From assembly GCA_025054715.1 (NCBI GenBank), contig JANWYH010000007.1:1-64000 (forward strand): a stretch of 64,000 nucleotides of DNA. Reading direction: 5' to 3'. The stretch is from Pyrinomonadaceae bacterium (GTDB lineage: Bacteria > Acidobacteriota > Blastocatellia > Pyrinomonadales > Pyrinomonadaceae). How positions within the stretch are numbered: position 1 is the first letter of the stretch; the number at the start of each line of letters is the position of its first letter. Both the position numbers and the translations under genes were made by a program. Positions 1 to 64,000 of this stretch are shown here, piece by piece. Under the pieces are notes generated by a model. It was not told the DNA's origin, ran no database searches, and saw only the letters and a program-made list of their open reading frames with translations.

Positions 1-2
1 AC

Positions 3-62
3 CAGCTGGTGTATAAATTGTATGATTTGAGCGAGCATGAAATACGAATTATTGAAAAATAG
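3..62 (+). CDS. C-terminal tail of a restriction-modification methylase (partial)
   Basis: Only the last 19 codons and the TAG stop of a gene entering from the left edge are present. They read QLVYKLYDLSEHEIRIIEK. The pattern LVY-x-LY-x-L-(T/S)-x-x-E-I-x-I-(I/V)-E is the usual extreme C-terminus of Eco57I-type (type IIG) restriction-modification methylases and related PglX-like proteins. That is family knowledge applied to a very short stretch, so the call is tentative. The next reading frame downstream looks like the start of another defence-type gene, which fits. Confidence 0.5.
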   Translation, partial: QLVYKLYDLSEHEIRIIEK

Positions 63-78
63 TTAAGGATTGAGAATT

Positions 79-162
79 ATGTATCTAGGAAAATTAAAAA
101 TCTGGAATTTTCGTTGCCTTTGAACTAAAGAAAATAATCAACCGGGCTTAGAAATAGAATGA
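79..162 (+). pseudogene. Remnant N-terminus of an OLD-family ATPase/nuclease
   Basis: An ATG at 79 follows an AAGG (65-68) and encodes MYLGKLKIWNFRCL. An in-frame TGA (121-123) comes next, then TKENNQPGLEIE in the same frame and a second TGA at 160-162. The opening K-L-x-I-x-NFR followed by PGLEIE resembles the start of OLD-family/RecF-like ATP-dependent nucleases, just before their Walker A loop, which is absent here. I read this as a decayed gene that kept only its first strand and linker. Position after a type IIG-like tail suggests the edge of an eroding defence island. No more of the gene is seen before pfkA begins on the other strand. Confidence 0.45.
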
Positions 163-220
163 GCCATTAATTGAGTGTTACAGCTTTTTGAAAAAGACGT
201 CCTTGAGAAGAATGTAAAGC

Positions 221-1306
221 TTATTTTGGTTCGTTAGGAGCGGCAAAAGATATTCCTATGTCTCTTGCTGTGCGGACTAGTTGACCTTCGACAGGTACGG
301 TTTTTATGTTTGCTACTGCTTCTGCAAGCGGGACCGTGACGATTTCGCCCGCTTTTAGAGCTACCATTTCGCCTGTTTTTCCGTTGGCTAAAGCTCTAAC
401 GGCACAAGCTCCGAAGTTTGTCCCAAGCATTCTATCGAAAGCATTTGGGCTACCGCCTCTTTGAAGGTGCCCTAAGACAACACATCTTGCTTCTTTGCCT
501 GTTAGCTCTTCTATTCTTTTCGCAACGTAATTGCCTATACCACCAAGCCTTGTTTTTTTGTCGCCATCTAGATAAAACTGCTCTTTGCCAACTTCTCTAG
601 CTCCTTCTGCGACAACTATGTTCGTAAACTTCGAGCCGCTTTTTTCTCTTTGGAGAATTTTTTCTACCATCGAATCAAAAGAAAAGGGTATTTCGGGAAT
701 GAGAATTATGTCAGCACTGCCTGCAAGTCCTGCGTGAAGAGCTATCCAGCCGGTATTTCTACCCATTACTTCTAAAATCATGACTCTATCATGCGATTCT
801 GCGGTTGTGTGAAGCCGGTCGAGTGCCTCAGTTGCGATGTCAATAGCGGTCATGAATCCGAAAGTTAATTCTGTGGCTGAAAGGTCATTGTCAATAGTTT
901 TTGGCACACCTATAACTGGAAATCCTCGCTTGTGAAATTGTTCGGCTATTGCTAAGGTTCCTTCTCCGCCTATTACAATCAAAGCTTCTATTTCAAGCTT
1001 CTTTAGGTTACTCAAGGCCTCTTCTATGGGCATTTCAGGGAAAATTACTTTCCCGTCAACTATTTTTGCAAAGCTTCCACGGTTTCTCGTTCCTAAAATT
1101 GTTCCGCCTCGAGGTAATAGTCCGCTGACGGTTTTGGTGGTTAATTTCATAACTTTGGGTTCGCCAAGTATCCCCTCGAAGCTATCTTCTATTCCGATGC
1201 ACCTCATTCCGAATTGTTTTATGGCTGTTCTTACGACTGCCCGAATTACTGCATTCAGTCCCGGCGCATCTCCGCCGCCTGTTAGAACTCCTATTTGTTT
1301 ATACAT
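221..1306 (-). CDS. pfkA: 6-phosphofructokinase
   Basis: Phosphorylates fructose 6-phosphate to the 1,6-bisphosphate in glycolysis; cytoplasmic. The 361-residue protein starts at MYKQIG. The ATG at 1306 has AGGAGG three bases upstream (1310-1315 on the plus strand), so an ATG 15 bases further out, lying upstream of that site, is rejected. Visible motifs are GGGDAPGLNAV (10-20), GGEGT (113-117), PKTIDND (135-141, with the catalytic base D139), MGRNTGW and LGHLQRGGSPNAFDR. By E. coli numbering, position 104 is Gly (ATP-type) while position 124 is Lys (K136), and the Mg-binding Asp103 is Glu115. That G104/K124 pair marks the long 'group III' PFKs, in which phosphoryl donor choice (ATP or PPi) cannot be read safely from sequence. 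The gene stands alone and diverges from the next one. Confidence 0.93.
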   Translation of the reverse strand: MYKQIGVLTGGGDAPGLNAVIRAVVRTAIKQFGMRCIGIEDSFEGILGEPKVMKLTTKTVSGLLPRGGTILGTRNRGSFAKIVDGKVIFPEMPIEEALSNLKKLEIEALIVIGGEGTLAIAEQFHKRGFPVIGVPKTIDNDLSATELTFGFMTAIDIATEALDRLHTTAESHDRVMILEVMGRNTGWIALHAGLAGSADIILIPEIPFSFDSMVEKILQREKSGSKFTNIVVAEGAREVGKEQFYLDGDKKTRLGGIGNYVAKRIEELTGKEARCVVLGHLQRGGSPNAFDRMLGTNFGACAVRALANGKTGEMVALKAGEIVTVPLAEAVANIKTVPVEGQLVRTARDIGISFAAPNEPK

Positions 1307-1475
1307 ATTCCTCCTACACACAAAATCTTACCAAAACTTTCAATGATAGCCGCCTTAAAAAAATGAGACAAATTCATGTTTGAAAATGACTAATGCTTGA
1401 AAGTTTTAAGCAAAATTGCCTAAGGTAAATTGAAAATCTAATGAACATGAAATAAACTTTCTTCAGGTTGTTGCT

Positions 1476-3560
1476 ATGAAAAAAAGGACTTTTTTCTTGC
1501 TGGTTGTTTGTTTTTTGGCTTTTAGTGCTGAAGTCTTCGCGCAGAAAGTAAGACTAAGAGGCAAAGTAACGCCGGATTGTATGGTTACAGGTAATGCTAA
1601 TTGGAAATTTGCTGATATTTATGGTGATGGAAACATTGCAGTTCAAGGGACTTATAATTGCCGCGGGGCTTTTATTTATGATATATCTGATCCGGATAAT
1701 CCCGTTTTGGCCTCTTGGTATAATCCTGGCGCAAATCAGCAATTTTTAGAGGCAATAGTTATCGGAAATAGAGGCTACTTTGGAAGTGGTAATGGTGGCG
1801 GTGTTCACATAGTTGATCTTTCAAACCCCTATAATCCACAGCTTCTAGGTGTGGTGAATTCTTCTAACGGTAATGGCTTTAATTCAATTCATGAAATAGT
1901 GGTTTTCGAGCAAAATGGCAGGACTTATTTAGTGGAAAACTACAACAGTATTTCATATAGCAAGCTTCTCAAAGTTATAGATGTAACTAATCCTGCAAGT
2001 CCGGTTTTTATTCGTGATATAAATCCTACGGAAGTTCAGTGGGTTCATGCTGTTCACATTCGAGGTAACAGAATGTTTACTTCTGGTTGGGGTAATTCCA
2101 CTACCCGTGCAAGGACAGAAATTTATGACATATCAAACATTGCAACTCGAGCACCAATCTTGCTTGGTTACATAGAAGACCCGAGCCCTTCGGTAACTAA
2201 TGGAAACAATATGCACAGTTCTTGGACTAGTGAAGACGGGCGTTATCTTTATAGTTGTCGGGAAGTAACCAACAGCAATGGTCCAAGTCCAGGTGATGTA
2301 AGGGTTTATAACATTGAGAATCCAGCACAGCCTTTGCTAGTAAAGAGAATTTCAATGAGAGATCTTCAGCTTAATGCTGTAACGCCTCACAATCCGGTTG
2401 TAATGGGAAATTTGCTTTTTGTTTCTTGGTATCAAGCTGGACTTCAGGTTTTTGATATTTCAAATCCAACAGACCCGAAACGGATTGCTCAATATGATAC
2501 TTTTCCATCTACTTTCATGCCGTCAGAAAGTTTGTCGCTTGCTGATGAGCCTTGGGACGTGGTTTGCGGGAGTAGTAACCTTCAGAATACCTTGCCTACT
2601 AATTACGATGGTAACTGGGCAGTTTATCCTTTTCTTGGTTACGACAAAGTTCTCGTTGGCGATATGAAAGAAGGGTTGTTGATAGTTGATGTAACAGGAG
2701 TCTTTACATCATCGAAGAACATTATTTCTGACTTTGATGGAGACGGGAAAACAGATTTTTCGGTTTTTAATCCAAGCACCGGGATATGGACGGTCGAAAA
2801 AAGCTCAAATTCAGCTGTTGAAACTACTAGATTCGGTTTGAATGGCGACATAATACAAGCTACAGACTTTGATGGCGATAGAAAGTCGGATCTAGCGGTT
2901 TTCCGTCCTTCTAATGGCACTTGGTATGTTCTTGGAAGCAGCCGTGGATTTTTCGTCGCCCAATTTGGAGCTAATGGTGACATTCCAGTAGCAGCTGACT
3001 ATGACGCAGACGGTAAGGCAGATTTTGCTGTTTATCGTCCTTCTACGGGACATTGGTATGTTCAACAGACTACTTTTGGCTTTAGAGCGGTAAAATGGGG
3101 AGTTGCGGAAGATAAACCCATAATAGGAGATTTTGAAGGAGATGGTAAGGCTGACTTTACAGTTTGGAGGCCTTCAAGTGGAACATGGTATGTAATGCTT
3201 AGCTCTTCAAGTCTATCGAATGTTTTGCAATTCGGAATAAATGGTGATCTGCCGCTTTCCGGCGATTTTGATGGCGACGGAAAAAACGATTTTGCCGTGT
3301 TTCGGCCAAGCAATGGCTACTGGTTTATTCTTAACAGCCAAAGTAATTCTCTTTCCGTTTACAAGTTCGGACTTTCTTCAGATATACCTGTACCGGCAGA
3401 TTACGACGGGGATGAGCGTAGTGATGTAGCTGTTTTCCGACCGGGTAATAACTTTTGGTATCGGTTGAGTAGCTCTAATGGCTCATTTAATGAAAGGGCT
3501 TTCGGAGCGGCTGGTGAAGTTCCAGTACCTCTGTCATTTCAAGCGCATAAAATTCAGTAA
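1476..3560 (+). CDS. Secreted LVIVD-type beta-propeller with FG-GAP-like repeats
   Basis: A 694-residue exported protein with signal peptide MKKRTFFLLVVCFLAFSAEVFAQ trimmed by the usual A-x-A-type rule. Residues about 40-400 carry LVIVD-like propeller blades, seen as repeating (I/V)-(Y/V/F)-D-(I/V)-(S/T)-N-P-x-x-P, for example GAFIYDISDPDNPVL, VHIVDLSNPYNPQLL and LQVFDISNPTDPK. Residues about 415-690 hold six FG-GAP/VCBS-like repeats, each with an acidic loop (DFDGDGKTDF, DFDGDRKSDL, DYDADGKADF and so on), then VFRPSNGTWY and a closing FG. The acidic loops look like calcium sites. Function is probably extracellular binding or a structural role; no catalytic motif is visible. The same C-terminal repeat ends two other genes in this window (3668 and 51651). 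Confidence 0.8.
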   Translation: MKKRTFFLLVVCFLAFSAEVFAQKVRLRGKVTPDCMVTGNANWKFADIYGDGNIAVQGTYNCRGAFIYDISDPDNPVLASWYNPGANQQFLEAIVIGNRGYFGSGNGGGVHIVDLSNPYNPQLLGVVNSSNGNGFNSIHEIVVFEQNGRTYLVENYNSISYSKLLKVIDVTNPASPVFIRDINPTEVQWVHAVHIRGNRMFTSGWGNSTTRARTEIYDISNIATRAPILLGYIEDPSPSVTNGNNMHSSWTSEDGRYLYSCREVTNSNGPSPGDVRVYNIENPAQPLLVKRISMRDLQLNAVTPHNPVVMGNLLFVSWYQAGLQVFDISNPTDPKRIAQYDTFPSTFMPSESLSLADEPWDVVCGSSNLQNTLPTNYDGNWAVYPFLGYDKVLVGDMKEGLLIVDVTGVFTSSKNIISDFDGDGKTDFSVFNPSTGIWTVEKSSNSAVETTRFGLNGDIIQATDFDGDRKSDLAVFRPSNGTWYVLGSSRGFFVAQFGANGDIPVAADYDADGKADFAVYRPSTGHWYVQQTTFGFRAVKWGVAEDKPIIGDFEGDGKADFTVWRPSSGTWYVMLSSSSLSNVLQFGINGDLPLSGDFDGDGKNDFAVFRPSNGYWFILNSQSNSLSVYKFGLSSDIPVPADYDGDERSDVAVFRPGNNFWYRLSSSNGSFNERAFGAAGEVPVPLSFQAHKIQ

Positions 3561-3667
3561 GGAGTCGAAATTTTTTCGCAAATTTCTGAAAAAATCTTGA
3601 CAAGAGTGATGTAAGAAATTATTTTGTTTTAAGTATAGATTTTAAGGCACGGTTAGGAGGAAAAAGA

Positions 3668-5305
3668 ATGAAAAAATCTTTGTTTTTTGCTTTGTTTGTT
3701 TTAACAATATCTGGATTGAGCTTGTGGTATATAGCAAGTTTAAACACAAAAGCTCAAGTTCAAAATGAGGAAGTAAATCAAGCAGATGTTATAACTATTC
3801 CAGCAGCAACTTTTGCTGGTTCGGGTTTTGGACCAATTCCCGAGCCAACTTCTGGTGGATGTGGAAACTATACCGCTCAACCAAGAGATGTAACCTTCAA
3901 CGTATCTGGTCTTGCAGGTTCTGTTATTGGTGTAGCTGTGCAATTTTATGCTTCCCACACTTGGTTAGGTGATTTAAGGGTAGTTTTGATAGCTCCAGGA
4001 GGAAGTCCATCACATATAATCTTTAGTCAGACTGGAGCAACAACTGCTACTGGTTGTGGTGATAGTTCAGATCTATCAGTAGCGAATTTATACCGTTTCA
4101 CAGATGGAGGAGGATCACCAAATTGGTGGACAACGGCATTTAACATAGGTGCAACGGTTCCGATGCCAGCAGGAGCTTATCAAGCTACTCAACCGGCGCC
4201 ACAAACCGCTTCTAGCTTTTCTCCTACTACAAGTATTAATGCTGCTTTTACAGGAGTTACGAATCCAAATGGAACATGGACTCTTAGGTTTCTTGATGGT
4301 GCAGCGGGAGATACCGGTCAAGTTACAGGCGCTACCTTAGATATTTTGGTAGCAGATCCGAGAGGAGCGTCTAGGCCTTGCTTCGACTTTACGGGTACTG
4401 GAAGAACGGATTTTGCAACAGTTCATCCTGTTTCAACTCAGCTTGTTTGGAGAATCTTGCAGAATCCTGGCGGAAGCACATTTCTAGCTGGCTATGGGTA
4501 CGGTCTTCAGTCAGATGTACTAACACCGGGATACTTTGTTGGAACGCCCAATGCTGCTGATTTAGGGGTTTGGAGACCATCAAACCAGACTTACTACTTC
4601 CAGGCAGTTTCGCCTTCTATAGGTCCTCTGAATCCTGTTCCATGGGGAACAGCCTCCTCCGATATAGTGGGACTAGAGGCAGACTATGATGGAGACGGGA
4701 TAGATGATCCGACGGTAGTCAAGATCGTAGGAGGTAATTATCAGTGGAACATATTGAGGTCTTCGAATAACACTCTTTTAGTTACAACTTTTGGAAGCAG
4801 TTCTACCGACGTTCCCATTGCTGGGGCTGATTATGATGGTGATGGGAGAGCTGACTTAACTGTAATAAGAGGAGGAAATACTTATGTTGTCGGCGAGTCG
4901 TTTACGGGGACTTTGATCTTAACTCAAGTTTGGGGTAACGCCGCTACAGATTACTTTGTTGTAGGTGATTACATAGGTGATAATCGCGCTGACTTTGTTG
5001 TATGGAGAGGTTTTGGAACTAGTGCTGATGGTCGTTGGTATATTAGAGAAAATGGTGGGGCTACAACCATAATTAGCGTTCCTTTTGGAATTCCAAATGT
5101 CCCGGGGCAGCAGAATGCGAAAGACTTTGACCAACCGCTTTGCGGAGATTATGATGGAAATGGAAAATCTGATGTAGCTATCTACCGTCCAACGACAGAT
5201 ACTTTCTACTGGTTGACAAATCCAACTAACATTCTTACGCTTCAGCAACAATCAATGCCTCCAGCACCGCGAGACTTTGCAATTCCGAGACTAAGAGCTT
5301 ACTAA
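3668..5305 (+). CDS. Secreted P-domain protein with FG-GAP-like repeats
   Basis: A 545-residue protein with N-terminal signal sequence MKKSLFFALFVLTISGLSL, behind a strong AGGAGG (3655-3660). Residues about 65-235 resemble the proprotein-convertase P-domain (HTWLGDLRVVLIAPGGSPSHI, then PNGTWTLRFLDGAAGDTGQV), a jelly-roll module usually attached to subtilisin-like proteases. No protease domain is present. From about residue 240 to the end the chain carries degenerate FG-GAP-like repeats (FDFTGTGRTDF, DYDGDGIDDP, DYDGDGRADL, DYDGNGKSDV). A likely extracellular, calcium-binding adhesion or structural protein; this is inference. A hairpin terminator follows 10 bases after the stop. Confidence 0.78.
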   Translation: MKKSLFFALFVLTISGLSLWYIASLNTKAQVQNEEVNQADVITIPAATFAGSGFGPIPEPTSGGCGNYTAQPRDVTFNVSGLAGSVIGVAVQFYASHTWLGDLRVVLIAPGGSPSHIIFSQTGATTATGCGDSSDLSVANLYRFTDGGGSPNWWTTAFNIGATVPMPAGAYQATQPAPQTASSFSPTTSINAAFTGVTNPNGTWTLRFLDGAAGDTGQVTGATLDILVADPRGASRPCFDFTGTGRTDFATVHPVSTQLVWRILQNPGGSTFLAGYGYGLQSDVLTPGYFVGTPNAADLGVWRPSNQTYYFQAVSPSIGPLNPVPWGTASSDIVGLEADYDGDGIDDPTVVKIVGGNYQWNILRSSNNTLLVTTFGSSSTDVPIAGADYDGDGRADLTVIRGGNTYVVGESFTGTLILTQVWGNAATDYFVVGDYIGDNRADFVVWRGFGTSADGRWYIRENGGATTIISVPFGIPNVPGQQNAKDFDQPLCGDYDGNGKSDVAIYRPTTDTFYWLTNPTNILTLQQQSMPPAPRDFAIPRLRAY

Positions 5306-5315
5306 TTGACTAATG

Positions 5316-5350
5316 AAAAGGGTTGGTTAGCTTACGGGCACAACCCTTTT
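5316..5350 (+). terminator. Rho-independent terminator after the P-domain gene
   Basis: AAAAGGGTTG (5316-5325) pairs perfectly with CAACCCTTTT (5341-5350) around a 15-nt loop. The A/T flanks give it a U-rich end on both strands. It lies 10 bases after the stop at 5305 and overlaps the leader of the next gene. Confidence 0.75.
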
Positions 5351-5363
5351 CTTGGAGAACTCA

Positions 5364-6863
5364 ATGAAGCTAAGGTTAAAGGTTCTAAACGGCACTCTTG
5401 CAGGTGAAATCGTAGAGCTTGAGAAAGGAGTTCTAACCATAGGTAGAGACCACTCAGTAGATCTTAGGTTTGCACCTGAGGAAAGAGTGGTTTCTTCAAG
5501 ACATGCAATAATTGAAGCAAAAAATGATGGTTTTTACGCTACTGACACTAATAGCACAAATGGGACGTATGTAAATGGACAAAGGATTCAATCTGTAAAA
5601 CTTAGTGATGGCGATATAATTTCTCTTGGCAGGCAAGGTGTAAACCTTCAGGTCGAGATTGAATCTCAAAGGGACGTTCAGCCTCAGTCTCAAAGTCCTT
5701 CTTTCGATGTTTATCAGTCGTATCAGCCTCAATTTGAATGGAAAAAATCAGTTAGTTATATTGGTTTGTCAAGACCTCATGAAATGGTTTTTGAAAGGCC
5801 TTCCAAAAGTTCTACGAAATATGTTTTCGTAGGCATTACTGTTTTTGCAATAGTTTTCTTGTCTTTAATAGTAACGGTGATGATTGTTACTAGTGTAGGT
5901 ATAATACCTGCTTTTATTGCTGCTATTGTTGCCTTTGTTCCAGCTTGTATTTATATTTTGCCTCTGATTTTTTTGGATCGCTACGATCCTGAACCTATTT
6001 GGCTTTTAGCTTTAGCTTTTGCTTGGGGAGCACTTGTTGCCGTCATATTTTCTGCTTTCGTGAACACAGCAATAGGTGTTGTCCTAGGACCCTTAGTTGC
6101 AGCAGTAGTTTCAGCTCCCATATTTGAAGAAGCATCAAAAGGTATTGGTCTTATTATTTTGCTGGTTTTCTTTAGAAGAGAATTTGATGACATTCTTGAC
6201 GGAATTGTATTCGGAGGAATAATAGCTCTTGGTTTTGCGACAGTAGAAAATGTGCTTTATTACGGGCGTGCATTGGTTGAAGGTGGATTGTCCGGCTTGG
6301 CCATAACCTTCTTTCTTCGAGGAGCTTTATCGCCATTTGCTCACGTGACATTTACCGCAATGACAGGTATAGGTTGCGGAATCTCAAGAGAATCTCATAA
6401 TAAGCTTGTTAGAATAATAGCGCCAGTCATAGGATACTTTGCCGCTGTCTTTTTACACGCTTTATGGAACACGATGGCGAGCATAGGATTAGGAGCATTT
6501 CTTTTAGGCTATCTGATATTGGAGATACCGTTTTTCCTTGGCTTTGTTGGTTTTTGCATTTATGTTGCGAGAAGGCAGAATAAAATTCTTAGAGAGATGC
6601 TTGCGATTGACGTTGCGCGTGGTTTGATTACAGAAGAGCAAATGCGTGCAGCTACTTCTATTTGGAAAGGAATAACATGGATTCTAGCTGGTATCAGTAG
6701 TGGAAAATTAGTAGCCAGATGGAAATTCTTAAGGGCAGTAGGTAAGCTCGGCTTGAGCTATTGGCACATCAAACGTGCTCAAGCCGCACAAGGTCATACG
6801 ATAAGTTTTCAACAGAACCCGATTTTTAGAGAAGAAGTTTTGCGATTACAAGCAAAAATCTAA
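5364..6863 (+). CDS. FHA domain fused to a PrsW-family intramembrane protease
   Basis: A 499-residue protein. The ATG at 5364 follows GGAG (5354-5357) at good spacing; an in-frame TTG at 5352 lies upstream of that site and is not used. Residues 1-95 form an FHA phosphothreonine-binding domain (TIGRDHS, SSRHA, NSTNGTYVNG). After a linker, residues about 155-425 are polytopic membrane segments with PrsW family landmarks: EPIWLLALAFAWG, the paired glutamates E255-E256 in FEEASKG, FATVENVLYY, AHVTFTAMTG and HALWN. These Glu/His residues are the expected metal site of this CAAX-like membrane protease superfamily. In Bacillus PrsW cleaves an anti-sigma factor; the substrate here is unknown. The FHA module suggests control by Thr phosphorylation (inference). 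No kinase gene lies nearby. Confidence 0.85.
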   Translation: MKLRLKVLNGTLAGEIVELEKGVLTIGRDHSVDLRFAPEERVVSSRHAIIEAKNDGFYATDTNSTNGTYVNGQRIQSVKLSDGDIISLGRQGVNLQVEIESQRDVQPQSQSPSFDVYQSYQPQFEWKKSVSYIGLSRPHEMVFERPSKSSTKYVFVGITVFAIVFLSLIVTVMIVTSVGIIPAFIAAIVAFVPACIYILPLIFLDRYDPEPIWLLALAFAWGALVAVIFSAFVNTAIGVVLGPLVAAVVSAPIFEEASKGIGLIILLVFFRREFDDILDGIVFGGIIALGFATVENVLYYGRALVEGGLSGLAITFFLRGALSPFAHVTFTAMTGIGCGISRESHNKLVRIIAPVIGYFAAVFLHALWNTMASIGLGAFLLGYLILEIPFFLGFVGFCIYVARRQNKILREMLAIDVARGLITEEQMRAATSIWKGITWILAGISSGKLVARWKFLRAVGKLGLSYWHIKRAQAAQGHTISFQQNPIFREEVLRLQAKI

Positions 6864-6865
6864 CT

Positions 6866-7699
6866 CTATAGAAGTTCTCTTAAGGGCTTTTTTAACGACT
6901 GCATCATATTTTCAAATTCATTGAAATCAATTTGTTGAGCGCTGTCTGAAAGAGCTTTTTCAGGCTGAGGATGCACCTCAACAATGATTCCATCGGCTCC
7001 GACTGCAATAGCAGCCTTTGCAGTCGGAGTTATCAAGCTTCTTTTACCTGTGGCGTGAGATGGGTCAACTATTACGGGCAGATGTGATAATTCTTTAACG
7101 AGAGCTACACCAGCAAGATCAAGCGTATTTCTCAAGGAATTATCAAAAGTTCTGATACCGCGTTCGCATAAGACAACACGTTCGTTTCCACCTTGAAGAA
7201 TATATTCAGCCGCAAGAAGCCATTCTTTAATAGTTGCTGAAAGACCTCTTTTCAAAAGAACAGGCTTTCTAATCTTTGCTATTTTTTTTAACAGAGCAAA
7301 GTTTTGCATATTTCTTGCGCCTATTTGAATCATATCTGCATAGTCACAAACAATAGGCAAATCTTCTTCACTCATTACTTCTGTAACTATCGGTAATTCA
7401 GCTCGATCGCCAGCTTCTTTTAGCAGCTTTAGTCCCTCAAGCCCTAGGCCTTGAAAGTCATAAGGTGAGGTGCGCGGCTTATACGCTCCACCGCGTAGGA
7501 TAGCGGCACCGCTTCTTTTAACTGCGAGAGCGGTTTCTATGACTTGCTCTTTTGATTCGACCGAGCAAGGCCCAGCGATTACAACCGCCTTTTCGCCACC
7601 TATGGAAACGTGACCAACTTTGACGATGGTTCTGTCGTTAGGCCTTTTTTTCAGTGTTAGAAAATTTTCCGAGATAAAACTACTTGCTGCATCTAGCAT
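6866..7699 (-). CDS. aroF: 3-deoxy-7-phosphoheptulonate synthase, type I-beta core
   Basis: Condenses phosphoenolpyruvate and erythrose 4-phosphate, the first step of the shikimate pathway. The 277 residues carry the I-beta signatures [46 protein letters not shown] and DPSHATG. An N-terminal ACT or ferredoxin-like regulatory domain is missing: the TIM-barrel core begins about 40 residues in. In other bacteria such bare cores are regulated by contact with AroQ-type chorismate mutase, which is encoded two genes upstream here. The ATG at 7699 overlaps the end of the prephenate dehydratase-like gene by 7 bases, so this is the last gene of a three-gene operon controlled by the attenuator at 8532-8674. 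It converges on the FHA-PrsW gene with a 2-base gap. Confidence 0.93.
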
Positions 7700-8244
7700 A
7701 ACCTTCTTTCTCCTACTAAATAGAAAAGAGTTGAATTGTTAGGACTATCAGAGATGTTTTCCCTTAAAACCTTTCCGCCGTAAATTTCCGCCGCACGAAT
7801 GCTTCCAATGGCTGCTATTTCACGACAACCTAAGCTTACTACGCATCTTACACTGATTGCTGTGTCTTCTGCACTCAAGGCGTAAAGGTGAGAATTTTTT
7901 TCTAGAAATCTTCTGCATTGATTCAAAGCTTCAGCTTGAGAGACGATCACCTTTATTTTTTCCAGATATGAATCTTTTGTTCCTATCAAAGCATGTTTTA
8001 TCGGCAAGTATGTTTCTTTAAGAACTTTTAGACTTGAATTTTCAAGTAAGTAAGTGGCCGATTTTATTTCTCCTATTATCTTGTTCCATACGGGTATTAC
8101 TGCGAAGTCCGCTTTACCATCGAGTATAGATTCGAAAACTGCGGAAAAAGTTTTGCATTCTAAAATTTCGCAATCGTTCTCTAGGAGCTTGTTGACAGCT
8201 TGCTCGCTATATGAGCCTCTAATTCCTTGAATGGCCACCTTCAT
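7693..8244 (-). CDS. pheA: Prephenate dehydratase-like protein, no ACT domain
   Basis: By family, prephenate dehydratase converts prephenate to phenylpyruvate for phenylalanine synthesis. The 183-residue protein covers the whole periplasmic-binding-like PDT fold (GSYSEQA 10-16, [15 protein letters not shown] 127-131, [10 protein letters not shown]) and stops without the usual C-terminal ACT domain that senses Phe. Several hallmark motifs differ: the usual PIENS is PVWNK (51-55), SHPQAL-QC is SQAEALNQC (102-110), and the catalytic TRF motif is TLF (172-174), keeping Thr172 but losing Arg. It is either a diverged dehydratase or a non-catalytic paralogue. Gene order (ATGA overlap with chorismate mutase, 7-base overlap with DAHP synthase) supports a role in Phe synthesis. 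Feedback by Phe may have moved to the transcript leader. Confidence 0.75.
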
Positions 8245-8516
8245 AATTTTTCGAGAGATTGCGCTTCAATCTGTATGTTTCTCGACTCTCTAATCAAAAC
8301 CTTGAAAATTCTTTCTAGTGCATCGTTGCTTATAAAGCCAGCATTTTTCGATAGAGCGTTTTCTAAAATTTGCTTTTCCCTCTGCAGATCAACTACGGGA
8401 AGTTGTTTTTTAAGTTTGAAAATACCGATTTTTCGGCATAGAACGGCTCTTTGATTGATTAGTCTGACTATTTCTGCATCTATCATATCTATCTCACGTC
8501 GCCAATCTTCAATCAT
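8241..8516 (-). CDS. Chorismate mutase, AroQ class
   Basis: Rearranges chorismate to prephenate, the branch point to Phe and Tyr. This 91-residue all-helical protein aligns with the E. coli P-protein mutase domain. The expected active-site residues can be placed: R7, R23, K34, D43, R46, E47 (in DLQREKQ) and Q82. It starts at ATG 8516 behind GGAGG (8521-8525 on the plus strand) and ends in an ATGA overlap with the dehydratase-like gene, so the two are probably translationally coupled. As a free-standing mutase it may also serve as the regulatory partner of the bare DAHP synthase core, as known for some AroQ/I-beta pairs (inference). It is the first structural gene after the attenuator. Confidence 0.92.
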   Translation of the reverse strand: MIEDWRREIDMIDAEIVRLINQRAVLCRKIGIFKLKKQLPVVDLQREKQILENALSKNAGFISNDALERIFKVLIRESRNIQIEAQSLEKL

Positions 8517-8531
8517 TTTTCCTCCAAAAAC

Positions 8532-8562
8532 AAAAAAGCCGTGAAACTTTTCGTCTCACGGC
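8532..8562 (-). terminator. Attenuator terminator in the aromatic operon leader
   Basis: On the minus strand GCCGTGAGAC (8562-8553) pairs with GTTTCACGGC (8547-8538), 10 bp with one G.U, around a GAAAA loop. Six T (8537-8532) follow. It lies between the leader peptide and the chorismate mutase ribosome-binding site, so it would stop transcription before the first structural gene. Confidence 0.88.
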
Positions 8563-8587
8563 TGAAGGTTTTTGACTTTTCTTATCT

Positions 8588-8674
8588 TTAATCTTTTATG
8601 CACAAAGCCTCACCTTCAGCCGTTTTGCCGAAGTAAAACCAGAAAAAGCCGAAGGTGAAACTTAATGTTTTCAT
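8588..8674 (-). CDS. Phe-rich leader peptide of the aromatic operon
   Basis: A 28-codon open frame starting ATG at 8674 and ending TAA at 8588-8590. Residues 6-15 read FTFGFFWFYF: six Phe (codons TTC and TTT mixed), one Trp and one Tyr in ten residues. The remainder (GKTAEGEALCIKD) is ordinary. This matches in size, composition and position the PheL-type leader peptides of enterobacterial pheA operons, although sequence and phylum differ. There is no clear Shine-Dalgarno; the ATG sits 9 nt after a perfect TATAAT, so the leader mRNA may be leaderless or nearly so. Its job would be to measure charged tRNA-Phe through ribosome stalling, not to make a functional product. Confidence 0.85.
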   Translation of the reverse strand: MKTLSFTFGFFWFYFGKTAEGEALCIKD

Positions 8675-8683
8675 CTTGTTGTT

Positions 8684-8712
8684 ATTATATTCATCAGAAG
8701 CAGAGTTGTAAA
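8684..8712 (-). promoter_or_regulatory. Promoter of the aromatic operon
   Basis: On the minus strand TTTACA (8712-8707), exactly 17 bases, then a consensus TATAAT (8689-8684). A start about 7 bases further would fall within a few bases of the leader-peptide ATG at 8674. It lies back to back with the promoter of the 8751 gene, with the two -35 boxes side by side. Confidence 0.8.
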
Positions 8713-8741
8713 GTGAAAAGGAAATTTTTTATGTCTATAAT
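8713..8741 (+). promoter_or_regulatory. Promoter of the NHL/M23-like lipoprotein gene
   Basis: TATAAT at 8736-8741 with GTGAAA (8713-8718, four of six consensus) 17 bases before it. The gene's ATG follows 9 bases after the -10 box with no Shine-Dalgarno, suggesting a leaderless message. Confidence 0.5.
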
Positions 8742-8750
8742 TTTGCTTTT

Positions 8751-10664
8751 ATGACTAGCAATCGTTTGATCATGCTTTTTTTGCTGCTACTGTCTTCTTG
8801 CTCTTTTGAGTATGATAGCAACGCTATTTGGACAGTTAGGACGTTTGCAGGATTCCTTAAGGAATTTGAAGAGCCTTTCGGACTTGCTGTTGATAATAAG
8901 GGAAACGTCTATGTTTCAGACGGTCAAAAAAACTCGATTTTTCGAGTTTCTCCGAAAGGAGCAGTAGAACTTTTAACGGGCAGTCTTAATACGCCTTCTC
9001 ACATTGCTTTTGACAGAAAGGGAGCGTTGCTGGTTGCTGACACAGGTTCTCATACGATTAAGAGAATAAATCTTGACAGCAATCAAATAGAAATTGTTGC
9101 TGGTGTAGAAGGTAAAAGAGGATATTTAGACGGTGATTCGAAGACGGCGCTTTTTAATGCTCCCATTGGCATTGCAGTTTCGGGTGATAAAATTTTCGTA
9201 TCTGATACTTACAATGATAAAATTCGTGTAATTGAAGATGGCAAAGTGAAAACCCTAGCGGGCGGTGTTCAGGGATATGTAGATGGACCTGAAGCCGAAG
9301 CAAGATTTAACACGCCTTGTGGAATTGTTGCTCTTTCTGACGGAAGTCTGCTGGTTGCGGACCTTCTTAATCGTGCAGTAAGAAAAATATCAGATGGCAA
9401 TGTTACAACCTTAATTCGTGATTTGGAAGCTCCTGTTGCTTTAGCTGTTGATAGTGATGGTGTGCTTTATATTGCTGATGGAGATAGCATAAAAGTTGTG
9501 AAGAACTTATCTTCTTCCGAAGTAGAGCTTCTTTCTTCTGATGAAGCTGGTCTTGAAGATGGTGCGGCACGAGAATCAAAATTTATGCGACCTTCTTCAA
9601 TCTCAGTTTACGGGAAAACCGTGTTCGTAGCAGATTCAGATAACAGCCTTGTAAGAGTGATTACCTCAAAGCCTATAGGCAAAGAGGTTTCAGATGAGGA
9701 AAAGCGTTATCTCATAGGTGAAGTAAAGAACTTTTCTTCGAGATGGTGCTATGAACCGCCTGAAAGAAAACGTGACATAGCGGGAACTTTTGGTGAAATT
9801 CGTGGTGAACTTAAACAAATCAATGATGATGCCTGGTTTCATAACGGAGTTGATATAGCAGGTTACCACGGTGAGAAAGCCTTTTTTATGAGAACTGAAA
9901 AGGTGCTTCTTCCTTCCTCCGTATTTAACTTTGCAGACATGCGCGAAAGCTTACGACTTCCTCTGTCAGGATACGTTCATATAAAATTGGGTCGTGACGT
10001 TAAGGATCGCCCTTTTGAGGATGAGAGATTTCAATTTTATTTTGATGAGCAAGGTAAGCTAAAAAGCTTGCGGATTGCAAGAGGCACTGTTTTCTATGAA
10101 GGTGAGCCTATCGGCACTCTTAATCAGATGAATCATGTTCATTTAATTATTGGAAGAAGAAGTCTTATACAAAATCCTTTTCTGGCTGTTAATTTTCCTG
10201 GGATTTCTGATACTATTCAGCCAATAATTGAAGACATTTATTTTGTAAATGAGTTTTGGCAACCAGTTAGCCTATCGAAGCCTAACGGCAGGGTAAGAGT
10301 TTTAGTGCGTGCTTTTGATAGAATAGACGGAAATCCGGCGAGAAGAAAGTTAGGATTATACAGCATTGGTTACCGGCTTCTAGAAGGCGATTCTATCGTT
10401 TTTGATAAATTTCCTTCAATCGTTTTCGATAAGCTTCCTCGTCAGAAACGAGCTTCTCTGGTTTATGCTCCTGGGAGCCAGTCAGGCGTAAGTCTGGAAA
10501 CCTCTTTTATTTACATAGCTACAAATCACCTTCAAGATGGTGAAATCGTAGAAGATTTTTTAGATGTTGATAGTCTAGAGCCTGGCAATTATAAACTGCA
10601 AGTGATAGTTGCGGATTTTTTCGGTAACAGGGCGCAAAAAGAGATTGTTTTTACGAAAAAGTAG
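8751..10664 (+). CDS. Lipoprotein with NHL repeats and an M23-like peptidase domain
   Basis: A 637-residue envelope protein. The N-terminus has a lipobox (LLLLSSC, Cys17). Residues about 28-305 are NHL-type propeller repeats (EPFGLAVDNKGNVYVSD, PSHIAFDRKGALLVAD, NAPIGIAVSGDKIFVSD). From about 330 comes an LytM/M23-like module: FGEIRGEL, then FHNGVDIAG with H364 and D368, and NHVHLIIG with H462 and H464. This H-x(3)-D plus H-x-H layout matches the zinc ligands of M23 endopeptidases. The last 150 residues look beta-rich and are unassigned. Cell-wall cleavage or binding guided by the propeller is inference. ATG 8751 lies 9 bases after TATAAT without Shine-Dalgarno; an internal ATG (residue 8) is possible. 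Confidence 0.72.
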   Translation: MTSNRLIMLFLLLLSSCSFEYDSNAIWTVRTFAGFLKEFEEPFGLAVDNKGNVYVSDGQKNSIFRVSPKGAVELLTGSLNTPSHIAFDRKGALLVADTGSHTIKRINLDSNQIEIVAGVEGKRGYLDGDSKTALFNAPIGIAVSGDKIFVSDTYNDKIRVIEDGKVKTLAGGVQGYVDGPEAEARFNTPCGIVALSDGSLLVADLLNRAVRKISDGNVTTLIRDLEAPVALAVDSDGVLYIADGDSIKVVKNLSSSEVELLSSDEAGLEDGAARESKFMRPSSISVYGKTVFVADSDNSLVRVITSKPIGKEVSDEEKRYLIGEVKNFSSRWCYEPPERKRDIAGTFGEIRGELKQINDDAWFHNGVDIAGYHGEKAFFMRTEKVLLPSSVFNFADMRESLRLPLSGYVHIKLGRDVKDRPFEDERFQFYFDEQGKLKSLRIARGTVFYEGEPIGTLNQMNHVHLIIGRRSLIQNPFLAVNFPGISDTIQPIIEDIYFVNEFWQPVSLSKPNGRVRVLVRAFDRIDGNPARRKLGLYSIGYRLLEGDSIVFDKFPSIVFDKLPRQKRASLVYAPGSQSGVSLETSFIYIATNHLQDGEIVEDFLDVDSLEPGNYKLQVIVADFFGNRAQKEIVFTKK

Positions 10665-10684
10665 ATTCCGTGTGGCAGGGGCTT

Positions 10685-11614
10685 ATGCGAATAGTTTTCA
10701 TGGGAACGCCTCGAGCGGCTTTACCAAGTCTTGAAAAATTGGTCGAAAAGGGCTACGAGATAGTAGCCGTTTATACGCAACCTGATAAACCAGCGGGTCG
10801 GGGGCAAAGACTCGCGGCTTCGCCTGTTAAGGAATTTGCCTTAAGTAATGGATTAGAGGTTTTTCAGCCGCATAAAATAAAAACAGCGGAACAGATAGAA
10901 AGGTTTCGCTCTCATAAGGCGGATGTAGTTGTTGTAGTTGCCTACGGAAAAATTCTTCCTAAGGAGTTTTTAGAAGCCTATCCATTAGGAGCTGTGAATG
11001 TCCATTTTTCGCTTCTTCCTAAATATAGGGGAGCTGCTCCGGTTAATTGGGCTATTGCCAATGGTGAGAAAATAACTGGAGTTACTACGATGAAAATGAA
11101 TGAAGGTCTCGATACCGGTGACATTTTGCTTCAACGAACCGTAGAAATCGGAGAAGATGAGACTTCTTCGGAGCTGATGGAAAGGCTTAGTCTTTTAGGT
11201 TCAGAACTTCTTTTAGAGACTTTGGAAAATCTTGACAAGATAAAGCCGCAAAAACAAGATGAATCATTAGCAAGTTACGCTCCGATGCTTAAAAAAGAAG
11301 ACGGATTAATCAATTGGCAAATGACTGCGACTGAAATCAGGAATCGAATTAGAGGTTTTCAACCTTTTCCGACCTGCTACACTTTCTTTCGTGGCAAGAA
11401 AGTCACCATTTGGAAAGCTTATGAGGTTCCTGAAAGAGGCGAGGGCGAAGGTATGATAGCTTTTGCCGATAAACAGCTTTTGGTGTCCTGCGGGAGCGGA
11501 ACGATGCTCAAAATAGAAGAGCTACAGCCTGAAGGAAAAAGGAGAATGACTGCATCTGATTTCCTGAATGGCTGGAGACCAAAGACTGGTGAAAAGTTTA
11601 CAAATTCGCCTTGA
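10685..11614 (+). CDS. fmt: Methionyl-tRNA formyltransferase
   Basis: Formylates initiator Met-tRNA with 10-formyltetrahydrofolate. The protein begins MRIVFMGTP at ATG 10685, preceded by AGGGG (10676-10680); an in-frame GTG at 10670 lies upstream of that site. Family motifs are TQPDKPAGRGQ, NVHFSLLPKYRGAAPVNWAI (holding the catalytic Asn-His region), GVTTMKMNEGLDTGDIL and the C-terminal OB-like domain with IRGFQPFPTCYT. Length (309 residues) is normal. It starts 20 bases after the lipoprotein gene and may be cotranscribed. No peptide deformylase gene, its common partner, is beside it here. Confidence 0.95.
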   Translation: MRIVFMGTPRAALPSLEKLVEKGYEIVAVYTQPDKPAGRGQRLAASPVKEFALSNGLEVFQPHKIKTAEQIERFRSHKADVVVVVAYGKILPKEFLEAYPLGAVNVHFSLLPKYRGAAPVNWAIANGEKITGVTTMKMNEGLDTGDILLQRTVEIGEDETSSELMERLSLLGSELLLETLENLDKIKPQKQDESLASYAPMLKKEDGLINWQMTATEIRNRIRGFQPFPTCYTFFRGKKVTIWKAYEVPERGEGEGMIAFADKQLLVSCGSGTMLKIEELQPEGKRRMTASDFLNGWRPKTGEKFTNSP

Positions 11615-11633
11615 TTCGTTCTTGCTGAGAGGT

Positions 11634-11663
11634 TTGCTGCAAATTATATTAAGTTGCTAAAAT
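11634..11663 (+). promoter_or_regulatory. Candidate promoter of the DASS transporter
   Basis: TTGCTG (11634-11639), 18 bases, TAAAAT (11658-11663). The ATG at 11673 follows exactly 9 bases after the -10 box and lacks a Shine-Dalgarno, the same layout as at 8751. Confidence 0.45.
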
Positions 11664-11672
11664 TAGACACAC

Positions 11673-13463
11673 ATGTTTGATCCGATATCTACAACACTTG
11701 CTTTGCTTGTTCTAGCACTTATTCTTTTCGCTACTGAAAAATTGCCCGTTGATATAATAGGCATTCTTCTTGTGATGGCTTTGATTTTAACGGGCATTCT
11801 GACGACGCAAGAAGCTCTTGCAGGTTTTGGTGACAGTATAATAATCACAATAGCAGGCCTATTTGTTTTAACAGGGGGGCTGGTTAAGACTGGGATAGTT
11901 GACATAATCGGTAAAAGATTATACGAAGTTGCAGGTAAGAGCCAGCTTTTGCTAACTGGTTTGATAATGGTAGCAGCAGCTATAAGCGCTTCGATTCTAA
12001 AGAATACAACAACTACGGCAATGTATCTTCCAGTTGTTTTAGGAATTGCTGAAAAGACGAAGATGTCCCCGTCTAAGCTTTTAATGCCACTTGCGTTTGG
12101 AGCTATTCTCGGAGGTAGCTGCACCCTAATAGGGACCTCAACAAATTTAGCTGTATCGAGTGCAATAGAAAGATACGGAATGGCACCTTATACAATGTTT
12201 GAATTAACCGCTGTTGGAACTATAGCCGCTTTCGTAGGCATATTTTACATGCTTACCGTAGGCATAAGGCTACTTCCAGAAAGGGGGGCCATCGAGTCTT
12301 TTACCAAGCAATATAATATTCGCGATTACATTTCGGAGATAATTGTCCTGCCCGAGTCCCGTCTAGTAGGCAAAACACTTGAAGATGCTGACATAAGCAA
12401 AAACTTTGATCTTAATGTCTTGAGGATTATTCGTGCGGATGAAGAAAGAATAAAACCCCGCGCAAAAGAGACAATTCAAGCGGGTGATATTCTCATTGTC
12501 GAAGGCAAGATATCTGATATCCTCAAAATAAAATCAGAAACTGGTGTAGAAATCAAGCCCGATTTTGAACTGAACGATAAAATTCTTGAAACCGACGATA
12601 TAGAACTTTTTGAGGTTATGATAATGCGGGATTCAAGTTTTATCGGACAGACCTTAAAGAGTTTGGATTTTCGGCAAAGGTATGATCTTACGGTTCTGGC
12701 GATAAACCGCCATGGGGAAACGATTTTTGAAAAGCTGAGTGAAGTGCCTCTCAAATTTGGTGATGTTCTTCTCGTTCAAGGCAGAAGACGTCTTCTCGAG
12801 CCATTGTTTTTAAGGGGAGAGCTTCTCTTCTTAGAAGAGGTCTCAACTAACATCTTGCGCTCGGAAAAGCAAAGATGGGCACTGATTGCGTTTGGAGTTT
12901 TTCTGTTACTTTCTATCAGTGGAGCTGTTTTTAGTCTAAACATACCTTTAGTTATTGCTGTTTTAATAGGTGTCTTGATTTTACTTGCTACGAAAACAAT
13001 TCGTTACTCTGAAATTTATTCGCTGATTGATTTTAGGTTGCTGGTTCTAATAGCCAGCATGCTTAGTTTTGGGGTAGCTATGGAAAAGACTGGAACGGAT
13101 TTATATCTTGCGGGCCTTATAAAACTCTACTTTGAACAGTATGGTCCTACGGCACTTCTAGCAGGTTTTTTTATCCTAACTGTCCTTTTAACACAACCTA
13201 TGTCGAATCAAGCAGCGGCTCTCGTAGTTTTGCCCGTCGCCGTAAAGACGGCAGTATCACTGGGACTTAATCCTAGAACTTTTGCTGTTGCAGTTACCTA
13301 CGCCGCGTCAGTTTCTTTCATCACTCCTTTAGAACCTGCTTGTGTTTTGGTTTATACGCCCGGAAGATACCGCTTTTTTGATTTCGTCAAGGTTGGTTCG
13401 ATTCTTACGGTGTTAGTTGGTATCGTTGTAATTTTGCTTGTTCCTGTTTTTTGGAAGTTTTAA
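11673..13463 (+). CDS. DASS/SLC13-type transporter with two RCK-C (TrkA_C) domains
   Basis: A 596-residue inner-membrane ion transporter. N-terminal membrane segments carry the family elements SILKNTTTTAMYLPVV and GGSCTLIGTSTNLAVSS. Residues about 210-385 are soluble and hold two TrkA_C-like ligand-binding domains, each with 'I-P-GDILIVEG'-like ends (AGDILIVEG, FGDVLLVQG). A second membrane half follows with SNQAAALVVLPVAV and FITPLEPACVLVYTPG. The layout matches the YfbS/SacC-like group of anion (sulfate or dicarboxylate):sodium symporters; substrate cannot be read from sequence. No Shine-Dalgarno; the start is set by a -10 box 9 bases upstream. PilZ and GCS2-like genes follow on the same strand. 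Confidence 0.87.
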   Translation: MFDPISTTLALLVLALILFATEKLPVDIIGILLVMALILTGILTTQEALAGFGDSIIITIAGLFVLTGGLVKTGIVDIIGKRLYEVAGKSQLLLTGLIMVAAAISASILKNTTTTAMYLPVVLGIAEKTKMSPSKLLMPLAFGAILGGSCTLIGTSTNLAVSSAIERYGMAPYTMFELTAVGTIAAFVGIFYMLTVGIRLLPERGAIESFTKQYNIRDYISEIIVLPESRLVGKTLEDADISKNFDLNVLRIIRADEERIKPRAKETIQAGDILIVEGKISDILKIKSETGVEIKPDFELNDKILETDDIELFEVMIMRDSSFIGQTLKSLDFRQRYDLTVLAINRHGETIFEKLSEVPLKFGDVLLVQGRRRLLEPLFLRGELLFLEEVSTNILRSEKQRWALIAFGVFLLLSISGAVFSLNIPLVIAVLIGVLILLATKTIRYSEIYSLIDFRLLVLIASMLSFGVAMEKTGTDLYLAGLIKLYFEQYGPTALLAGFFILTVLLTQPMSNQAAALVVLPVAVKTAVSLGLNPRTFAVAVTYAASVSFITPLEPACVLVYTPGRYRFFDFVKVGSILTVLVGIVVILLVPVFWKF

Positions 13464-13493
13464 TTTGAAAGCTTGCTAGGGAGAAGGCTAGGA

Positions 13494-13817
13494 ATGTCTG
13501 AATATGAAAAAATAAGCAAAGACAGAAGACGATTTGAAAGAAAGCGCGTCAAGATTGAAGTTTCATTTTATAAAGGTGGACAAGTAATTAAAACGGCAAA
13601 TACTCGTGATATTGGCTTGGGTGGGCTTTACATAGCTAGTGATGCGGAGGTCAAGGTAGGCGATCTTTTGAGCTTAACGATTGATTTTGAAGAAGGAAAG
13701 TTTAAGGCAGAAGCGGCAGTTGTTTATGTTGACGAAGGTCAGGGCTTTGGTGTAAGATTTCAAAATCTTTCAAAAGAAAGCGAGGAGCTTTTGAAAAAAG
13801 CGATTGAGATAGAATAA
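13494..13817 (+). CDS. PilZ domain protein
   Basis: A 107-residue single-domain protein. The c-di-GMP-binding elements are complete: the arginine motif RRRFERKRV near the N-terminus and DIGLGGLYI (the D/N-x-S-x-x-G position) about 30 residues later. It probably acts as a cytoplasmic c-di-GMP receptor. The start is ATG 13494, with AAGG (13484-13487) six bases upstream; a TTG start at 13473 would put the Shine-Dalgarno inside the gene. Neighbours give no clear target; it sits between a transporter and a carboxylate-amine ligase, all co-directional. Confidence 0.88.
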   Translation: MSEYEKISKDRRRFERKRVKIEVSFYKGGQVIKTANTRDIGLGGLYIASDAEVKVGDLLSLTIDFEEGKFKAEAAVVYVDEGQGFGVRFQNLSKESEELLKKAIEIE

Positions 13818-13844
13818 TTTAAGTGGAAGATCGAGGAAAAGGAG

Positions 13845-14960
13845 ATGTTCGAGCAATTTACTTTGGGAATAGAAGAGGAATTTCAGATAGTTGATCCGAA
13901 AACAAGAGAATTAAGGTCTCATGTTTCGGAGATACTTGAAGAGGGGAAGTTGCTTTTAGGTGAGCAAGTAAAGCCTGAAATGATTCAGTCAACGATTGAG
14001 GTAGGAACTGGCGTTTGCCGAGATATAAAAGAAGCTAAGGAAGACATAAAAAAGCTCCGTTGTATAGTTTCTGCTTTAGCCCGCCGTAAGGGTCTTGAGA
14101 TAGTGGCAGCTTCGACTCATCCTTTTTCAAAATGGTCAGAACAGCAAATCTATGAGCACGATCGTTATAAGCTTCTGGTTGATGAAATGCAAATGGTGGC
14201 TCGCTCGCTTCTTATTTTCGGGCTGCATGTTCACGTGGGGGTTGCAGATAGGGAAAGACAAATTCACATAATGAACGCTGCAAGATACTTTTTGCCTCAT
14301 GTTTTAGCGCTTTCTACTTCATCGCCTTTTTGGTTAGGATTTAACACTGGACTGAAAAGTTACCGTTGTGAAGTCTTTAAGAAGTTTCCGCGAACTGACA
14401 TACCTGACTATTTCGATTCTTATCAATCCTTTGAAAGCTATGTTAATCTTCTAATCAAGATGAACTGCATTGATAATGGTAAGAAGATATGGTGGGACAT
14501 TCGCCCGCACCCTAATTTTCCGACTCTTGAGTATAGGATTTGTGATATACCAACGCGCGTAGATGATACTATTGCCATAGCCGCGCTTTTTCAAGCCATA
14601 ACGGCTAAACTTAATAAACTTATAGATCAAAACTTAGGATTTCGTCTTTATCGTCGCGCTTTGATTCAAGAAAACAAGTGGCGAGCCGTTAGATACGGTC
14701 TTGATGGAAAACTTTTAGACCTGGGTAAGCAAAAGGAAGTGCCCGTGAAGGATCTTATCTGTGAGCTTTTGGAGTTTGTTGATGATGTTGTTGATGAGCT
14801 TAATTGTCGCGAAGAAATTGAGCATATTTACACGATTTTACAGCGAGGAACTTCTGCAGACGAACAGCTCCGGGTTTACGAAGAAACAAAAGATCTGAAT
14901 GCGGTAGTTGATATGTTAATAAAAAACACGATGGAAAATGTGCCTGAGAGATGTTTTTAG
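13845..14960 (+). CDS. GCS2-type carboxylate-amine ligase
   Basis: A 371-residue member of the glutamate-cysteine ligase type 2 (YbdK) family, ATP-dependent ligases joining a carboxylate to an amine. Motifs are TLGIEEEFQIVDPKTREL at the start, the HVHVGV strand, and RPHPNFPTLEYRICDIPTRVDD late in the domain, where the Glu and Arg residues bind Mg-ATP. A true glutathione role is uncertain: many YbdK proteins show only weak glutamate-cysteine ligase activity. GAGG (13833-13836) precedes ATG 13845 at 8 bases. The next gene, convergent with one base between stop codons, is a glutamine-amidotransferase-like protein; such ligase/GATase pairs may act on one compound (inference). Confidence 0.88.
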   Translation: MFEQFTLGIEEEFQIVDPKTRELRSHVSEILEEGKLLLGEQVKPEMIQSTIEVGTGVCRDIKEAKEDIKKLRCIVSALARRKGLEIVAASTHPFSKWSEQQIYEHDRYKLLVDEMQMVARSLLIFGLHVHVGVADRERQIHIMNAARYFLPHVLALSTSSPFWLGFNTGLKSYRCEVFKKFPRTDIPDYFDSYQSFESYVNLLIKMNCIDNGKKIWWDIRPHPNFPTLEYRICDIPTRVDDTIAIAALFQAITAKLNKLIDQNLGFRLYRRALIQENKWRAVRYGLDGKLLDLGKQKEVPVKDLICELLEFVDDVVDELNCREEIEHIYTILQRGTSADEQLRVYEETKDLNAVVDMLIKNTMENVPERCF

Positions 14961-14961
14961 T

Positions 14962-15972
14962 TTAGACTTGATTGTGGGCGGCTTTCGTTTGTTCGTTTTT
15001 GTGTTTCAGAGCGAGCTTTAGGAAATTCTCAAACAATATCCTTCCGTCGCGAGATTCGTTTTGATGCTCCCAGCGAGTTGGATTCTTCGACCAGTCCTCA
15101 AAAGATTTTTCCAGGTGAAATTGAACCGAATAGATCAATTGCCCTTCAGAGCGTTTTACCATCATCTGATTTCTACAGAGATAAGATGTAGCAAGGAGTT
15201 TGAAGCCTTCTGGCACGCCATCAACTTGAAGACCGTGATTTTGCCAAACTCGGAGAATGCTATCTTCTAAAGTATAATCTTGCCAGACTCTGGATTCCAT
15301 GCTTTCGCGGTTTCTTTCCGAAATGCCTGCAAAGATTGGATCAGTTACATCAAGGATTTTTACAAAGCGGTATTGATATTCTATTACTCTGTTGTTTCTT
15401 TTTTGTGAGGGCGATAGATTGTCAAGAGTTTTCAACTTACAGCCGAAAGCTAGTCCAATTAGCTGGTGAGAGCCACAGATTGCTAAAATCGGTGTTTTTG
15501 TTCTTCTTAAAAAATCTTTAGCCTTTTCAATATGTTCGGCATTGTAGTAGTCAAAATCTGATAAAGTTCCGCTCATTACGATAGCATCCGGAAAAAAAGC
15601 CTTTTCAGCTTCTTCCATTTCTGAGAGGTGGACTGTCAAAGTTTTAGGGGATTTTACAAGTCTTATTACGTTTTTTGCGATATTATCGCAAGCCATTGCT
15701 GAAATTTTGTTTTCTAGTCTTAGTTTTGCTGGTATCGTGTCATTCCATTCCTCTTTTGCGAGCGGCGATAAGTCGGATTCGTAACGAAGAAGGCAATTTA
15801 CAATTAAAACTTTTGCTGCATCAATGCGTTTTTCGATTGGCTCATAATAGCAAAAATTCCGCCTGTTGAATGGAAAGGGCAATGGCTCCGCTTTTTGAGT
15901 CACATCAAGCATCGAGTTAATAATTTGATAACTTGCCACAAAACGGAAGGAAAGGCAAGCGGACTCAATCAA
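14962..15972 (-). CDS. Class I glutamine amidotransferase-like protein
   Basis: About 336 residues. The central domain shows the type 1 GATase fold: DAIVMSGTLSD, the nucleophile elbow ILAICGSHQLIGLAFG with Cys, and VQFHLEKS with the His and Glu of the triad. The elbow departs from the usual GICLGHQ (first Gly is Ala, LG is GS), so glutaminase activity is likely but not certain. The long N-terminal part (about 100 residues) and C-terminal tail are unassigned. The start is uncertain: the outermost in-frame codon is TTG 15972, four bases after the grpE stop and coupled to its GGAAAGG; ATG at 15912 is the alternative. The gene would be last in the hsp20-clpB-grpE direction. Confidence 0.7.
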   Translation of the reverse strand: MIESACLSFRFVASYQIINSMLDVTQKAEPLPFPFNRRNFCYYEPIEKRIDAAKVLIVNCLLRYESDLSPLAKEEWNDTIPAKLRLENKISAMACDNIAKNVIRLVKSPKTLTVHLSEMEEAEKAFFPDAIVMSGTLSDFDYYNAEHIEKAKDFLRRTKTPILAICGSHQLIGLAFGCKLKTLDNLSPSQKRNNRVIEYQYRFVKILDVTDPIFAGISERNRESMESRVWQDYTLEDSILRVWQNHGLQVDGVPEGFKLLATSYLCRNQMMVKRSEGQLIYSVQFHLEKSFEDWSKNPTRWEHQNESRDGRILFENFLKLALKHKNEQTKAAHNQV

Positions 15973-15976
15973 TAAA

Positions 15977-16621
15977 TTACTTTGCCTTTCCTACTTGTAC
16001 TTTTGCTGGGCGAAGCAATTTTTCTCCTATTTTATAACCTGTTTGATATTCTAGAGTGACTTTACCTTCCTTTTCAGGTTCAACCTCGATAGTGTCTATT
16101 GCTTCGTGTATTTCTGGGTTGAAATCTGTGCCTATAGAGGGAATTGGCTCGACGCCTAGATTTGCAAGAGTTTGTTCAAATGATCGAGCCGTGCTTTTCA
16201 CTCCGTCAATCAATTTTTCAAACGATGATTCCTTTTCGGCATGTTCTATTGCTAGCTTAAGGTTATCAAGTACGGGCAGAAGCGTTTTGAGGAATTGAAA
16301 TTGAGATTGCTGAGCTCTTTCTTCTAAGTTCTTGCGGATTCTTTCGCGAGTTTCCGCAGTTTCTTTTTCCATTTTTGCAATAAGCTCTTGAAACTTCGCC
16401 TGAACGCTTATCAGTTTAGCTTCTGCGGCTTCGCGTCTTTCTCTTTCTTGCTTGAGCTCGTTTTCAAGTTTTACGATTTCAGGGGACTTCTCTGGCTGTG
16501 GATTGCTGGACGTATTTTCCGAGTTTAAAATCTCTTCCTTTAATTCACCTTCTTCTGTAAAACGTCTTTTATCTTTCACTTTAATTTCCTCTTTTTCGAT
16601 AGAATTGCTTTTCTCCATCAT
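15977..16621 (-). CDS. grpE: Nucleotide exchange factor GrpE
   Basis: Releases ADP from DnaK in the heat-shock chaperone cycle. The 214 residues show an acidic, low-complexity N-terminus, a long coiled coil (about 55-115), then the conserved FLKTLLPVLDNLKLAIEHAEK, GVKSTARSFEQTLANLGVEPI, G-TDFNPEIHEAIDT and the beta-domain end YQTGYKIGEKLLRPAKVQVGK. Two adjacent ATGs (16621, 16618) follow an AGAGAAG stretch; either could be used. dnaK and dnaJ are not in the window; clpB and hsp20 lie directly upstream on the same strand, which fits a stress cluster. Confidence 0.93.
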   Translation of the reverse strand: MMEKSNSIEKEEIKVKDKRRFTEEGELKEEILNSENTSSNPQPEKSPEIVKLENELKQERERREAAEAKLISVQAKFQELIAKMEKETAETRERIRKNLEERAQQSQFQFLKTLLPVLDNLKLAIEHAEKESSFEKLIDGVKSTARSFEQTLANLGVEPIPSIGTDFNPEIHEAIDTIEVEPEKEGKVTLEYQTGYKIGEKLLRPAKVQVGKAK

Positions 16622-16670
16622 CTTCTCTTTCTTAACAAGGTGAAGGAGTATTTTTCAAATAATTAGTCTA

Positions 16671-16710
16671 GCAAATCGGAGACAGATTTTGAAGATCGTC
16701 TCCGATTTGC
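16671..16710 (-). terminator. Hairpin between clpB and grpE
   Basis: GCAAATCGGAGAC (16671-16683) pairs perfectly over 13 bp with GTCTCCGATTTGC (16698-16710) around a 14-base loop, five bases after the clpB stop. No long U-run follows on the minus strand, so it may be an attenuating or RNA-stabilising hairpin rather than a strong terminator. Confidence 0.6.
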
Positions 16711-16714
16711 TTCC

Positions 16715-19309
16715 TTATGCGAAAGCCTTTGCTGACTCAGTAATGAATTTGAGACGGTCGCCATCGGCTATAATTCGGACTATTTCTCCATCCTTTATTT
16801 CGCCATTTAAGAGCTTGACGGCAAGCTGATTCTGGATAAGATTCTGTATGGTCCTTTTCAGCGGACGAGCTCCAAAAGTTGGGTCGTAACCTTCACGAGC
16901 GATAAGCTCTTTTGCAGAATCTTCGAGAAATATAGTTATATTGCGCTCTTTGAGTGCCTTTTGCAGACGTTCTATCTGTAGGTCAATGATCTTATTGATC
17001 TCAGCCTTTGACAATTGACGGAATATAACTATTTCATCAATTCTGTTCAAAAATTCGGGCTTAAAGTATTCACGCAGAATTTGCATTACGGCTTCTCGGG
17101 TTTTATGTTCGTCTTGAGTGAAGTTGAGTATTTCACGAGAGCCTAAATTTGAAGTCATTATTAAGACGGTGTTTCTGAAATCAACAAGTCGGCCCTTTGA
17201 ATCGGTCAAACGCCCATCGTCTAAAATTTGAAGCAAAATATTGAAGACATCTGGGTGTGCTTTTTCAATTTCATCGAAAAGAACGACGGAATATGGTCTG
17301 CGGCGAATAGCTTCGGTAAGTTGCCCGCCCTCTTCGTAACCAACATATCCGGGCGGTGCGCCAATCATACGTGCTACGGCATGTTTTTCCATATACTCGG
17401 ACATATCAAGTCTTACCATTGCACGTTCGTCATCGAAGAGGAACTCTGCAAGTGCTTTGGCTGTTTCAGTTTTACCAACGCCTGTAGGTCCGAGAAAGAT
17501 AAAAGAGCCAATCGGGCGATTAGGGTCTTGGAGTCCAGCACGGGCACGACGAACAGCATTAGCTACCGCAGAAAGGGCTTCGTCTTGTCCAACGACGCGG
17601 CGCCTTAACTCATCTTCCATTCTAAGAAGCTTTTGTTTTTCACTTTCGAGGAGTTTTGAAACGGGAATTCCTGTCCATTTAGCGACAACTTCTGCGACGT
17701 CTTCTTCCGTAACCTCTTCTTTTAGGAAAACGCCTTCCTTCTGAAGTTCTGCTAGGCGATTTTGTTCTTCGACTAGCTGTTTTTCTAGTTCGGGAATTTT
17801 TCCATATCTGAGTTCAGCTGCGCGTTGCAAATCGCCAGCCATTTGTGCGCGTTCGAGTTCTATTTTAAGCTGTTCGATTTGCTCTTTTAGAGAGCGTATT
17901 TTCTCGATTTTTTCCTTCTGCGCCTGCCATTTTGCCTTCATTGCACTGGATTTTTCTCTAAGGTCAGCGATTTTTCTTTCTATTTCGGCAAGCCTTTCTC
18001 TGGCTTTTTCGTCAGTTTCTCGTGAAAGAGCTTGTCGTTCGATTTCAAGCTGTAGAATTTCGCGTTCGAGTTCGTCGATTTCTTGGGGAAGACTATCAAT
18101 TTCGATTCTAAGACGGGAAGCAGCTTCGTCGATGAGGTCAATCGCTTTGTCTGGTAAAAATCTGTCGGTTATGTAACGATTGCTAAGAGTTGCCGCTGCA
18201 ACTATAGCTGAATCAGTTATGCGGACGCCGTGATGAACTTCGTATCTTTCCTTTAGGCCACGAAGTATCGCAATAGTGTCTTCTACCGTAGGCTCTCCGA
18301 CGTAAACCTTTTGAAAGCGTCTTTCTAAGGCTTTGTCCTTTTCGATGTATTTTTGATACTCATTCAGAGTCGTAGCGCCTATGCAGCGCAAAACTCCTCT
18401 AGCTAGAGCCGGTTTTAACATATTGGAAGCATCTATCGCGCCTTCAGAAGCCCCTGCACCGACCAAGGTATGAATCTCGTCAATGAACATTATTATCTGT
18501 CCTTCTGCTCTTTCAATTTCTTTTAGGACTGCTTTTAGTCTTTCTTCAAATTCACCGCGGTATTTTGCGCCGGCGAGCATTGCTCCTAGATCGAGCGCAA
18601 CTAGTCTCTTGTTTTTCAATGTCTCCGGCACATCGCCTGAAACTATTCTTTGAGCAAGTCCTTCGACTATGGCTGTTTTACCGACGCCTGGTTCTCCAAT
18701 TAAGACGGGATTGTTTTTAGTTCTTCGAGAAAGAACTTGAATGGTTCGGCGAATTTCGTCGTCTCGTCCTATGACTGGATCGAGCTTTCCTTTTCTTGCT
18801 AAATCCGTCAAATCTATAGCATATTTTTCAAGTGCTTGGAAATTTTCCTCGGCGTTTGGGTCTGTGATTCTGCTGCCACCACGTATTTGGTTGATTACTT
18901 TTAGGATGTCTTCGCGGGTTACTCCGTTGGTGCGCAAAATTCTTCCCGCGTCTCCGGTTTTGTCATCTGCAAGCGCTAGTAAGAGATGCTCGGTCGAAAT
19001 GTATTCGTCCTGCATCTTTTCAGCTTCTTTTTGTGCATTTTGAAAGAGCGAATTCGTGCGAGTGCTGAAGTACTGCTGCCCGCCCGTAACTTTCGGAAAA
19101 CGTCTTATTACATCACTTAATTCGGAAGATATAATGTTTTCGTTTGCTCCGATTTTATTTATTATTGAACGAACAACGCCTTCTTTTTGTTCGAGAAGTC
19201 CGGCTAGTATGTGTTCTGGTTCAACCTGTTGGTTCTGATTTCTTTCAGCTATGCCAATAGCTTCTTGAATAGCTTCTTGCCCGCGTATTGTAAATTTATC
19301 AAATCTCAT
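16715..19309 (-). CDS. clpB: ATP-dependent disaggregase ClpB
   Basis: Hexameric AAA+ chaperone that extracts proteins from aggregates together with DnaK. The 864 residues match full-length ClpB: N-domain (1-145), first ATPase with Walker A GEPGVGKT (205-212) and [15 protein letters not shown], the long coiled-coil M-domain (about 400-530) that separates ClpB from ClpA/ClpC, and the second ATPase with [21 protein letters not shown] and [15 protein letters not shown]. The ATG at 19309 follows AAGGAG. Its promoter overlaps the hsp20 terminator. A hairpin follows the stop, then grpE. Confidence 0.97.
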
Positions 19310-19329
19310 TTTTTTACTCCTTTTTAGTT

Positions 19330-19358
19330 ATTATAAAAGCAAGGCTTCTCAGTGGAAA
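19330..19358 (-). promoter_or_regulatory. Promoter of clpB
   Basis: On the minus strand TTTCCA (19358-19353), 17 bases, perfect TATAAT (19335-19330), about 20 bases before the clpB start with AAGGAG between. The -10 box begins where the hsp20 terminator's U-tract ends. No CIRCE (TTAGCACTC inverted repeat) was seen. Confidence 0.6.
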
Positions 19359-19368
19359 CCTTGCTTTT
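19335..19368 (-). terminator. Terminator of hsp20
   Basis: AAAAGCAAGG (19335-19344) and CCTTGCTTTT (19359-19368) form a 10-bp perfect stem around a 14-base loop, giving a U-rich end on either strand. It lies between hsp20 and clpB and physically overlaps the clpB promoter. Confidence 0.75.
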
Positions 19369-19415
19369 GTTTTTAAAACCTGACTTTTAGCAGGTTGAGT
19401 AGTCTTGCAAGAAGA

Positions 19416-19886
19416 TTATTCATTTTTTTGAGAACTCCCAGAAGAAGCAGCCTTAATCTCAATCCTGCGAGGCTTTGCTTCTTCGCGCTTTGCCATGGTT
19501 AGCCTAAGAACGCCATTATCAAATTCAGCGTTTATGCGCTCAGTATCAACCGTTGGTGGAAGCGTGAAGGAACGGGTAAAGCTACCATAGCGACGCTCTA
19601 TGCGGTGATAGTTGTCGCTTTCTTCCTTCTTCTCAAACTTTCTTTCGCCTTGAATCGTCAAGACATTATTTTCGATTGAGATGTTTACGTCTTCAGGCTT
19701 CATTCCGGGAAGCTCTGCTTCGAGAACGACTTGATCTTTGTTTTCATATATGTCAACATTTGGAGTCCATGCTCCACTCATCAATTCGTCATCGAAAGTG
19801 CGCGAAAACGCGGAAGCGAACAAACGATTCATTTCTTCTTGAAGATTACGAATTTCACGGATTGGATCGTATTTAATCAGTGTCAT
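19416..19886 (-). CDS. hsp20: Small heat-shock protein, Hsp20 family
   Basis: ATP-independent holdase that binds unfolding proteins and hands them to ClpB/DnaK. The 156 residues contain an alpha-crystallin domain (about 42-140): PNVDIYENKDQVVLEAELPG, MKPEDVNISIENNVLTIQGE, YGSFTRSFTLPP and the A-x-x-x-NGVL-type strand AEFDNGVLRLTMAK. An I-x-I-type C-terminal anchor (RRIEIKA) is present. Start ATG 19886 has AAGGAGG at good spacing. It opens the hsp20-clpB-grpE direction and has its own strong promoter. Confidence 0.95.
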   Translation of the reverse strand: MTLIKYDPIREIRNLQEEMNRLFASAFSRTFDDELMSGAWTPNVDIYENKDQVVLEAELPGMKPEDVNISIENNVLTIQGERKFEKKEESDNYHRIERRYGSFTRSFTLPPTVDTERINAEFDNGVLRLTMAKREEAKPRRIEIKAASSGSSQKNE

Positions 19887-19920
19887 CTTTTTGAACCTCC
19901 TTTCTTTTTAGTCTAATTGT

Positions 19921-19949
19921 ATAATAAAATATGAGTCTTATTTTGTCAA
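19921..19949 (-). promoter_or_regulatory. Promoter of hsp20
   Basis: On the minus strand a perfect TTGACA (19949-19944), 17 bases, TATTAT (19926-19921), about 35 bases before the start codon. This is a strong housekeeping-type (sigma-70) promoter; no dedicated heat-shock sigma site is apparent. Confidence 0.75.
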
Positions 19950-20008
19950 GTCTTTTGATGAAAATTTTAGCAATTTTTTGGAAATTTTTTGATACCTTCT
20001 CTGCAAAG

Positions 20009-20037
20009 ATGACACGAGAGAATTTTTCGGTTATATT
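20009..20037 (+). promoter_or_regulatory. Promoter of the nucleoside permease operon
   Basis: ATGACA (20009-20014), 17 bases, TATATT (20032-20037). The first ATG is 6 bases and the second 9 bases after the -10 box, with no Shine-Dalgarno, again suggesting a leaderless message. Confidence 0.6.
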
Positions 20038-20043
20038 TTTGCG

Positions 20044-21141
20044 ATGATGTTGAAGTTAGGCGAGAAAGTTCTTCGGGAGATTTATTTGATTTTGATAGCC
20101 GTTTTGGCTTCATTTCTGGTTGGTGGGATAGTAGTTTTTTTAGTTGGTGAGGATCCTTTTAATGTCTATTGGATATTGCTTTCAAATGCCTTAGGATCGA
20201 CAAAAGACATCTGTTATACGCTTTTTTATGCGACCCCTCTGATATTTACTGGTTTATCTGTAGCATTGGCTTTCCGATGTGGGCTTTTTAATATCGGAGC
20301 TGAAGGACAGCTCTACGTTGCAGCTTTTGCAACGGCGTGGGTAGGAATTACTTTTGGAGGTGTGTTTGTCGAGGTTGCAGGAAGAAAAGAGAATTGGTCA
20401 TGGCTAGACTTACCATCCTTTTTGCTCATACCTCTTTGTATTCTAACGGCCATGGTTGCTGGTGGTTTTTGGGGGGCTATTGCTGGATTTTTGCGTGCCA
20501 GATTCGGAGCTAGCGAAGTTATCAATACCATAATGCTTAATTTTATAGGAATCGCTCTTGCTGGATACGTAACTCAGTATCACTACAGAATTCCTGGCGA
20601 TCCCATACTTCAAACGGCTCCAATAAGCCAAAAAGCCCATATTCCTCAGCTTAACGAGTATTTTTCTTTCATACCAAAGGATGTGCCTTTGAATTTTTCT
20701 TTTTTGATTGCTATTTTGATGTGTGCTTTGGTTTATATCTTTTTGTGGCGGACAAAGTGGGGATACGAGTTAAGATGTGTCGGTGAAAATCCTTCTGCTG
20801 CAGAGTATGGTGGTATTTCGCCTAAAAAGCAAATTGTGATTGCTATGACGATTTCTGGTGCTCTAGCTGGTATGGTTGCAATTGGTGAAGTTTTAGGTGA
20901 TAGGCATCGTTATTTTCATGATTTTTCTGGTGAGGTTGGTTTTTTGGGAATTGCAGTTGCTCTTTTGGGGAGAAACCATCCACTCGGAGTTCTTCTGGCT
21001 TCGATATTTTTTGCAATTTTGATTAGAGGTGAAATTTTTGTTGATGCTTTTACACGTTACATATCAAAAGATATTGGATTAGTTTTGCAGGCGATAGTTA
21101 TTTTATTTGTTGCATGTATGGAGAAATACTCAAAAAGGTGA
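20044..21141 (+). CDS. Nucleoside ABC transporter permease (YufP/NupB type)
   Basis: A 365-residue polytopic protein of the BPD_transp_2 family. ALAFRCGLFNIGAEGQLYVAAFATAW and the cytoplasmic loop RCVGENPSAAEYGGISPKKQI (the E-x-P-x-A-A-x-Y-G-I loop contacting the ATPase) identify it as the longer permease of a BmpA-type nucleoside importer. Two start codons are possible, 20044 and 20047; the second sits 9 bases from the -10 box as in other leaderless genes here. Neither the ATPase nor the substrate-binding lipoprotein is in the window, so those must lie elsewhere. The second permease follows after 6 bases, then a purine nucleoside phosphorylase. Confidence 0.9.
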   Translation: MMLKLGEKVLREIYLILIAVLASFLVGGIVVFLVGEDPFNVYWILLSNALGSTKDICYTLFYATPLIFTGLSVALAFRCGLFNIGAEGQLYVAAFATAWVGITFGGVFVEVAGRKENWSWLDLPSFLLIPLCILTAMVAGGFWGAIAGFLRARFGASEVINTIMLNFIGIALAGYVTQYHYRIPGDPILQTAPISQKAHIPQLNEYFSFIPKDVPLNFSFLIAILMCALVYIFLWRTKWGYELRCVGENPSAAEYGGISPKKQIVIAMTISGALAGMVAIGEVLGDRHRYFHDFSGEVGFLGIAVALLGRNHPLGVLLASIFFAILIRGEIFVDAFTRYISKDIGLVLQAIVILFVACMEKYSKR

Positions 21142-21147
21142 GTTCTT

Positions 21148-22053
21148 ATGCAGGAAGTTTTTACGTTTGCTCTTTTATTTTCCTCGATTCGTTTAGCTAC
21201 GCCGCTAATTTTTGCGGCTTTAGGAGGGCTTTTTTCTGAAAGGTCAGGTGTTATAAACATAGCTTTAGAGGGCATGATGCTTGCAGGGGCCTTTACGGCT
21301 GCTGTTGTAACGTTTGAATATCAAAGTGCTTTCTTGGGTTTTCTTTCTGCTCTTATGGCTGGTGCTTTTGTAGGTGTGGTTTATGCTCTTTGTGTTATCA
21401 GGTTTGAAGCAAATCAGGTTGTTACAGGTTTTGCCATAAATCTTCTAATGCTGGGACTGCCACAATTTTTGAGTGGGGCTATTTATGATTCAACAGGCTC
21501 GACTCCTCAGATTCCAAAAGAGCATCTTTTGCCACAATTTTTTAATAACGTATCCATAGCTTCGATACTTGCTTTTGCCTTGATACCTATTTGTTGGTAT
21601 GTTTTTTACAAGACTCCTTTCGGGCTAAGGTTAAGAGCTGTCGGGGAGAATCCTGAAGCAGCTGATGCAGCTGGTGTTGATGTCACAAGGCTCAGATATA
21701 CTGCCGTTATAATTTCAGGAATACTTGCGGCCGCAGGTGGAGCATATCTTTCAATAGGTCAAAGTTCGCTTTTTACGCGCGGAATGACCGCAGGACGAGG
21801 TTTTATAGCGCTGGCAGCTTTGATTTTGGCTAAATGGCGACCTGTTCCAGTTCTCTTTGCTTGTCTTTTTTTTGGATTTACCGAAGCTTTATCTTTTCAA
21901 ATTCAGGGAATCATTAAGCTTCCTTCTGGTGAGGACATACCTGTTCAGTTTATTCAGATAATTCCTTATGTTCTAACAATTATAGTTCTAGCAGGTTTCA
22001 TTGGGCTTTCAAGACCTCCGAAAGCTCTTGGGATTCCTTACAGAAAGGAATAG
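21148..22053 (+). CDS. Nucleoside ABC transporter permease (YufQ/NupC type)
   Basis: A 301-residue polytopic partner of the preceding permease. Family landmarks are LIFAALGGLFSERSGVINIALEGMMLAGAF near the N-terminus (written here as a description of residues 13-42), the coupling loop RAVGENPEAADAAGVDV and GRGFIALAALILAKWRP. AAGGTGA precedes ATG 21148. It is followed after 3 bases by the phosphorylase gene, so import and phosphorolysis of nucleosides are encoded together. Confidence 0.92.
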   Translation: MQEVFTFALLFSSIRLATPLIFAALGGLFSERSGVINIALEGMMLAGAFTAAVVTFEYQSAFLGFLSALMAGAFVGVVYALCVIRFEANQVVTGFAINLLMLGLPQFLSGAIYDSTGSTPQIPKEHLLPQFFNNVSIASILAFALIPICWYVFYKTPFGLRLRAVGENPEAADAAGVDVTRLRYTAVIISGILAAAGGAYLSIGQSSLFTRGMTAGRGFIALAALILAKWRPVPVLFACLFFGFTEALSFQIQGIIKLPSGEDIPVQFIQIIPYVLTIIVLAGFIGLSRPPKALGIPYRKE

Positions 22054-22056
22054 CAT

Positions 22057-22929
22057 ATGAACTACGAGATGGCACAAGAAACAGCTTCATTTATAAAGTC
22101 TAGATTTGACGAACAGTTAAGAATAGCTTTAGTTCTTGGGAGCGGATTAGGTGGATTTGCCGATAGGATTCAGCAGGTTACTAAAATTCCTTACGAAGAG
22201 ATACCGCATTTTGCTAGATCAACTGTTCAAGGGCACGCGGGCTTTTTGGTTATCGGCAGAGTTGAGAACGTGCCTGTGATTGTTCAGCAGGGTAGATTTC
22301 ACTATTACGAGGGCTATGAAATTTCTCAGGTAGTTTTTCCTATAAGAGTTTTTGGCTTGCTGGGCATAAAATCCCTGATCTTGACTAACGCTGCTGGAAG
22401 CATCAGAACTAGCAACAGACGAGGAACCCTTCTTCTAATCCGCGACCATATAAATCTGATGGGAGTAAATCCACTGAGAGGAGTCAATGATGAACGGTTT
22501 GGACCTCGATTTCCTGATATGACTGAAGTTTATTGTAGGGACTATCAAAACATAGCAAGCGAGGAAGCGGAAAAAATCGCTCAGGAGAGATTTCAAAAGG
22601 GAATTGACAAAGAGTTTCGTCGAATTTTGCGCCGCGGGGTGTATTGCGCTCTTTCTGGTCCAACTTATGAAACTCCGGCAGAAGTGAGGATGCTTCGACT
22701 TTTAGGAGCGGACGCAGTTGGGATGTCAACTGTTCCTGAGGCAATGGTTGCTCATCAGATGGGAATGAAAGTCCTCGCAATTTCCTGCCTTACTAACATG
22801 GCAGCAGGTATTGATGAAGGTTTTATACGTCACGAAGAAGTGATGGAAACAGGAGCTCAGGTTGCTGAAATTTTTGAGCAGCTTCTAAGGCGAGTAATCC
22901 TCAGAATAAAAGAATTTGAAAATTACTAG
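22057..22929 (+). CDS. Purine nucleoside phosphorylase
   Basis: Splits purine nucleosides with phosphate into base and ribose 1-phosphate. The 290-residue protein is of the trimeric PNP/MTAP type: LVLGSGLGGFAD (phosphate loop), GHAGFLVIG, GRFHYYEGYE, LTNAAGSI, GPRFPDMTEVY, GPTYETPAEVRML, GADAVGMSTVPE and CLTNMAAGI. An insertion around residues 165-190 is slightly longer than in short family members. AAAGGA precedes the ATG. Coupling with the two upstream permeases indicates purine nucleoside salvage; the enzyme's exact substrate (inosine/guanosine or methylthioadenosine) is not settled, although Asn-containing SCLTNMAAG favours the 6-oxopurine type. Confidence 0.93.
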   Translation: MNYEMAQETASFIKSRFDEQLRIALVLGSGLGGFADRIQQVTKIPYEEIPHFARSTVQGHAGFLVIGRVENVPVIVQQGRFHYYEGYEISQVVFPIRVFGLLGIKSLILTNAAGSIRTSNRRGTLLLIRDHINLMGVNPLRGVNDERFGPRFPDMTEVYCRDYQNIASEEAEKIAQERFQKGIDKEFRRILRRGVYCALSGPTYETPAEVRMLRLLGADAVGMSTVPEAMVAHQMGMKVLAISCLTNMAAGIDEGFIRHEEVMETGAQVAEIFEQLLRRVILRIKEFENY

Positions 22930-22937
22930 TTTTCTTA

Positions 22938-24164
22938 ATGAAGGTAGTTCGTATAATTGCGCGATTGAACGTTGGTGGCCCGACTCGCCACGTAGTTTGG
23001 CTAACTAAGGAACTACAAGATCAAGGTTTTCAGTCTATTCTGGTGACCGGAACCGTTCCTGAAGGTGAAGAAGATATGAGTTATTTTGCCTTTGAGAACG
23101 GAGTCAAACCTATTTTTATTCCGGAGATGAGCCGAGAGATTTCACTGAAGGACTTTATTTCCTTTGTAAAAATTTGCAGGATTTTGTTTCGCGAAAAGCC
23201 TGATTTGATTCACACTCACACTGCTAAGGCTGGAACTTTAGGAAGGTTGGCTGGGCTTTTTTATCGTTGGTTTACTTTCAAAGCCTTAATCTGTAAGCCT
23301 AGAAGCGTTAAGATAGTTCACACCTATCATGGTCACATCTTTCATAGCTACTACGGAAGTTTGAAAACAAAAGTTTTCCTTTTCATAGAAAGATTGCTGG
23401 CGGTTGTGGCAACCGATAAGATAGTTGTGATTTCTAGGAAGCAGTTTGAAGAGATTCATGAAAAATTTCGCGTGGGTCGGGCTTCTCAGTTTGCGATAAT
23501 ACCTCTAGGTATTAATCTTGAAGTTTTTCAGACTTTAAGCTCAAAGCGACAAAGCGTTCGTGAAGAGTTTGGTGCGTCTGATAACGAAGTCCTCGTGGGA
23601 ATAGTCGGAAGGCTTACTGAAATAAAAAATCACGAGCTTTTTCTAAAAGTAGCGAAAATTTGTAAGCAAAAGAGTGAGCGCTTAAGGTTTTTAATAGTTG
23701 GAGATGGTCACTTAAGAAGAAGATTAGAAAGCCTAGCGTCTGATTTCGGGTTAGAAGAAACGGTAACTTTTGTTGGTAATAGAAATGATTTGGACTTTTA
23801 CGCTGGGTTAGATGTTGTAGCTTTGACTTCCCTTAATGAAGGAACGCCACTTTCTTTAATTGAGGCTATGGCATGCGGTATTCCTGTTATCTCAACCATG
23901 GTTGGTGGAGTTTTTGATCTTTTAGGGCAGGTTGTGGAAGAAAAGGATGGCTTTTACGTTTGTGAAAGGGGCATCGGGGTTGGGCTTGATAAGGAAAATT
24001 TGGAAAAAGCTTTTTCCAGTGGGCTCATTTATCTAATAGAGGACGAGCACCTAAGAAAAAAGTTTGCGAAAGTTGGCAAGTCTTATGTCTTTTCTTGTTA
24101 CTCAAAAGAAAGGCTCGTAAAAGATATTGTAAATCTTTACGAGAATTTGACTTTTCAAAAGTAA
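22938..24164 (+). CDS. GT4-family glycosyltransferase
   Basis: A 408-residue retaining glycosyltransferase of the GT-B fold. The N-terminal acceptor half shows RIIARLNVGGPTRHVV and DLIHTHTAKAGTLGRLAG. The C-terminal donor half shows VGIVGRLTEIKNHELFLKVA, FLIVGDGHLRRRLE, VTFVGNRNDLDFYAGLDV and the E-x7-E motif EGTPLSLIEAMACGIPVIS. It follows the phosphorylase gene by 8 bases without Shine-Dalgarno, but belongs by function to the polysaccharide genes that follow. Likely adds one sugar in making the lipid-linked repeat unit begun by the next gene's product (inference). Confidence 0.9.
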   Translation: MKVVRIIARLNVGGPTRHVVWLTKELQDQGFQSILVTGTVPEGEEDMSYFAFENGVKPIFIPEMSREISLKDFISFVKICRILFREKPDLIHTHTAKAGTLGRLAGLFYRWFTFKALICKPRSVKIVHTYHGHIFHSYYGSLKTKVFLFIERLLAVVATDKIVVISRKQFEEIHEKFRVGRASQFAIIPLGINLEVFQTLSSKRQSVREEFGASDNEVLVGIVGRLTEIKNHELFLKVAKICKQKSERLRFLIVGDGHLRRRLESLASDFGLEETVTFVGNRNDLDFYAGLDVVALTSLNEGTPLSLIEAMACGIPVISTMVGGVFDLLGQVVEEKDGFYVCERGIGVGLDKENLEKAFSSGLIYLIEDEHLRKKFAKVGKSYVFSCYSKERLVKDIVNLYENLTFQK

Positions 24165-24205
24165 AAAATTGTGTTAAAAATATCTCGAAGACGAGCTAGG
24201 CGTCT

Positions 24206-26002
24206 ATGGAACTTTGGTTGCATGCTATCACTTGGTCAATCATTGGCTTAGTCGTTTCAGCCTTGCTTACTTTCTCAGTGTGCCAAGTGGCAAGACGATT
24301 TGGCTTTGTGGTTTCTCCACGAAGCGATCGTTGGCACAAGAAACCAACAGCAACCTTTGGTGGGGTTGCTATTTTTCTCACTGTAACTTTGCTTTCCTTT
24401 TCTTTTTTAGAGCTAAATTCAGATTCGATGGTTATTCTTATCGGAAGCACTTGGCTCTTTTTAGTTGGGCTTATTGATGACATTTTTAACATAAAACCTT
24501 ATCAGAAGCTTTTGGGACAGATATTTGGAGCTTTACTTATTATAGGAAATGGTTTGGTTCTTAACTGGACGGATTCTATTTTTGTGAACTCTGCCATAAC
24601 TTTCTTCTGGATTATTGGGATTACAAATGCAGTGAATCTTTTGGACAACATGGATGGGTTAGCGGCAGGAATTTCCGCTATTGCATCAGTCGTCATACTC
24701 TTTACTTTGGTGGATGTAGGTCAATTGAGCGAAATAACTTTAATAAGTATTTTCATAGGCGCTTTGTTAGGGTTTTTGATATTTAACTTTAATCCGGCCT
24801 CTATTTTCATGGGTGACTGCGGCTCGATGTTCATTGGTTTTTTTCTCGCCTGCTCGATCCTAGTTAGTCAGAATGCTGGTAGATTTCGAAGTATACTTTC
24901 TGTTCTAGCCGTCCCTGTATTAACGCTTTTTGTTCCAGTTTTTGATACGACCTTCGTGACTTTACTGAGAAAACTAAAGGGTAGAAGCATATCTCAAGGT
25001 GGTCGGGATCACACTTCTCATAGGCTTGTTGCTTTGGGGCTTTCCGAGAAAAAGGCAGTTTTACTGCTTTATGGACTTGCTGTTACGGCGGGTGGATTGG
25101 CTTTGGCTGTGCTCGAAATGGATATCTTTCAAAGCATAGCCTTGATCTCTTTATTCATGATAGTGTTAGTTTTCTTGGGTGTTTATCTAGCGAAAGTGAA
25201 AGTCTATGAAGAAGATGAAAAAGAAATTGATAATGCGCTCTTTACTTTTCTAATTGACATTTCTTATAAACGGCGGATATTTGAAATTTTTCTTGATTTT
25301 GTGCTTATTTGCTTAGTTTATTATGCCTCTTTTACTACGGTTTTTGGTTCGATTGAAGAAGACGAGCAAAAATGGAATTTTTTTGTAAATACATTGCCTT
25401 TGGTAATTTTCTTAAAACTGGTTGCATTTCTAATTTTTGGAATCTATCGTGGTATCTGGCGTTATACTACCGTTAAAGATTCAGTAAAGTTCGCTAAGGC
25501 TGTTCTGATGGGTTCTGTGTTGAGTGTGGTAGCTATTTTCTTTTTGTATGAAAATGCTGTATTTACACGTTCAGTTTTCGTTCTTGATGCTATCTTACTT
25601 TTCATTGCCGTAACTGCCAGCAGGCTTTCTTTCCGAGTCTTTCGTCAGCTCTTGCCATATCCAATTGTGAAAGATGCGCGTAAAGTGTTGATCTACGGAG
25701 CAGGCGATGCAGGAGAAATGGTCTTAAGAGAAATTTATAATAATCCGGATTTGAACTATCTACCGGTAGGATTTATTGATGATGACGAAACAAAGCAAGG
25801 CAAAACTATTCACGGGCTTAAAGTGTTTGGAACTAACGGTTTACTTTCGAAGGTGTGCAAAGAGAATCAAGTGCAAGAGATTCTGATAAGCTGCCGAAAG
25901 ATAAAACCTGAAAATCTTCAGCGCGTTAAGAAATTTTGCAAGTCAGAGAACATAGCTTTGAAAAAGGCTGAGTTGAAGATCGAAAACATTGGATTTGAGT
26001 AA
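24206..26002 (+). CDS. WecA-type phosphoglycosyltransferase fused to a truncated FlaA1/CapD-like module
   Basis: A 598-residue fusion. Residues 1-335 are a complete polytopic MraY/WecA domain that moves a sugar-1-phosphate to undecaprenyl phosphate: catalytic DD at 91-92, NAVNLLDNMDGL (141-152), FMGDCGS (201-207) and DHTSHR (268-273). Residues about 358-475 hold four more membrane spans, then a Rossmann domain with VLIYGAGDAGEMVLREI (494-510) and PVGFIDDD. This second part matches the N-terminal membrane plus CoA-binding-like half of FlaA1/PglF nucleotide-sugar dehydratases; their catalytic SDR domain is missing. The extra module could bind a nucleotide sugar or tether the dehydratase (inference). 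The next gene begins 3 bases later. Confidence 0.87.
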   Translation: MELWLHAITWSIIGLVVSALLTFSVCQVARRFGFVVSPRSDRWHKKPTATFGGVAIFLTVTLLSFSFLELNSDSMVILIGSTWLFLVGLIDDIFNIKPYQKLLGQIFGALLIIGNGLVLNWTDSIFVNSAITFFWIIGITNAVNLLDNMDGLAAGISAIASVVILFTLVDVGQLSEITLISIFIGALLGFLIFNFNPASIFMGDCGSMFIGFFLACSILVSQNAGRFRSILSVLAVPVLTLFVPVFDTTFVTLLRKLKGRSISQGGRDHTSHRLVALGLSEKKAVLLLYGLAVTAGGLALAVLEMDIFQSIALISLFMIVLVFLGVYLAKVKVYEEDEKEIDNALFTFLIDISYKRRIFEIFLDFVLICLVYYASFTTVFGSIEEDEQKWNFFVNTLPLVIFLKLVAFLIFGIYRGIWRYTTVKDSVKFAKAVLMGSVLSVVAIFFLYENAVFTRSVFVLDAILLFIAVTASRLSFRVFRQLLPYPIVKDARKVLIYGAGDAGEMVLREIYNNPDLNYLPVGFIDDDETKQGKTIHGLKVFGTNGLLSKVCKENQVQEILISCRKIKPENLQRVKKFCKSENIALKKAELKIENIGFE

Positions 26003-26005
26003 CGG

Positions 26006-27265
26006 ATGGTCAAGGAGTTTAGAATAGAAAATGTAGCGGTAAGATACGTTCTTTTGCCTTTGATTGGTTTGAGTCTTTTGATTTTTACTGGGTTGATTTT
26101 GAAATGGTGTCTTGCTAGTGCGGCTTCTGCAAATGTTTCACAAAGGGAAGTTGCCGAAGCATTGGTTTTTCTCGCCCCGGATGATCCTTCAACTCATGTT
26201 GCTCTTGCAAGAGTGCTTGAAAAGTCTTTTCTGGTAGAAGATTTTGACAAAGCAATAGAGCATTACAAAAAAGCTTTGGAGCTTTCGCCTCAAGATTATC
26301 GTTTATGGCTTGAATTGGCGATAGCGGTTGAAAAATACAAAAGTCCTCAAGATGCTGAAAAATTTCTAAGAAAAGCTGAAGAACTAGCTCCAAACTACTC
26401 AATCGTCTATTGGAATTTAGGAAACAATTTGCTTCGACAAGGCAAGACTCAGGAAGCTCTGGAAAAAATAAAAATTGCAGCTGAAAAAGATGAAAAAATG
26501 ATAGCTCCTGCCGTGAATGTTGTCTTTGATGTTTTCGACGGAGATTTTCAGAAAATTTTTCAGATAGTCGAGTCTGCAAAGACAAGATCGATTGTCGCTC
26601 TTACCCTTGCCAAGAGAAAACGTTTTGATGAAGCTTTTAGTGTTTGGAACGAGATGTCCCAGGCAGAAAAGCAAGGCTCTTTCATAGATCAGACAAAAGA
26701 ATTATCGAAGATTCTGGTGGCAGAGAAGAAGTTTCATCTAGCATTGAAGGTTCTAAAGCAGATAGATGAGCGGCTTGACTTTGAAGAGATCAAAAATCCT
26801 AGTTTTGAAGATGAAATCAGGCAGGCGGAGGATAATTTTTTTGATTGGAAAATTTCAGATGGAATGAATCCTCAGATAGGCGTAAGTCGTGATCATAAGA
26901 AAAGTGGAGAGCAGAGTTTAACAATGGTTTTCGATGCCTCAACGCGCGAAAAGCCCCGTTTGGTAGAGCAGTTGATTGCTGTTTTTCCTAACAAACAGTA
27001 TAGACTCTCTTTTTTCTTTAGAAGTAATTTTCGTTCTCAAAATACTGTCAGATGGGAAGTCGTCGATGCAAACGGTGGAAAATTGCTCGCTCAAAGCGAG
27101 TATTTACCTACTGCTTCAGACTGGAAATCGGAGGAAGTGGAGTTTTCCACATCGGATGCGACGGAAGCTGTGACTATAAGGATTTCTTATCCGCCATGTT
27201 TTTTTGTTGGGACTTGTTCGATCTCTGGAAGGGTTTGGTTTGATGATTTTGGGTTGAAAAGATGA
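26006..27265 (+). CDS. Membrane-anchored TPR protein with a C-terminal jelly-roll-like domain
   Basis: A 419-residue protein with one N-terminal membrane span (about 15-35: YVLLPLIGLSLLIFTGLILK). TPR-like helices follow (EHYKKALELSPQDYRLWLELA, AEKFLRKAEELAPNYSIVYWN, RQGKTQEALEKIKIAA). Residues about 275-419 (NFFDWKISDG, SGEQSLTMVFDAS, QLIAVFPNKQYRLSFFFRS, GRVWFDDFGL) look like a carbohydrate-binding beta sandwich. Overlap of 4 bases with the O-antigen ligase gene and position after the WecA-like gene suggest a scaffold in polysaccharide assembly (inference). Confidence 0.72.
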   Translation: MVKEFRIENVAVRYVLLPLIGLSLLIFTGLILKWCLASAASANVSQREVAEALVFLAPDDPSTHVALARVLEKSFLVEDFDKAIEHYKKALELSPQDYRLWLELAIAVEKYKSPQDAEKFLRKAEELAPNYSIVYWNLGNNLLRQGKTQEALEKIKIAAEKDEKMIAPAVNVVFDVFDGDFQKIFQIVESAKTRSIVALTLAKRKRFDEAFSVWNEMSQAEKQGSFIDQTKELSKILVAEKKFHLALKVLKQIDERLDFEEIKNPSFEDEIRQAEDNFFDWKISDGMNPQIGVSRDHKKSGEQSLTMVFDASTREKPRLVEQLIAVFPNKQYRLSFFFRSNFRSQNTVRWEVVDANGGKLLAQSEYLPTASDWKSEEVEFSTSDATEAVTIRISYPPCFFVGTCSISGRVWFDDFGLKR

Positions 27266-28566
27266 AAAGCCATTTGAGTTCATCGGTGTTTTTGTTACTT
27301 CTTTTTATCTTAATTTTTGCTCCGATTGCATACGGCGCAGTTGATACATGGGCTTTTGCTACGATTGCACTTATTTTGTTGGCTGTTTATCTAATTTGGA
27401 TCTCTGATGTGATAAGGTCTGGTCAGCTTAAATTTTCTAATAATCCCTTGCAACTGCCAATTTTGGGTCTAATTGTGATTGGAATTATTCAACTATTGCC
27501 TTTTCGCTCAGTTTCGGTGGATTCACTTTCGATTGTTTCGTCTATTTCGCTTGATCCGTATGCCACTAGATTTGCCGTTATACAGCTTTTTCTTTACGCA
27601 TTGTTTTTTTCATCGGCCTTAGTTTTCATAAGTGATGAAAGTCGTGTTCGGAAGACAGCCATATTTGCGATCGTTTTAGGTTCGCTTTTTGCTTTTTTAG
27701 GGATATTACAGCAGCTTACTGATCCGAATACTATTTTTGGTTTTCGCATAGTTAAGGATGCAATTCCATTTGGGACTTTTGTTAATCGTCATCATTTCGC
27801 CGCTTTTATGGTAATGCTGGCGGGGCTTTCTTTTGGTATAGCATACAGCAAAAGCCTCAAGTCGGACAGGTTAATTCTTATTTGGATCGCAATAATAATG
27901 ATGATTTTAGCGATCTTGATGACTGGTTCAAGGGGGGCTTTTTTAAGTCTTATAGCAACGATTAGTCTCGTTTTGTTCTTGTCGGAGAGGCTTTCGGATT
28001 TTCGGGGAAGGCTTTTGGTAGCGGTTTTTGTGCTGTTTTCTTCGATTGTGCTGCTAGTAATCCTTCTAGGAGCAGATGAATGGCTAGCGCGCAGTATCGG
28101 TTTGAATATTCAGCAGGATATAAGTAGCGGAAGATTTCATTTTTGGGCTGTTGCATGGCGTATATTTTTAGACCATCCGATTTTAGGAACTGGTTTAGAT
28201 AGTTTTGCCGTAGTTTTCCCGAAGTATGATACATGGAATGGAACGTTTCGTGTTGAACGCGCGCACAATGATTACCTGCAGATGCTTTCTGATGCTGGAC
28301 TTTTAGGGTTTGTATGTGTGATCGCTTTTATTTATTTGCTTTTTAGTCAAGCTAAAAGAAGTATTGATGGTCAAAAGAATGATTTTCTTAAAGGAATAAA
28401 AATCGGTGCCTTGGCTGGATGTTTCGGGATTTTGGTTCACAGTTTCTTTGATTTTCCTCTGCGCACAAACTCAAATGCTTTTTATTTTCTCCTACTATCG
28501 TGCTTCGCTTCAGAGCCTTTTCAAGCAGAGCAGAGTTCTAACAAAGAGATTTCTGGTGGGCATTGA
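27262..28566 (+). CDS. O-antigen ligase / Wzy-family polymerase
   Basis: A 434-residue protein with about ten to twelve membrane spans. The Wzy_C signature lies in the large periplasmic loop: HPILGTGLDSFAVVFPKYDT then RAHNDYLQMLSDAGLLGFV. The conserved Arg and His residues of that loop match the ligase/polymerase family that joins undecaprenyl-linked glycans to an acceptor or polymerises them; sequence alone does not separate WaaL from Wzy. ATGA overlap with the TPR gene. The 3' end overlaps the convergent phosphoesterase gene by 46 bases. Confidence 0.85.
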   Translation: MKSHLSSSVFLLLLFILIFAPIAYGAVDTWAFATIALILLAVYLIWISDVIRSGQLKFSNNPLQLPILGLIVIGIIQLLPFRSVSVDSLSIVSSISLDPYATRFAVIQLFLYALFFSSALVFISDESRVRKTAIFAIVLGSLFAFLGILQQLTDPNTIFGFRIVKDAIPFGTFVNRHHFAAFMVMLAGLSFGIAYSKSLKSDRLILIWIAIIMMILAILMTGSRGAFLSLIATISLVLFLSERLSDFRGRLLVAVFVLFSSIVLLVILLGADEWLARSIGLNIQQDISSGRFHFWAVAWRIFLDHPILGTGLDSFAVVFPKYDTWNGTFRVERAHNDYLQMLSDAGLLGFVCVIAFIYLLFSQAKRSIDGQKNDFLKGIKIGALAGCFGILVHSFFDFPLRTNSNAFYFLLLSCFASEPFQAEQSSNKEISGGH

Positions 28567-29387
28567 TAACGCATTGGAACTACTACCGTGCCGATGCCTC
28601 TTGTTATGTAAACTTGAGTTTCTCTGTATCTGTAAAGACCACTTTTGAGTCTTCTCGGTAGAAGTTTTCTTTCGGTCTTTAGCCTTATTTGTCCTCCGTG
28701 TGTGTGACCGCTTAGCATAAGATCGACGCCATGATAGGCGGCAAATCGTAGAATCTGCGGATTGTGAGACAACAACAACTTGAAATCTTCTTCTTTTGAA
28801 CCTTTTAATGCGGCTTTAAGATGAGCTTTTCCAACCATGTAGTCATCAACGCCGCAGAGCCAAATTCTAGAGTCGTTCAATGAAAAGTAAAATCCTTCGT
28901 TTATTAAGAGCTTAATTCCGGATTTTTGAAGTTCTTTTGTAATCAGCTCAGCGTCTGTCCAATGATCATGATTGCCTAAACAAGCATAAGTCCCATAATG
29001 GGCTTTTAAGTGGCTTAAAGCTTTAGCTAAAGGCGTTATGTATTCTACTTCGTGAGAAACATAGTCGCCAGTTAGAATAAACATATCTGGCCGAAGCTGA
29101 TTTGATATATCAATCACTTTTTCGATGTAATCTATTTTTGTAAAAGGGCTGTGATGAAGATCAGATAAATGAACTATTTTGAAACGATCGAAATCTTTTG
29201 GAAGGCGCTTTAGATGGATTTTGACATGTTCAATTGATATAGAATTTGCCTCGGCTAGCGCATGCTTGATGAAAGTTAGTACTTGGCTGGCCACAGGGAA
29301 AAGACCCTTGCGCTTTACGACAGAAAAGATACTTCCATAAGGTTGCCTTGATTTCATTTCTGAAAAATAAATGCGAGTTGGCGTCAT
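28521..29387 (-). CDS. Metallophosphoesterase (YkuE-like)
   Basis: A calcineurin-fold binuclear metal hydrolase of up to 288 residues. All metal ligand motifs are present in order: IVHLSDLHHSP, ILTGDYVSHE, CLGNHDHW, LLSHNPQ and LSGHTHGGQ. Similar proteins (YkuE, YaeI) act at the membrane, on UDP-diacylglucosamine-like or other phosphoesters; the substrate here is unknown. The start is unclear: the ATG at 29387 overlaps a TATAAT, so if that is the promoter, translation must begin further in, for example at residue 11 (ATG 29357). The 3' end overlaps the O-antigen ligase gene by 46 bases. Confidence 0.88.
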   Translation of the reverse strand: MTPTRIYFSEMKSRQPYGSIFSVVKRKGLFPVASQVLTFIKHALAEANSISIEHVKIHLKRLPKDFDRFKIVHLSDLHHSPFTKIDYIEKVIDISNQLRPDMFILTGDYVSHEVEYITPLAKALSHLKAHYGTYACLGNHDHWTDAELITKELQKSGIKLLINEGFYFSLNDSRIWLCGVDDYMVGKAHLKAALKGSKEEDFKLLLSHNPQILRFAAYHGVDLMLSGHTHGGQIRLKTERKLLPRRLKSGLYRYRETQVYITRGIGTVVVPMRYQCPPEISLLELCSA

Positions 29388-29581
29388 TATAACACAAAAC
29401 TGAGATTTTCAAAATGTAAGGTTTGAGTTTGAGATTTCCTAAATTTTTGCGATATCTTCAAAACTCTAGCTTGAAGCTTAAGAAAAGCTAATAAGCAAAG
29501 TCTCGGATAAATTAACATTTAACAGCGGCGCATCTTCATCTTGTAGAGAATGAAGCTTGATCATGGTAAAATAAATCCTTT

Positions 29582-29654
29582 GCTCGCGTAGCTCAGAGGA
29601 TAGAGCGTCTGCCTCCGGAGCAGAAGGTCGCTGGTTCGAGTCCAGCCGCGAGCA
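29582..29654 (+). tRNA. tRNA-Arg (anticodon CCG)
   Basis: A 73-nt cloverleaf. Acceptor GCTCGCG (29582-29588) pairs with CGCGAGC (29647-29653), discriminator A. D-stem GCTC/GAGC, anticodon stem TCTGC/GCAGA with loop CTCCGGA (anticodon CCG, 29615-29617), and T-stem GCTGG/CCAGC with TTCGAGT. CCA is not encoded. TAAAAT about 15 bases upstream may be its -10 box. A SpoU methyltransferase gene starts 17 bases downstream. Confidence 0.97.
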
Positions 29655-29670
29655 TTTGTTAATTTTAGTC

Positions 29671-30462
29671 ATGTTGAAGGTTTCTAGTAAAGATAATCCT
29701 AAGATAAAGCTTTTGCAAGCTGTTCGCAAAGGGTTGAACAGAGACTATGTTTTCGTTGAGGGATTAAAGTTGTGTGAGGAAGCAGTTGTCAGCTCAAAAC
29801 TTGATATTTACGGTGTTTTTTTTAGTGAAGATTTTGCGGAATCAGAAAAGGGTAAGCGATTTTTGGAACTCGCCAAAGGGAAACTACTTGTTGAAGTGGC
29901 TAATAAACTTTTCAAGAAGATATCGGATACTAAATCAACACAGGGTGTTGTGGTTTTGTGCCATAGACTAAAAGGTGGTAAAGAGCTTTTAGAAGAAAAA
30001 ATCAAAACCTCTTCTGTGTCAGTAGTTGTTTTTCCTAATCGAATAAGTAACCCGTTAAATCTTGGTGCGATTTTGCGGATAGTTAGAGCTGTGGACGCTT
30101 CCGGAATTGTTCTGACGAAAGGTTCGACAGATGCTTTCTCGCCAAAAGCCGTTAGAAGTTCTGCAGGTGCTTGTCTTCACACGGCGGTTTGGAATGCAAA
30201 TGACTTTCATGAAGTCGTATCGTGGGCAAAGGAGAAAGGATTGAAGACTATATGCGCTGACGCTGAAGCTGAAAAGTCTTACAGGCAAGTTGATTGGAGT
30301 CGTCCGAGTCTTTTGATTTTTGGTTCCGAAGGGCAAGGGCTTACCGAAGAGGAGTTAGGTTTAGTTGAGGAAAGAATAAAAATCCCTATGAGAAACGGCG
30401 TTGAAAGTCTGAATATAGCTGTTGCTTGTGGATTGATTCTTTATCAAGCTAGCGGTTTGTAG
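29671..30462 (+). CDS. SpoU/TrmH-family RNA 2'-O-methyltransferase
   Basis: A 263-residue SPOUT methyltransferase that 2'-O-methylates rRNA or tRNA using S-adenosylmethionine. N-terminal substrate-binding domain (VSSKDNPKIKLLQAVRKG, FVEGLKLCEEA), then the knotted domain with NRISNPLNLGAILRIVRAVDA (motif 1), FGSEGQGLTEEEL (motif 2) and IPMRNGVESLNIAVACGL (motif 3), all intact. The ATG 29671 is 17 bases after tRNA-Arg, so the two may share a transcript. An upstream TTG at 29656 directly abuts the tRNA and is less likely. Confidence 0.93.
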   Translation: MLKVSSKDNPKIKLLQAVRKGLNRDYVFVEGLKLCEEAVVSSKLDIYGVFFSEDFAESEKGKRFLELAKGKLLVEVANKLFKKISDTKSTQGVVVLCHRLKGGKELLEEKIKTSSVSVVVFPNRISNPLNLGAILRIVRAVDASGIVLTKGSTDAFSPKAVRSSAGACLHTAVWNANDFHEVVSWAKEKGLKTICADAEAEKSYRQVDWSRPSLLIFGSEGQGLTEEELGLVEERIKIPMRNGVESLNIAVACGLILYQASGL

Positions 30463-30501
30463 TAAAAAATTGTTATGCTTTTTACTGAGGAGAGTCACAA
30501 A

Positions 30502-32625
30502 ATGAGAGTATTGATTGTATTTTTATCAGTTTTGCTGCTTATGGTCGTGGTTTCTGAAAGGAAAATTAAGTCTTTTGAAAACGAAAATCCGCTTCTAGCG
30601 GAGTGGAAAGGCGATTTTGGAGGTGTCCCGCCTTTTGATCGCATAAAGGTGGAGCATTTCAAGCCCGCACTAGAGAAGGCGATGGCAGATGCTTTGCAGG
30701 AGATCGAAACAATAGCAAATCTTTCTGAAAAGCCTACTTTTGAAAACACAATTGCTGCTTTAGAAAGAGTGGATAAAAAATTTGATAGGGTAGTTACGAT
30801 TTATTATGTATGGTCAAGCACGATGAATTCGCCTGAGTTTGCGAAAGTAGAGGCTGAAATGAATCCGAGACTTGCCGCTTTTTCTGATAAGATTTATCAG
30901 AACGAAGCTCTTTTCAAGAGAATAGAAGCGATTTACAATTCGCCTGAAAAAGAAAAATTAAACGATGAGCAGAGGCGTCTCGTTTGGTTATATTACACTA
31001 ACTTTGTTCGGGCTGGTGCGAAATTAAGTAAAGAGCAAAAGGAAGAGCTTTCTCAGATAAATCAGCGTCTGGCTAAAGCTTTTACGCAATTTAGTCAAAA
31101 TTTGCTTGCTGACGAGAACGAAAAATTTTTGGTTTTGAAAAGTGAAGAGGAATTAGCTGGCTTGCCTCAATCTCTTCGAGATGCTGCTGCACAAGCTGCT
31201 GAAAAGAAAGGCATAAAGAATGCTTGGGTTATATTGAATACAAGGTCTTCGATTGAACCCTTCCTAACCTATTCAAGCAGGCGCGATCTCAGAGAGAAGG
31301 CTTGGCGAATGTTCGTCAGTCGCGGTGATAATGGCGACAAGAATGACAATAATTCAATTATTTCAGAGATATTGGCTCTGCGTGCCAAAAGGGCAAAATT
31401 GCTAGGTTACAAAACTCATGCACACTGGCGTTTGGAAAATTCGATGGCAAAAACACCTGAGAAAGCGATGGAACTGATGGAGGCGGTTTGGAAACCTGCT
31501 GTTAAGCGTGTTCAACAAGAAGTATCTGAAATGCAGGCGATAGCAGACAAAGAAGGGCAGAAAATTAAGATCGAACCGTGGGATTATCGTTATTATGCCG
31601 AGAAGGTGCGAAAAGCAAAATATGATCTTGATGAAAATGAAATAAAACCTTATCTGCAGCTTGAAAAGCTACGTGAGGGGATGTTTTGGGTTGCAGAGCA
31701 GCTCTTTGGATTTGAATTTAAGCCCGTGAACGTACCTGTTTATCATCCAGACGTGCGTGTTTGGGAGGTAAGAGACAAGCGGACTGGTAAGCACGTTGGA
31801 CTTTGGTATTTCGATCCTTACGCGCGCGAAGGCAAGCGCTCCGGTGCATGGATGAACGCCTACAGAAATCAAGATAAACTCGATGGTGAAACAACTACGA
31901 TTGTTTCCAATAATTCAAATTTCATAAAGGGAAAACCAGGTGAACCGGTTATTATATCTTGGGATGATGCAAGAACGCTTTTTCATGAATTTGGGCATGC
32001 TTTGCATGGACTGTGTTCAAAAGTAACTTATCCGTCGCTTTCTGGAACGAATGTGCCGCGCGATTACGTAGAATTTCCGTCGCAGCTTCTCGAGCATTGG
32101 CTTTTAACGCCTGAAGTTCTACAAAGATTCGCCGTTCATTATAAGACCGGTCAGCCCATACCTAAAGATTTAGTAGAAAAAATAAAGCGGGCTTCGACCT
32201 TCAATCAAGGTTTTGCGACGGTTGAATATCTGGCAGGTGCCTTGGTTGATATGAAGATTCATCTTGCAGCAAGCGAGACCGAGAGAATTGATCCGAAGGC
32301 ATTTGAAAAGCAAACACTTGAAGCTTTGGGCATGCCAAAAGAAATAGTAATGCGACATCGTCTGCCTCATTTTGCTCACATATTTTCGAGCGACGGCTAC
32401 TCAGCAGGTTACTACAGCTATTTATGGTCTGATGTTATAACTGCTGACGCTTATGAAGCATTTATGGAAGCAGGTGGTCTTTATGACAAAAAAGTTGTTG
32501 AAAGGCTCGTGAAATACATTTTTTCCGTGGGCAATACAATCGATCCAGCCGATGGATATAGACTTTTTCGTGGAAGAGATCCGAAAGTAGAAGCCTTGAT
32601 GAGAAAACGTGGCTTCGTTGAATAA
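30502..32625 (+). CDS. M3-family oligopeptidase / peptidyl-dipeptidase (Dcp-like), exported
   Basis: A zinc metallopeptidase of about 707 residues cleaving short peptides. The active site HEFGHALHG has H495 and H499, with the third ligand in the downstream YVEFPSQLLEHW. NPLLAEWKGDFGGVPPFDRI at the N-terminus is the usual Dcp opening, here preceded by a hydrophobic leader (MRVLIVFLSVLLLMVVV), so the enzyme is probably periplasmic or membrane-attached, unlike cytoplasmic E. coli Dcp. Start ATG 30502 has GAGGAG at 30487-30492; an upstream ATG at 30475 lies before that site. Length is normal for Dcp. Confidence 0.93.
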   Translation: MRVLIVFLSVLLLMVVVSERKIKSFENENPLLAEWKGDFGGVPPFDRIKVEHFKPALEKAMADALQEIETIANLSEKPTFENTIAALERVDKKFDRVVTIYYVWSSTMNSPEFAKVEAEMNPRLAAFSDKIYQNEALFKRIEAIYNSPEKEKLNDEQRRLVWLYYTNFVRAGAKLSKEQKEELSQINQRLAKAFTQFSQNLLADENEKFLVLKSEEELAGLPQSLRDAAAQAAEKKGIKNAWVILNTRSSIEPFLTYSSRRDLREKAWRMFVSRGDNGDKNDNNSIISEILALRAKRAKLLGYKTHAHWRLENSMAKTPEKAMELMEAVWKPAVKRVQQEVSEMQAIADKEGQKIKIEPWDYRYYAEKVRKAKYDLDENEIKPYLQLEKLREGMFWVAEQLFGFEFKPVNVPVYHPDVRVWEVRDKRTGKHVGLWYFDPYAREGKRSGAWMNAYRNQDKLDGETTTIVSNNSNFIKGKPGEPVIISWDDARTLFHEFGHALHGLCSKVTYPSLSGTNVPRDYVEFPSQLLEHWLLTPEVLQRFAVHYKTGQPIPKDLVEKIKRASTFNQGFATVEYLAGALVDMKIHLAASETERIDPKAFEKQTLEALGMPKEIVMRHRLPHFAHIFSSDGYSAGYYSYLWSDVITADAYEAFMEAGGLYDKKVVERLVKYIFSVGNTIDPADGYRLFRGRDPKVEALMRKRGFVE

Positions 32626-32639
32626 CCGAAAGCGAAACT

Positions 32640-32780
32640 TTTTTGCAAGAGTAGCTGCTGATTTACCAGATGAAGCGGTTCGTTTTCCGTTCCTTTGCAA
32701 GGCGGAAGCAAATTGCTTGTTGATTTAGAAAGCTGCAGCCGTGATAATCAACGATCGAGAAGGTCGTTTTAAACGGCAAG
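32640..32780 (+). other. Non-coding intergenic stretch with several hairpins
   Basis: The 301 bases between the M3 peptidase and metG (32626-32926) hold no convincing gene. Inverted repeats are dense in the first half: TTCCG/CGGAA (32685-32689, 32703-32707) enclosing CCTT/AAGG with a TGC loop; GTTGATT/AATCAAC (about 32719-32751); and GCCGT/ACGGC (32738-32742, 32773-32777) enclosing AACGATC-GAGAA-GGTCGTT (32750-32768). Some are mutually exclusive. This may be a structured 3' UTR, a small RNA or a metG leader. I recognise no family: T-box, SAM and SRP motifs were looked for and not found. Confidence 0.35.
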
Positions 32781-32839
32781 GAAAGTAGGATGAAAACTTA
32801 CGTCGAAATAGACTTTAAAAGGTAGCATTTGCAAATATG

Positions 32840-32869
32840 TTGACATGGGCTGCCTCGAAAAAATAGAAA
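32840..32869 (+). promoter_or_regulatory. Candidate metG promoter
   Basis: Perfect TTGACA (32840-32845), 18 bases, TAGAAA (32864-32869, four of six). It would start a message just before a hairpin at 32870-32894 and about 50 bases before metG. Confidence 0.4.
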
Positions 32870-32894
32870 GCTCCGCTTCGCATGAAGGTGGAGC
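32870..32894. terminator. Hairpin upstream of metG, terminator-like
   Basis: GCTCC-G-CTTC (32870-32879) pairs with GAAG-GT-GGAGC (32884-32894) around a GCAT loop, with one bulged G. Followed by GGTTTAAAATT on the plus strand and by TTTCTATTTTTT on the minus strand, where it looks like the better terminator. It could end the M3 peptidase transcript or sit in the metG leader. Confidence 0.45.
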
Positions 32895-32926
32895 GGTTTA
32901 AAATTAACTATTTAGTCTTGTAAGCG

Positions 32927-34939
32927 ATGAAAGTTTTTTACGTTACCACGCCGATTTACTACGCTAATAGTTTGCCGCATCTTGGGCATCTATATACGAC
33001 TACTGTTGCTGATGTAATCACTAAGCATAAGCGTCAGCGTGGATTTGACGCTTTTTTTCTGACAGGCACCGATGAGCACGGCATTAACATTCAGCGGGCA
33101 GCCGAAAAGGCAGGTAAGACGCCAAAAGAACAGGTTGATTATATTGCATCAGAGCTTAAGAAGATGTTTGCTGATTTCGGCATAGTTGAGGACGAGAATG
33201 GTTATTCTATTTTCATGCGGACTACGGAGCAATTTCATTATGAAGGCGCGCAGCATTTTTGGCGGCAGATAGCAAAAAATAAGACTCCGAAGGGTAATCC
33301 GAACATTTACAAAGGTTATTATGAAGGTTGGTTTTGTGCTCCTTGCGCTGCTTTCAAGACTGAGGATGAATACGAAGTTAGAGAAGGTGCAGAGGCCCCT
33401 TTTTGCTTGATTCATGAAAAACCCTTGGACAGAGTATCCGAAGAAAGCTACTTTTTTCGGCTTTCCGATTATTCAGAAGTGCTTCTTGAGATAATACATA
33501 AACACCCCGAGAAAATTCGTCCCGAAGCTAGAAGAAACGAGGTAATAGCATTTATTGAGCGGGGATTGCAAGACCTTTCAATATCTCGCGAGCGCAGAAG
33601 TGTTAATTGGGGAATTCCAGTTCCGGACGATCAAAATCATGTTATGTATGTTTGGCTTGATGCTCTTTCCAATTACATAACGGCGCTGGGCTACGGAAAT
33701 AAACAGAAAAGCGGTTTCGAAAAATACTGGAAACACGCTCATCACCTGGTTGGCAAAGACATTCTGCGTTTCCACACAGTTTATTGGTGGGCTTTTTTAC
33801 TTGCAGCTGGGCTTGATTTGCCTCAGGTGGTTTTTGCCCATGGAATGTGGCTAGACGCTCAAGGCAGAAAAATGGGAAAGACGCTTGGGAATGTAGTTGA
33901 ACTTGATATTCTAAAAAAGCATTTCCAAGTTGATGCAATCAGGTATTTTTTCTTGCGTGAAATGGTTTTCGGTCAAGATGGAAATTTTGGTTATGAAAAT
34001 TTGATCGATCGAGTAAATGCAGATTTGGCAAATGGTTTAGGAAATCTTGTGTCTAGAACGCTTGCGATGGTCGAAAAATACTGTAAAGGACGGATTCCTA
34101 GTTGCAAGATTAGTCAAGAAAACCGCATTCTTACAAAACATGAAATGACGAGTCTCGACGAGCAAGAAATCGTAACTACTCTTGAACACGCGAGGGATGA
34201 GTTTATAAGACGTTTCGATAACTTTGAGTTCAGTCAGGCTCTCGAGGTGATTTGGAAAGTTATTGCAAAGGTTGACAAGATGATAACAGACTCAAAGCCT
34301 TGGGAGCTTGCAAAGCAGCAACATCAGACAGAAGCCCTGAATGCGCTACTTTATCGTGCAGTTGAAACTATTAGGTGGCTTGCAGTTTTGCTTTATCCGG
34401 TTTTACCTGATGCAACGCGCCGAATCTATAGACAGATTGGTTTAGAGGGCGATCCAGCGAAGGTAAATCCTGAAAATCTTCGATGGGGTGAGCTACCAGA
34501 AGGCATAAGGATTCAAAAGGTCGAAGCAGTTTTTCCTAGAATTGATAAAAGAGGCGTTATGAACGAGATAATGAATGAAGCTAAAGTAGAAAAGCAAGAG
34601 GCAGAAGATTACATTACAATAGAAGATTTCTTAAAGGTTGATCTTCGTGTAGGCGAGATCAAAGGGGCTGAGAAAGTTCCCGATGCAGATAAGCTCTTGC
34701 GTCTAGAGGTTGATTTAGGAGAGGAAAAGCCGCGTCAGATTCTAGCTGGGCTTGCTGAATACTATAGTCCCGAAAAGCTTATAGGTAGGAAAGTTGTTGT
34801 GGTGGCTAATCTAAAGCCGAGAAAAATACGCGGATTGGAGTCACAAGGCATGATTTGCGCAGCTAGCCTTAATAAAGACGATATACCAGCGATTGCGACA
34901 TTTATTGAGGAAGTAAAAAATGGGGCAAGGTTGAAGTGA
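32927..34939 (+). CDS. metG: Methionyl-tRNA synthetase
   Basis: Charges tRNA-Met. A 670-residue class I synthetase: HLGH (18-21), a CP zinc knuckle with CAPC and CLIH, catalytic NWGIPVPDD and WLDALSNYITALGY, the KMSKS-equivalent GRKMGKTLGN, anticodon domain, and a C-terminal Trbp111-like tRNA-binding domain (EDFLKVDLRVGEIKGAEKVPDADKLL to GLESQGMICAA, about 565-668, given as start and end). The KMSKS loop is KMGKT (315-319), Ser to Gly at the third position, which is unusual. No Shine-Dalgarno is visible. The stop overlaps the tatD start (TGATG). Confidence 0.96.
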   Translation: MKVFYVTTPIYYANSLPHLGHLYTTTVADVITKHKRQRGFDAFFLTGTDEHGINIQRAAEKAGKTPKEQVDYIASELKKMFADFGIVEDENGYSIFMRTTEQFHYEGAQHFWRQIAKNKTPKGNPNIYKGYYEGWFCAPCAAFKTEDEYEVREGAEAPFCLIHEKPLDRVSEESYFFRLSDYSEVLLEIIHKHPEKIRPEARRNEVIAFIERGLQDLSISRERRSVNWGIPVPDDQNHVMYVWLDALSNYITALGYGNKQKSGFEKYWKHAHHLVGKDILRFHTVYWWAFLLAAGLDLPQVVFAHGMWLDAQGRKMGKTLGNVVELDILKKHFQVDAIRYFFLREMVFGQDGNFGYENLIDRVNADLANGLGNLVSRTLAMVEKYCKGRIPSCKISQENRILTKHEMTSLDEQEIVTTLEHARDEFIRRFDNFEFSQALEVIWKVIAKVDKMITDSKPWELAKQQHQTEALNALLYRAVETIRWLAVLLYPVLPDATRRIYRQIGLEGDPAKVNPENLRWGELPEGIRIQKVEAVFPRIDKRGVMNEIMNEAKVEKQEAEDYITIEDFLKVDLRVGEIKGAEKVPDADKLLRLEVDLGEEKPRQILAGLAEYYSPEKLIGRKVVVVANLKPRKIRGLESQGMICAASLNKDDIPAIATFIEEVKNGARLK

Positions 34940-35772
34940 TGTATTTAGTGGATTCTCACTGTCACGTAGATAGTTCCGTTTTTGACTTAGATCGCGAAAA
35001 TGTAATTGAGCGTGCTTTTTCGTCTGGGGTCATCGCAATGCTGAATGTTGCGACTGGAAGTCCTGGGGGAGATTCTTTTGAAAAGACCATTGAGCTTGCC
35101 AGAAGTTACGATCAGATTTTTGCTTCGGTTGGAATTCATCCGCATGATGCTAAAGAATACTCGCTCGAAGTTGAAAATAGGTTGATTCGGTTAGTCAAAG
35201 AGAATGAGAAGATAATAGCTTGGGGCGAGATTGGGTTAGATTTTTACTATAATCATAGTCCGCAAGATGTCCAAATAAAAGTTTTCCGAAGGCAAATAGA
35301 AGTTGCTATTGATTTAGGCTTGCCCATAATCGTTCATAGCCGCAATGCAGATGATGAAACTCTTTCTATTTTGCTTGAATACTCATCTGATAAGGCTTTT
35401 CGTGGAGGTATAATGCATTGCTTCGGCGGAAGCGCTCAAATGGCAGAAAAGCTTGTCGAAAGAGGATTTTTGATAAGTTTTGCTGGAAATGTAACTTTTA
35501 AGAATGCGGAAAATTTAAGGCGTGCTGCTGGAATTGTTCCGATTGATAAGCTGCTAGTTGAAACCGACAGCCCTTTTCTTGCTCCTGTGCCGGTTCGCGG
35601 TCGTAGATGCGAACCTTCGTTTGTTAGACATACGGCTGAGTTTTTGGCTAAATTTCGTGGGATTAATTTTGACGAACTTGCATACAAAACCACTCAAAAC
35701 TTTCTTCGGTTTTTTATGTCACACGACCGATCGATTGCTTATTTTGAGAAAATACTTGCTTTAAGACAATGA
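34939..35772 (+). CDS. tatD: TatD-family metal-dependent hydrolase/DNase
   Basis: A 277-residue TIM-barrel metallohydrolase with the family's metal sites: DSHCHVD at the N-terminus, WGEIGLDFYYNHSP, PIIVHSRNADDE, GIMHCFGGSAQ and VETDSPFLAPVPVRGRR. E. coli TatD acts as a 3'-5' exonuclease in DNA repair; close relatives proofread or hydrolyse other substrates. It commonly follows metG, as it does here, with overlapping stop and start codons. A GTG at 34936 is an alternative start two bases before the metG stop. Its own stop overlaps the FkbM methyltransferase start (ATGA). Confidence 0.93.
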   Translation: MYLVDSHCHVDSSVFDLDRENVIERAFSSGVIAMLNVATGSPGGDSFEKTIELARSYDQIFASVGIHPHDAKEYSLEVENRLIRLVKENEKIIAWGEIGLDFYYNHSPQDVQIKVFRRQIEVAIDLGLPIIVHSRNADDETLSILLEYSSDKAFRGGIMHCFGGSAQMAEKLVERGFLISFAGNVTFKNAENLRRAAGIVPIDKLLVETDSPFLAPVPVRGRRCEPSFVRHTAEFLAKFRGINFDELAYKTTQNFLRFFMSHDRSIAYFEKILALRQ

Positions 35773-36623
35773 ATAAAATCCTCTACTGTTGGCAGAATCT
35801 TAAGTGGCATGTCAAGTATTATCTTCCCGAGCACGAAGTAAAGCTTGAAACGAAAAATGGTGTTTTAAGCTTTTCCAGCAAAGATTGGCTTATCGGTAAG
35901 CAATTATTCATTCATCGCAGCTATGAAATAGAATTTATTGACTCTGTAACCGAATTTCTAAAGGACAACAATTTGCTTTACGGTGACGCCATTTGCGATG
36001 TTGGAGCTAATGTCGGAATGATTGCTATAGCTTTTCTTCGTAGAGGGATTTTTTCGAAAGCCTTAGCTTTTGAGCCTTTTCCGAAAAGTTTTGAGTTTTT
36101 AGTTAAAAATGTAAAGCAAAATAGTTTAGAGGGAAAAATTCTTTGTTTTCAAGTGGCACTATCTTCGGAAGATGGTGTTGCAGAGTTTGAGATTTCAGAA
36201 GAAAATTCAGGTGATAATCGGGTACGTAAGATAGGCTTTCCCGGTGAAATGAAAGAAGAAAAACGGATGGTCATTAGTGTTCAAAAGAGAAGTTTTGATT
36301 CTATTGTGATTAGTCAGGAGATTAGTCCCGATGACATAGGTCTTGTATGGCTTGATATTCAGGGACATGAAGGATATTTTTTTGAAGGAGCGAAGAAGTT
36401 TTTTCAAAGGAAGCGAGTTCCTACGGTCTGCGAATTCTGGGCTTATGGCATCAGGCGTTCAGGAATGACTTCAGATAGGTTCTGCAGGACTTTGCAGAGT
36501 TTATTTCAGAGGTTTTGGCTTTTTGACGAAGGAAAATTTGTTGAGTATCGAATAGATTACATCAAAAATTTATTTGAGCGTTTTAGTGATAGAAGGCAGG
36601 TTGCGCAAGTAATTCTGTTTTGA
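35769..36623 (+). CDS. FkbM-family methyltransferase
   Basis: A 284-residue SAM-dependent methyltransferase. The core shows AICDVGANVGMIAIAFLRRG (motif I), ALAFEPFPKSFEFLVKNVKQN (motif II, the acidic Glu binding ribose) and DIGLVWLDIQGHEGYFFEGA, the FkbM signature D-(I/V)-x-G-x-E. Such enzymes O-methylate sugars or small molecules; the acceptor is unknown. The 110 N-terminal residues are only loosely conserved. Coupling to tatD by an ATGA overlap is probably an operon convenience and not functional evidence. Confidence 0.85.
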   Translation: MNKILYCWQNLKWHVKYYLPEHEVKLETKNGVLSFSSKDWLIGKQLFIHRSYEIEFIDSVTEFLKDNNLLYGDAICDVGANVGMIAIAFLRRGIFSKALAFEPFPKSFEFLVKNVKQNSLEGKILCFQVALSSEDGVAEFEISEENSGDNRVRKIGFPGEMKEEKRMVISVQKRSFDSIVISQEISPDDIGLVWLDIQGHEGYFFEGAKKFFQRKRVPTVCEFWAYGIRRSGMTSDRFCRTLQSLFQRFWLFDEGKFVEYRIDYIKNLFERFSDRRQVAQVILF

Positions 36624-36653
36624 AGATGTGTTAAGCTAAACTTAGAGGTTAAG

Positions 36654-37658
36654 ATGCTTACTTTTGTTTCAAGAAAGGAAGACGTTTCTGAGAAGTTTTT
36701 TTCGATAATTAAAAGCGAAATGAGCTTAATCGAAATAGAGTTTGAACAACAGGCCAGTTCAAACGTCCAAGTAATTGATTACTTGGGGGATTATTTGAGG
36801 GTTTCTGGTGGGAAGAGGCTTCGTCCGGCTTTGTGTGTTTTATCGCATCATTGTATTAGTGGGGGGAAGGTGTCGGAGAGTCTTATAAAAATGGCAACAG
36901 TGATGGAGATGTTGCATACTGCGACGTTGGTTCATGATGACATAATTGACAACGCAGAAAAAAGACGCAATCGCCCTTCTGTCAATGCCCGATTTGGTAA
37001 TCAGACGGCGGTTTTGATGGGTGACTGGCTTTATATGAAAGCGTTTGAAGTTTCTCTAAAGGAGAGAAACCTTGAAATTTTAGATATTTTAACGAATGTA
37101 ACTAGAAAAATGACCGAAGGCGAATTGATTCAACTTACAACGATTGGTCGGATCGATATTTCTGAAGAGGAATACTTTGATATTTTACGAAGAAAAACTG
37201 CGTATCTTTTTTCTGCCTGCTGTGAAATTGGAGCGATTCTTGCGGGGGCGGATGATTCTGCGAAAGTGGCGCTTCGCGAATATGGGATGAATCTTGGAAT
37301 AGCTTTTCAACTAACGGACGATTTGCTAGATTTTAGCTCGAGCGATGAAGTTTTAGGTAAGTCGGCAGGAGCAGATTTGATTGAGGGAAAAGTGACATTG
37401 CCACTGATTTTATTACTCGAAAAGAAACCTGAATTTGCCGAAAAACTAAAGATTATCATGTATGACGGAAACTATGATAGAATCTCGCGCGAGGAGATTT
37501 TAAGAGAATTAGAAGAGTCCGGAGCAATTGAGAAAGCTCGTAAACAAGCGAATGACTTTGCTGAAAAAGCGAAAAAAAATCTTGAACTTTTGTTGAATTC
37601 GGAGTATCGTTCTACATTAGAGGCAATTTGCTTATACATGGTGAAAAGAATAAAGTGA
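36654..37658 (+). CDS. Polyprenyl diphosphate synthase
   Basis: Extends isoprenoid chains by adding isopentenyl units; a 334-residue all-helical trans-prenyltransferase. GGKRLRPALCVLS, first aspartate-rich motif LVHDDIIDNAEKRRNRPS, ELIQLTTIGR and second motif FQLTDDLLDFSSSDEVLGKS are all present. Small and medium residues before the first DD motif (ATL at the 5th-4th positions) favour a long product such as the octaprenyl chain for quinones; this is inference. GAGG lies 7 bases before ATG 36654. The gene for IspG, an upstream step, lies 8 kb away. Confidence 0.92.
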   Translation: MLTFVSRKEDVSEKFFSIIKSEMSLIEIEFEQQASSNVQVIDYLGDYLRVSGGKRLRPALCVLSHHCISGGKVSESLIKMATVMEMLHTATLVHDDIIDNAEKRRNRPSVNARFGNQTAVLMGDWLYMKAFEVSLKERNLEILDILTNVTRKMTEGELIQLTTIGRIDISEEEYFDILRRKTAYLFSACCEIGAILAGADDSAKVALREYGMNLGIAFQLTDDLLDFSSSDEVLGKSAGADLIEGKVTLPLILLLEKKPEFAEKLKIIMYDGNYDRISREEILRELEESGAIEKARKQANDFAEKAKKNLELLLNSEYRSTLEAICLYMVKRIK

Positions 37659-37674
37659 GACTTTTCGATTCTAG

Positions 37675-38301
37675 ATGAGAACCAGAGTAGAGATTATGTT
37701 GGATGAGAATTTGATTGCGACGTTAGAGCAAAGTTTGCGACAGACGCGCAATGCACAGGATAGACTTTTGGCGCGTCTTAGAGAAGTTGAGGCTGAAGCT
37801 GAGAGATTAAGACAAGAAATCCAAGCTCTTGAAAATAGCGCTGCACAGACTGAGCAAGCAATCTATAGTCTCCTTGCCACAATGCGTTCCTCTGGGAGCA
37901 GGTATGAGAATGAAGCTGCCAGTTATGGTCAATCATTTGAAACCAACGAGCCTAGAAGCAGAAAAAGCGAATGGCTAAGATCGCAGCAAACAAGTCATAA
38001 ACAGGCGGAAGTTTCTTATATTAGTCAAAAACCTACGGCAGGCGCAGTTATAGAACCAATGAATCGGCGTTTTGCCGATAGAACTATAACACAAGCTTGC
38101 ACCTTGCTTTTACGTGAGGCTGGACGGCCGCTTCACGTAAATGAACTCTATAGGCTTTTGGTAGCCGGTGGCATGCAATTTAGAGGGAACAACCCGACGA
38201 TTTCAATAGCTGTTTCTCTTAATCGGAATCGCCGTTTTAGAAAGGTTGCACCAGGAACCTTTGATCTGGTCATAAGGGATGCTTCACAAGTTGCTTCCTA
38301 A
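37675..38301 (+). CDS. Coiled-coil protein with a HARE-HTH domain
   Basis: A 208-residue protein. Residues about 9-70 form a heptad-rich coiled coil (DENLIATLEQSLRQTRNAQDR onwards). A low-complexity linker follows. Residues about 135-205 fit the HARE-HTH (ASXL/RpoE-delta-like) winged helix: ITQACTLLLREAGRPLHVNE, LYRLLVAGGMQFRGNNP, NRRFRKVAPGTFDLV. In bacteria this fold binds DNA or RNA polymerase; this protein's target is unknown. A second ATG at residue 8 (37696) is a possible start. The last 18 bases overlap the convergent FHA gene. Confidence 0.75.
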   Translation: MRTRVEIMLDENLIATLEQSLRQTRNAQDRLLARLREVEAEAERLRQEIQALENSAAQTEQAIYSLLATMRSSGSRYENEAASYGQSFETNEPRSRKSEWLRSQQTSHKQAEVSYISQKPTAGAVIEPMNRRFADRTITQACTLLLREAGRPLHVNELYRLLVAGGMQFRGNNPTISIAVSLNRNRRFRKVAPGTFDLVIRDASQVAS

Positions 38302-39801
38302 AATGAGGTTTCGGTAAAGACTTGAGATGGGTTTATCCGTCTTTAGTCCAAATGATTGAGGGTTGTCAGCAACGATTGAAGCAGCGAAGAATTTTACAAG
38401 GTTTTCCTTTTGATTTCGGTTCTCGATAATTTTCCAAAAGTTAGCTCTATCTTGTGGAAGGCTGTTTGCCCACATCACAGCTTCTTGTTCGGTCATACCG
38501 AAAGCGGCAACTGCGTAGATGAAGTCGCCGTTAAAAATTTTAAAAACTAAAGCCTTTGTGTAAATAGCAGCCGTTTTTGCAGCACAGACTTGGTCTTTAT
38601 CGCTTAAAGAGCTTTCTGGGCACAAGTCTTTGTATCCACCCTTTTTAATAAAATCTTCGGAAAGCTGCCAAAGTCCTTCCAACTGTCCTCGCTTTTCCGG
38701 TTTGAATTTGCTTCTACTCATGGCAAGCAGAAATCCTAAAGGTGCGTCAAGTCCATTTTCTTTGTGAAATTCAATGTTTATCAAGTCGCGGTAAGCCTCA
38801 GCTCTATTAGAGAATCCTTCTTCTTTCGTATATTCTTCGGTTGCTCGTCTTACGGCTTCAAGAAAATCTTCTTCGAATTTGTAGTTCTGCCGATTTGAAA
38901 ATTGACTTATGATTTTTTGAATCATTCGTTGCGTTTCTATTAGAGAAATTTTTTCGGGTTTTCTTGGCAAATTAGAATTGATTTGATCTTCCGGCGTTTC
39001 TGTCACTTGATCTTCTGATGTCGGTGGCGTAATGGTCTCGAAAGCGAGTAAAATCGAGCTAGATAAGATGCGATTTCCTTTTGTGTCTTCAATAAAAACC
39101 TGCAACGGGTAATTTCCACCGTCGGCAAGTTCAGGAAAGTCCTCAGGGTCAATCTTAGCCGAGAAAGGCTGCTCTTCGAGTTGTGCAATTTCATGATCAT
39201 TTAGTGATATGATGATTTGTCTTATGCAATCAGCATTTTCGACGCTTATTAAGATTTGAGTTTCTTGGCTTATAACATCGCCGTTTTCCGGGCTGTCTAT
39301 AATTGCTTTTGCTTTGCATTCTGAGTCTTTTCTAAGAACTAGTAGTAAAATTATTGAAAGTCCAAGAAGAAGTAAAAGAATTGTAAGAGCTAAAAAGGAT
39401 TTCTTAAATAACCGATTGTTTTGTTTTGCTTCGGGTTTTGATTCAGGTAATTGTTTATTATCTTCGTTTGATTTATGGGCGGTTTTTTCTGCGATTAGTT
39501 CTTCTTCGAGCGTTTCTTCTTCGATGATAAATTCTATTTCTGATGTTCCTCCTAGGTTTATAAGATCCTTATTTTTAAGTTGGACCGTCGAATGGATTGG
39601 CGAGTCGTTTAAGAAACTGCCATTACTGCTTTTTAGGTCAGTAAACCAGAATTCGCCGTTTCGGTATTCGATCTCGGCGTGGTAGCGAGAGACGTTCGAG
39701 TCTTGAATTATGATTTTGTTATCGGGAGCGCGTCCAATTGTTGTTATATTGTCTTCGAGAGGAAACTCTTTTTCGCCTATTTTTATTTTTGCCTTTTTCA
39801 T
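38284..39801 (-). CDS. FHA - membrane span - lysozyme-fold protein lacking the catalytic Glu
   Basis: A 505-residue bitopic protein. Residues 1-95 are an FHA domain ([24 protein letters not shown]). One span at about 135-157 places the rest outside the cytoplasm: an Ig-like domain (163-255), a Pro/Thr-rich linker, and a C-terminal domain (about 305-480) like lytic transglycosylases, with [14 protein letters not shown] (353-366), LEGLWQL (374-380) and a Cys pair. In active enzymes the first motif reads A-x-E-S-x-F; here the Glu position is R363. So it may bind glycan without cutting. The ATG overlaps the cystathionine beta-synthase stop (ATGA), implying one transcript. Confidence 0.75.
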
Positions 39802-41159
39802 AAGTCAAGCATATCAGCACGAGTGATAATACCTATGATTTGTCTGAATTCTTCTACGAGGACCGCGGGGAAATCTCTAAGTTTTGCCTTTATTTCTTCG
39901 ACGCTTGCATCAGCATGAACTACTGGAAAGCTTTTGTCCATTATTTCTGACACTTTTGCGTTTAGAAGCTCCCTGTTTTCAAGTAACCTTGCATAGACTT
40001 GGTTTTCCCGCAGGCTTCCAACAGATTGATTCTCTTCAAGAACGGGTATTTGTGTAACGCTATTTTGATTCATCTTTTTGAGTGCTTCAGCTACGGTTTC
40101 GTCCGGGGTCACGTAAATAAGTTCTTTTGGAGCTCCGTTGGATTTTGTTTCCACTATGAGACCAGCAGTTATTTTTTGAGGTTCTAGCAGGAGTTTTTCT
40201 TTCATCCACTCGTCGGAATGGTGCTTGGTAAGATAGTGCTCGCCCGTATCGCAGACTATAAAGACAACGACGGCATTTTCGTCTAAGTTTTTTGCAATTT
40301 TCACGACTGCGGCAAAATTTGTTCCTGTTGAACCACCACAAAAAATGCCTTCCTGGCGACTTAACAGACGAGACATCTCGAAAGATTCTCTGTCGGTGAT
40401 GTTGATTATTTCATCTATTATTTTCATGTCTGCATTTTCAACGGGCATGTTCTGTCCGATACCTTCGACTAGATAGGGCGTTGCTTCGGGAACCTTTCCT
40501 GTTTCCTTGTAGATTTTGAATATGGAGCCGTAGGGATCGGCTCCGATTATTCTAATGTTAGGATTTTTTTCTTTAAGGTAGCGGGCTGTGCCCGAGATTG
40601 TTCCACCTGTGCCTATTCCGGCGACGAAATGAGTTATTTTACCGTCCGTATCGCGCCAAATCTCAGGTCCCGTTGTTCGATAATGAGCTAGCGGGTTTGC
40701 TGGGTGACTGTATTGGTCCGGATAGAAAGAATTAGGTGTTTCTTTTGCTATTCTTTTTGCGGTTTCAAGATAGTGATCTGGGGCGCCGTATTTGGCAGCT
40801 GCTGGGCAAATTACTATGTCTGCTCCGAGAGCTTTTAAATAACGTCGCTTTTCTATTGAAACTTTGTCGGTCATGACGAAAATACATTTGTAACCGCGAA
40901 CAGCGGCAACTAAAGCTAAGCCAATTCCTGTGTTCCCAGATGTCGCTTCTATTATCGTGCCGCCAGGTTTTAGAATGCCCTTTTTTTCAGCATCTTCTAC
41001 CATAGAGATAGCAATTCTATCCTTTACGGAATAGCCGGGATTTAAGGATTCCATCTTAGCGAAGACTTGAGCTTTTATGCCGAATTGCCTTGTCAGGTTC
41101 TTGATTTTAACAAGTGGAGTATTTCCGACTAACTCGAGAACGCTTTCATAAACTTTCAT
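39798..41159 (-). CDS. Cystathionine beta-synthase
   Basis: A PLP enzyme condensing serine (or O-acetylserine) with homocysteine or sulfide. The 453 residues include the catalytic fold II domain: [11 protein letters not shown] with the Schiff-base Lys, [15 protein letters not shown] (substrate loop), [17 protein letters not shown] (phosphate loop) and [11 protein letters not shown]. Two C-terminal CBS motifs (about 335-453) form a regulatory Bateman module. This architecture matches bacterial CBS rather than cysteine synthase, which lacks the Bateman part. AAGGGTG precedes ATG 41159. It is cotranscribed with the FHA gene, an unexplained pairing. Confidence 0.93.
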
Positions 41160-41274
41160 GATCGCACCCTTAAGATTTACTTTTACCTTAAAACAACCTT
41201 AAATTTTACTCGTCACTAGCGTGAAGCTCAAACGTTGAAACTTTAACTTTTCAAAAAACGTAGATAATGAAGTT

Positions 41275-42555
41275 ATGAAAGGATGGGTAAAGGTTTTTGC
41301 AGTTTTATTTTTTCCGGTTTGTTTTTATTTTCAAGACGCTAGCGTTAATTCTGAAGAAGTAGAGCTTCGTCGCCAAGCATTTCAGAAAGTGTGGCAGACA
41401 GTAAACGACAAACACTATGATGAAACTTTTGGTGGCGTTGATTGGAAGCGGATTCGTGAAATATACGAGTCAAAAGCGATGCAAGCCAAGAGCAGAAGTG
41501 AATTTCACAAGATTTTAAATGAGATGTTAGGAGAATTAAAAATATCGCATATAGGAATTTTGGAAGAAGAAGACGTTTCACAGATAGTTTCGAGAAGTAA
41601 AACTGGCATCATCGGTATTGAAGTGAAGATGATTAATGCAGAGGCAGTTATTTTTCGTGTTGAGAAGGGTTCGACGGCTGAAAAAGCTGGTCTTAAAGTT
41701 GGTTTTTCAATTAAAGAAATAGACGGAAAAAGCGTGGATGAGATTCTTTCAAAGATTGAGGGGTACGTATTGAGTATTCGGGCAAGTGATAAGTTGAAGA
41801 GGTTATACCAAGAAAGATTCTTGCAACTGTGGCTTGAAGGCGAGCCAGGGACAAAGGTGGTCTTAGAAGTTGTTAATGAAATGGATCAGAGGCGAACTTA
41901 TGAAATTGAAAGGTACAAAGCAAATTACGAGTTAAGCGAGCAATTAGGAAATTTGCCACCTTTTCCCGTTGTGTTTGAGGCAAGAAGAGTGGCTGAAAAG
42001 GTAGGTTATATACGTTTTAATGCCTGGACAGTACCGCAGATACAAAAGTTAAGAGCAGCAATAAAAGAGTTTTCTGATACGATAGGACTTATTTTAGATT
42101 TAAGAGGAAATCCAGGTGGGATAGCTGGGATGGCATCAGGCCTTGCCGGGCTTTTGGTTAAGGAAAGAATATCTCTAGGAACGATGAAGGGTAGGACTGT
42201 CCAGCTAAATCTGATTGCTTACCCTCAGGAGGAGACTTATTCCGGTAAAGTTGTGATTTTGGTTGATCACGGAACAGGCTCAACAAGCGAAGTTTTTGCA
42301 GTTGGTTTACAAGAAAATGGTAGGGCTAAGATCATCGGTGAAGAAACGATGGGTGCGGCTCTTCCATCATACATTGAAGTTTTGCCAACTAAGGCTTTTT
42401 TCCAATATCCCATAATGGATTATAGGTCGCCAAAAGGAATTTTTGTGGAAGGCAGAGGTCTCGTTCCGGACGTAAAGGTTTTTCAAACACGAAAAAGTCT
42501 TCTCGAAGGTAAAGATTTGCCTTTAGAGATGGCTTTACAGGAGATTCTAAAGTAG
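41275..42555 (+). CDS. Exported S41-family peptidase with PDZ domain
   Basis: A 426-residue tail-specific-protease relative. Signal-like N-terminus (VFAVLFFPVCFYF), an S41 N-terminal helical region, a PDZ domain (about 112-165: GIIGIEVKMINAEAVIFRVE, STAEKAGLKVG) and the catalytic core with LILDLRGNPGG and GTGSTSEVFAVGLQENGRAK. The nucleophile is probably S336. The Lys of the Ser-Lys dyad, normally in TFGKG, is absent: the segment is GEETMGAALPS, as in the tricorn/IRBP-like branch of S41 that uses other residues. Substrate unknown. A GATAAT at 41263-41268 lies just before the start. Confidence 0.88.
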   Translation: MKGWVKVFAVLFFPVCFYFQDASVNSEEVELRRQAFQKVWQTVNDKHYDETFGGVDWKRIREIYESKAMQAKSRSEFHKILNEMLGELKISHIGILEEEDVSQIVSRSKTGIIGIEVKMINAEAVIFRVEKGSTAEKAGLKVGFSIKEIDGKSVDEILSKIEGYVLSIRASDKLKRLYQERFLQLWLEGEPGTKVVLEVVNEMDQRRTYEIERYKANYELSEQLGNLPPFPVVFEARRVAEKVGYIRFNAWTVPQIQKLRAAIKEFSDTIGLILDLRGNPGGIAGMASGLAGLLVKERISLGTMKGRTVQLNLIAYPQEETYSGKVVILVDHGTGSTSEVFAVGLQENGRAKIIGEETMGAALPSYIEVLPTKAFFQYPIMDYRSPKGIFVEGRGLVPDVKVFQTRKSLLEGKDLPLEMALQEILK

Positions 42556-42570
42556 TATGGGGGTTTAAAC

Positions 42571-43335
42571 ATGAAAGGATTAAGGTTTTTGCTAACAATT
42601 GTTTTGTTTTCTTCTTTCGTAATTGCTCAATCCGAGCAATCGAGTGATAAACAAGATAAACAAGCTAAATTAGAGCTACCTACCGTTAAGCAGATACTTG
42701 ATAAATATATCGAAGCAACCGGTGGGCGGAAAGCTAGAGAGGCAGTAAATACGATGGTCATTAAAGGTAAGGTAGAAATTTTGCCTGTTGGTCTAAAGGG
42801 TGATTTTGAATCTTATTCGGCTTTTCCAAATAAGCTATTTACTGCAATGAACATAGCCGGTTTGGGAAAAATGCTGGAAGTTTTTGACGGGCAAAGAGGT
42901 TGGTCTGTTGATCCAATGCGTGGAAAGGTAGAAAAGAAGGGAATGGAACTTCAACAAATTTCTATTCAGGCTATGCTGCATAAAGACATAAACCTAGACA
43001 AACTTTATCAGGATATGCAAGTTACAGGCGTTGAGAAAGTGGGTGATTCAGAGGCTTATGTCGTTGTCGGGAGAACTTCGAAAGAAGCTGATTTGTCTAG
43101 GTTTTACTTTGATAAAAGAACTGGTTTTTTGGTAAGACAGGACGAGGTTGTGTTTACGCAAGAAGGAAAATTTCCTTCAGTAATCTTTTATGAAGATATG
43201 AGAGATGTAAACGGCATAAAGGTTCCGTATAAGACGACGACAAGCTTAGCTGATACGATGAGAATCGTAATTACGGTTTCTTCTGTAGAGTTAAACGTGG
43301 AGATTGATGATAAAATTTTTGCTGAGCCTAAATAG
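42571..43335 (+). CDS. Exported LolA-like outer-membrane lipoprotein-sorting domain protein
   Basis: A 254-residue secreted protein with signal peptide (LRFLLTIVLFSSFVIAQ). The mature part begins PTVKQILDKYIEATGGRKA, a sequence form common in Acidobacteriota, followed by antiparallel beta strands (FDGQRGWSVDP, RFYFDKRTGFLVRQDE, YEDMRDVNGIKVPYKTT) of the LolA/LppX unclosed barrel type. It may carry a lipid or hydrophobic ligand across the periplasm (inference from fold). It begins 15 bases after the S41 protease stop behind GGGGG, so the two are probably one unit. Confidence 0.78.
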   Translation: MKGLRFLLTIVLFSSFVIAQSEQSSDKQDKQAKLELPTVKQILDKYIEATGGRKAREAVNTMVIKGKVEILPVGLKGDFESYSAFPNKLFTAMNIAGLGKMLEVFDGQRGWSVDPMRGKVEKKGMELQQISIQAMLHKDINLDKLYQDMQVTGVEKVGDSEAYVVVGRTSKEADLSRFYFDKRTGFLVRQDEVVFTQEGKFPSVIFYEDMRDVNGIKVPYKTTTSLADTMRIVITVSSVELNVEIDDKIFAEPK

Positions 43336-43340
43336 TCGAA

Positions 43341-43964
43341 GTGAGAGGGAGTTTTATAAGTTTTGAAGGTTTAGATGGTAGTGGAAAGTCAACACAGATA
43401 AGGCTGTTATCGATCGGTCTTAGAGAAGCAGGTTTTGATTGCATTGAAACTAGAGAGCCGGGTGGGACTTCGCTCGGAAGACTTCTCCGCTCGGCTTTCT
43501 TGGAAACAAAGGAAACCGTATCTCCGATTGCAGAGCTTTTGTTATTTTCAGCCGATCGTGCCCAGCATGTAAACATGCTCATAAAACCTTCTCTCGAACA
43601 AGGAAAAATAGTTCTTTCCGATAGGTTTGCAGATTCTACGATTGCGTATCAATGTGGAGGGCGAGAACTAAAAAGAGAAACCGTAGACTACTTGATAAAG
43701 ATAGCAACCGACGGGCTTAAACCCGATTTGACTATACTTTTAGATTTGCCAGTGGAAGAGGCGTTAAGAAGGAAAAATGCCGAAAATCGCATGGATTCTG
43801 AGAACGCTGAGTTTTATGAAAGAGTCCGCCAAACTTACTTAAAAATAGCCAAAGAAGAACCGGAAAGATTTAGGGTAGTTTCAGCGACTGGATCTGTTGA
43901 ACAGATAAACCAAAAATTACTCAGTATAGTTCTGGACTTTTTGCGCAGTAGATATGAGTTTTAG
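43341..43964 (+). CDS. tmk: Thymidylate kinase
   Basis: Phosphorylates dTMP to dTDP. A 207-residue P-loop kinase beginning at GTG 43341: FEGLDGSGKSTQI (Walker A), TREPGGTSLG (the DR/TRExGG dTMP-binding motif), DRFADSTIAYQCGGR and a short LID (RRKNAENRMDSENAEF) rich in basic residues. Ends in an 11-base overlap with holB, a common operon in bacteria that links dTTP supply and the clamp loader only by proximity. Confidence 0.95.
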   Translation: MRGSFISFEGLDGSGKSTQIRLLSIGLREAGFDCIETREPGGTSLGRLLRSAFLETKETVSPIAELLLFSADRAQHVNMLIKPSLEQGKIVLSDRFADSTIAYQCGGRELKRETVDYLIKIATDGLKPDLTILLDLPVEEALRRKNAENRMDSENAEFYERVRQTYLKIAKEEPERFRVVSATGSVEQINQKLLSIVLDFLRSRYEF

Positions 43965-44961
43965 TGATCTTATAGGAAATGAGGCAGTAAAGAAGATTCT
44001 AAAAGCATTTGCAAGAAAACGTAAATTGCCTCATGCCTTGCTTTTTACAGGTGAGGATGGAGTAGGAAAAAAGAGCTTTGCTATTGAGCTTGTTAGAGCG
44101 CTGTTTTGTCAAAATCAGATTGATGGAGAGAGTTGTTCGATTTGTCATGCTTGCAAAAAGATTCGGCTGAATATTCCTTCAGAAAAAGAAGATTTCAAGA
44201 AAGTCATATTCAGCAGTCATGGTGACTTTGGAGTAGTTCTACCGCAAAACAAGGTGATAAATGTTGACGCAATAAGAGATCTTGAAATGCAGACTCGTCT
44301 GAAGCCTTTAGAGGCGCAAATGCGAATTTTCATAATAGACGAAGCGGAAAAAATGACTTCTGCCGCATCAAACGCTCTTTTGAAAACTCTGGAAGAGCCA
44401 CCATCGACAAGTCACGTGATTTTAATTTCCTCGCATGCGAATCTGATTTTACCGACAATATTGTCAAGGTGCCAGATTTTAAGTTTTGCCCCAGTAGATT
44501 TTAAAGAAATGGCGGTTTTTCTTTCTCGAAAGAGGAAAATACCGCTCGAAAGTGCACAAGTTTTGGCTAGATGCGCAAAAAATGTGTCAAAGGCCCTTGC
44601 GGTTGATATTGAAGAATTTTTTGAGCGAAGAAAGCAAGTCTTAGAAGTTTTCAAGGCATCTGTAAACTCTGATTTTGTAACGCTTCTTGGTCTTACAGAA
44701 GGAATTAGCGATAGTATTGAAGAGTTTTTAGAGTTAATGCATGATGTTGCTCATGATCTTTGGATTATTAAGTTGGGCATATCGGACAAAATTTCCAATA
44801 CTGATTTAGAATCACAGCTTAGAACTATCGCTGAAAGAGTCAACGAGAAGACGATTCTAACTTGGCTAGAAGAAATTGAAGAACTAAGAAAGGCGATGCA
44901 GGTTAACCCGAATAAGAAGATTGCTAGCGACGCACTTTTTGTGAAGATGACCTATGGATGA
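43954..44961 (+). CDS. holB: DNA polymerase III delta' subunit
   Basis: Clamp-loader subunit of 335 residues. FSDLIGNEAVKKILKAFARKR, Walker-A-like GEDGVGKKSF, a four-cysteine zinc module (C-x8-C-x2-C-x2-C: CQNQIDGESCSICHAC), MRIFIIDEAEKMTSAASNALLKTLEEPPS (the DEAE box and SNALLKTLEEP signature; residues about 128-156) and ILSRCQIL. An insertion around 70-90 lengthens the zinc region. The intact P-loop is common in delta' of non-proteobacteria. It overlaps tmk by 11 and the next gene by 8 bases. Confidence 0.92.
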   Translation: MSFSDLIGNEAVKKILKAFARKRKLPHALLFTGEDGVGKKSFAIELVRALFCQNQIDGESCSICHACKKIRLNIPSEKEDFKKVIFSSHGDFGVVLPQNKVINVDAIRDLEMQTRLKPLEAQMRIFIIDEAEKMTSAASNALLKTLEEPPSTSHVILISSHANLILPTILSRCQILSFAPVDFKEMAVFLSRKRKIPLESAQVLARCAKNVSKALAVDIEEFFERRKQVLEVFKASVNSDFVTLLGLTEGISDSIEEFLELMHDVAHDLWIIKLGISDKISNTDLESQLRTIAERVNEKTILTWLEEIEELRKAMQVNPNKKIASDALFVKMTYG

Positions 44962-45379
44962 ATTGAAATTTTCTACTAAAGAAAGAATTGCTTTGGGTGT
45001 AGTTTTCGTAGGGATAACGCTAGCGGTGTTAGTTTTGTATCTTTTTGATCCTGAAAAAACTAGCATTTTCCCGAAGTGTCTTTTATACCAGCTTACTGGA
45101 TTTGCTTGTCCAAGTTGCGGTCTTACTAGAGGTTTTCATGCGCTCTTTCACGGTGATTTTTTAAGCGCCATAAATTACAACGCACTGATTCCACTTTATC
45201 TTGCAATTTTTATCGTAGTCTATGTAAATCTTTTGCTATCGGTCTTTACCGGAAGGGGATTTTCTTGGATTTTTAGCAAGAGGACTTATGCATTTTTTAT
45301 ATTCTTTCTGTTGGTCAATTTAATTTTCGGCATTTTACGAAATTTGCCTTTTCCACCATTTAGCTACCTTTATCCTTAA
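44954..45379 (+). CDS. DUF2752 membrane protein
   Basis: A 141-residue protein with three predicted spans and the DUF2752 signature LTGFACPSCGLTRGFHALFHGDF between the first two (residues 47-69), that is CPxCGxTR and a following aromatic/His cluster. Function of the family is not known to me; a metal- or redox-active cysteine pair near the membrane is suggested by the motif. It overlaps holB by 8 bases and the convergent ispG by 20 bases. Confidence 0.88.
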   Translation: MDELKFSTKERIALGVVFVGITLAVLVLYLFDPEKTSIFPKCLLYQLTGFACPSCGLTRGFHALFHGDFLSAINYNALIPLYLAIFIVVYVNLLLSVFTGRGFSWIFSKRTYAFFIFFLLVNLIFGILRNLPFPPFSYLYP

Positions 45380-46439
45380 GTTCTTGTCTTAAAATTTCGA
45401 CTTCTTTTATAAACTCTTCTACTATTTCCGAAGCTGAAACTTTTCGCATTGGGACGCCGTTTTTGAAGATCATACCGACTTGTCTTCCGAAGGTTACTCC
45501 TAGTTGTGATTCATGAGCTTCGCCTGGACCGTTGACTGCACAGCCCATTATCGAAAGATGTAGGGGTTCTTCTACATGTGCTAATCTTCGTTCAATTTCA
45601 GTGACTATTCCGACGAAATCATCAACATCAAGTCTGCCGCAAGTTGGGCAGGCTACAACGGTAATACCTCGTTTTCTAAGCTCTAAACTTCTTAAAATTT
45701 CCCATGCGACGCGCACTTCTTCTACTGGGTCGGCAGCTAAGCTCACTCGAATCGTGTCGCCTATACCTTCATGAAGCAATATGCCTAGCCCTATAGCTGA
45801 TTTGATTGTTCCACTAAAAGGCGTTCCGGCTTCGGTAACTCCAAGATGCAACGGATAATCTACTTTTGAAGCTATCAGGCGATATGCGGCAACAGTTCTT
45901 GCAACGTCAGAGGCTTTCAAGGAAATCACAATATCAGAAAACCCTAAGTCTTCCAAGATTTTTACATGTCGCATTGCAGATTCAACCATAGCCTCTGGTG
46001 TTGCAGAACCATATTTTTGTAATAGGTCTTTTTCGAGGGAGCCGCCATTTACTCCTATTCTTATAGGAACTTTTTGACTTTCTGCAGCACGGACAACTTC
46101 TCGAACACGCTCGATGGAGCCGATATTCCCGGGATTGATTCTTAGCTTATCAACACCGGCTTCAAGAGCCATTAGAGCCAGCTTATAATGAAAATGAATA
46201 TCGGCAACTAAGGGGACATCAGTTCTTTTTCGTATCTCTTTAAGAGCAGCAGCAGCCGCTTTGTCTGGAACAGCAACTCTAACAATCTCGCAACCCGCAG
46301 CAACCATCTCTTCTATTTGCTTGATAGTGGCTTCGACATCACAAGTATCTGTTTTAGTCATTGACTGGACGACTATCGGAGCTCCACCGCCGATTTGTAT
46401 GTTGCGGACTTTGACTGGTCTTGATTTTCTTCGTTCCAT
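45360..46439 (-). CDS. ispG: 4-hydroxy-3-methylbut-2-enyl diphosphate synthase
   Basis: Penultimate enzyme of the MEP isoprenoid pathway, a [4Fe-4S] protein. The 359 residues form the TIM-barrel part (PIVVQSMTKTDTCDVEATIKQ, LVADIHFHYKLALMALEAG, KLRINPGNIGS) and the Fe-S domain with ACPTCGRLDVDD and MGCAVNGPGEAHESQLGV, giving the three Cys ligands plus Glu. It is the short bacterial form without the plant-type insert. No Shine-Dalgarno: ATG 46439 follows a TAAGAT by 7 bases. Supplies precursors for the polyprenyl synthase at 36654. Confidence 0.96.
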   Translation of the reverse strand: MERRKSRPVKVRNIQIGGGAPIVVQSMTKTDTCDVEATIKQIEEMVAAGCEIVRVAVPDKAAAAALKEIRKRTDVPLVADIHFHYKLALMALEAGVDKLRINPGNIGSIERVREVVRAAESQKVPIRIGVNGGSLEKDLLQKYGSATPEAMVESAMRHVKILEDLGFSDIVISLKASDVARTVAAYRLIASKVDYPLHLGVTEAGTPFSGTIKSAIGLGILLHEGIGDTIRVSLAADPVEEVRVAWEILRSLELRKRGITVVACPTCGRLDVDDFVGIVTEIERRLAHVEEPLHLSIMGCAVNGPGEAHESQLGVTFGRQVGMIFKNGVPMRKVSASEIVEEFIKEVEILRQELKDKGS

Positions 46440-46446
46440 AAATTTT

Positions 46447-46476
46447 ATCTTACGTTTTCAGGCTAAAGGCTTGCAA
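46447..46476 (-). promoter_or_regulatory. Candidate ispG promoter
   Basis: On the minus strand TTGCAA (46476-46471), 18 bases, TAAGAT (46452-46447), 7 bases before the ATG. Fits the leaderless layout seen elsewhere in the window. Confidence 0.45.
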
Positions 46477-46524
46477 TTTTCTCATCAAATTTTCAGAAAA
46501 ATTTCATCTTAACTTAAAAAAGTA

Positions 46525-46553
46525 GTGACAAAACAGAAATTTCTTGTTACAAT
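46525..46553 (+). promoter_or_regulatory. Promoter of the small conserved gene at 46668
   Basis: GTGACA (46525-46530), 17 bases, TACAAT (46548-46553). The predicted 5' UTR is about 105 bases and contains a 7-bp hairpin, CTTCTGC/GCAGAAG (46592-46598, 46607-46613). Confidence 0.6.
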
Positions 46554-46667
46554 TTCTAGCGTAGTAGAAAATTAAATTCCCATAAATAGTGCTTCTGCTT
46601 TGTAAGGCAGAAGTGTACTGTAAAGCTCTAAAAACTTTCAAAAATAGGGAAGGAGAAGGAAAGAAAA

Positions 46668-46919
46668 GTGGTAGCCACAAGGCAGATGACTTTGCAGGAA
46701 AGAATATATCAAATTGATCACATTCAAGCTCGCCGATTCTCCAAGCTAACTGGTGAAGCGTTGGAGATAGCAACTGAAGGCATCATCCGCCATCTTCGTG
46801 CTTGTGCAAAAATGGACGTAAATCCAGATGCGTCCGCAGTTCGTGAAATAATAGACGACGCCCTAAATGGGCGAAGAGTCTTTGCTGAGTCGGTTGACGA
46901 CCTTAGTTCGGCGACTTGA
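46668..46919 (+). CDS. Small protein of unknown function
   Basis: An 83-residue, probably helical protein starting at GTG 46668 behind AAGGAGAAGG; ATG at residue 7 is an alternative. It has its own promoter, a 105-base leader and a strong terminator, so it is very likely expressed. The sequence (ERIYQIDHIQARRFSKLTGE, EIATEGIIRHLRACAK, ASAVREIIDDALNGRRVF) matches no family I recognise. The size and monocistronic setting recall RNA polymerase omega, but the omega N-terminal motif is missing. No membrane span or signal. Confidence 0.65.
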   Translation: MVATRQMTLQERIYQIDHIQARRFSKLTGEALEIATEGIIRHLRACAKMDVNPDASAVREIIDDALNGRRVFAESVDDLSSAT

Positions 46920-46947
46920 AAGCCTGGCAAGGTCTTATTTTTGAAAT

Positions 46948-46981
46948 AAAAAGGTCAGCTGCTTTTGCGGCTGACCTTTTT
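46948..46981 (+). terminator. Strong Rho-independent terminator
   Basis: AAAAAGGTCAGC (46948-46959) and GCTGACCTTTTT (46970-46981) pair fully; with three further inner pairs the stem reaches 15 bp around a TTTT loop. It ends the small gene at 46668-46919. Confidence 0.92.
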
Positions 46982-47010
46982 GTTATTATAACTTTTCAGG
47001 AGAGATTGCA

Positions 47011-47715
47011 ATGGATTACTCTGAATATTTTTTTCGCATAGAAAAGGTATTTCAGAAACATAGAAAGAACGCAATTTCTCTGACGCCGCTTGATTGGGAC
47101 ATAGTCGAGTCTTGGTTTAATAGAGGCATTCCATTGCATCTTATTTTGAGGGTTTTAGATGATTCTTTCAGCAAGCTCGATGAAAATCGTAAGAGAAAGC
47201 TGAACTCATTGAGATACTTTAGAAAAGAAGTAGAGCGGGTCTTCAAAGAATGGCTTTTTTCACAAATAGGGAGGCAACAAGAAGACAGTAGGTTTGAAGA
47301 TTTTGTTTTGCTACACCTACAGCAGAAAATAGAAGCTCTTAGTCATTCAATTGAAAGACTTCCGGACGTCGCCCTGAAGGAGTCGTTGGCGGAAGTTTTA
47401 TCGCGTCTGATAACGCTGAAGATGGAGATTGAAAATCAAACAAAGAATCACTTGAAAGGTGATCAGATCGAAAAGGAGCAAATGGAAAACTTGGAGTTTC
47501 ACCTAAAGGAACTTGATGAGGTTTTAACGAGAGTTATATTGGTAAATTCTGACGAGGAGCTAATAGAGAAGTGCAGAAGATGGGCTGAAAAGGAAGCTTA
47601 CAAGTATAAGCGAAAAGTGTCAAGAGAAGTTTATCAGAAAACTCTCGAAACTTTGTTCTTGAAAGCCTTAAGGGATGAATATAGACTGCCAAAGCTTGGA
47701 TTGTTTGAGCTTTGA
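47011..47715 (+). CDS. Conserved protein of unknown function
   Basis: A 234-residue, highly charged, helical protein behind AGGAGAG. The N-terminal third (SLTPLDWDIVESWFNRGIPL, HLILRVLDDSF, NSLRYFRKEVERVFKEW) has the W-x3-GIPL-x-(V/I)-L-(R)-x-(I/L)-D pattern with SLRYF that I associate with an unannotated family common in Acidobacteriota and Deltaproteobacteria. The rest is amphipathic helix with a basic C-terminus. Placed between a small unknown gene and an rRNA methyltransferase. A nucleic-acid role is a guess based on charge only. Confidence 0.75.
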   Translation: MDYSEYFFRIEKVFQKHRKNAISLTPLDWDIVESWFNRGIPLHLILRVLDDSFSKLDENRKRKLNSLRYFRKEVERVFKEWLFSQIGRQQEDSRFEDFVLLHLQQKIEALSHSIERLPDVALKESLAEVLSRLITLKMEIENQTKNHLKGDQIEKEQMENLEFHLKELDEVLTRVILVNSDEELIEKCRRWAEKEAYKYKRKVSREVYQKTLETLFLKALRDEYRLPKLGLFEL

Positions 47716-47739
47716 CGATTTCGCTGCAAAAGAAAAGTT

Positions 47740-48882
47740 ATGACGGAGATTTTGGAGCTGACAATAGAGAAGATAGTACCAGGTGGCTATGGTCTGGGAC
47801 ACGCTAACGGTTTTGCAGTCTTCGTGCCTTTAACAGCCGTAGGTGACAAGGTTAGAGCAAAAGTTGTAAAAAAGAGTGAAAAGTTCTATAAGGCTGAACT
47901 TGTTGAGATCATAGAAGCTTCGCCTTTTAGACAGAAGCCTCGATGTCAATATTTTGGTAACTGTGGCGGTTGTGATTTTCAGCATCTTAAGTATGAATTT
48001 CAGCTGAAGGCGAAAGTAGGAGTGATCTACGATTGTTTGAGAAGAATAGCAGGTATTAATTATGAAAATGAAATCCAGGTAATTCCTAGCTATGAGTTTG
48101 AATACAGACTTCGAGCTGAATGGCACGTTCGAGACGGTAGAATCGGTTATTTTCGTTATAACTCAAATCATCTTGTGGAGATAGAACATTGTTCTATTCT
48201 CGCGCCTCGTCTTCAAGAGCTTTTAACTGACTTACGTTACGGTAAGAAATACGAAGGTATTGAAAAAACTGAAATTGAGGTAATAACTGATGGGGATAAG
48301 ACTTCCGTGTTTTCAGCCCTAGAAAAAGAGCCATCTGATGTAGAACTGACTATTGGCAAAGAGCGTTATTTAGTAAATGCGAGATTGTTTTTTCAAGCAA
48401 ATCGTTATTTGCTAGTGGATATGCTCGACAGAACTGTAGGTGATGCTGGGGGTGAAAGATGCCTCGATCTTTACTGTGGAGTAGGATTTTTTACTTTGCC
48501 TCTTGCAAGAAGGTTCAAGGAAGTGTATGCAGTTGAGCAGGCGGGAGAGGCAATCGGATACGCCAGGCGTAACGCTGAGATGGCAGGGCTTAAGAACATA
48601 AAATTTTTCGCTCAAAAAGTAAGTAGCTTTCTTGACCGAAGTTTGCCTGAGCTTGACCTAGTTCTTTTAGACCCGCCTAGAACAGGAGCAGAAGGAAGGG
48701 TTATAGAAAAGATTATTTTTCTAGAGCCTGCTGAGATTTATTATGTGTCCTGTGACCCGGCGACGCTTGCTAGAGATTTGAAAAAGCTTGTTAAAAAATA
48801 TGGAATTTACTCAATTACTGCGATAGACCTTTTTCCGCAAACTCATCACATTGAAACAATCGTAAAACTTCGTAGAATATAG
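47740..48882 (+). CDS. 23S rRNA (uracil-5-)-methyltransferase, RlmD/RumA type
   Basis: Makes 5-methyluridine in 23S rRNA. The 380 residues comprise an N-terminal TRAM domain (LTIEKIVPGGYGLGHANGFAVF), a [4Fe-4S] cluster motif CQYFGNCGGCDFQH, and the Rossmann methyltransferase with CLDLYCGVGFFTLPLA, the AdoMet Glu loop YAVEQAGEAIGYARRNAE, LLDPPRTGAEGRV and the catalytic Cys in YVSCDPATLARDLKKL. It lacks nothing expected of the family. Which uridine is modified (RlmD or RlmC type) is not clear from sequence. Confidence 0.93.
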   Translation: MTEILELTIEKIVPGGYGLGHANGFAVFVPLTAVGDKVRAKVVKKSEKFYKAELVEIIEASPFRQKPRCQYFGNCGGCDFQHLKYEFQLKAKVGVIYDCLRRIAGINYENEIQVIPSYEFEYRLRAEWHVRDGRIGYFRYNSNHLVEIEHCSILAPRLQELLTDLRYGKKYEGIEKTEIEVITDGDKTSVFSALEKEPSDVELTIGKERYLVNARLFFQANRYLLVDMLDRTVGDAGGERCLDLYCGVGFFTLPLARRFKEVYAVEQAGEAIGYARRNAEMAGLKNIKFFAQKVSSFLDRSLPELDLVLLDPPRTGAEGRVIEKIIFLEPAEIYYVSCDPATLARDLKKLVKKYGIYSITAIDLFPQTHHIETIVKLRRI

Positions 48883-48894
48883 GTTTTGCGAGCT

Positions 48895-50088
48895 ATGAGA
48901 GATTGTTCGTCTGACAGTTCGCCACGAATTCTTGAACATAATCTTAATGATTATTTTCCGAGGCTTCTCAAGTTTAATTCGACCAAGGAACTGGAAAGAA
49001 GCGAGCTTTACGCTCTGATAAAACCCGAAGTTGAGCGAATACTAAATGCTGTAGTACAAGAAAGTTTCGCGCGGGCTTCTTCAGGAGCTGATCGCGTTCG
49101 AGCTTTAGCTTGGAATCTAGAGCGCGGGACTTTTTTTGAGGGGATAGTGGAAGCTTTTAAGAAAGAAAAATACCTAGCAGATAGAGATGTTTTACTTTTG
49201 ACGGAGCTTGACTACGGGATGGCACGTAGCAAAAACCGCTTTGTCGCTAGAGAATTAGCGCTAGAGCTTGAAATGAATTATGTATTTGCTCCTGTTTATA
49301 TTGCTTTGCAAAAGGGAAGCGGAATTGAGAAATTTGTCGAGGGTGAAAACACGAAATCAATACATGGACTTGCTCTTTTATCGAAATGGCCTATAAAGAA
49401 TGTTCGAACGGTTCCGCTTCCAAATGGAAAGGACAAGATGAAAGGAGAAGAAAAGAGAATTGGCTATCTTCGTGCTCTCATAGCTGAAATCGAACACCCT
49501 GTCGGCACTTTTCGCGCTGTCACAACTCATTTAGACGCTCATTGTTCAAGAGAGCACAGAAGGCGGCAGATGCAAATAATTCTTGATTACTTGGAAAAAT
49601 TGCCAAGAATGCCAACCGTAATAGGCGGAGACTGGAACACTACGACTTTTAATTCTCAGAATGCAACAAGAGCAATACTAGGTTACTGGCGCAGAGTTTT
49701 AATGGGGATTAAGAACGTAGTCGAAAATCATTTTCCATACCCAGATAGATACTTTGAGAAAAAATTGTTTGAAGAGTTAGAGAAAAGAGGTTATAGATAC
49801 AAGGAATTTAATGAAGAAGGTGTTGGTACTTTACACTACGATATTAGTAGTATAGAGAAAAACACCAATTTAAGAGACTGGGTGCCTGCTTGGTGTTTCC
49901 CGTTTATTTTTTGGGCTGCAGGTCGTGTTGGTGGTCGCGTTTCAGTCAGACTTGATTGGTTTGCTGGCAGAGACATTAAAATCGTCGGCAAGCCGAAAAC
50001 TATCTCAAAGCTTTTCGACAGAAGTGGAAATCCTTTATCAGATCATGACGCAATAGCAATGGATTTTGTTCTAGAAACTGAAAACTAA
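48895..50088 (+). CDS. Endonuclease/exonuclease/phosphatase-family protein
   Basis: A 397-residue DNase I-fold hydrolase. Motifs: RALAWNLERG (metal Asn), LLLTELDYG (metal Glu), GLALLSKWPI, TTHLDAHCSREHRRRQM (His), PTVIGGDWNTTTF (Asp-x-Asn) and NPLSDHDAIAMDF (catalytic Asp-His). An insertion of about 130 residues between the last two motifs (rich in aromatic residues, with a hydrophobic WCFPFIFWAAG) is unusual and may contact membrane or lipid. Substrate unknown: nuclease, phosphoinositide-like or sphingomyelinase-like activities all occur in the family. Start ATG 48895 chosen over TTG 48886. Confidence 0.85.
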   Translation: MRDCSSDSSPRILEHNLNDYFPRLLKFNSTKELERSELYALIKPEVERILNAVVQESFARASSGADRVRALAWNLERGTFFEGIVEAFKKEKYLADRDVLLLTELDYGMARSKNRFVARELALELEMNYVFAPVYIALQKGSGIEKFVEGENTKSIHGLALLSKWPIKNVRTVPLPNGKDKMKGEEKRIGYLRALIAEIEHPVGTFRAVTTHLDAHCSREHRRRQMQIILDYLEKLPRMPTVIGGDWNTTTFNSQNATRAILGYWRRVLMGIKNVVENHFPYPDRYFEKKLFEELEKRGYRYKEFNEEGVGTLHYDISSIEKNTNLRDWVPAWCFPFIFWAAGRVGGRVSVRLDWFAGRDIKIVGKPKTISKLFDRSGNPLSDHDAIAMDFVLETEN

Positions 50089-50125
50089 ATTCTTATTTTC
50101 CCGAAGCTTTTGTTATAATCACTAG

Positions 50126-50465
50126 AAAAAGAGGTTGAAACGGTTGACAAAACTAACATAATAAGCCTTAGCAGCGAGCCATTGGTTTGAGGGTTTGTAA
50201 GCAGGACGGGAGGAGGGGTGGTAAGTGGAAGAAAGAGGCGATGGCAAGTTGCTGAGGTAGCCCTTAGCTTTCCTGTTCTTGAAGAGCCCTTTGCGATGGA
50301 TTTCTTTTTGCTAACTAGTTGTTTAGATGACTGGGGTAGGAAGGCGAAAGGGTTAGTTCCTGCTGATGCAGGGGCTATGGCTGACCGAAAGCCGCCAGTC
50401 AGCATGGGTCAGTCTGAAAGGGCGGGGTACAAATACACTGACCTAAGGTGTATGTTGAACACTTT
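50126..50465 (+). ncRNA. Candidate structured RNA of unknown family
   Basis: The 394 bases between genes (50089-50482) contain no credible protein gene. TATAAT at 50114-50119 predicts a start near 50126. By eye the RNA folds into: an 11-bp helix (50165-50175 with 50248-50258, three G.U) stacked after a 2x2 loop on a 7-bp helix (50178-50184 with 50239-50245); a helix 50287-50294 with 50344-50352 with one bulge; a 10-bp hairpin with TGAT loop (50354-50377); GCTGAC/GTCAGC (50380-50403); GGTCAGT/ACTGACC (50407-50443); and AAGGTGT/ACACTTT (50445-50465). The first domain encloses a G- and purine-rich loop. No RNase P, tmRNA, SRP, 6S or known riboswitch motif was recognised. It may be free-standing or the leader of 50483. 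Confidence 0.5.
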
Positions 50466-50482
50466 AGTCAATTAGGGGCTTT

Positions 50483-50731
50483 ATGGAAGTATCATTTTGT
50501 AAAACTTTTAGTGTTGATTTTGAAAATTTCAAGTATCAAACCGTTAACAGCGAAAATGGGAGGGCAACAGTTATAAAATTTCCCATCGACGAAAGCAAAT
50601 ACGCTCCTGGCGATGTTGTCGTTGTGTTAAGGGGAAGCGAGGTTGTATTTCATGGTCTTATAAGGACGATAGAAGAAGGATTAGCCTTAGCGTCTGATCC
50701 GAGAGGTTCACTTCTGCCCGCCGAGAGTTGA
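50483..50731 (+). CDS. Small beta-rich protein of unknown function
   Basis: An 82-residue protein whose ATG follows AGGGG (50474-50478). VSFCKTFSVDFENFKYQTVN, KFPIDESKYAPGDVVVVLRG and VVFHGLIRTIEEG suggest a compact beta barrel, perhaps ASCH- or SH3-like, although no signature is firm. It lies directly downstream of the candidate structured RNA, which could be its regulatory leader, and 58 bases before nadK. Not recognised; translation is plausible from the Shine-Dalgarno and amino-acid composition. Confidence 0.6.
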   Translation: MEVSFCKTFSVDFENFKYQTVNSENGRATVIKFPIDESKYAPGDVVVVLRGSEVVFHGLIRTIEEGLALASDPRGSLLPAES

Positions 50732-50789
50732 GTTCTAAGCTTTGAATAATTTTGTATCTTTAGGAGAAAAGGCTTAAGCTATCTTCAGA

Positions 50790-51647
50790 ATGCAAGATAA
50801 AGTCGAGCGTGTTTCTATAATCGTTAAGCCTGGTAGTTTAGATGCATTGAAAACTGCCAATTCCCTAGCAGAATGGCTTGAAAAGAGAGGTATAAAGTTA
50901 ATAGGCAACTTAATTCAAGATGAAATCCATGGGGCAAACTTAGACTCTAATGAGATTTACGAAAATGCTGATCTTTTGATAGTTTTGGGCGGTGACGGGA
51001 CAATACTGGCAACAGCAAGGCGACTCGGTAGAAGAGAAGTCCCAGTTCTAGGAATAAACTATGGAAGCTTGGGCTATTTGACAGAGTTTCGCATCGAAGA
51101 GGTTTTTTTAGCCTTGGAAAAAGTGCTTGCGGGTGACTATGAAATTGATCGTCGCTCGATGTTAACGGTCGAGTTAGAAAATGAGTTAGGTAGGGAAACG
51201 GTTGGAAGGGCACTTAATGACGTCGTTGTAAATAAGTCTGTTCCGGCAAGAATCATCGAAATTGAAGTTTGCTTTGATGAGTTTTTTGTAAGCCGGTTTC
51301 GCGCAGATGGCTTAATCGTCTCTACCCCTACTGGTTCTACAGCATATAACCTTTCTGCTGGCGGACCGATAATCTACCCTTCGGTTGGTGCGGTCGTCTT
51401 AACTCCAATTTGTCCATTTACTTTAACAAATCGCCCTATTGTAATTCCAGATTCTTCACGTATAAGACTACGGCTTCTTGAGGAAAGTGAAGGAGTTATT
51501 CTAACGCTTGATGGGCAAGTCTTTCGGAAAATAACCAAAGGCGATGTCATTCATATTCATAAAAGCTCCGTAGGGTTTGCGTTGATAAAACCTACTAGCC
51601 GAAACTACTTTGATGTTTTAAGAAACAAATTGAAGTGGGGGAGCTAG
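50790..51647 (+). CDS. nadK: NAD kinase
   Basis: Phosphorylates NAD to NADP. The 285-residue protein has LLIVLGGDGTILATARRLG (the GGDGT motif with catalytic Asp), GINYGSLGYLTEF, ALNDVVVNKS (NDV motif), RADGLIVSTPTGSTAYNLSAGGPI and LTPICPFTLTNRPIVIP. Length is normal. There is no Shine-Dalgarno; TAAGCT (50775-50780) lies 9 bases before the ATG with TTGTAT 17 bases further up, again a leaderless arrangement. The next gene begins 3 bases after its stop. Confidence 0.95.
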   Translation: MQDKVERVSIIVKPGSLDALKTANSLAEWLEKRGIKLIGNLIQDEIHGANLDSNEIYENADLLIVLGGDGTILATARRLGRREVPVLGINYGSLGYLTEFRIEEVFLALEKVLAGDYEIDRRSMLTVELENELGRETVGRALNDVVVNKSVPARIIEIEVCFDEFFVSRFRADGLIVSTPTGSTAYNLSAGGPIIYPSVGAVVLTPICPFTLTNRPIVIPDSSRIRLRLLEESEGVILTLDGQVFRKITKGDVIHIHKSSVGFALIKPTSRNYFDVLRNKLKWGS

Positions 51648-51650
51648 TTT

Positions 51651-54600
51651 ATGCTAAGAAGCTTTCTGGTGCTTGCCGCGGTCTTTTTACTCTTTAAGCC
51701 GTTGGTTGAAAGGCAAGCTAAAAGCGCTTCATTTGCTGAATTGTTGCCAAAGTTTTCGGTAGCATCTAACTTTGCTGTATCAAAGCCTGTTCGGGATTTT
51801 TCACCGGCTCAACCGGACAAGGGTACTAGCAGAAAGATGGGGCGTGCTGAGGAACAGGCACGTCAGATTCCTAATAGAATGCCGTTTCGCAAGCAGGTAA
51901 CTGGTGTAACTCACGATGTTCCACGCTTAGCAGAGTTTTCTTTTGAGCCGATGCCACAGCCTTCTTTGGTTTTTGATGGGATCTCGAGCAATGACAATGC
52001 TGCTGCTTATGGTTTTCGCATAGTTCCGCCAGATACGAATGGAGATGTTGGTTACAATCACTACGTCCAGGCTGTAAACTCTCTAGTGCGTATCTTTGAC
52101 AAGCAAGGCAATCCTCTTACTCCGCCATTTAAGCTTAGCATGCTTTTTGAGCCGCTTGGGACGCCCTGTTCCACACGCAACGATGGCGATCCGATAGTTC
52201 TTTATGATTCACTAGCAGACAGATGGTTTATAAGCCAATTCTGCATATTTTTTCCGCCTTTTCGGCAGATGGTGGCTGTTTCAAAAACTGGCGATCCGAC
52301 GGGTGAGTATTTTATTTATGAATTCGTAATGCCAAACGTCAAAATGAATGACTATCCAAAGTTTGGTATTTGGACGAATGCTATTTACATGACAACAGAT
52401 CAGTTTTTAGGAAGCGACTATGCAGGAACAGGAGTTTTTGCTTTTGACAAGAGGAAGCTTTACGAAGGAAGACGTGATGCTGGTTACATATATTTCGATC
52501 TGGCTTCGCCATCAACCATCAGGCTTGGTAACTTGCTACCGGCTGATCTGGATGGCTTGAAAGTCCCGTACACTCCTAACGGTATTTTCGTAGGTTACAC
52601 TGCTACCGAATACGGAGATGAGTTTGATGCAATTAGACTCTTCGAATTCAGACCAGATTTTCAAAATCCTGCAAATTCGACCTTCTCGGAAATGCCAGAA
52701 AGTCCTCTTCTCGTTGCTCCTTTCGATCCGACATCACCGGAAGGAAGAGCTGATATTTCCCAACCTTTGCCTGGTGAGATGCTTGACTCGCAATCTGACA
52801 GACTCATGTATCGGGTAGCTTACAGAAATTTCGGCAATTACGATGCTTTAGTTTTCAATCAAACGGTGCGCACAACCCCAGTTTCTAGTATTTATCGAGC
52901 TGGCGTTAGAGTATATGAACTAAGGCGTAATTTATCTTCGCAAAAACCCCGATTTTACGTTTATGAGCAGGCTACAATAGGAGACGATCAATCAAGTCGC
53001 TGGATGGCAAGCGCTGCGCAAGATCATCAAGGAAATCTTGCCTTCGGATATAGTTATGTAAGCGACGAGAAAAAGCCTTCTATACTCTATTCCGGTCGGC
53101 TAGCGTCTGAGCCTGTAGGTGCCTTCCGCCAGGAAGGAACGATTGTAATGGGAACAGGCGTGCAGACAGGTTTTGGGTTTCGTTGGGGCGATTACAGTCA
53201 GATGAGTGTTGACCCAATTGATGACTGTTCCTTTTGGTATACGAATGAATACTACACGCTTGAAAGCCAGAATGAAAGCCCATTTGGTTGGCTGACTAAG
53301 ATAGGAAAATTTAGATTTTCTGAATGCAATAATGCTCCACGAGCAGGCATCTACGGATTTGTTCTAAATGCTGAAAACGGTCAACCGATTGAATCGGCAA
53401 CAATAGAAGCTAACGCTTATTGGCGATCGTCAGATGCTTCGGGAAGTTACGGCTATCTTTTTGTTTTGCCAGGTAGTTATTCTATAACTGCTAGTGCAAG
53501 AGGGTTTGAGTCGAAGACAGTTACAGTTTCTTTGTCTGAAGGACAGATTTCAAGGCAAGATTTTCTTCTTGAACCAAGAGCTTTGATTGAAATTGAAGAA
53601 GTTGAATTTGTTTCGGAGAGTTGCTCACAAAATGGAAGCGCTGAACCGGGTGAGACAGCAACTATTAGTCTTAAATTGAGAAATGCTGGACAGAAAGCTA
53701 CCGCAAACCTGGTGGTTTCTTTACAGCCTATAGGTGGGGTTTTGAGTCCGTCTGAGCCTCAAAGCTACGGAATAATAGAGCCCGGCAGTGTTTCACAGCC
53801 GCGTTCCTTTACATTTACGGTCTCACCGAACATAAGTTGTGGTTCTGAGGTAATTTTGAGCTTTAACCTTCAAGACGGTGCTAGGAGTCTAGGGACAATT
53901 TCTTACATTCAAACGGCAGGATTGAGAAGAATTGCTTTTTGGGAAGACTTTGATAGACTTCGTTCAGGGCAAATTCCTTCTGGATGGACAAGTTCTTCTT
54001 CTGGTGGTCAACAGCGTTGGCAAGTAAGCAATCGTAGAAGTGTAAGTCCGCCTAGTTCCGCCTTTTCTTCCTGTTCGACACAAATAGGAATAAATGAGCT
54101 TGTTACGCCGCCTTTTAGAATAAATTCGGAGCAAGCTGAGCTTAGGTTTCATAATTGGTATGAGCTGGAGTCAACATTCTTGCGTAATAGGCTTTACGAT
54201 GGAGCGGTTTTAGAGATAAAAATTGGCAATGGTAGATGGCAGGATATTGAAACTGCCGGAGGTGTCTTTATTCAGGGTGGCTATGACGGCGTTATTGATA
54301 GCTGCTGTCAGAATCCGCTAGCAGGTAGAAGGGGCTGGTCGGGAAGAAGCGGTATAAACCAAACGGCGGAGTTTGTTACAACAAAGGTAAAACTGCCTGC
54401 CATATTGGCTGGACAAGAAGTTCGATTGAGGTGGCGCGTTGGAACCGATCTCGGAACGGCACGCGAGGGACAATACATTGATGATGTTATCGTATATGAT
54501 GAGTACGTTTGCGGTTGTCAGAGAAGCTTTTCACGTGCTCCTTTTGACTTTGATGGGGATGGTAAAACTGATGCTTCGGTGTTCCGTCCCTCTGATTCGG

Positions 54601-55373
54601 ACCTTGATCCGGACTTTTTCGTTCTAAAAAGTAGCGACAATAACCTTTTTACTTCCTTTTGGGGTGGCAGCGGTGACCTACCGGTGAATGCTGACTACGA
54701 TGGGGATGGACGAACTGATATTGCGGTTTTTAGACCTTCAGCTGGAATGTGGTTTATTTTGTTAAGCGGTAATAACATGTTTCTCGTTAGAAACTTTGGA
54801 TTAGCAAGCGATAAACCGTTACCTGCGGATTATGACGGCGATGGGCGAGCAGATATTGCAGTTTTTCGTGTTTCAGAAGGAGCTTGGTATATTTTAAGAA
54901 GTTCAGATGAAAAAGTAACTTCAATCAGGTTTGGTATAGCTTCTGACATTCCGATTCCGGCTGACTACGATGGTGATGGTCGCACGGATTTAGCCGTTTA
55001 TCGTCCCTTTGCAGGCACTTGGTTTGTGCTTAATAGTTCAAACAACGAGATTCGTTCAGCGAGATTTGGCCTCGGTGAAGATAAACCTGTTGCTGGCGAT
55101 TTTGATGGAGATAGGAAAGCGGATATGGCCGTTTTTAGAGCTTCCGAAGGAATGTGGTATCTGATGAGAAGTAAAAGGGGTTTTACTGCTGTTAGATTCG
55201 GTGTTGCGTCGGATAAGGTTTTGCAGGCTGATTTCGACGGTGACGGATTAAGTGACATTGCAGTTTTTCGTAATGGCTTATGGTTTTACTTAAGCAGCTC
55301 GGACAGTCGTTTAGTTAGCTTTAGCTTTGGATTGGAAGGTGACGTTCCACTTCCTGGCATTTTTGTTAACTAA
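51651..55373 (+). CDS. Giant secreted multidomain protein with FG-GAP-like repeats
   Basis: 1240 residues with an N-terminal signal (LRSFLVLAAVFLLF). Residues about 100-560 are a beta-rich domain without clear family (VPPDTNGDVGYNHYVQAVNS, RWGDYSQMSVDPIDDCSFWY), typical of large secreted acidobacterial proteins. About 565-640 is a carboxypeptidase-regulatory-like Ig fold (ESATIEANAYWRSSDASGSY), about 650-750 a CARDB-like domain, about 765-955 a MAM/immune-inhibitor-A-like jelly roll (FWEDFDRLRSGQIPSGWT, DDVIVYDEY). The last 280 residues are seven FG-GAP-like repeats (DFDGDGKTDASVFRPS, DYDGDGRTDIAVFRPS and so on). No protease triad visible. Probably a surface or matrix protein. Confidence 0.75.
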   Translation: MLRSFLVLAAVFLLFKPLVERQAKSASFAELLPKFSVASNFAVSKPVRDFSPAQPDKGTSRKMGRAEEQARQIPNRMPFRKQVTGVTHDVPRLAEFSFEPMPQPSLVFDGISSNDNAAAYGFRIVPPDTNGDVGYNHYVQAVNSLVRIFDKQGNPLTPPFKLSMLFEPLGTPCSTRNDGDPIVLYDSLADRWFISQFCIFFPPFRQMVAVSKTGDPTGEYFIYEFVMPNVKMNDYPKFGIWTNAIYMTTDQFLGSDYAGTGVFAFDKRKLYEGRRDAGYIYFDLASPSTIRLGNLLPADLDGLKVPYTPNGIFVGYTATEYGDEFDAIRLFEFRPDFQNPANSTFSEMPESPLLVAPFDPTSPEGRADISQPLPGEMLDSQSDRLMYRVAYRNFGNYDALVFNQTVRTTPVSSIYRAGVRVYELRRNLSSQKPRFYVYEQATIGDDQSSRWMASAAQDHQGNLAFGYSYVSDEKKPSILYSGRLASEPVGAFRQEGTIVMGTGVQTGFGFRWGDYSQMSVDPIDDCSFWYTNEYYTLESQNESPFGWLTKIGKFRFSECNNAPRAGIYGFVLNAENGQPIESATIEANAYWRSSDASGSYGYLFVLPGSYSITASARGFESKTVTVSLSEGQISRQDFLLEPRALIEIEEVEFVSESCSQNGSAEPGETATISLKLRNAGQKATANLVVSLQPIGGVLSPSEPQSYGIIEPGSVSQPRSFTFTVSPNISCGSEVILSFNLQDGARSLGTISYIQTAGLRRIAFWEDFDRLRSGQIPSGWTSSSSGGQQRWQVSNRRSVSPPSSAFSSCSTQIGINELVTPPFRINSEQAELRFHNWYELESTFLRNRLYDGAVLEIKIGNGRWQDIETAGGVFIQGGYDGVIDSCCQNPLAGRRGWSGRSGINQTAEFVTTKVKLPAILAGQEVRLRWRVGTDLGTAREGQYIDDVIVYDEYVCGCQRSFSRAPFDFDGDGKTDASVFRPSDSDLDPDFFVLKSSDNNLFTSFWGGSGDLPVNADYDGDGRTDIAVFRPSAGMWFILLSGNNMFLVRNFGLASDKPLPADYDGDGRADIAVFRVSEGAWYILRSSDEKVTSIRFGIASDIPIPADYDGDGRTDLAVYRPFAGTWFVLNSSNNEIRSARFGLGEDKPVAGDFDGDRKADMAVFRASEGMWYLMRSKRGFTAVRFGVASDKVLQADFDGDGLSDIAVFRNGLWFYLSSSDSRLVSFSFGLEGDVPLPGIFVN

Positions 55374-55423
55374 GCTGTTGCGGACGTTTGAAAAGTTTCT
55401 TTGTTGGAGTGATAAGCTGAATA

Positions 55424-56875
55424 TCAGATACTTTTTCTTTCTCTTGAGCCGGGTATTTGCATTTGTTCTCTATATTTTGCGACTGTCCGTCTTGAGATTT
55501 TTATTCCTTCTTTGCTGAGAATTTTACTGATTTGTTCGTCGGTCAAAGGTTTTTTAGGGTTTTCTTCGGAAACTATCTTCTTTATTTTTAGCTTTATAAG
55601 CTTTGTGGATATTTCTTCGCCGTCTTCGTTGAGCATGCCTTCGGTGAAGAACCTTCTCAATTCAATGATTCCTTGAGGAGTGTGGGCATATTTGCGGTTT
55701 ACGACGCGGGATATTGTTGAAGGGTGCATGCCGATTTCTTCGGCTATTTCTTTCATCATCATTGGTTTAAGATACTCTATTCCTTTGTCGAGGAATTCTC
55801 TTTGTTTTTTAACGATACATTCCACGACTTTATAAACGGTTTGTCGGCGGTGTTCGATGTTTCTGAGCAATTCTATTGCTGAGCGGATTTTTTCCTTTAT
55901 GAATTCTTTTGTTTCTTTTGGAGCATCGGATTTTTGTAGGATTTGCTGATAGTATGGGTTTATACGAAGATGGAAACTGGCATCATCGGCAAAGTATATG
56001 ACGTAGTCATCGTCGATTTTCTCTATGTAAATTTCTGGAGTTACGTAAATTGTTTGAGACTTTGAGTATTTTCTGCCGGGGAATGGATCGAGTTTTCTTA
56101 TAATTTCTAGTTTTTCTTTAAGTGTTTCTATTGGGACGTTTATTTGTTTTGCAAGATTTGGTAAGCGATGTGGTTGAAGTTCTGAAAAGTGTTTTTCTAT
56201 TAGTTCGATAATTAAAGGGTCTTCGTTTCCGTTTTGATTTAATTGGACTATCAAGCATTCTTGAACGGTTCTTGCACCACAGCCGATTGGGTCTAATTGC
56301 ATTACTACTTCTCGGGCTTTTTCTACTTTTTCGATGGATGTTTTACAAATAGATGCTAATTCTTCGTCAGTGGCCAACAGACGACCATCTTCATCTAGGT
56401 TTCCTATAATTGCTATGGCTATTTGTTTTATTTCTTCAGGCAAGGTGAAGAAGTTTAGTTGCCATTCGAGATGGTCAGAAAGTTTTGGCGTGGCTGCAAT
56501 AATTTGTTCGAATTGAGGAGTATCTTCTTTTATTTCTATTTCTTGGGTTCTGTAACCGGGGTCAAGGTAGTTTTGGAAGGCTGTCCCGAAATCTACTTCT
56601 TCAAACGGGTCACGGTCTTGTTGTAGTTCTCTACCTTCTAGGTTTTCTTGTGCTCTTAACTCTTCTTGTTCGATGTATCCGTTTGAATTTTGATTGAGTA
56701 TTGAGTATTCTTCTTCGGCTTGAACTTCTTCTAAAACAGGGTTGTTGATTAGTTCTTGCTGTATCAGTTCTGACAATTCTAAGCTTGTCATTTGTAACAT
56801 TTCGATTCGTTGGCGTAGTTGAGGTGTTAAGACCAGCTGTTGTTTCAGGCTTTGAGTTAGTTTCAATGTTGACAT
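55424..56875 (-). CDS. rpoN: RNA polymerase sigma-54 factor
   Basis: Directs transcription from -24/-12 promoters with AAA+ activators. 483 residues from ATG 56875, which follows AGGA; a longer in-frame start at 56899 lacks support. Region I is glutamine/leucine-rich (QSLKQQLVLTPQLRQRIEML), region II acidic, region III contains the core-binding and HTH parts (MMKEIAEEIGMHPSTISRVVNRKYAHTPQGI, residues about 363-393) and the RpoN box ISRRTVAKYREQMQIP lies near the C-terminus. No enhancer-binding activator lies in the window and I did not find a convincing TGGCAC-N5-TTGCW site. Confidence 0.96.
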   Translation of the reverse strand: MSTLKLTQSLKQQLVLTPQLRQRIEMLQMTSLELSELIQQELINNPVLEEVQAEEEYSILNQNSNGYIEQEELRAQENLEGRELQQDRDPFEEVDFGTAFQNYLDPGYRTQEIEIKEDTPQFEQIIAATPKLSDHLEWQLNFFTLPEEIKQIAIAIIGNLDEDGRLLATDEELASICKTSIEKVEKAREVVMQLDPIGCGARTVQECLIVQLNQNGNEDPLIIELIEKHFSELQPHRLPNLAKQINVPIETLKEKLEIIRKLDPFPGRKYSKSQTIYVTPEIYIEKIDDDYVIYFADDASFHLRINPYYQQILQKSDAPKETKEFIKEKIRSAIELLRNIEHRRQTVYKVVECIVKKQREFLDKGIEYLKPMMMKEIAEEIGMHPSTISRVVNRKYAHTPQGIIELRRFFTEGMLNEDGEEISTKLIKLKIKKIVSEENPKKPLTDEQISKILSKEGIKISRRTVAKYREQMQIPGSRERKSI

Positions 56876-56916
56876 AGTCCTACTGCAGAAGGTGATCAAT
56901 TTCTAACACGCTTCTC

Positions 56917-56946
56917 ATTATAGCAGAAAAGATAAGAGTCTGTTAC
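56917..56946 (-). promoter_or_regulatory. Promoter of rpoN
   Basis: On the minus strand GTAACA (56946-56941, four of six), 18 bases, perfect TATAAT (56922-56917), about 40 bases before the rpoN start. Confidence 0.6.
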
Positions 56947-57044
56947 CAGTGAGCTTTAGAAAACAAGCTTGGGAAACGAGTTTAGGTAAGCTTTTGGGAA
57001 AATTTCAAGATTTTTTCGTGCAGAGGGTCAGATAATTTTGTAGA

Positions 57045-58031
57045 ATGAAAAAGGATTTAATGATGAAGGACTCAAGTGCAACAGCTATTTTCGAGCAGGC
57101 CAGCAAGCTTAAGAGGTTACAAAGAGAAGTTGAAAAGGTAATCAGAGGCAAGCCAGAGACGATAAAATTTGCAATTGTAACGCTTCTTGCGCGAGGAAAC
57201 CTTTTGATAGAGGATGTTCCTGGTATAGGTAAAACAACTCTATCAAATGCGCTTGCAAAGGCTTTGAATCTTTCTTTTCAAAGAATACAATTTACTTCTG
57301 ATCTTTTACCTTCAGATATAACAGGTCTTTCTGTTTATAACCAGAAAAGTGATAGGTTTGAATTTAAGCCTGGTCCAGTTTTTGCAAACATAGTTCTAGC
57401 TGACGAGATTAACCGTGCAACTCCTAAAACTCAATCTGCTCTTTTGGAGGCTATGGCTGAAGGACAAGTTACAGTTGATGGTGTCTCTCGTCGTTTGCCC
57501 GAGCCATTTATGGTCATTGCTACACAGAATCCGACTGAGCATCATGGGACTTATCCACTTCCTGAATCTCAGCTAGATCGTTTTATGCTTCGGCTTCACA
57601 TAGGCTATCCGAGCCGTAACGAAGAGCGGCAGATACTTCTTGATCGCCAAACTGCTAATCCTCTGGATTACGTCGAACCGGTGATGGAAAGAGAAGAAAT
57701 TCTGTTTTTACAGAATCTCGTTATGAAGGTGCGCATGGATGATGATCTGATTGAATACCTTTTACAGATAGTCGAACAGACCAGAAGAAGCGAATTCATA
57801 GAATTAGGGATAAGTCCTAGAGGCAGCCTTGCTTTGTTTCGCTCAGCTCAAGCCTTAGCCTTAGTAGAGGGTAGAGATTTTTGCATCGCAGACGATATAA
57901 AAAGACTCGTAATTCCTTGTTTTGCTCATAGACTGATATTAAGTGGGCGGTTTACCGGTGCGGTTCATAAAGCTTATGAAGCTGAAAGAATACTAGCAGA
58001 AATCATTTCCAAAGTTAAGGTTCCAGTCTAG
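57045..58031 (+). CDS. MoxR-family AAA+ ATPase
   Basis: A 328-residue AAA+ protein: NLLIEDVPGIGKTTLSNALA (Walker A), VLADEINRATPKTQSALLEAM (Walker B), FMVIATQNPTEHHGTYPLPE and ESQLDRFMLRL (sensor 1 and Arg finger region). MoxR proteins act as chaperones for metal or cofactor insertion and usually pair with DUF58/VWA proteins, as here. The outermost ATG is 57045; AAGGA at 57051-57055 favours ATG 57060 or 57063 (residues 6 and 7), and GATAAT at 57031-57036 is the probable -10 box. DUF58 follows after two bases. Confidence 0.92.
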   Translation: MKKDLMMKDSSATAIFEQASKLKRLQREVEKVIRGKPETIKFAIVTLLARGNLLIEDVPGIGKTTLSNALAKALNLSFQRIQFTSDLLPSDITGLSVYNQKSDRFEFKPGPVFANIVLADEINRATPKTQSALLEAMAEGQVTVDGVSRRLPEPFMVIATQNPTEHHGTYPLPESQLDRFMLRLHIGYPSRNEERQILLDRQTANPLDYVEPVMEREEILFLQNLVMKVRMDDDLIEYLLQIVEQTRRSEFIELGISPRGSLALFRSAQALALVEGRDFCIADDIKRLVIPCFAHRLILSGRFTGAVHKAYEAERILAEIISKVKVPV

Positions 58032-58033
58032 AA

Positions 58034-59542
58034 ATGAGTAGATTAAAGGAACTTTTGGAGCTTGTAGATTCTCAAAGCTTGAGAAACATACTGCTTGGTG
58101 TTCTAGCAATAATCTGCGGTTTGATGCTTGCTATTTTAACAGTTTGGGCTAATAGATCGGGGAATTTGAGGCTAGCAAGCATTTTTGCGTTTATTTCACT
58201 TTTATTTGTGATTTTGATTTTGGTTTTCGTAGTTCCGCCTTTAGCGAGAAATGCAAGTATGGAAGCTTCACAGCTTGATTTGCCTTTTGAGCTTACTGTT
58301 GTAGGAGCTTTTTTCCTTGGCATTCTTGCTGTGGTTTGCTTTGCAGCTTGGAATACAGGAAATAACCTGCTTTTTGTGGTTTTGTCGGTTCTGATTTCAA
58401 CTTTTGTGATTAGTTTTTTTGTAGGAAGCATGTGCCTAAAAAAAATAGATGTAAAGATGAAGTTTCCTGAAACGTTTTTTGCTGGACAGGAGACTCCGAT
58501 AAAAGTTACGCTTTCAAATAGAAAGAAATTTTTCCCTGTGTTTTCAGTAGTTTCCGAGGTTCGGGGATTTGAAAAAGAAAAATCTCTGATCGCAGAGGAT
58601 TTGGAGAAGGTCTTACCCTTCAAATGGATTAAAAAGTTTTTTAGACCAGCTATTGTAAGGCATAAATTAGGGTACTTTGTTTATGTTCCGCGAATGAGTT
58701 CTGTAACACTTGAAGTAAGACATACATTTCATCGCAGAGGAAAGTTTATAATTAAAGACTTTGAGCTTTCTACTGGCTTTCCATTTGGTTTTTTTCGTCA
58801 TCGCAGAAGATTGCTTGCTGAGGAGGTTCAGATAACAATTCTTCCACGAGTGGAAGCAGTAACACTAGGTTATTTAAATTCAGTGGTCAAATCTGGTAAT
58901 TTAACAAAATATCAGAAGGGAAGTGGTGTTGATTTGCTTTCTCTCAGAGATTATCAACCTCAAGATGACATAAGGCATATTGATTGGAAAGCAACGGCAA
59001 AGTCGAAGCGGTTAACAGTTCGGGATTTTGCCGCGGAAGATAGAAAGCAGATTCAGATAATCTTTGATAATCGCATTCCCGTTTCTTTTGAAGAAAAAAG
59101 AGCTTATATTCGGTATTTAAGACTGAAAGAAAGGGAACCTCTGTCTTTTGAAACGCCTTTTTTTAAGCCGAAATTTTCAAATAGAAAGTATAAGAATTTC
59201 TCAGAAGTAGCTTATAGGTTTGAAAAGGGAGTTTCTAGAGCAGCTTCATTGATTTTTTATCTGGACAAAGAGCAAACGGAAACAAGGCTAATAACGAGCG
59301 AATATGCGAGCAATTTTAGCATGGGAAAGACGCATATTTACGAGCTTCTGAAGAAGCTAGCGCTTATTGAGCCTATTTTGATAAACTCCAATCAAGACTT
59401 GTATTATTCGGACTTGATCTTGAAAGAAATCAGTCAAGACGTAATGACAATTTACTTGTGTTTTGTTGAGGAGGAAAAGCTACCAAAAGAAATCAAGCTA
59501 GGCGCTTTTCAAATAATTACTTTTTTGAGAGAAAATCTGTGA
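58034..59542 (+). CDS. DUF58 domain protein
   Basis: A 502-residue partner of MoxR. Three or four N-terminal spans (about 18-130), then a beta-rich segment (FAGQETPIKVTLSNRKKFFP) and the DUF58 core GVDLLSLRDYQPQDDIRHID, followed by WKATAKSKRLTVRDFAAED. This Arg-x-Tyr-x-x-x-D-x-x-R-x-I-x-W pattern defines the family. A VWA-like fold normally follows; here residues 335-400 between it and the end look like an insertion. Gene order MoxR-DUF58 suggests a membrane-associated maturation system. Overlaps the convergent DUF2520 gene by 26 bases. Confidence 0.88.
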   Translation: MSRLKELLELVDSQSLRNILLGVLAIICGLMLAILTVWANRSGNLRLASIFAFISLLFVILILVFVVPPLARNASMEASQLDLPFELTVVGAFFLGILAVVCFAAWNTGNNLLFVVLSVLISTFVISFFVGSMCLKKIDVKMKFPETFFAGQETPIKVTLSNRKKFFPVFSVVSEVRGFEKEKSLIAEDLEKVLPFKWIKKFFRPAIVRHKLGYFVYVPRMSSVTLEVRHTFHRRGKFIIKDFELSTGFPFGFFRHRRRLLAEEVQITILPRVEAVTLGYLNSVVKSGNLTKYQKGSGVDLLSLRDYQPQDDIRHIDWKATAKSKRLTVRDFAAEDRKQIQIIFDNRIPVSFEEKRAYIRYLRLKEREPLSFETPFFKPKFSNRKYKNFSEVAYRFEKGVSRAASLIFYLDKEQTETRLITSEYASNFSMGKTHIYELLKKLALIEPILINSNQDLYYSDLILKEISQDVMTIYLCFVEEEKLPKEIKLGAFQIITFLRENL

Positions 59543-60398
59543 TTTCAGCTTTCATCTTTTCTATTTGTTCTTTTAGGTCTGGATTTACCTTTTGACTTAG
59601 CTCGAGCGAGATTAGACCAAGTTTTGAATATATTTCAAGCACATCATCTAGCTTTTTCTGCTTTATTGCTCTTAGGTGTTGCTTCATCGTTTCCACATCT
59701 GCTCTGGCAAATGTGCCTGTTAGAGCCTTTTCAGGGGGTTGAGTTTCCAGGTTTTTGATTACGCTTTTTGCGAGCGGTAGGAAGATTTTCTGTGCTTCGG
59801 GTTCGCTAATTCCGCATTTCGATAGTAACTTTACAGCCACCTGAAAAAGCGCAACTAGATGACCGGCTGTTATTACGGCTGCTGCATGATACAATGGCTT
59901 ATCTTCGGTTCTTACGAAAAAGAATTGTCCTTCAAGATCGAACACAATCCGTTTGCCTAGTTCTACAGCTTTTTCATCACCTTCGAGGCAAAAGAAAGCG
60001 TTTTTTAAGTTTTCTGAGCCTGTAAATGGGTTGCTTACAGAGATCAGAGGATGTAAAGAAGCTTTGTAACAGCCCTTCAGAACAGATAAAACCTGTGAGG
60101 ATAATGAGCCGCTTGTATGAAAAACGATTTTGCCCGGGCTAATTTTTTGAGACAAAGCTACGGCAACCTCTGTTATACGGTCATCTTGAGTTGTTATGAA
60201 TACGACGTCTGAAGAATTTACTTTTTCCAGCTTTGAGTATGAAAGGATTTCAGGTTTATTATTAAGTTTTTCTGCGATAATTTCTGCATTTTTGAGATTT
60301 TTTGATATGAGCTGTTCTATCGTGTAACCTTTTTTTGAAAGGGCTAGAGCTAATGCCCCGCCCATTCTTCCTATACCAATGATTGAGATTTTCTTCAT
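59517..60398 (-). CDS. Rossmann-fold DUF2520 oxidoreductase-like protein
   Basis: A 293-residue protein with an NAD(P)-binding Rossmann start (KISIIGIGRMGGALALALSKKG) and the alpha-helical DUF2520 C-terminal domain (KPLYHAAAVITAGHLVALFQ, GTFARADVETMKQHLRAI). Overall similar to ketopantoate reductase/P5C reductase-like folds; substrate unknown. In several genomes the family neighbours pantothenate synthesis genes, but none is here. It starts in a 4-base ATGA overlap with the end of the PEGA-OmpA gene. Confidence 0.9.
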   Translation of the reverse strand: MKKISIIGIGRMGGALALALSKKGYTIEQLISKNLKNAEIIAEKLNNKPEILSYSKLEKVNSSDVVFITTQDDRITEVAVALSQKISPGKIVFHTSGSLSSQVLSVLKGCYKASLHPLISVSNPFTGSENLKNAFFCLEGDEKAVELGKRIVFDLEGQFFFVRTEDKPLYHAAAVITAGHLVALFQVAVKLLSKCGISEPEAQKIFLPLAKSVIKNLETQPPEKALTGTFARADVETMKQHLRAIKQKKLDDVLEIYSKLGLISLELSQKVNPDLKEQIEKMKAEITDFLSKK

Positions 60399-61492
60399 TG
60401 ATTGCGGATAATGGCTGTATATTCTATTCTACGATTTTGGAATCTTCCATCTTCTGTATCGTTTGAGGCTTTCGGTTTGGTTTCGCCATAGCCTCTTGTT
60501 TCAAGCATATCGGGATTTACCCCGAAGCTTACAAGAGCATCTCGGACAGCTTTAGCTCGATTTTCTGATAGTTTCAAGTTTGAAAGATCATTGCCGACAT
60601 TGTCCGTGTGACCGCCAACTTCGATTTTTACGTTTGGAGGAAGCTTTTTAATATACCCAGCAGCTTTTTCAAGGAATTTCATGTCTTGAGGTTTGATGTC
60701 ATACTTTCCGCTATCAAAATTTACGATGTATAGATTCATGGCCCTTAACAATTCTTCTATTGAGAACTTGTCTCCGAGACGGTCCAGAGCTTCGTTTGCG
60801 CATCTTGCTGCTTTTTCGAATTCGCCTTTTCTTATGTTTGCGCATTCATCGTCTTTTGGTTGATTTTGTATAGCTGCTCTAAACTTGAGAGTTGCTTTTA
60901 TTTGCTCGCCGTCATTACCTCTTATAATCTCTGTGTCATATAAGTAATTTGGGTTTTTGACCTCTACTCTATATTCACCTGCTTTAAGACCGAGCAGTCT
61001 TATTGAGCCGTCAGAAGATGAGATGCCCCATCGGATGCCGTTAACGAATACGTCGCTATTTGGGTGAGCACCTACAAGTATAATGTCAAAGCCATATTTT
61101 TTTGAAAAAAGTAGATAAGAAACTATCAGCACTCCAGAAAGAAGAAGGAAAATGGCTACTATCATCGCATAAAGGATTGAATTCGATACTTTGCTTTCTT
61201 TTGTTTCTTCCTTCGTAGAAGGAAGAGTGGCGGATTTTTGAACTTTTGTTGGTGATGTCTTTCTGGGTGTTTCCTCACGGTAGTTGGGTAGGACGTATGC
61301 TTTGGTTTTATCTATTTCATCAGAGAAGTCTTTTTCGAAGTCGGTTCTGACTTGTGGTTGATTAACGTAATAGCTGGTCTTTTCCCATTCACTTTCGTAG
61401 CTTGATCTTCTATTTTCGAGCTCTGATCGATCGATAAAGGGAGTTGTTTTTGATATGTCGTCAAAGTCGTCGGGTTTTCTTGGGCTACTCAT
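60395..61492 (-). CDS. Membrane-anchored PEGA and OmpA-like protein
   Basis: A 365-residue bitopic protein without a cleavable signal. A hydrophilic cytoplasmic region (1-100, rich in Ser/Thr/Arg, with DKTKAYVLP and DISKTTPFIDRS) precedes one membrane span (about 105-130). Outside lie a PEGA-like domain (VFVNGIRWGISSSDGSIRLLG, LKAGEYRVEV) and an OmpA-like peptidoglycan-binding domain (about 265-360) with KIEVGGHTDNVGNDLSN, LSENRAKAVRDALVSFG and RGYGETKP. So it tethers the inner membrane to the cell wall. The N-terminal Thr-containing repeats could be kinase or FHA targets (inference). Confidence 0.85.
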   Translation of the reverse strand: MSSPRKPDDFDDISKTTPFIDRSELENRRSSYESEWEKTSYYVNQPQVRTDFEKDFSDEIDKTKAYVLPNYREETPRKTSPTKVQKSATLPSTKEETKESKVSNSILYAMIVAIFLLLSGVLIVSYLLFSKKYGFDIILVGAHPNSDVFVNGIRWGISSSDGSIRLLGLKAGEYRVEVKNPNYLYDTEIIRGNDGEQIKATLKFRAAIQNQPKDDECANIRKGEFEKAARCANEALDRLGDKFSIEELLRAMNLYIVNFDSGKYDIKPQDMKFLEKAAGYIKKLPPNVKIEVGGHTDNVGNDLSNLKLSENRAKAVRDALVSFGVNPDMLETRGYGETKPKASNDTEDGRFQNRRIEYTAIIRNQ

Positions 61493-61627
61493 TTTATTTT
61501 CTCCTTATCGCTTTCAGAGTAAACCAAATCGGGTAAGAAAGCAAGGTTTATAGCAAGTAGTAAACAGTTTTCAGCTTACTTTGTTCGGATTAAGACTTCT
61601 TGAGGGATAATTGTTAAAATCAGATCT

Positions 61628-63886
61628 ATGAGTGAACAAAAGAAGGCTTGTCTTGTTGCTACGTATCCGCCGCGGGCGTGCGGTATTGCTACTTTTACAG
61701 CAGATTTAAGAAGTGCTTTGAAGGAGAATGGTCGAGAAGCAGTTGTGATAGCTATTACAAATGATGTTGATAGTTTCGATTATTCGCAGGAAGTTGTGTT
61801 TGAAATTAAGCAGAACAAAATAGATGACTATAGGTTAGCAGCTGAATACATAAATTTCTCGGGCGTAGATGTGGTTTGCTTGCAGCATGAATTCGGAATA
61901 TTTGGTGGAAACTATGGGCGGTATGTGACTGAGTTGCTTCTGAACTTGCAAAAACCAGTAGTAACTACTCTGCATACGGTTTTAAGTGAGCCGACTCAAG
62001 GTTTGAAGGAAACTCTATTGCGTGTGGCAGATGTCTCGGAACACCTTGTTGTTCTAAGTCAGAAAGCTGTGAGTATTTTGAAGGAAGTTTATGGAATATC
62101 GGAAAACAAGATAAGCATGATACATCATGGAGTGCCTGATACAGCTTTTGTTGATCCTAACTTTTACAAGGATAAATTCAAGGTTGAGGGAAGATTCGTT
62201 ATTCTGACTTTTGGTTTGATAAGCCGCAACAAAGGTATAGAGTTTATGTTGGAGGCTTTACCACCGGTTGTAAAGCGACATCCTGAAGTTGTTTACATTG
62301 TTTTGGGAGCGACGCATCCTGAAGTTAAAAGGCGAGAAGGTGAGGAATATAGGATTTGGTTGAAAAGAAAGGTTAGGGAGTTGGGTCTTGAATCTAACGT
62401 TATATTCTACGATAGATACGTTGATTTTGACGAGCTTTGTGAATTCATAGGAGCTTGTGATATTTATGTAACGCCCTATCAATCAAGAGAACAGATCGTA
62501 AGCGGAACACTTGCTTACGCCGTGGGAATGGGAAAAGCCGTAGTTTCAACACCTTATTTTTATGCTGAAGAGATACTTTCAGATGGTAGAGGTCGTTTAG
62601 TTGACTTTGGCGATGTTAAGGGCTTATCTGATACTTTAATTACCTTGATTGAGAATCATGCACTTAGGCATCGGATTAGAAAGCGTGCCTATGAATTTGG
62701 AAGGCAGATGGTATGGTGCAATGTCGGAAAAGCATATGCAGAACTTTTTAATCGTATAACCGCAGGAAAGCAGAAAAAAGTAAGCCTATACCAAACTAGA
62801 GGTAAGACCGTTTTTGTTGGTGAAACACCTGAGGCGAAGCTTGACCATATGATTCACTTAACTGATGATACTGGTATTTTTCAACATGCTACCTATGGAG
62901 TACCTGATAGAAGATTTGGATACACGACCGATGATGCTGCTAGAGGTCTGGTAGTAGCTTTGAGTTATTATCAGCAGTTTAGGGATGAAAGGGCTATAGA
63001 CCTCGCTAGATGTTATTTGAGCTTTGTTCAATATGCACAGATGCCCGATGGTAGATTTCACAATTTTATGGACTACTCGAGGCGGTTTATTGATGATTGT
63101 GGAAGTGAGGACACTATTGGACGTGTACTTTGGGGCTTAGGTTCTGTAGTGGCATTTTCGCCCGACGAGAAGATGCAAGTTCTGGCGAAAGATATTTTTG
63201 AGCGAACGATTGAAAAGCTAGACCTAAATTATCCGCGAGCCATGGCTTATGCTATGTGTGGCTTTTACAATTTTCTTCAAAAGTATGAAGGAGCCATAGC
63301 AGTTAGACGTTTGGTAAGTGAAATAGCTGATGTACTTGCAGAGATCTACCAGAAAAGCTATTCGGATGATTGGAGGTGGTTTGGAGAAGAAATTACATAT
63401 GCTAATGCTAAACTTCCACAAGCAATGCTTCTAGCTTATCAGGTAACTGAGGAGGAAAGGTTCAAACATATAGGTTTAAGTTCGTTGAATTTTTTGATAG
63501 AGCAGACTTATCGGAATGGCTACTTCGATTTTGTGGGAAATCAAGGTTGGTATAGGCGTAATGGTCAGAGAGCAATTTTTGGGCAACAACCAATCGAAGC
63601 GGGTTATACTGTAGAAGTTTGTTCGCTTGCTTATGAAATCACAGGTGAGAATTCGTATTTAGAGATGGCTAGAGCAGCTGTAGAATGGTTTTTAGGTAGG
63701 AATCGGTTAGGTGCTAGGCTTTATGATTTTCGCACTGGCGCTTGTGCTGATGGGCTTGATGCTCACGGTGTCAGCATGAATCAAGGAGCAGAATCAGTGA
63801 TTTGTTGTCTTTTGGGTTTGCTCGTTGCTTCTAAACAAAAAGAGCGACGGAGTGAAGAGTTTGAGGCCGTTTATACAACACTTTGA
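61628..63886 (+). CDS. GT4-like glycosyltransferase fused to an alpha/alpha-toroid domain
   Basis: 752 residues. Residues 1-390 are a GT-B glycosyltransferase (TYPPRACGIATFTADLRSAL, VVCLQHEFGIFGGNYGRYV, ILTFGLISRNKGIEFMLEAL, YVTPYQSREQIVSGTLAYA). Residues about 405-745 resemble a six-hairpin glycoside-binding or hydrolase toroid (DRRFGYTTDDAARGLVVAL, SEDTIGRVLWGLGS, AEWFLGRNRLG-like end). The next gene starts GH130, and this GT-toroid/GH130 pair is recurrent in several phyla, presumably acting on a mannose-containing glycan or storage oligosaccharide (inference). TAAAAT (61615-61620) lies 7 bases before the ATG; no Shine-Dalgarno. Confidence 0.87.
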   Translation: MSEQKKACLVATYPPRACGIATFTADLRSALKENGREAVVIAITNDVDSFDYSQEVVFEIKQNKIDDYRLAAEYINFSGVDVVCLQHEFGIFGGNYGRYVTELLLNLQKPVVTTLHTVLSEPTQGLKETLLRVADVSEHLVVLSQKAVSILKEVYGISENKISMIHHGVPDTAFVDPNFYKDKFKVEGRFVILTFGLISRNKGIEFMLEALPPVVKRHPEVVYIVLGATHPEVKRREGEEYRIWLKRKVRELGLESNVIFYDRYVDFDELCEFIGACDIYVTPYQSREQIVSGTLAYAVGMGKAVVSTPYFYAEEILSDGRGRLVDFGDVKGLSDTLITLIENHALRHRIRKRAYEFGRQMVWCNVGKAYAELFNRITAGKQKKVSLYQTRGKTVFVGETPEAKLDHMIHLTDDTGIFQHATYGVPDRRFGYTTDDAARGLVVALSYYQQFRDERAIDLARCYLSFVQYAQMPDGRFHNFMDYSRRFIDDCGSEDTIGRVLWGLGSVVAFSPDEKMQVLAKDIFERTIEKLDLNYPRAMAYAMCGFYNFLQKYEGAIAVRRLVSEIADVLAEIYQKSYSDDWRWFGEEITYANAKLPQAMLLAYQVTEEERFKHIGLSSLNFLIEQTYRNGYFDFVGNQGWYRRNGQRAIFGQQPIEAGYTVEVCSLAYEITGENSYLEMARAAVEWFLGRNRLGARLYDFRTGACADGLDAHGVSMNQGAESVICCLLGLLVASKQKERRSEEFEAVYTTL

Positions 63887-63911
63887 GAATTGGTAAAATC
63901 TGAAGCTTGGT

Positions 63912-64000
63912 ATGGGTAAAAACAGCTTTTTTAAGGAACTTTTTCATCGCTATCAAGGAAATCCAATATTGACCGCTGCTGATTGGACGTATCCTGCGAA
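63912..64000 (+). CDS. GH130 mannoside phosphorylase, N-terminus (partial)
   Basis: The window ends 29 codons into this gene. ATG 63912 begins MGKNSFFKELFHRYQGNPIL and continues TAADWTYPA. The R-(Y/H)-x-GNP-(I/V)-L-x-x-x-D-W-P/T-Y-x-A opening is the standard start of GH130 beta-1,4-mannooligosaccharide phosphorylases. It lies 25 bases after the GT-toroid gene. Confidence 0.8.
   Translation, partial: MGKNSFFKELFHRYQGNPILTAADWTYPA

Follow-up and report, generated by a model that had tools for sequence, protein, structure and literature searches.

A probable ribosome-mediated attenuator of an aromatic operon in Pyrinomonadaceae, with relatives across the Acidobacteriota

Chorismate mutase (CM), prephenate dehydratase (PDT) and one of the two DAHP synthases of a Pyrinomonadaceae bacterium are, with a probability of about 90%, controlled by a ribosome-mediated transcription attenuator through the supply of aromatic aminoacyl-tRNA. 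The switch is located on the minus strand of the window, i.e., the whole stretch of 64,000 nucleotides of DNA that was analysed; the genome holding the window comprises 2.45 Mb in 23 contigs at an estimated completeness of 99%. An earlier note had read the site as a pheA-style attenuator, and this reading holds: the helices covary among relatives, and masking by a ribosome frees the antiterminator in a folding model. The mechanism of ribosome-mediated attenuation itself is known; the newest part, in our judgement, is a possible retuning between aromatic and Cys control codons in sister leaders.

The promoter of the switch, TTTACA (-35, 8707-8712) and TATAAT (-10, 8684-8689) at a spacing of 17 nt, matches the sigma-70 type in 11 of 12 positions, and a TTGACA-like -35 with 17/18 spacing is also found before most relatives' leaders. 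Nine nucleotides 3' of the -10 hexamer begins a leader ORF of 28 codons (8588-8674, ATG at 8674, TAA at 8588), MKTLSFTFGFFWFYFGKTAEGEALCIKD. Codons 6-15 (8630-8659) serve as control codons and read F T F G F F W F Y F; eight of the ten are aromatic, a run for the product of the operon. Segment 1 (8648-8658) pairs with 8610-8620 over 11 bp, one of them G.U, whereas segment 2 (8610-8623) can alternatively use 8612-8623 to pair with segment 3 (8558-8569). This antiterminator duplex consists of 12 perfect bp (8558-8569 with 8623-8612), and segment 3 overlaps the 5' arm of the intrinsic terminator (3:4, 8532-8563), which is built from the stem 8563-8553/8547-8537 and T6 at 8537-8532. The stem counts 11 bp, one of them G.U; assigning the last T to the U tract leaves 10. 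To within this one base pair, the promoter, leader, helices, terminator and their order are base for base those of the earlier note. The Shine-Dalgarno sequence of the chorismate mutase gene, GGAGG, follows at 8521-8525, and its ATG at 8516. The gene upstream of the attenuator (8751-10664, plus strand) is divergent; therefore, the terminator is not that gene's. The attenuator region folds with -56.4 kcal/mol; shuffled versions give -34.8 +/- 3.7 (z -5.8), and none of 200 folds as well. In this AT-rich stretch, a lone promoter (3 vs 3.8 expected) or a lone terminator (2 vs 1.9 expected) is within chance; what lies beyond chance is the arrangement of the elements and its conservation, neither promoter nor terminator singly.

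These elements could control the operon as follows: An ample supply of Phe-tRNA, and probably of Tyr- and Trp-tRNA, would let the ribosome run through the leader. With segment 2 either under the ribosome or bound to segment 1, the 3:4 terminator would form, and transcription would stop at ~8532. A shortage of aromatic aminoacyl-tRNA would make the ribosome stall in codons 6-15 and thereby cover segment 1. In this stalled state, segment 3 would be taken by segment 2 ahead of the synthesis of segment 4, which would prevent the terminator and let transcription run on into the operon. What is shown is the anatomy in the sequence, its conservation, covariation in each of the helices and a codon bias specific to the leader frame; we infer that the ORF is translated and ribosomes stall on it, that the helices compete kinetically, what the signal is and where transcription starts.

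A leader alignment scored for covariation and folding with masking had been put forward as checks of the attenuator, and both speak for it. Alignment A1, which comprises 18 sequences of the window's own clade, was compared to 500 shuffles and to slid controls. All three helices covary, namely 2:3 (0.251 vs 0.150 shuffled), 3:4 (0.279 vs 0.134) and 1:2 (0.351 vs 0.248), each with 0 of 500 shuffles as high and each well above the slid controls. Several positions change in concert in three segments: columns 78/156/177 are G-C-G (9) or A-U-A (6), columns 83/151/182 are U-A-U (9) or C-G-C (6), and segments 2/3/4 occur as ACGGCT/AGCCGT/ACGGCT, GCGGCT/AGCCGC/GCGGCT, GCGGCC/GGCCGC/GCGGCC and ACGGCC/GGCCGT/ACGGCC. 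Only a segment 3 that pairs with segment 2 as well as with segment 4 would be expected to produce such a three-way pattern. The antiterminator and the intrinsic terminator are mutually exclusive, as they are in attenuators of the trp/phe type. In a broader set of 49 leaders, the 2:3 duplex overlaps the 5' arm of the terminator in 48, and it beats shuffles of segment 2 in 41 (p < 0.05), whereas the 1:2 duplex is individually significant in 18 (p < 0.05; window p 0.007) and weaker in several relatives; the relatives were selected by aromatic richness and their sequences are related, so these p-values are not independent.

For the folding model, the transcript was cut before segment 4, and the ribosome was placed on the control codons, at the stop codon, or left out. 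Masking of the control codons increases 2:3 pairing in 44 of the 49 leaders with respect to the free transcript and in 46 with respect to a ribosome at the stop codon; for the window, modelled pairing is 13.2 with this mask, 1.2 in the free transcript and 0 when the ribosome sits at the stop codon. A stalled ribosome is thus predicted to block the 1:2 protector helix, again as in trp/phe-type attenuators. At equilibrium, the terminator of the modelled full-length transcript wins in every case, which implies that the outcome has to be decided by kinetics, as it is in the trp attenuator.

The attenuator is common to many Acidobacteriota and no local oddity. Prephenate dehydratase loci were gathered from the family, the class and the phylum and scanned with a strict detector. 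It demands an ORF in which at least six of 10 residues are F/W/Y, together with an intrinsic terminator no more than 200 nt away; 31 of 94 loci have such a pair before the prephenate dehydratase gene, with 20-33 nt from leader stop to terminator. The same detector yielded 0 matches in 582 kb of control sequence, consisting of the other strand and the downstream sequence of the same loci. A relaxed version (at least five aromatic residues) made 20 false matches in 907 kb; for this reason, six of its 55 loci were dropped by eye. Of the 152 loci in the tree, which span the phylum, 62 have a Phe/Tyr-rich leader with a terminator before prephenate dehydratase (49 called by script, 13 added by eye). 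Carriers include most Pyrinomonadaceae whose CM and PDT genes are separate, the families f2 and f6 of the class and, outside the class, the family-level groups f22 and f27, the latter with nine Phe-only leaders; a DAHP synthase gene is close by in most relatives. In the clade with fused CM-PDT-ACT genes, the leader is absent in 19 of 21 rows. Presence or absence of the leader changes ~13 times on the PDT tree, the deep forks of which are weak. The short, pheA-like leaders of f27, another Acidobacteriota family (L120, L121, L123-L126, L130, L131 and L133; e.g., MTASRAFFFSFRTSGARVGGV), precede fused CM-PDT genes. Prephenate dehydratase was undetected in 43 of 135 genomes of the class (G003, G010, G013, G030, G034 and others), some of them >95% complete.

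Promoters of the type TTGACA-17/18-TATAxT are positioned before almost all leaders, and a Shine-Dalgarno sequence is absent in 42 of 49, including the window. Their translation hence rests on leaderless or Shine-Dalgarno-less initiation, and, judged from the sequences, initiation of the latter kind appears to be general among the leaders. The -10 hexamer is 6-14 nt from the ATG in eight leaders (9 in the window, 6 in the same-genus relative L004) and 18-79 nt in the remaining leaders with a promoter call. The genome of the window has only a faint genome-wide signal of leaderless transcripts, a TANNNT excess near -14; in Acidobacteria, an estimated 13.3% of genes are leaderless (PMC3160421). 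A leaderless architecture of the window's leader, with a predicted start, is probable: the suggestion made earlier is plausible, and the close -10 is shared with the same-genus relative. Its supposed novelty for an attenuator is not upheld, since leaderless attenuator ORFs are known in Streptomyces (PMC8079986) and leaderless or Shine-Dalgarno-less leader peptides in Corynebacterium, as mentioned in PMC4046766 with reference to Morbach 2000.

Downstream of the switch, Pfam matches bear out the proposed aromatic operon: on the minus strand follow chorismate mutase (PF01817, 91 aa, 8244-8516), a prephenate dehydratase domain without ACT domain (PF00800, 183 aa, 7693-8244) and a DAHP synthase core without FXD regulatory domain (PF00793, 277 aa, 6866-7699). 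Named relatives of the dehydratase are mostly from Pyrinomonadaceae and other Acidobacteriota MAGs, which bears out the lineage suspected in the earlier note, and a query of viral_contigs with the DAHP synthase found no relative. The second DAHP synthase of the genome (L183:2653-3711) possesses the N-terminal FXD regulatory domain, whereas the attenuated copy is core-only. The Arg of the TRF motif (residue 172 in the window's dehydratase, 7693-8244) is present in all 127 ACT-containing prephenate dehydratases examined and lost in 24 of 33 ACT-less ones, the window having TLF; Glu52 is often lost as well in the ACT-less enzymes. The PDT tree contains three ACT losses, too few events for statistics: two of them gave rise to 27 ACT-less loci that all kept the leader, with a degenerate one in L111, and the third (f3, g39) has no leader. 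The leader is found before PDT-ACT genes, too. That the controlled enzymes lack feedback domains in one lineage suggests that allosteric control was traded for attenuation, which would have replaced the lost feedback.

Short, Cys-packed ORFs with the same type of terminator in Pyrinomonadaceae were also picked up by R1, a covariance model built from the aromatic leaders. They precede an operon for a cysteine-synthase-like PLP enzyme, a PLP enzyme of Cys/Met metabolism, JAB and ThiS-ThiF-rhodanese proteins; counted by eye, roughly 18 of 30 family loci of cysteine synthase have such a leader. Loci with Cys-rich leaders include L238, L239, L241, L242, L243, L249, L277-L282, L289, L293, L295, L297, L298, L300, L301 and L306, among others. 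Their 2:3 pairing beats shuffles in five of six leaders tested, and the leaders appear to read cysteine. In the stretches read of the window's own genome, no Cys-rich leader was seen, and ~750 kb of this genome (some stretches overlapping) contained no further convincing leader peptide; a Leu-rich match at window position 19423 shares sequence with the end of an hsp20-like gene that precedes a clpB-like gene and was dismissed as a chance ORF. The cross-matches of R1 were rejected as evidence of homology. Because many weak ones are bare terminators (L244-L248, L250, L251), a sequence-only model of 14 aromatic leaders (R2) was built with the terminator left out. In 113 kb of cysteine synthase loci, R2 has five matches, all at the leader position: L297 (E 1.4e-7), followed by L298, L303, L301 and L291, with alignments that place TTC GCC TTT ACG (F A F T) opposite TGC GCC TGT ACG (C A C T). 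The simplest reading of these five leaders is a common origin with the aromatic ones and a change of control codons; the likeness may also be convergence through shared RNA constraints. We are evenly divided on the wider proposition that Pyrinomonadaceae possess paralogous attenuators whose specificity was switched between aromatic and Cys by control-codon substitutions while the RNA switch was kept, the aromatic branch having in effect replaced feedback by the ACT domain.

What the attenuator senses, and whether the leader ORF serves it at all, is reflected in the codons. In the leader frame, 7.2 of 12 codons are F/W/Y, compared to 1.7 in the other frames, a difference that is partly built in, as this frame was the search criterion. 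Between close relatives, the leader peptide evolves near-neutrally (synonymous fraction 0.22 vs a neutral expectation of ~0.18), with the F/Y class kept and poor conservation outside the control cluster, and of the 14 changes at F/Y positions, 12 turn F into Y or Y into F. Both observations fit selection on the aromatic codon class rather than on the peptide. A functional small hydrophobic protein, the terminator of which merely limits downstream transcription, would explain why the ORF has a promoter and then a strong terminator, but we give it almost no credence given this mode of evolution and the covariation of segments 2 and 3 across the boundary between ORF and terminator. It is also highly improbable that the attenuator senses a protein or small-molecule ligand and that the ORF is incidental: mutually exclusive helices alone do not tell what the sensor is, and the terminator dominates at full length, but enrichment of aromatic codons in a single frame, tolerance of swaps between F and Y, Cys-codon versions before a Cys operon and the lack of any match to an Rfam family or riboswitch argue for translation as the sensor.

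With translation as the sensor, the same switch might respond to Phe alone, like enterobacterial pheA. Phe is the commonest control codon (41%, compared to 19% Tyr and 1.5% Trp), and the leaders of f27 contain F only; on the other side, almost every leader of the class has Tyr codons, F and Y interchange, and a DAHP synthase gene is near in most loci. Sensing of Phe alone is hence rather unlikely, if by no means far-fetched. Since F and Y codons interchange and the window's leader also has a W codon, the term 'Phe attenuator' is too narrow: from the stalling on Phe codons originally envisaged, an attenuator with conserved aromatic codons stands and the restriction to Phe probably does not. The signal is probably the supply of aromatic aminoacyl-tRNA.

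No description of amino-acid attenuation in Acidobacteriota was found in the open-access papers searched; the comparative survey of attenuation by Lopatovskaya 2010 might list Acidobacteria. Here, such a switch can be followed through a phylum and is backed by covariation, and its leaders form a series, F-only, F/Y, F/Y/W and Cys, which allows one to ask directly how the specificity of an attenuator evolves. The suggested exchange of allosteric control for attenuation in one lineage is likewise testable.

Among known systems, pheA (leader pheL) and pheST (leader pheM) of enterobacteria are leader-peptide attenuators. They share with the attenuator described here the leader with Phe codons, the alternative of 1:2/3:4 and 2:3 pairing, the U-tract terminator and the control of prephenate dehydratase/chorismate mutase; they differ from it by phylum, and the attenuator of the window has mixed F/Y/W codons, no Shine-Dalgarno sequence, separate genes for CM and an ACT-less PDT and, in addition, a DAHP synthase. 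It works like Rfam Phe_leader and is not a member: the Rfam leader families, Phe_leader included, gave no match at the gathering threshold or at E <= 10. The only Rfam match in the window at gathering threshold is a tRNA (29582-29654). Short ORFs with aromatic codons also precede DAHP synthase genes in other phyla, namely the aroF leader peptide of C. glutamicum with its Phe-Tyr-Phe codons (PMC4046766, Neshat 2014) and uORFC-13-1 before aroF of Acholeplasma, which has at least one Phe (PMC8632094); in the window's leader, by contrast, about eight of ten control codons are aromatic, and the operon includes CM and PDT genes. The leaderless attenuators of Actinobacteria (Leu, Trp, Ilv and others in Streptomyces and Corynebacterium), as far as they are covered in PMC8079986 and by Morbach 2000 as cited in PMC4046766, likewise have an ORF without Shine-Dalgarno sequence that starts from, or nearly from, the first base, whereas the start site in the window is a predicted one. 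For the Cys leaders of Pyrinomonadaceae, the counterpart, compared by description, is uORFC-8-2, the cysS leader of Rhodobacterales, a uORF with Cys codons of presumed attenuation type (PMC8632094), which precedes a tRNA synthetase gene and not a cysteine synthase operon.
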